In this document: positions 1 to 15,510 of the stretch, piece by piece
Numbering within the stretch: the first letter of the stretch is position 1
How the letters are laid out: each line of letters opens with the position of its first letter
DNA from: Pleurocapsa sp. MO_226.B13
GTDB lineage: Bacteria; Cyanobacteriota; Cyanobacteriia; Cyanobacteriales; Xenococcaceae
Direction of reading: 5' to 3'
Length of the DNA: 15,510 bases
Assembly: GCA_030064795.1 (NCBI GenBank)
Contig: JASJEI010000247.1
Coordinates: 1-15,510 of the forward strand
The notes under the pieces: model-generated
What the model was told of the DNA's origin: nothing
The model's database searches: none
Seen by the model: only the letters and a program-made list of their open reading frames with translations
Made by a program: the position numbers and the translations under genes

Positions 1-264
1 GGGTTTTCTTTGATTTGTTCTATAGTTTCACGCTTCTGAAATCCCTAGCTTTTCTTTAATAATTAATGCCCCCAATGCCATCCGAAACGGTTTGGCTATT
101 GCACCCATTGTTTTAGAAAAATTTTCTGCATATTCCTCTTCAAATTCTGACCAAGGAATTAAGTCCGCCATAATTACCCATCGGTTTTCTGATGATAACT
201 TACCTTCAAACGGTAATTCAAATTTTTCTGGAGTCAGGTCAGACTGGTGAGATTTACGGTACAT
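1..264 (-). pseudogene. IS5-type transposase, N-terminal part, frameshifted and cut by the window edge
   Basis: Read from the ATG at 264 leftward, this encodes the N-terminal domain of a DDE transposase of the broad IS5/IS1182 type common in cyanobacteria. It opens MYRKSHQSDLTPEKFELPF and later has KPFRMALGALIIKEKLGIS, the conserved helix-rich segment that precedes a stretch usually reading like ETVEQIRENPYLQYF. Here the frame hits TGA at about 28-30. A one-base shift near position 35-40 restores KRETIEQIKENP up to the window edge, which is the expected family continuation. The copy is therefore frameshifted and probably inactive, unless a programmed frameshift is used, for which I see no slippery run. 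The catalytic domain lies outside the window. Assignment to the general transposase family is firm. The exact IS name is not determined. Confidence 0.8.
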
Positions 265-399
265 TTGTTCTGGCTAAGGGGATGCAAAGTGCAAGGTTCT
301 TTTACCAATTTTAGGGGCTTTTCGCCCTTTTCTCCTCACTTTTTTCTGCACCAAAAATCCTTGTAACCTTTCTTGGCTCAACTATTTAAACTCATTTAG

Positions 400-1506
400 C
401 AAACCCTACTTAGACAAACCTTGAAACCACTTTGAGGATGGCATGGCGCACGTTTAAGCTTTCTGGCTCTATTTTTAATTGCTCTACTCAGAGTCAAAAC
501 CATCAACCTCGTAGAGTTAGCGACTGGGTTTAGAACTCATGCTAAGACCGATTCTAATTACAAACGTTTACAAAGATTTTTTAAAGATTTCGATCTAGAT
601 TATGGTGCGATCGCGCTTAGTTATTGTCACCAGACGCGGAGATTCCTCGCCACGGTGATTGGACATGGCGAGGAAACCTCGCCGTCCCTCACCGTAAACC
701 TTGGATTCTGAGTACAGATAGAACAGAATGGTCATGATTGTCAAACTCGCTTCAATATTCTGATGCTAGGTGTAGTACATGAAGGAGTCGCTTATCCGTT
801 GTTGTGGGAAATGCTAGAGAAGAAAGGTAACTCCAACAGCAATGAACCCATGGATTTACTCGCTCGCTTTCGAGAAGTTTTTCCTGATACGGAAGTTGCT
901 TATATCTGCGGAGATAGAGAATTTGTGGGTAAGCAATGGCTAACTTATCTCTTGATTGAGCCGACAATCCCTTTCAGAATCAGAATTCGAGAATCCGACC
1001 AAAGAGCGCGATGGTCGAAAAAGGCTTGCTGCTTCAATCGTTTTTGCTCACCTTCAACCTGGTCAACAAGAAATTTTGTCAGGTTGTCGTTGGGGAAAGG
1101 GGTCGATTAGTCTACATTTCAGCCTTACGCCTCGAAGATGGAGAGTAAAGAGTGGTTATCTCGAATGATTCTCCTCAAACAGCCATTTCTGACTATGCTC
1201 AACGTTGGGGAATCGAAACTCTATTTGGAATGTTTAAGACTAGAGGATTTTGTCTGGAATCCACTCATTTCACTGATGCTAAACGATTAAGTAAGTTATT
1301 AGCTTTAATGAGTTTAGCCATGTGTTGGGCTATGAAAATGGGACAATGGCTACATTCTCATTCTCCTCTCAAAGTCAAGAAACATGGTCGGCTCTCAAAA
1401 AGCATTTTTCGTATTAGGGCTGGATTATCTTCGTTCTATTGTTACTGATTTGGACTTGAAACATAATGACTTTCTTCATTCCTTAAAATTTTTGTCCTGT
1501 ACTTAG
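400..1506 (+). pseudogene. IS4-family DDE transposase, degraded by stops and frameshifts
   Basis: Pieces of one IS4-type transposase appear in order across three reading frames. Around 436-640 it reads GWHGARLSFLALFLIALLRV and later ATGFRTHAKTDSNYKRLQRF, with an in-frame TGA at 433. The first catalytic Asp lies in the segment PWILSTDRTEW (about 699-731) and the second in GDREF (about 910-924). The third catalytic residue is in the hallmark Y(2)R(3)E(6)K signature, seen as YAQRWGIETLFGMFK at about 1194-1238. Frameshifts occur between 640 and 699, near 1000, near 1090-1150, and near 1410; after the last one the C-terminus LDYLRSIVTDLDLKHNDF continues to TAG at 1504-1506. A palindromic stretch at 643-695 interrupts the normal protein sequence. 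With several independent lesions it cannot make a working enzyme, although all three catalytic residues are still spelled out. Confidence 0.88.
643..695. repeat. Palindromic insert inside the IS4 remnant
   Basis: This 53-bp stretch can fold in competing ways. TTCCTCGCCA (643-652) pairs perfectly with TGGCGAGGAA (666-675). GGCGAGG (667-673) pairs with CCTCGCC (677-683) across an AAA loop. ACGGTGA (652-658) pairs with TCACCGT (689-695). The surrounding transposase sequence fits its family on both sides, but this stretch does not, so it looks like a small palindromic repeat inserted into the dead gene. No protein or target-site duplication was identified. Confidence 0.55.
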
Positions 1507-1598
1507 ACAGTTTTAACTGGGGACTAATTGGGGATATTATATAAACAACCCAATTAATTCCCTTTCAAGAAATCCCCCAAACCCTTACTATATATGTA

Positions 1599-1672
1599 TC
1601 GGAGCGGCGGGATTTGAACCCACGACCCCCACTACCCCAAAGTGGTACGCTACCAAGCTGCGCTACGCCCCG
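1599..1672 (-). tRNA. trnP-GGG: tRNA-Pro, anticodon GGG
   Basis: Read on the minus strand from 1672 to 1599, it folds as a 74-nt cloverleaf. The acceptor stem is CGGGGCG with CGCTCCG, including one G-U pair. The D arm contains AGCTTGGTAGC. The anticodon stem CCACT/AGTGG closes the loop TTGGGGT, giving anticodon GGG. The T arm contains GGTTCAAATCC. The discriminator base is A and CCA is not encoded. It lies between the IS4 and ISL3 remnants. If the CAST-type end at 2490 still bounds a larger element, this tRNA would be inside it, which would be unusual cargo. Confidence 0.95.
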
Positions 1673-1742
1673 TTTTCACAAGTAAATATCATAGCATTGT
1701 TTTGTGCTGATAGAACAAATAATTTGGAAATCTAGTGAATAA

Positions 1743-2234
1743 AGTTATACTCGCCGTCTCCGTGATGCTCAAGGATTAAAAACTGGAGAGAAGAAAACCA
1801 ATCAGCCCCTACCTAAAGTTTTTGAACCGAAAAAATCTCTATTTACGGTACGTCGTGCGGTGGGGCTGATTTTAAGCAAACCAGCTGAACAAAGTGACTC
1901 TGATGCTGAAGCGATCGCTCTGCTCAAACAACAACATCCCAATCTAAATCTGGCGATTGAATTAGCTCAAAGTTTTGCCGATTTAGTTCGCCAAAAGCAG
2001 TCAGACAAAATAGAGGAGTGGTATGAGCGTGCAGAGTCTAGTCAAATCAAAGCTTTTATTGGTTTTGCTAAAAGCCTCAAAGAAGATTGGGCAGCCGTTA
2101 AAAATGGAGTTACTCTTTCTTGGAGTAATGGGCAAGTGGAGGGTCAAATCAATCGTCTCAAGATGCTCAAACGACAGATGTATGGTCGCGCTAGTCACGA
2201 GCTACTCAAGAAGCGGTTTTTATGTAATGTTTAA
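1743..2234 (+). pseudogene. ISL3-family transposase, C-terminal fragment
   Basis: An open frame from 1743 (just after TAA at 1740-1742) to TAA at 2232-2234 encodes the C-terminal part of an ISL3-type DDE transposase. It includes SFADLVRQKQSDKIEEWYER, a middle helix region, and the family signature LSWSNGQVEGQINRLKMLKR followed by MYGRASHELLKKRF near the natural C-terminus. The Glu in GQVEGQINRLK is the last residue of the DDE triad. The upstream zinc-binding and first catalytic parts are missing: homology starts abruptly near 1743 in the stretch RRLRDAQGLKTGE. A GTG at 1860 is not a credible native start. This is a 5'-truncated, non-functional remnant lying directly inside the CAST-type end at 2404-2490, so it may have landed in, or helped erode, that element. 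Confidence 0.85.
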
Positions 2235-2368
2235 TTCGTGGGAAGTTAAGTTCGAGAACTCCCGCAATTCAAGAATTGGACTCTTTTGGTGAATACTGAA
2301 TCGGAGCTCTAGCTTTTGATGCTGTTGCTAGAACGCGATCGCCGACTAAAGACGACAACAAAATGAAA

Positions 2369-2393
2369 TTTGAAAGAATCGATCGGTCGTAGG
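2369..2393 (+). ncRNA. Candidate delocalised CAST homing guide (repeat tail plus 17-nt spacer) against tRNA-Asn
   Basis: The sequence TTTGAAAG (2369-2376) is followed by AATCGATCGGTCGTAGG (2377-2393). The last 17 nt match the minus strand of the neighbouring tRNA-Asn gene (2549 down to 2533) at 16 of 17 positions, and the match stops exactly at both ends. GAAAG, often TTGAAAG, is the 3' end of the CRISPR repeat in type V-K CAST systems. Their delocalised homing guides carry roughly 17-nt spacers against tRNA genes. The target is preceded by TGTT, which fits the NGTN PAM preferred by Cas12k. The protospacer start is 59 bp from the transposon end at 2490, close to the approximately 60-66 bp known for ShCAST. 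The single mismatch is at spacer position 8. The upstream repeat part is degenerate, so whether it is still expressed and used is unknown. Confidence 0.65.
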
Positions 2394-2403
2394 AATTTGA
2401 TTC

Positions 2404-2490
2404 GACGACAAATAATTTGTTATTGATGATAACTATATTGTTAAAATGACACTAATTTGTTACCGATGACAAATAATTAGTTACTGTACA
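2404..2490 (-). mobile_element. Terminus of a Tn7-like (type V-K CAST-like) transposon with four TnsB-type repeats
   Basis: Read inward on the minus strand from 2490, the DNA starts TGTACA. It continues with GTAACTAATTATTTGTCATC (2484-2465), a near copy about 21 bp later (2463-2445), a more diverged copy (2444-2425), and ATAACAAATTATTTGTCGTC (2423-2404). A weaker fifth copy may lie at 2351-2372. This matches the architecture of Scytonema CAST ends as I remember them: TGTACAGTGACA and then tandem GACAAATTATNTGTC-like sites bound by TnsB. The flank 2491-2495 (AGAAT) would be the 5-bp target duplication. The end is 22 bp from the 3' end of tRNA-Asn, the usual neighbourhood for such elements. No transposition or Cas12k gene lies inside the window, and I cannot tell left from right end. 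Confidence 0.78.
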
Positions 2491-2512
2491 AGAATATTGA
2501 TTTTTTGGAAAA

Positions 2513-2584
2513 CTCCCCAGGTAGGATTTGAACCTACGACCAATCGATTAACAGTCGACCGCTCTGCCACTGAGCTACTGAGGA
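2513..2584 (-). tRNA. trnN-GTT: tRNA-Asn, anticodon GTT
   Basis: The minus-strand sequence from 2584 to 2513 folds as a 72-nt tRNA. The acceptor stem is TCCTCAG/CTGGGGA with a T-G pair. The D arm contains AGCTCAGTGGCAGAGC. The anticodon stem GTCGA/TCGAT closes the loop CTGTTAA, giving anticodon GTT. The T arm contains GGTTCAAATCC. The discriminator is G and no CCA is encoded. Its anticodon-to-T-stem portion (2533-2549) is the probable target of the homing-guide-like sequence at 2377-2393, and the transposon end lies just downstream of its 3' end. The tRNA itself looks intact. Confidence 0.96.
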
Positions 2585-2784
2585 TTGCTTCACTAGCCAT
2601 AAACAATGATAACTAAAGCAGAAATAATTGGCAAGTATTTTCTTAAAGTAATTTAGCTGGGCGATAAATTGTTAATTTTTATCGCTAAAAACAGAGAAAA
2701 GCTTTGGTTTTGGGTCTACCGATTTGGCTAACTTTAAGGATATCCTAGAAATAAACTGAGCCCTAGCTGCAATATTTCCTCCTC

Positions 2785-3255
2785 ATGCTTGTCAACCGCG
2801 ATCGCATTGTCTATCTTTCTTTTATTTCTACAGATTTGCCAGTTTGGAATGTAATCGAAGCGACTGCGTCTCTATATCAAAAGGATCGAGAAAGATTTCA
2901 TTTATTGCTTAGTCAGCAAAATTTACCCCATTCAGTTGCATCGGATCGCCAAAATAAATTCGACCGAGGACTGTTTTGGCTAGAAATATCACCTTATCGA
3001 GTGATGATGACCATGCAAAGCAATAGCAGATTTAGCTATCGACACTTTTGGGAGAAGGGTATTTATGGTGTGAGTAGATACTGTCTTAATACCGATCTCG
3101 ATCTACCTAATAAATCTTTGCGACTGCGGAACTTTACTCGTTACCTTAAGGTAGAGCAAGACCCTTTTCCCAGAAATATACGTATCGAATACGAACTGTG
3201 GTCAAAAAAAGTTCACTTAGGCTCTTATATTCTTCATTTGGATATTAATAATTAG
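2785..3255 (+). CDS. Uncharacterised protein of 156 residues
   Basis: An ATG at 2785 opens a 156-codon frame ending in TAG-type stop context at 3255. I do not recognise the family. The protein is rich in basic and aromatic residues, with no signal peptide, membrane segment or cysteine motif. It contains an Arg/Tyr-rich middle (SRFSYRHFWEKGIYGVSRYC) and a C-terminus alternating polar and hydrophobic residues (RIEYELWSKKVHLGSYILHL), suggesting a small beta-rich soluble fold. There is no clear Shine-Dalgarno sequence before the ATG, which is common in cyanobacteria. Codon use resembles the neighbours and a HIP1 site lies near its start, so it looks resident rather than recently acquired. It converges with the exporter gene on the other strand, leaving 20 bp between them. 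Function is unknown. Confidence 0.6.
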   Translation: MLVNRDRIVYLSFISTDLPVWNVIEATASLYQKDRERFHLLLSQQNLPHSVASDRQNKFDRGLFWLEISPYRVMMTMQSNSRFSYRHFWEKGIYGVSRYCLNTDLDLPNKSLRLRNFTRYLKVEQDPFPRNIRIEYELWSKKVHLGSYILHLDINN

Positions 3256-3275
3256 TTATTGGTTGTCGATCGCTT

Positions 3276-4160
3276 TTAACTCTTATTTTTGTACCACAAA
3301 TCCCCTGCTGCTAAAGCAGCACCGCCAACAATAAGTAAACAAGCTACTCCAATTTTCCAACTAGCTTCAGCAAACCCGCAGCTAATTAACAATAGAGTAG
3401 ATAGTAAGGGAGCTAAATAAGAAAGAGAACCTAAAGCTTTAATGTTTCCCTGCTTAACTCCATAGTCCCAGGTGAAAAATGCTAATCCCACTGGGCCTAA
3501 TCCCAGACAAATTATCGCAATCCATTGTTCTCCCAGAGGGATGACGGTTGATTCAAACCAGCTATGACAAAACCAGGCTAGAATAGCACTTACAAAGCAA
3601 AATCCAGCAACTGCATCTGTTGGTATAGATTTAAAGCATCTCGATAAAACAGAGTATCCCGACCAAGTTAAAGCACAAGCTATTGCTGCTAGATAGCCAT
3701 AGCTATACTGAACTTCAAAAGATAAAGAATTTTTACCAGCTACTAATAATCCAGCCCCCAAAAAGCCCGCGATCGCGCCAAGGATATGAAACCAGCGTAG
3801 TTTTTCCCCAGGTAAAAGAGCCGAAAACAGCACGATAAATAAAGGCCATAAATAAGCAATGAGACTGGCTTCAACTGCGGGAGAGTTTTTTAAAGCGAGA
3901 AAATAAAAGCAATGGTAGCCAAAAATGCCGAAAATTCCCAAGCCCCATAGCTTGATGGGTAACTTTAAACTATGAATAAAACTATTGCCTTTTTGAATCA
4001 ATAAAGCTAAACCAATGACAGAGGCGACAGTAAAGGACATTGCCATCAGTTGAAAAGGAGGTATAGAACCACTTAATTTTGTCAGCAGTGCTAGTGTTGC
4101 CCACATTAGGATGGCAGTAAAACCGATTAATGTTGGTTTGACTGAGGTTTGGTAAGACAT
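3276..4160 (-). CDS. EamA/DMT-family transporter, YddG-like (probable amino-acid exporter)
   Basis: About 294 residues with ten predicted membrane helices arranged as two EamA repeats, the layout of the drug/metabolite transporter superfamily in the inner membrane. The start KPTLIGFTAILMWATLALL, the segment SLIAYLWPLFIVLFSALLPG and the later LGPVGLAFFTWDYGVKQGNI closely resemble the E. coli aromatic amino-acid exporter YddG. Amino-acid export is therefore a reasonable inference, but the substrate is not proven. I prefer the ATG at 4160 (MSYQTS); an in-frame TTG at 4175 would add five residues. The gene follows the AraC-type regulator on the same strand after 72 bp, and both lie downstream of avtA and rimM, so it is likely the last gene of that run. 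The aminotransferase upstream supports a link to amino acids. Confidence 0.85.
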   Translation of the reverse strand: MSYQTSVKPTLIGFTAILMWATLALLTKLSGSIPPFQLMAMSFTVASVIGLALLIQKGNSFIHSLKLPIKLWGLGIFGIFGYHCFYFLALKNSPAVEASLIAYLWPLFIVLFSALLPGEKLRWFHILGAIAGFLGAGLLVAGKNSLSFEVQYSYGYLAAIACALTWSGYSVLSRCFKSIPTDAVAGFCFVSAILAWFCHSWFESTVIPLGEQWIAIICLGLGPVGLAFFTWDYGVKQGNIKALGSLSYLAPLLSTLLLISCGFAEASWKIGVACLLIVGGAALAAGDLWYKNKS

Positions 4161-4185
4161 ATTCCAATTTCTCAATATTTTTAAC

Positions 4186-4199
4186 TATCTCTTGAGATA
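4186..4199. promoter_or_regulatory. Short inverted repeat between regulator and exporter genes
   Basis: TATCTC and GAGATA face each other across TT in the 72-bp gap between the AraC-type gene and the exporter start. A further GAGATA lies at 4223-4228. The position is suitable for an operator or a small attenuating hairpin, but there is no T-run in the reading direction and AraC proteins usually bind direct repeats. The functional meaning is only a guess. Confidence 0.25.
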
Positions 4200-4232
4200 T
4201 TTGGATTGTAGGGCTGGCAAAAGAGATAATGC

Positions 4233-4979
4233 TTATCCTAATTTCTGCGATCGCTTAACCGAATTTCGGCTTTGTTGACGATAATTTAAGGGGGTTACTC
4301 GTTCGTGCTGTTGAAACAGGCGAGTTAGTGAGGAATGATGTTCGTAACCAACTTGTTGAGCGATTTGCAGAATTGAAAGATCTGTATGAGTCAATAACTC
4401 TTTAGCCCTGTTTAAACGAATAGACTGAATATAAGTTTTAGGACTCATTCCAGTTGTGTTTTTAAACCATTGGCAGTAATAGGTTTGGTTATACCCCTCT
4501 ATACTGGCTAGCTTTTGCAGAGAAATTGAATTATAAAAATTAGCGTGAATGTATTGAATAGACTGGGGAAGGCGGTCTTGTTGTAAGATACTCAGAGCGT
4601 AGCGAAATAAATCGGTAAGATTTTGATTCTCTGTTGAAGAAGAGTTGATTTCCGATAACATTAATAAGCGGAGTGCTTGCCACCGCTCGTCGAGTAGAAG
4701 ACTCAAGCCTCCGTGAGATTTTTTTACTGGTTCTGTTAACCAAAAATGAGGCACATCTAGCACTAGAAATTCGTTCCTCTGATGAGCGTAAAAAGTATGT
4801 TGGCATTGAGGAGGAAGGAAAAATAGACGCGACTCTTCTAACTTTAGATCGTAAGCATCGGTTTGGATGAACAGTAAGCCTTGGAGGGGCAAAATCAGTT
4901 GAGCAAAAGCATGAGCATGGGTATTAGCGCGATCGCCATAGGTTCTAATCTCTCCCAGAATTCGATCGTAGGTATTCAT
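4233..4979 (-). CDS. AraC-family transcriptional regulator with cupin sensor domain
   Basis: This 248-residue protein has the two-domain layout of AraC-type regulators. Residues 10-80 form a cupin-like sensor: HAHAFAQLILPLQGLLFIQT with paired His 21 and 23, and later FFLPPQCQHTFYA. Residues 140-235 form two helix-turn-helix units, the first around SLQKLASIEGYNQTYYCQWF and the second in the classic SILQIAQQVGYEHHSSLTRLF, ending in the conserved TPLNYR. It should bind DNA in the cytoplasm and respond to a small ligand. The ATG at 4979 follows the rimM stop by 2 bp, so translation is probably coupled. The exporter gene comes 72 bp later on the same strand. AraC regulators paired with EamA exporters commonly control that exporter, so self-operon regulation is a reasonable inference. 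The ligand is unknown. Confidence 0.9.
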   Translation of the reverse strand: MNTYDRILGEIRTYGDRANTHAHAFAQLILPLQGLLFIQTDAYDLKLEESRLFFLPPQCQHTFYAHQRNEFLVLDVPHFWLTEPVKKSHGGLSLLLDERWQALRLLMLSEINSSSTENQNLTDLFRYALSILQQDRLPQSIQYIHANFYNSISLQKLASIEGYNQTYYCQWFKNTTGMSPKTYIQSIRLNRAKELLTHTDLSILQIAQQVGYEHHSSLTRLFQQHERVTPLNYRQQSRNSVKRSQKLG

Positions 4980-4981
4980 CT

Positions 4982-5638
4982 CTATTTAAGCTCGTGAATG
5001 TTAATTAAACCTTCAGGAGGAGATATTTCTATTCGCTGGTTAGGAATATCTACCACGGGGACTATTTCTTTAACAAAGGGAACTAATATCGTTAAAGGTT
5101 TTTTGGATTTTGGTTTGTATTTTTTGCGTCTGCTGCGACGACTGATTTGAGAAAGATCTTTTTCTGGTTTGGCTTCGGCTTCTGGCTGTTTGTGTAATTT
5201 AATTTCCAATAAATCGTTTCCCGCCGAGTAGAGATCGATCGTGACGCCGATGTTTTCCCCTGTTTGCTGATGATACACTTCTAGACCTACTAAATCTGCA
5301 ACGTGATATTCATCTCGATCTAGTTTGGGGCGATCGCTTTTATCTACTAATAGTTTATAGTCGCGCAATTCTTCGGCTCGATTGCGATCTTCGATTCCTT
5401 CTAATTTAATTACATATAAGTTTTTCCCTGCTAGATATCTTCCTCCTTGTAACTGGACTTGAGTAATTGCCGAAGTGTGGGGATGTTTTAGCCAGCGCGG
5501 ACCAGGTTTGGTAAATCTTTCGGGAAAATCAGAGTCGGGATATACCCGCAATTCTCCCTTTAAACCTTGAGGTGAAGTAATTTTCCCTACTTCTAACCAT
5601 TCTCTTTCCTGGTTGATGGTCGAGCGTTCATCATTCAT
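4982..5638 (-). CDS. rimM: Ribosome maturation factor RimM
   Basis: RimM binds ribosomal protein S19 and helps mature the 30S subunit head and process 16S rRNA in the cytoplasm. The N-terminal beta-barrel domain shows the signature VGKITSPQGLKGELRVYPDS (residues 17-36), then RYLAGKNLYVIKLEGIEDRN. The PRC-barrel begins near YHVADLVGLEV (111-121) and ends with ILVPFVKEIVPVVDIPNQRI (184-203). At 218 residues it is longer than the usual 170-180. The excess is a charged, Lys/Arg-rich insert at about residues 149-182 inside the PRC barrel, containing SRRSRRKKYKPKSKK; cyanobacterial RimM proteins often carry an insert here. The ATG at 5638 gives a natural start. avtA ends 39 bp upstream and the regulator starts 2 bp downstream. 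Confidence 0.95.
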   Translation of the reverse strand: MNDERSTINQEREWLEVGKITSPQGLKGELRVYPDSDFPERFTKPGPRWLKHPHTSAITQVQLQGGRYLAGKNLYVIKLEGIEDRNRAEELRDYKLLVDKSDRPKLDRDEYHVADLVGLEVYHQQTGENIGVTIDLYSAGNDLLEIKLHKQPEAEAKPEKDLSQISRRSRRKKYKPKSKKPLTILVPFVKEIVPVVDIPNQRIEISPPEGLINIHELK

Positions 5639-5677
5639 TAGATCTTAATTAATACTTGCTACTTAAACGTAGCGGTA

Positions 5678-6955
5678 CTACACAGTTACAGTTTGATATA
5701 CGTCTTGAGCGACTTGGGCTAAGCGTCGCATTGCTTCTGCTATCTCTGCTTTGGTCGCAGTAAGGCTAATTCTGAGGCATTGTTGCTTGTGTTGCCAATC
5801 TTCTCTTAAACCAGGAAAAAAGGTACTTCCAGGGACGACAATTACTCCTACTTGCTTTAATTCTTGGTAAAATTCCCAATCTGTTATTGGTAAATCTTGA
5901 AGCCACAACCAAGCAAAGATTGCCCCTTCTCCCTGATGTAAATACCAGGGAAGATCTTTGGGCATAGCCGAATCTAAAGTGTTTTCTAAAACTTCAATTT
6001 TGCTTTGATAGTGAGGGCGAATCACACTCTCAGCAATATAAGCTAGCTTACCAGAAGAGATGGCTCTAGCTGCGATCGCCTGTCCGTATCTAGAGGAGTG
6101 AATACAAGCGTTGGTTTGAAAAAATTCTAAAATCTCGATTAGTTGAGGATCGCCAATAGCAATGCCAATTCTCTCTCCTGGCAAACCTGCTTTGGATAAA
6201 CTCATGCAGTGAATAATATTATCGCCAAACTGAGGATTCATCTCCGTAAAGTTCAAAGCGGGAAAAGGCGGTGCATAAGCCGAATCGATCAATACGGGAA
6301 CATTGTGGCTAGCAGCTAGATCGGCTATTTTTCTAACTTCTTTATCGCTGATGACGTTACCCGTGGGGTTGCAAGGACGAGAAAAAATTACACAACCAGT
6401 TTGTCGATCGATTTGTAGTTGACTAAAATCAGGACGATATTTAAACCGATGTTTCTCCTCATCGATTTCTATCGTCGGTTTGTAAGCAATCAAAGCTTCT
6501 GGAGTCAGGCTTACACCACCATAGCCTGTATAGTCGGGACTCAGGGGCAAGACAATTTTTCTTAACTCTCCCGATGCCGTATAACCACCAAAAGCATTAG
6601 CAGCATAGAGATAGAGAGCTTGAGAGCCACCTGTAATCAGAATCTGGCGATCGCTTAAGTTGAGATTGTAACGAGTATTGAAATCTTTGATAATTGCCTC
6701 AATCAGTGGTGCATAACCTTGGGACGAACCATAGCGACAGACAACTTCACCGTATTGATCACTATCGAGCAATTCTTGAGTGCAATCGCGCCATAACTGT
6801 TCGACTTCGGGCAAAATTACGGGATTACCCGCACTAAGATTAATAAATTCTTTTCCCGCATTGTTTCTCAAGGTTTCGTTAATATCTTTCATGATTGCTC
6901 TAACTCCCGTTAGTTGGGACATTTGCGAACCAAATTGAGATAAAGCAGGCTTCAT
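5678..6955 (-). CDS. avtA: Valine-pyruvate aminotransferase (AvtA-like), PLP-dependent
   Basis: A fold-type I aminotransferase of about 425 residues, matching E. coli AvtA (417 residues) along its whole length. AvtA interconverts alanine and 2-oxoisovalerate with pyruvate and valine in the cytoplasm. Visible landmarks, numbered from the TTG at 6961, are NLSAGNPVILPEVEQ (41-55), the TGGSQALYLYA cofactor phosphate segment (110-120), SRPCNPTGNVI (194-204) with the conserved NPTG, DSAYAPPFPAL (226-236) with the Asp and Tyr that hold the PLP ring, and MSLSKAGLPGERIG (253-266). In the last segment Lys 257 is the Schiff-base lysine. EGAIFAWLWLQDLPIT near the C-terminus is diagnostic for AvtA. The ATG at 6955 is a likelier start than the TTG. 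It leads the minus-strand run avtA-rimM-regulator-exporter with short gaps, so co-transcription is likely. Confidence 0.9.
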   Translation of the reverse strand: MKPALSQFGSQMSQLTGVRAIMKDINETLRNNAGKEFINLSAGNPVILPEVEQLWRDCTQELLDSDQYGEVVCRYGSSQGYAPLIEAIIKDFNTRYNLNLSDRQILITGGSQALYLYAANAFGGYTASGELRKIVLPLSPDYTGYGGVSLTPEALIAYKPTIEIDEEKHRFKYRPDFSQLQIDRQTGCVIFSRPCNPTGNVISDKEVRKIADLAASHNVPVLIDSAYAPPFPALNFTEMNPQFGDNIIHCMSLSKAGLPGERIGIAIGDPQLIEILEFFQTNACIHSSRYGQAIAARAISSGKLAYIAESVIRPHYQSKIEVLENTLDSAMPKDLPWYLHQGEGAIFAWLWLQDLPITDWEFYQELKQVGVIVVPGSTFFPGLREDWQHKQQCLRISLTATKAEIAEAMRRLAQVAQDVYQTVTV

Positions 6956-6961
6956 AATCAA

Positions 6962-7144
6962 TAATTTTCCAAATTTATATAGTACATAGAGATAATCAAT
7001 GTATCGCCCATTTTAACCTGACTTGGATAAGTCCAGATGTAAATAATTGGACAAAAAGACGAACCGAATCAGAAACTCTAGTTAGCGCGATCGCCTCTAT
7101 TAGTTTATCAATTTGGAAATGATGGGTTGGGGCGAGCAGGGTGA
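6962..7144. other. Intergenic region upstream of avtA
   Basis: No gene is visible. The avtA promoter should lie at the left end: on the minus strand there is an A/T-rich stretch with TATATAAAT around 6972-6983, but no convincing -35 partner. One HIP1 octamer is at 7086-7093. The right part becomes G-rich (GGGTTGGGGCGAGCAGGG, about 7124-7141) and runs into the 36-bp repeats. Confidence 0.4.
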
Positions 7145-7214
7145 GCAGGACAAAGGCTTTAGCCGCATGTAGCAGAGGAAGCAGAACAAAGGCTTTAGCC
7201 GCATGTAGCAGGGG
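7145..7214 (+). repeat. Two tandem copies of a 36-bp repeat in a G-rich intergenic tract
   Basis: Copy one runs from 7145 to 7180 and copy two from 7181 into the G-run at 7211-7217. They differ mainly at GCAGGACA versus GCAGAACA and share AAAGGCTTTAGCCGCATGTA followed by GCAG. GGCTTTAGCC inside each is a small palindrome. A related single copy lies at 15322-15362, so this is a dispersed intergenic repeat of the genome rather than a local duplication. It does not look like a CRISPR because there are no unique spacers. Confidence 0.8.
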
Positions 7215-7301
7215 GGGAGCAGAGGAAGATACTTATCAATATTTCAAAATCTATCACTTCTGATGCGATCGCCTGGGCTTTTTCAGCCTACCCTTAATAA
7301 T

Positions 7302-7329
7302 GTATAGTAAAACTTCATGGAAACTATAC
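7302..7329. repeat. Hairpin upstream of tnpB, possible left end of the IS605-type element
   Basis: GTATAGT (7302-7308) and ACTATAC (7323-7329) form a perfect 7-bp inverted repeat around a 14-nt loop. It lies 86 bp before the tnpB start. IS200/IS605 elements have subterminal hairpins rather than terminal inverted repeats, so this may mark the left end. A second small hairpin, GGCT/AGCC at 7276-7288, lies just outside. The exact boundary is not defined. Confidence 0.4.
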
Positions 7330-7414
7330 TAGTCTGTAGTCAAATAACAGCAACTCTGACTCAATCAAAAACTTGCCTGTATGAGATAATATTCACAGCA
7401 ATTAAATTTCTCTG

Positions 7415-8651
7415 ATGAGACACGTTGAAAGACATATAGTTAAGCAAAACAATCCTATTTGGCAACAAATAGATTATTTATGCTTTTTATCAAAAAATCT
7501 TTACAACCATGCTAACTATCTCATCCGTCAATCCTATATTATGGAGGGAGTTTATTTAGGATTCAACCAAATTGATCATCAAGTAAAAAAAAACTACTGA
7601 CTACCAAGCTTTACCGCGAAAAGTAAGCCAGCAAGTATTAAGGATATTAGATAAAAACTGGAAATCATTTTTTGAAGCCAATCGAGCCTATCAAAAATGT
7701 CCTGCTAAATTTACAGCCAGACCCAAATTACCCAAATACAAACATAAAACTAAAGGGCGCAACCTTCTGGTCTATACTATTCAAGCCATCAGCAAGCCTT
7801 GGTTAAAAAAAGGGATGGTCAAACTATCTGGTATGGAAACGATCGTTCCCACCAAAGCCAAAAACATCATCAGCGCGAGAATAGTTCCTCAAGTCGGTCA
7901 ATACGTCATTGAAATCATTTACGAACAAAACGAACATTACACTGTCAACAATCCCAATGCATTAGCAGCCATAGATCTTGGTATAAATAATTTAGCAGCT
8001 TTAACATCAAACCAAACAGGATTCGTTCCCATTCTGGTTAACGGGAGACCGCTAAAGAGTCTGAATCAATACTACAATAAGACAAAAGCCAAGCTGCAAT
8101 CGGAACTTCCAGAGCGACAACTAACATCCAATCGTCTTAAAAGATTAACCGCAAAACGCAATAACCAAGTCGATACCTACTTACATCAAGCTAGTAGATG
8201 GATCGTCAACCATTTAGACCAACATGGCATTGGTAAATTGATTATTGGCAAAAATCCTTTATGGAAGCAGAAAATTAATACAGGCAAAAAGAACAATCAA
8301 TCTTTTGTTTCTATTCCTCACGCTCGTTTCGTCGAGATGTTGATTTACAAAGGACAAATCAAAGGAATTAAGGTAATTTGCTCTGAAGAAAGTTATACAT
8401 CATTAGCTAGTTTTCTTCACCTAGATTCAATTCCCGTCTATGGTAGCGATGAAGCCAAAGAAACTAAGTTTAGTGGTTATCGCCAAAGTAGAGGAATGTA
8501 TAAGCTCAAAGGGGAAGAAACTAGAATTAATGCGGATGTTAATGGAAGTTATAACATTATGCGAAAAGTAGTCCCAACAGTCTTTAGCCAAGGGATAGAG
8601 GGCGTTGTAGTTCGTCCCATCAGGATTACTCCTGGTCAAGCTAATCATTAG
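7415..8651 (+). pseudogene. tnpB: TnpB (OrfB) of an IS200/IS605-type element, frameshifted in a run of nine A
   Basis: TnpB proteins are RNA-guided DNA nucleases related to Cas12. The N-terminus (MRHVERHIVKQNNPIWQQID, then LCFLSKNLYNHANYLIRQSY) is typical. The frame stops at TGA 7598-7600 just after A9 at 7585-7593; one A fewer would join it to the downstream frame and give a protein of about 411 residues, the normal length. RuvC motifs in the second part are AIDLGINNLAAL with catalytic Asp (codon 7974-7976), VICSEESYTSLASF with Glu (about 8385-8390), and INADVNGSYNIMRK with Asp (8535-8537). The usual Glu position reads LIIGKNPLWKQ and has no Glu, and there is no CxxC zinc finger. This is the rearranged-RuvC type. 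No tnpA is adjacent. Slippage on the A-run might still give some full-length product. Confidence 0.85.
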
Positions 8652-8671
8652 TCAATTTCATATTTGACTAA
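8648..8671. repeat. Hairpin overlapping the tnpB stop codon, candidate right end or guide-RNA stem
   Basis: TTAGTCAA (8648-8655) pairs perfectly with TTGACTAA (8664-8671) over an 8-nt loop; the tnpB stop TAG is inside the stem, and a T-rich stretch follows (8673-8677). In IS605-type elements the 3' end of tnpB plus the right-end region encodes the reRNA (omega RNA), so this hairpin may be part of that RNA or the right terminus. It could also act as a weak terminator. Confidence 0.45.
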
Positions 8672-8720
8672 ATTTTTAGTAACTATGCTGCCTCAAAGAG
8701 TTAATAACAGCAAAAAATAA

Positions 8721-9563
8721 ATGTCTATCAAAACAGATAAAATTCCAGCGGGTAAGTTTGAGTGGTTTTATCGTCAAACAGAAATAGAAAGCGATCGCAC
8801 TCCAATAATTTTTTTACATGGTTTACCATCCCACAGCTATACTTGGCAAAGAATGATGTCTTTGCTGGCGGAAGAAGAAATTCCCAGTATTGCCTTAGAT
8901 TGGCTGGGATGTGGATTTTCAGATAAACCCAAGCCCAAAGATTTTGATTATACTCCCCAAGCTTATATCACTGCTTTGAGTGAATTAATCGACACTTTAG
9001 AGTTAGAAAAATTTTATTTAGTTACTCAAGGCTATCTAGGTTCGGTTGGCGTGCAGTATGCCCTCCAAAATCCCGAACTGATAGAAGGTTTAATTATTCT
9101 CAATACTCCAATTACTCCTGGTGCCAAACTTCCCTGGGCAATGAAACAAATGACATTTCCCTTGATGGGAGATATGATGACTCAAGATCCTTTACTGGTC
9201 GATCGCACCATCGAAAAAGGCAGTGGCTTTGTGATTGCCGATGAAGACCTAGATATACTACGCAAACCTTTTTTACAAACTTCTGCCGTGGGGAGATCTT
9301 TAATGACGATCCTCAAAAAATTGCAGCTAGATCAAACCACTCAAGAAATTGAGGCTGGTTTGAGTCAGTGGTCAAAACCGACTCTGATTATCTGGGGGAC
9401 TGCCGACGGCTGGCTGGATGTTGCTGAGGTCAAAAAACTCGTAGCTGCCAACTCCAATATCGCTTTAGTAGAACTACCAGAAGCCAAACACTATCCTCAA
9501 GAACACTGGTCATCAGATATTGCTAAGGAACTGTTGCAGTTTTTTCGACGCAAAGTTTTTTAA
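8721..9563 (+). CDS. Alpha/beta-hydrolase-fold protein lacking the usual nucleophile
   Basis: A 280-residue protein with the alpha/beta-hydrolase fold. The oxyanion-hole motif HGLPSHSYTW is at 33-42, DWLGCGFSDKP at 60-70, the nucleophile elbow at 100-108, an acid candidate Asp 229 in WGTADGW, and the catalytic His candidate 257 in AKHYPQEHW. The elbow reads LVTQGYLGS, so Tyr 105 stands where the Ser of GxSxG (or Asp in haloalkane dehalogenases) is expected. I recall close cyanobacterial relatives with the same QGYLG motif, so this seems a conserved feature rather than a mutation, and the protein may not be a classic hydrolase. No signal peptide or membrane helix is present. psbQ starts 56 bp downstream on the same strand, so the two may be co-transcribed. 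The start follows the TnpB element's right end closely. Confidence 0.85.
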   Translation: MSIKTDKIPAGKFEWFYRQTEIESDRTPIIFLHGLPSHSYTWQRMMSLLAEEEIPSIALDWLGCGFSDKPKPKDFDYTPQAYITALSELIDTLELEKFYLVTQGYLGSVGVQYALQNPELIEGLIILNTPITPGAKLPWAMKQMTFPLMGDMMTQDPLLVDRTIEKGSGFVIADEDLDILRKPFLQTSAVGRSLMTILKKLQLDQTTQEIEAGLSQWSKPTLIIWGTADGWLDVAEVKKLVAANSNIALVELPEAKHYPQEHWSSDIAKELLQFFRRKVF

Positions 9564-9619
9564 ATATGCAGATTTCCTGAGAAAATTAAAACAAAGTAAC
9601 GAAGTTTATTTTGAGCAAC

Positions 9620-10192
9620 ATGAAGATCTTTCGACCTATTCTTTCTTTAATATTAGTTTTGGCTACGACTCTTTTAGTTAGCTGTGGTGGCCCTACTGCA
9701 TCTGCACCACCTACCTATACTCCTGAAAAATTACAAAAAATTAAAACTTATCGTATTCCTTTAGATGTAGCTCGTCAGAGAATCCCAGAACTGGGTGAAT
9801 ATATTAGTAATGAGGACTGGGTAAATGCAGATAGTTTTCTTCATGGCCCTCTCGGTTCGCTCAGAAGAGATTTAACCTATTTATCTAATACTTTACTGCC
9901 CGACGAGCAAGAACCTGCTTTGGATAGAGCTAAAGAGATTTTTAAACACATCGAAAATATTGACGCTGCTGTAGACGAAAAAAACTATACAGTCGCAGTT
10001 AATCAGTACAAAGAAATGGTGTCAGATTTAGATGTTTACACTAGTTTGATTCCTGAAACCAAAGAACCAGTAGACCAGGCTGCAAGAGCCATGGAATCAG
10101 CAGAAAATACCTTTGAAAGCGTAAAAGCGGAAGTCGGAGAAACTGTGGAAGAAATTGAAGAAGCTATTCCTGACTTTGGTGACAATGCTTAG
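9620..10192 (+). CDS. psbQ: Photosystem II lipoprotein PsbQ (CyanoQ)
   Basis: CyanoQ is a lumenal lipoprotein on photosystem II that supports oxygen evolution and stability. The ATG at 9620 gives 190 residues; a TTG at 9611 would add three. Residues 1-21 are a lipoprotein signal peptide with the lipobox LVSC, so Cys 22 is the lipidated residue. The mature part matches cyanobacterial PsbQ, for example TYTPEKLQKIKTYRIPLDVA and the conserved WVNADSFLHGPLGSLRRDLT, forming a four-helix bundle. Compared with Synechocystis PsbQ (about 149 residues) it has a longer acidic, Ala/Glu-rich C-terminal tail of about 40 residues (from AARAMESAENTF to the end), probably helical. The gene follows the hydrolase-fold gene by 56 bp and ends before a strong terminator at 10286. 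Confidence 0.93.
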   Translation: MKIFRPILSLILVLATTLLVSCGGPTASAPPTYTPEKLQKIKTYRIPLDVARQRIPELGEYISNEDWVNADSFLHGPLGSLRRDLTYLSNTLLPDEQEPALDRAKEIFKHIENIDAAVDEKNYTVAVNQYKEMVSDLDVYTSLIPETKEPVDQAARAMESAENTFESVKAEVGETVEEIEEAIPDFGDNA

Positions 10193-10209
10193 ATCGATTT
10201 GCTTGAAAC

Positions 10210-10260
10210 AAAATTAGACAACTAAGCCTATTCCCGTTCATAGGTTAGTGGTCTAATTTT
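10210..10260. repeat. Long imperfect hairpin downstream of psbQ
   Basis: AAAATTAGAC (10210-10219) pairs perfectly with GTCTAATTTT (10251-10260). Inside that, CTAAGCCTAT (10222-10231) pairs with ATAGGTTAG (10240-10248) with one bulged base. The whole 51-bp stretch forms one long stem-loop 18 bp after the psbQ stop. It may stabilise the 3' end of the psbQ mRNA or be a small palindromic mobile repeat. Confidence 0.6.
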
Positions 10261-10285
10261 CAAGAGCATTTTTAGTTATTTGTAT

Positions 10286-10314
10286 AGACTTGGTATTACC
10301 AAGTCTTTATTTTT
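10286..10314 (+). terminator. Rho-independent terminator after psbQ
   Basis: AGACTTGGT (10286-10294) and ACCAAGTCT (10298-10306) form a perfect 9-bp stem with a 3-nt loop, followed by TTATTTTTC. It lies between psbQ and the convergent FHA gene and should end the psbQ transcript. Confidence 0.85.
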
Positions 10315-10337
10315 CTTGAAAGCACCGAGCCAAACAA

Positions 10338-10727
10338 CTAACTAATCAAAGTATCTTTTGACCTTTTAGGTTGTCTTCTGGCTCTAGTTTGTTCCCCAGA
10401 ATTTGGCTGTTTCTGATTTAATTCCGATTCAATTTTGATTAAAATTTTCGGCCCAGAACTAGCTAAACGGACTACCATTCCATCTATAGCTTTGGTTTGC
10501 TCGATCCGCTGACCATCGATGTAAGTACCATTAGAGCCAAGATTGACGATTTCCCATTCTGTTTCCCCCGATTTTTTGATTTCAAGGTGATGGCGCGAGA
10601 CAACAGCACTGTAGAGGACAACCTCATTATTGGTCGCACGACCAATTTTAATACTGGGTTCATCACGAAAAGTCCAGCTTTGAACCGCTACTGATTGAAG
10701 AGGATGTAATAAAGTTAATGTAATCAC
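10338..10727 (-). CDS. FHA-domain protein
   Basis: A 129-residue protein that is almost entirely one forkhead-associated domain, a fold that binds phosphothreonine peptides. The motifs are in the expected order: IKIGRATNNEVVL with Gly-Arg at 29-30, VVSRHHLEI with Ser-Arg-His at 44-46, then EIVNLGSNGTYIDGQRI with the conserved Asn 66 and Gly-Thr. After residue 100 comes a polar, basic tail (ARRQPKRSK) without recognisable fold. The start is GTG at 10727. The protein has no membrane segment and probably docks onto a phosphorylated partner of a Ser/Thr kinase pathway; no kinase is encoded nearby. It stands alone on the minus strand and converges with psbQ, with the terminator between them. Confidence 0.9.
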   Translation of the reverse strand: MITLTLLHPLQSVAVQSWTFRDEPSIKIGRATNNEVVLYSAVVSRHHLEIKKSGETEWEIVNLGSNGTYIDGQRIEQTKAIDGMVVRLASSGPKILIKIESELNQKQPNSGEQTRARRQPKRSKDTLIS

Positions 10728-10925
10728 AGATTCGTTCTTTTAGGGGAAATTAAAGGTCTGAAATCTCAAAAAATAGATTTTGATAATTAACAGAAACAAC
10801 AATACTTTTCTGTCCTGATGTAATTTAATCAATATAAACCCAGTCGGGTCGATCATCCCAATATTAGCCTATGGTTATGATTCTGTCTGTCATTTTTGTA
10901 GTTAAATTGTCAATAAACACCTCTT

Positions 10926-11249
10926 CTACCGCCAATATTTATTTTCCAAGTCTCTAAACTGACGTTCTAGGCGATCGATTCTGCCTCGAAGCTCATCCAT
11001 TTCTGCCTGGCGCGGTACTCCTAAATCCTGTAGCATATTTTTCATTTGTCGTTCCGCCTGTTGGCGAACGCCGTCTGATTCTGTATTTAGCTGCGACATT
11101 AGGTCGTCTACAAAAGACTTGGCTTGCTCAGGATTGATTTTGCCCTCTTTTACCCACTCATCGCTGACTTCCTTGATTTTTTCGGCTACAAGAGAAGTCG
11201 TGCCAATTCCCACCATTAATAGTTGTTTAAACCAATCTTTATTATCCAT
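10926..11249 (-). CDS. Phasin-like small helical protein
   Basis: A 107-residue protein with the features of the polyhydroxyalkanoate granule-regulator phasin group (COG3937-like). An N-terminal amphipathic helix DNKDWFKQLLMVGIGTTSLV is followed by EKIKEVSDEWVKEGKINPEQ, AKSFVDDLMSQL, and a C-terminal coiled coil with heptads (ELRGRIDRLERQFRDLENKY). The motif of a short hydrophobic helix, a KEGKIN/PEQA turn and a charged coiled coil is typical. The ATG at 11249 has a GAGGAAA stretch about 12 bases upstream as a possible ribosome-binding site. It is a single-gene unit on the minus strand, diverging from the TIGR03792 gene. No PHA synthase is seen here, so a role at granules is only the family suggestion; a general coiled-coil role is possible. 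Confidence 0.7.
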   Translation of the reverse strand: MDNKDWFKQLLMVGIGTTSLVAEKIKEVSDEWVKEGKINPEQAKSFVDDLMSQLNTESDGVRQQAERQMKNMLQDLGVPRQAEMDELRGRIDRLERQFRDLENKYWR

Positions 11250-11335
11250 TCCCTTGTTTCCTCAAATTTATTTACTATGTTATTAGATCCTAGAATAGCT
11301 CTACAAAAATATTATTATTTTCTTTGTAAAATTAT

Positions 11336-11656
11336 ATGGTTATTGAATGGCTTAAGTTTACTGTAGATTCAGATTCACGAGAAAAATTTATCCAACAAGA
11401 TGAAGCAATTTGGACTTCCGCATTGTCTACTTATCCTGGTTTTATGGGTAAAGAGGTCTGGATAGAGCCAAATGCAACCGATCGAGTAATTTTTATTATT
11501 CGCTGGCAAACTCGCCAACAATGGAAATCTATCCCGTCAGAAGATTTGGCTGCTATCGAACAAAAGTTTTCGGCGGCGATGAACAAAATGAATATTAACT
11601 ACAAAATGACCGAAAGCAAAGAATTTCAAGTCCGTAAATTTCCTAACAATCGCTAA
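11336..11656 (+). CDS. TIGR03792 family protein
   Basis: A 106-residue protein that I recognise as the cyanobacterial TIGR03792 family of unknown function, related to small ferredoxin-like antibiotic-biosynthesis-monooxygenase (ABM) folds. The sequence opens MVIEWLKFTVDSDSREKFIQ, then has the conserved stretch IWTSALSTYPGFMGKEVWIE, and a later strand RVIFIIRWQTRQQWKSIP. The alternating strand and helix pattern fits one ABM-like dimeric unit. No cysteines or membrane segments are present. It starts at ATG 11336 and is followed 21 bp later by the zinc-ribbon gene, so the two are probably co-transcribed. The actual activity is unknown. Confidence 0.82.
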   Translation: MVIEWLKFTVDSDSREKFIQQDEAIWTSALSTYPGFMGKEVWIEPNATDRVIFIIRWQTRQQWKSIPSEDLAAIEQKFSAAMNKMNINYKMTESKEFQVRKFPNNR

Positions 11657-11677
11657 TTTATTCCTCGTTTTTGAAAA

Positions 11678-12043
11678 ATGCCTATTTGTTCTCGATGTCA
11701 ACAGCCTGTAGATTCTCAGGCGGTAAGCTGCCCTCATTGTAATAATCTCTTAAAAGCTTTCGGTCATCCTGGTATGCCTCTATATCAGTCAGAAGGTAGT
11801 GATTACTTATGCGATCGCTGTACCTACGACCGAGACGATAGCTGTAATTTTCCCAAACGTCCTTATGCTAAAAGCTGTACTCTGTTTCATGATGCTTCGA
11901 CACCTCTAGTTCCCGAAGCTAGTGTTCCTAATAGTCAGATGGGTTGGGGCAGAATCCGAAGTTGGCTAGAGCGCAATCGAGGTTTGGTTGCGATCGCTTT
12001 GTTAATTGTGCTGAGTATTTTATTGGCATTAAATTCTAGTTAA
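11678..12043 (+). CDS. Zinc-ribbon protein with C-terminal membrane anchor
   Basis: A 121-residue protein with two cysteine clusters and a membrane tail. Cys 4, 7, 18 and 21 (MPICSRCQQP and VSCPHC) form a classic zinc ribbon. Cys 45, 48, 56 and 67 (YLCDRCTYDRDDSCNFPKRP and the following SCTLF) make a second four-cysteine site. Residues 102-119 (GLVAIALLIVLSILLALN) are one transmembrane helix at the C-terminus, preceded by basic residues, so the ribbons should face the cytoplasm. It resembles unnamed zinc-ribbon proteins of cyanobacteria. It starts 21 bp after the TIGR03792 gene. Function is unknown; binding of a nucleic acid or protein near the membrane is only a guess. Confidence 0.8.
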   Translation: MPICSRCQQPVDSQAVSCPHCNNLLKAFGHPGMPLYQSEGSDYLCDRCTYDRDDSCNFPKRPYAKSCTLFHDASTPLVPEASVPNSQMGWGRIRSWLERNRGLVAIALLIVLSILLALNSS

Positions 12044-12086
12044 CAACTAAAACACCATAGATTCTTTAAAGCCTTTTTTTAGTTGT
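12043..12086 (+). terminator. Weak terminator-like inverted repeat
   Basis: ACAACTAAAA (12043-12052) and TTTTAGTTGT (12077-12086) form a 10-bp A/T-rich stem with a long loop just after the zinc-ribbon gene. It contains a T-run within the descending arm. It is weaker than the psbQ terminator and may not terminate efficiently. Confidence 0.35.
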
Positions 12087-12144
12087 AAAAATAATCTTGT
12101 AAAAATAATAATGAATTATTTATTTACTATTTACCGATTAAATC

Positions 12145-12423
12145 TTGCTTAATAAAACTGTGAATCGTCGTTATTTACCAGAAACAACTGCTTACGTCCG
12201 AATTACTCAGCAATCGTTGCCTATGGGCAAAATAGAAGGAGAAGTTAAAGCTGCTCAATACGAATGGCAATTTCGGTGGCGTTTTCGTCAAAGACAGCTA
12301 TCTGTCCAACCTTCTTTGGGAAGAGCCTTAATTCAAGAACCACTAGAAAGATTTCTCGAACGTTCTGACTATCAGTTAGAAGCAGGAAGCGACTATACTT
12401 TTACGGTGCGGACAAAAATGTAG
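12145..12423 (+). CDS. Small cyanobacterial protein, probably DUF3146
   Basis: A 92-residue protein that I associate with the cyanobacterium-specific DUF3146 family. The core reads LPETTAYVRITQQSLPMGKI, EWQFRWRFRQRQLSVQPSLG, RALIQEPLERFLERSDYQLE and a final strand YTFTVRT. It is a beta-rich fold with a conserved WQFRWRFR stretch and an Arg/Glu-rich helix. No cysteine, signal peptide or membrane segment is seen. The start is uncertain: TTG at 12145 and GTG at 12160 are both possible and no ATG lies upstream in frame. It stands about 100 bp after the zinc-ribbon gene on the same strand. Function is unknown. Confidence 0.65.
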   Translation: MLNKTVNRRYLPETTAYVRITQQSLPMGKIEGEVKAAQYEWQFRWRFRQRQLSVQPSLGRALIQEPLERFLERSDYQLEAGSDYTFTVRTKM

Positions 12424-12464
12424 TCAATTTTCTGACCAATCTTTTGGGATATAAGCCCTGTCCT

Positions 12465-12560
12465 TTAGCCCAGAGGAGGACGGCTTGGATTTTTGATATA
12501 TTTTATCAAAACCTCAATAGGCGCACCCCCCGCCAATACAGCGAAATAGCTAGGCGACCA
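12465..12560 (-). pseudogene. C-terminal remnant of an IS200/IS605 TnpA (Y1 transposase)
   Basis: On the minus strand, 12560 to 12465 reads WSPSYFAVLAGGAPIEVLIK, then YIKNPSRPPLG and TAA. This closely resembles the C-terminal end of cyanobacterial IS200/IS605 TnpA proteins, which finish with a segment like LWSPSYFAASCGGAPIEVLKQYIE. Only about 31 codons remain. Homology stops at about 12561, where a low-complexity C/T-rich tract begins, and the catalytic HUH and Tyr parts are gone. Downstream (about 12443-12487) GTCCT/AGGAC can form the kind of hairpin found at the right end of these elements. It is a dead scrap, separate from the tnpB element at 7415. Confidence 0.7.
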
Positions 12561-12580
12561 CGGTTAGTTGTACTTTTTCT

Positions 12581-12642
12581 GCTTCCTCATCTCCCCAAGT
12601 CCCCAAATCCTTAAATCCCCATCTCCCCTATCTCCCTCTGCC
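12581..12642. repeat. C/T-rich low-complexity tract (CCCCA/ATCTCC units)
   Basis: Short irregular units such as ATCTCCCC, AAGTCCCC, AAATCC and CCATCTCCCC follow one another. Read on the other strand it is a GGGGAGAT-type tract often seen between cyanobacterial genes. It lies between the TnpA remnant and the histidine-kinase stop, has no coding potential, and may be hypervariable in length. Confidence 0.6.
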
Positions 12643-12663
12643 TTGAAAATAGAGATCGATGAC

Positions 12664-15087
12664 TTAGGGTTCGGTCAATTCGATAATAGCATCAAAGTCA
12701 TATTTATTTAGCATTTGGGCGATCGCCTGAGCAATACAATCTTGTGCTTCGGGGATTTGGGCAATCAACCGTTCGATTTGTTCGGCATCTACGGCGATCG
12801 CAGCGCGATTTAATTGAGCAACTAGCTCTAGGGGTAAAGGACTCAAATCTTGAAATGTAAGTTTTTGTTTGGATTCGGCATCTTGATGGTTGACTTCTGA
12901 TTCATAGATAAATTTAACACCCAGATGTTGAGTTAACTTGTCAAAAATAGTCTGTTCTCGAAAGGGTTTGGCAACAAAGTCATCGCAACCAGCTTTGAGA
13001 ATTTTTTCTCGTTGTTCTTCAAATGCGGAGGCGGTTATGGCGATGATAATTGTCTTTTTACCTTGAGGATAACTTTTAATAGTTTGGGTAGCTTCGTAGC
13101 CATCCATAACGGGCATTCTCATGTCCATCCAAATTAAATCTGGCAACCATTTTTGCCACAAGGCGATCGCTTCTGCACCGTTATTGGCCGTGTAAGTTTC
13201 TAAGCCAACCGAACGTAATAACTCAACCAAAGCCAAACGATTGGTTTGGCGATCATCTACCACCAGGAGGCGATAATTTGGTTGTCCTGGGGCAATTTTT
13301 TTAACTTTCTGAGTCGGAGATAAAGCTTCTACCTGTGCTGAATCTGGCAACTCTACTTGAATATCAAAAGCGAAAGCAGAACCTACTCCCACAGTACTGA
13401 TAGCTTGAATATTACCACCCATTAATTCGACAAACTGACGAACGATCGACAACCCCAATCCCGTACCGCCTTCGGACTGAATCCCGCTAGCGGTTTGCAC
13501 AAAGGGATCGAATAGTCGATCTAATTCCTCTGGGGCGATCCCTTTTCCTGTATCTAAGATTTCAAAACTGAGTTGAAATTTATTATTTGTATTATTTGAT
13601 ACTCGATCGGAGTCAGGGATAAATGCTCGTAGGGTTACTCCCCCAACTTGAGTAAATTTAACCGCATTGCCTAAAAGATTAATTAATAATTGTCGCAGTT
13701 TGCGGGCATCGCTAATAATATATCGTGGCAAATCCTCAGCCAGGATAAACTTTAACCACAACCCTTTGGCTTCCGCTTTAATTTGAAACATCTCTTGGAT
13801 GGTTTGTAGGAGTCGATGCAGGTCAAACGGTGCATTGTTCAGAGTAATTTTGCCCGCCTCAATTTTGGACATTTCCAAAACATCGTTAATTAAATTGAGT
13901 AGATGTTCGCCACTACGATTAATAATGCCCAGTGAGGCTTTGTTTTCTGGGCTAAGATTAGCATCTCGCACCATCAACTGCGAAAAACCCAGGATGGCAT
14001 TGAGGGGAGTGCGTAATTCATGACTCATATTAGCCAAAAATAGACTTTTGGCTCGATTGGCAGCTTCGGCTTCTTTGGCTTTTAGCTCTAATTGATGGCT
14101 AGATTTTTCTAACTGTTGACGAGAAACAGATAATTGTCGTGATAGCCAAGTTACCCCTAGCAATAATCCAAACACCGATATTAACCCCACTAAAATAATC
14201 GCACTAGCTAAGCGACGAGCGGGAGCGAAGGCTTCATCTTGGTTGATTTCAACGAGTAAGGCAATATCTTGTTCGTTCAGCCAGCGATAGACTCCTAAAA
14301 CTGGAGAATTGGCATAGTTGCGATAAAGTCCATAACCGCTCATACCACTCATGGCCGCATCAATTCCCGCGCTTTCGATCCCTTCACTAAAAGTTGACTG
14401 TGATTGAGATTTTCCAGCAATAAAGCTGTTTCTGCTAATTAACGAACCAACTAGATAACTTTCACCACTTTTCCCCAAACCCGTTCTTTCTCTGACAATG
14501 CGATCGATGCGTTCGAGATCGAGATCGACCAAAATCATTCCCTGACGATTTTCTAAAGGTTTTGCCAAGGTGATCGCAGGTTTTCTGGTCACGGGAGAAA
14601 CATAAAATATAGGTGCAAAGTTGGCCCCGACTTCGACTTGCTCGACATAGGTAATATTAGCTAAGATTTCGTATTCTCCCTCTCGTTGTCGATTCGTAGA
14701 AAGAACAATTTTGTTGGTGCGATCGAGAACAAAAATTTCCCTCAGATTGGGTTTGATTTGATTGACTTGCGCTAAATATCGTCTCAGCGTTCGATCTGCT
14801 TGTTGTTTTTCAGAAGCGTTATTAGAATTAAGCAGAATATTTAAATTAGCTTGAATATCTGGCATTTGAGTTGTTTGCAAGAAATCTCTTTGCCGATCTT
14901 CAAACCAACGAGTAATTTCTGATTCTTTCAAGGTGGCTGCTACGCTAAGACGGTCGAATGCTGCTTGTTTTAAGGCTTCTTTAGCTTTGAAATATGCTAC
15001 TCCTCCAACTATACCCACAGTAATCAAAGCCAAGAGCAAAAAGTAATTGGCTATTTTCGTAGTTAAGGATAACTGCGGTAATTTCAT
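12664..15087 (-). CDS. Membrane-bound hybrid histidine kinase (dCache - HisKA - HATPase_c - receiver)
   Basis: An 807-residue sensor kinase. A transmembrane helix spans about 13-32. A periplasmic double-Cache-like ligand-binding region covers about 40-290, including FVLDRTNKIVLSTNRQREGE and the GLGKSGESYLVG strand-loop typical of Cache domains. A second helix is at 295-315, followed by a coiled-coil linker. HisKA has the phospho-accepting His 356 in NMSHELRTPLNAILGFSQL. HATPase_c shows the N-box LLINLLGNAVKFT (Asn 474), G1 DTGKGI (512-517) and G2 GGTGLGLSIV (540-549). A receiver domain (606-722) has Asp 611/612, phospho-acceptor Asp 655 in IWMDMRMPVMDG and Lys 707 in AKPF. About 60 residues at the C-terminus could be a degenerate Hpt-like helix bundle without a clear His. 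All catalytic residues are intact. The ligand and output partner are not visible; no response regulator is adjacent. Confidence 0.93.
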   Translation of the reverse strand: MKLPQLSLTTKIANYFLLLALITVGIVGGVAYFKAKEALKQAAFDRLSVAATLKESEITRWFEDRQRDFLQTTQMPDIQANLNILLNSNNASEKQQADRTLRRYLAQVNQIKPNLREIFVLDRTNKIVLSTNRQREGEYEILANITYVEQVEVGANFAPIFYVSPVTRKPAITLAKPLENRQGMILVDLDLERIDRIVRERTGLGKSGESYLVGSLISRNSFIAGKSQSQSTFSEGIESAGIDAAMSGMSGYGLYRNYANSPVLGVYRWLNEQDIALLVEINQDEAFAPARRLASAIILVGLISVFGLLLGVTWLSRQLSVSRQQLEKSSHQLELKAKEAEAANRAKSLFLANMSHELRTPLNAILGFSQLMVRDANLSPENKASLGIINRSGEHLLNLINDVLEMSKIEAGKITLNNAPFDLHRLLQTIQEMFQIKAEAKGLWLKFILAEDLPRYIISDARKLRQLLINLLGNAVKFTQVGGVTLRAFIPDSDRVSNNTNNKFQLSFEILDTGKGIAPEELDRLFDPFVQTASGIQSEGGTGLGLSIVRQFVELMGGNIQAISTVGVGSAFAFDIQVELPDSAQVEALSPTQKVKKIAPGQPNYRLLVVDDRQTNRLALVELLRSVGLETYTANNGAEAIALWQKWLPDLIWMDMRMPVMDGYEATQTIKSYPQGKKTIIIAITASAFEEQREKILKAGCDDFVAKPFREQTIFDKLTQHLGVKFIYESEVNHQDAESKQKLTFQDLSPLPLELVAQLNRAAIAVDAEQIERLIAQIPEAQDCIAQAIAQMLNKYDFDAIIELTEP

Positions 15088-15126
15088 TTCTGGGAATGAA
15101 GCATTGGTAAATTGATAATTATCTGA

Positions 15127-15132
15127 ATTATA
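15127..15132 (-). promoter_or_regulatory. Possible -10 box for the histidine kinase gene
   Basis: On the minus strand this reads TATAAT, about 40 bases upstream of the kinase ATG at 15087, in a very A/T-rich stretch. No convincing -35 hexamer sits 16-18 bases upstream. Chance matches are easy in such sequence. Confidence 0.3.
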
Positions 15133-15321
15133 TATAGATATGTGAATAATTAATGTAGCGATCGCTTTGTCTTCAAGGCTTTAGAACTTTTTTAAAAACT
15201 CCTTAATTAACTCTGATACCAAATCCTGTTTACATAGAATACTTATCGGTTAAATCGTCAAAACCTGTAGAGACGACCCCTCTCAATACTGTTCGGTTAA
15301 CAAAGTTATGTGTTGAGACAA

Positions 15322-15362
15322 GCAGGACAAAGGCGTAATTCCGCATGTAGCAGGGGGAGCAG
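15322..15362 (+). repeat. Third, diverged copy of the intergenic repeat found at 7145-7214
   Basis: It shares GCAGGACAAAGGC, CCGCATGTAGCAG and the following GGGGGAGCAG with the copies 8 kb away. The centre differs: GTAATT here, TTTAG there. The shared ends and variable middle suggest a dispersed short repeat family with a variable loop. Confidence 0.75.
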
Positions 15363-15510
15363 GGGGTTGGGTCAGTGTAGGCATGACTCTGTGACACAGC
15401 TGAATTTGCCGTTAACAGCATCCGCTGTTGGTGGTTTGAGATGGGTCAAGACACCTACGAGGGCGCAACAGCCCTTTAGATCAATGCCGATGGTGGGGGC
15501 AGTAATGGCA
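15363..15510. other. Unassigned end of the window
   Basis: No supported gene is seen. The G/C content rises towards the end and a minus-strand frame without stops runs from 15509 to about 15390 (AITAPTIGIDLKGCCALVGV and onward), but it has no recognisable motif. This may be the edge of another mobile element or of a gene that lies mostly outside. Together with 15133-15321 it makes a gene-free stretch of about 380 bases, in which only the repeat at 15322-15362 and one HIP1 octamer near 15161 stand out. Confidence 0.3.

Follow-up and report, generated by a model that had tools for sequence, protein, structure and literature searches.

The question raised by this locus is whether a short sequence that nearly repeats part of a neighbouring tRNA-Asn gene is the homing guide of a V-K CAST and, if so, what has become of the element that carried it. 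The window, i.e., the whole 15,510-nt stretch of DNA that was analysed, is best explained, with a probability of roughly 0.9, by a homing V-K CAST that left a solo end with its repeat and guide at tRNA-Asn after the loss of its body, most likely an element of a clade with two tracrRNAs, whose guide in the window is now most likely inactive.

In the window, the motif TTTGAAAG (2369–2376) is immediately followed by the 17-nt guide AATCGATCGGTCGTAGG (2377–2393), which agrees with its target in tRNA-Asn, AATCGATTGGTCGTAGG (minus strand, 2549–2533), at 16 of 17 positions. The sole mismatch is guide position 8, and beyond the 17-mer the match ceases, with no agreement at the 12 flanking positions compared on either side. 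The four nucleotides 5' of the target are TGTT, and the PAM, GTT, is the anticodon of tRNA-Asn; since an anticodon cannot drift, its use as a PAM would fix the target. TGTACA occurs once in the window (2485–2490), and this transposon end lies 59 nt from the PAM. The sequence-only reading had proposed just such a guide, with one mismatch and with identity ending at both edges, a fitting PAM and a transposon end 59 nt beyond it, and the letters, coordinates, PAM and distance all proved exact.

No tRNA-Asn variant in the 27 family genomes compared (see below), among which two forms are known (15/27 and 12/27), accounts for the mismatch at position 8. As a sign of decay the mismatch was ruled out, given that one to three mismatches are also present in the guides of L025, L027, L036 and L038, which are elements with long cas12k frames. 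The 812 nt of element-side sequence were compared with every 17-mer of both tRNAs on both strands: none of 300 dinucleotide shuffles reached 16/17, their best value of 15/17 was observed in two, and the analytic chance expectation was 5.6e-4, a figure that leaves the further requirements of GAAAG, PAM, distance and left end out of account. Random recurrence of the match, a caveat raised earlier, was not observed either: the 24-nt pattern TTGAAAGAAYCGATYGGTCGTAGG, with up to two mismatches, was found in none of 388 genomes of the class, a sample without G006, G401 and G403, relatives later found to carry such a guide.

The left end was recognised by a profile compiled from 17 rows of V-K left ends beside tRNAs other than tRNA-Asn (one element supplied two of the rows), which matched the window at 2428–2490 with 48.7 bits (E 3.4e-15) and indicated a weaker partial site at 2403–2425 (E 0.004). 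The same profile gave no match up to E 10 in 28 control stretches upstream of tRNAs, and a best E of 0.48 in 26 control stretches 600–800 nt downstream of tRNAs (two of them short).

As set out in part of one published account (PMC9938897), the left end of a V-K CAST usually lies beside a tRNA pointing toward that end and carries inside it a truncated repeat (R*) with a 17-nt anchor spacer, homing uses a GTN PAM with 46–82 nt from PAM to end, and the normal position of the guide is some 100 nt in from the left end; parts of PMC11656645 and PMC12719977 also treat the delocalised crRNA of V-K CASTs. The window has a tRNA oriented toward the end, a GTN PAM, a distance within 46–82 nt, a tRNA-matching 17-nt spacer after a truncated repeat ending in GAAAG, and a V-K left end with TnsB-type repeats. 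It differs from the published CASTs in being without cas12k, a CRISPR array or a significant tracrRNA, as well as in its diverged type of repeat and its one guide mismatch. Guide, PAM, distance, left end and the use of the same site by relatives are all directly apparent in the DNA, and they support the interpretation of a delocalised V-K CAST homing guide at a tRNA. The proposal of tRNA homing by such guides is therefore in agreement with the published layout, with the left-end profile and with homologous guides in relatives, and the homing unit itself is an already known layout. The features of the locus are collected in Table 1.

Table 1. Features of the V-K CAST relic beside tRNA-Asn and of its surroundings (window coordinates).
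Feature	Position	Strand	Basis
Conserved tRNA-Pro locus (tRNA 1599–1672) joined to the relic	1515–1743	-	tRNA call, homology; junction near 1743/1744
Truncated ISL3-family transposase, in place of the element body	1744–2234	+	profile match, homology to relatives' copies
Stretch between ISL3 fragment and R*; decayed tracr2 possible, not established	2236–2368	+	anchored alignment suggestive, other tests not significant
Truncated CRISPR repeat R* ATGAAATTTGAAAG, 5' limit not defined	2363–2376	+	sequence; homologous R* in L006, L081, L083, L136
17-nt homing guide (anchor spacer), 16/17 to tRNA-Asn	2377–2393	+	sequence match, shuffle test
V-K CAST left end	2428–2490	-	profile match E 3.4e-15
TGTACA terminus of the element	2485–2490	.	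sequence
tRNA-Asn (GTT), attachment site	2513–2584	-	tRNA call
Protospacer within tRNA-Asn	2533–2549	-	17-mer match
GTT PAM (anticodon)	2550–2552	-	sequence

The site was compared across the 27 genomes of the GTDB family of Waterburya, 15 of which have a Cas12k above the curated cut-off. Each of the 27 genomes has one tRNA-Asn match. The window itself comes from a Pleurocapsales-like cyanobacterium: the protein encoded beside its tRNA-Asn shows 71–79% identity to that of the six relatives ranking highest on this measure (Pleurocapsa, Myxosarcina, Waterburya and others). A left end (E up to 2.4e-4, at most 120 nt from tRNA-Asn) was detected in 12/27 genomes and a guide was kept in 4/27, none being found at the remaining eight of the 12 loci; weaker left-end traces in L118, L122, L126 and L129 (E 0.02–0.9) were left out of this count. 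The homing claim also held up against these relatives: three of the four guides, with one mismatch in G006 (L006/L140) and in G403 (L081/L128) and two in G401:C138 (L136), are the same guide at the same place as in the window, and they track their own tRNA variant. The G006 and G401 guides follow the variant AACCGATT, and those of G403 and of the window the other form. The fourth guide, in G399 (L139), is directed at another target within tRNA-Asn (its first 12 bases match, with five mismatches overall). The solo left ends of the family resemble that of the window in position and in a body that is missing or broken, and in L136 R* and guide have likewise been kept, next to a fragment of cas12k; the eight loci at which no guide was found differ from the window in this respect. 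tRNA-Asn is thus a recurrent attachment site with many dead ends.

Among the relatives closest to the window's left end are elements with two tracrRNA paralogues, in which the order of components is cas12k, tracr1, CRISPR array, tracr2 and then directly R* and the homing guide; both the two tracrRNA copies and the adjacency of tracr2, R* and guide can be read off the relatives' sequences. The spacing between the 3' end of the tracrRNA and GAAAG was measured in the distinct units with both a detected tracrRNA and a guide matching a tRNA: it was 11–44 nt in nine and 206–1049 nt in 28, values that are about 100 nt too long where the tracrRNA matched in its first half only (e.g., L027, L043, L053, L055). 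The nine close units come from G396, G398, G414, G004, G006, G405, G403 and G399 and, outside the family, from G159. At the tRNA-Pro of G401 (L083, 890–1965) the distance is 1114 nt, with a transposase gene inserted between tracr2 and R*, which splits what is supposed below to be a natural single guide. Two tracrRNA copies were found in L035, L041, L046, L054, L073 (the first copy in two pieces) and L103, and one copy in L006, L040, L070 and L083, some of which are at contig ends; in L040 and L083 cas12k is broken and no first copy follows it. In L040 (G396:C22, 212–1512), the broken cas12k is followed by a tracr2-type tracrRNA and a homing guide with no CRISPR array between them, perhaps as a result of deletion.

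Similar arrangements occur in G159 (L144), in which the end of the tracrRNA forms a perfect 8-bp hairpin with the repeat, and in L143 (G166:C1, 1730–2060), which has a second tracrRNA, with the repeat-like GAATTGAAAG after it, and a V-K left end; for L143, no tRNA was found within the 5.1 kb examined and no target match in the flank. As a separate observation, G405:C1 holds two V-K CAST copies with equal Cas12k scores (L036 and L045), one at tRNA-Thr with a guide (two mismatches) and the other near a tRNA-Gly gene, with no guide match found; the latter is perhaps a jump by the second pathway.

Those two-tracrRNA elements that have cas12k fall together in the Cas12k tree with a support of 1.00 (L035, L041, L073, L040, L081, L082 and L083, plus L042, in which no tracrRNA was seen). 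A long uninterrupted cas12k frame is present in L035 only; L081 has one stop, and the rest are partial, some by contig ends. The tracrRNA tree separates the four tracr1 copies long enough to pass the filter (1.00) from the nine tracr2 copies (0.83), each set forming its own group, from which the duplication seems to be older than the elements of this clade. The two copies of L103 are neighbours of each other (0.98), and likewise those of L104 (0.99), which suggests duplications of separate origin.

Since MAFFT alignments of the tracr2 tails leave the R* halves unaligned, the pairing of tracr2 and R* was tested by arm swapping and not by column covariation. In eight elements, the duplex between the own tracr2 3' arm and the own R* had a mean of -4.36 kcal/mol compared to -2.20 over all permutations, and 73/40320 permutations were as good as the own pairing. 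Without G006, which has the best pairing (-13.6), the values were -3.04 and -1.88, with 73/5040 as good. Own pairing was weak (-0.8 to -2.3 kcal/mol) in four of the eight elements, one R* prefers a foreign arm, and single folds join arm and R* in 5/8. Tail folds compared with shuffles were clear in L041 (z -2.7) and L006 (z -2.4), less so in L081 (-1.7) and not at all in L073 (0.0).

The anti-repeat of the G403 tracr1 pairs with four array repeats at -6.7 to -6.8 kcal/mol; with the R* of the clade it gave +1.4 to -3.1, and -4.0 or better in none of 11 cases (eight with an adjacent tracr2, plus the G401 tRNA-Pro locus, L136 and the window, the last at -0.4). Against the same anti-repeat, 20 of the 28 distant-guide units reached -4.0 or better, and the other eight, mostly from lineages whose own tracrRNA differs, ranged from -0.4 to -3.1. 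The R* of G159 does fit a tracr1-type anti-repeat (-7.0), and a poor fit to tracr1 therefore characterises the clade without extending to every natural fusion. As a set, the homing repeats of the clade fit their own tracr2 better than swapped ones, and fit tracr1 poorly.

On these grounds, we consider it reasonably probable that in a Pleurocapsales V-K clade, and apparently separately in G159 and G166, the tracrRNA was duplicated and its labour divided, with tracr1 assigned to the array and tracr2 acting in cis as a natural single guide for homing, and that the relic in the window is what remains of an element of this kind. tracr2, R* and guide would then be one RNA used by Cas12k for homing, and tracr1 with the array crRNAs would serve other targets. 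The closeness of tracr2 and guide might instead be incidental, the two being processed apart and pairing in trans as usual, with the second tracrRNA as a decaying duplicate. The weak own pairings in half of the elements and the foreign arm that pairs better are in line with this, as are the incomplete cas12k genes of several of these elements, some cut by contig ends. However, the tracr2 copies keep both sequence and structure and form their own group, the tracrRNA-guide distances fall in two separate groups, own arms beat swapped ones with or without G006, and the apparently separate G159 case has its perfect 8-bp hairpin, so that we regard an incidental arrangement as unlikely.

For a natural single guide, a precedent exists in the long-form tracrRNA of Cas9, which serves Cas9 self-regulation; the relatives' fusion would be alike in uniting tracrRNA and guide in one natural RNA, and its role would be transposon homing. 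The engineered single guide RNA of ShCAST reportedly puts tracrRNA, a short loop, the tail of the repeat and the spacer on one molecule. The tracr2-R*-guide loci of the relatives can be read in the same order as this engineered molecule (part of PMC9876797), but they are natural and seen only with a homing spacer, and several of the elements have in addition a separate tracr1 beside the CRISPR array. In the parts of PMC9938897, PMC11406308, PMC11656645, PMC10293859, PMC12719977 and PMC9876797 that were covered, one tracrRNA with a separate truncated repeat-spacer is described, or the texts are silent. None of the titles or abstract beginnings searched, a set outside which Saito 2021, Rybarski 2021 and Hsieh and Peters 2021 lie, pointed to V-K CASTs with a second tracrRNA or a natural single guide, and the second tracrRNA may already be published.

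With regard to the window itself, all eight pre-marked clade rows (seven elements) are among the top 10 of 24 left ends ranked by identity to its own, the other two being those of G166 and G159. Against an assignment by left end, L136, which was not pre-marked, ranks only 19th of 24; its cas12k fragment is 79% identical, in line with the clade, to which it probably belongs. The left-end tree joins the window to two clade members with a modest support of 0.85, and both its left end and its R* are of the clade's type, an assignment drawn from some 66 nt of left end plus one short repeat. Judged from end and repeat, the element of the window is likely to have belonged to the clade that carries a second tracrRNA in cis with its homing guide. 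Its repeat, which had been taken as merely degenerate, is probably not the product of decay alone, as it resembles the repeat type of that clade, with the guide beside its own second tracrRNA.

A remnant of tracr2 was sought between the ISL3 fragment and R* (2236–2368). Neither a profile search nor a covariance model was significant for this stretch, the local alignment score equalled the 95% point of shuffles, and the fold of R* with its upstream sequence showed no hairpin (z +0.5). Anchored alignment to eight reference tails (that of G398 not cut at its guide) was matched by 11/1000 shuffles for the whole stretch, with G403 as the best match, and by 52, 66 and 406 of 1000 for shorter stretches. 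As only the whole-stretch anchored alignment is suggestive, we do not claim a tracrRNA remnant here, and since tracr2 is not recognisable in the window, the guide is most likely inactive.

The body of the element is missing as well. No cas12k was found in the window by tblastn, no tracrRNA by profile, no array-like direct repeats at 1450–2700, no second TGTACA in the window, and no tnsB, tnsC or tniQ Pfam families among the subset of window ORFs scanned. The window has one transposon end only; a candidate second end near 1703–1730 was rejected, as this stretch is conserved tRNA-Pro flank. The body of a complete element would lie beyond the window, and elsewhere in the genome there could be the remainder of this element or a further CAST. 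In place of the body stands the ISL3 transposase fragment, which covers profile positions 113–238 of 240. Homology to the relatives' ISL3 copies begins at 1743–1747, and homology to their tRNA-Pro flank ends at the latest at 1743. tRNA-Pro and tRNA-Asn are 0.84 kb apart in the window, compared to 0.9–3.8 Mb along the contig, less on a circle, in G404, G405, G407, G408 and G412, the five relatives with both tRNAs on one large contig. The two tRNAs were joined at the relic by a rearrangement or, conceivably, by an assembly error.

What the window holds is thus most likely a solo, dead transposon end, and this reading follows from the missing body, not from the guide. Of the fossil suggestion in the sequence-only reading, the conclusion stands, but not the ground that the guide is close to the integration point, nor, probably, that of a degenerate repeat; since V-K guides normally sit some 100 nt in from the left end (part of PMC9938897), closeness is no fossil sign. 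As further contents of the window, broken DDE transposase pieces lie on the far side of tRNA-Pro (712–1448; the DDE_Tnp_1 match at 1149–1445 is weak, just below the family cut-off), and the region 7415–8651 holds an IS605-type OrfB/TnpB gene, with OrfB_IS605 and Cas12f1-like TNB domains at 7815–8651, and a short ORF (7415–7600) upstream of it.

If the protein steps followed the known V-K mechanism, the guide RNA, consisting of truncated repeat and 17-nt spacer, would have been loaded on Cas12k, which would have bound the tRNA gene after the anticodon GTT as PAM and directed TnsB, TnsC and TniQ to insert the element with its left end nearest the tRNA. The body would have been lost later, through or together with a rearrangement at the truncated ISL3 copy that also brought the tRNA-Pro locus alongside, and the solo left end with repeat and guide would have remained.

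It is improbable that the guide still works in trans, i.e., that it is transcribed and used by the Cas12k and tracrRNA of a different CAST of its genome. The near-intact state of guide and repeat core and the several Cas12k loci often present in relatives speak for it; nevertheless, the window R* barely pairs with the tracr1 anti-repeat of relatives when compared with array repeats, neither a significant tracrRNA nor an upstream hairpin accompanies the guide, and the position-8 mismatch is not explained by any family tRNA variant. Somewhat less credible still is the retention of the solo left end by target immunity, whereby bound TnsB would shield tRNA-Asn from new insertions: ends without a detected guide at eight of the 12 family loci with ends would suit it, but these ends have decayed very unequally (profile E 1e-18 to 2e-4, with weaker traces beyond), which is what an absence of selection would give and therefore counts against it. 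Finally, integrases do duplicate pieces of tRNA genes, but such duplications usually take the tRNA 3' end, and coincidence, or the copying of a tRNA piece by an integrase or an island at the tRNA, can practically be dismissed for an internal 17-mer that is bounded by GAAAG, unmatched in 300 shuffles, accompanied by a left end and homologous to relatives' guides next to a tracrRNA.

The fossil end in the window is a further V-K homing site and illustrates how frequently V-K elements die at tRNA-Asn, leaving an end and sometimes a guide. If the division of labour between two tracrRNAs is true, the two transposition pathways would use separate RNAs, homing and jumping being split at the level of the tracrRNA, and a single guide RNA for RNA-guided transposition would have arisen in nature. 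It would then be possible to test the choice of pathway by V-K elements through RNA sequencing and reconstitution, and the tracr2-R*-guide loci would offer natural short single-guide scaffolds.
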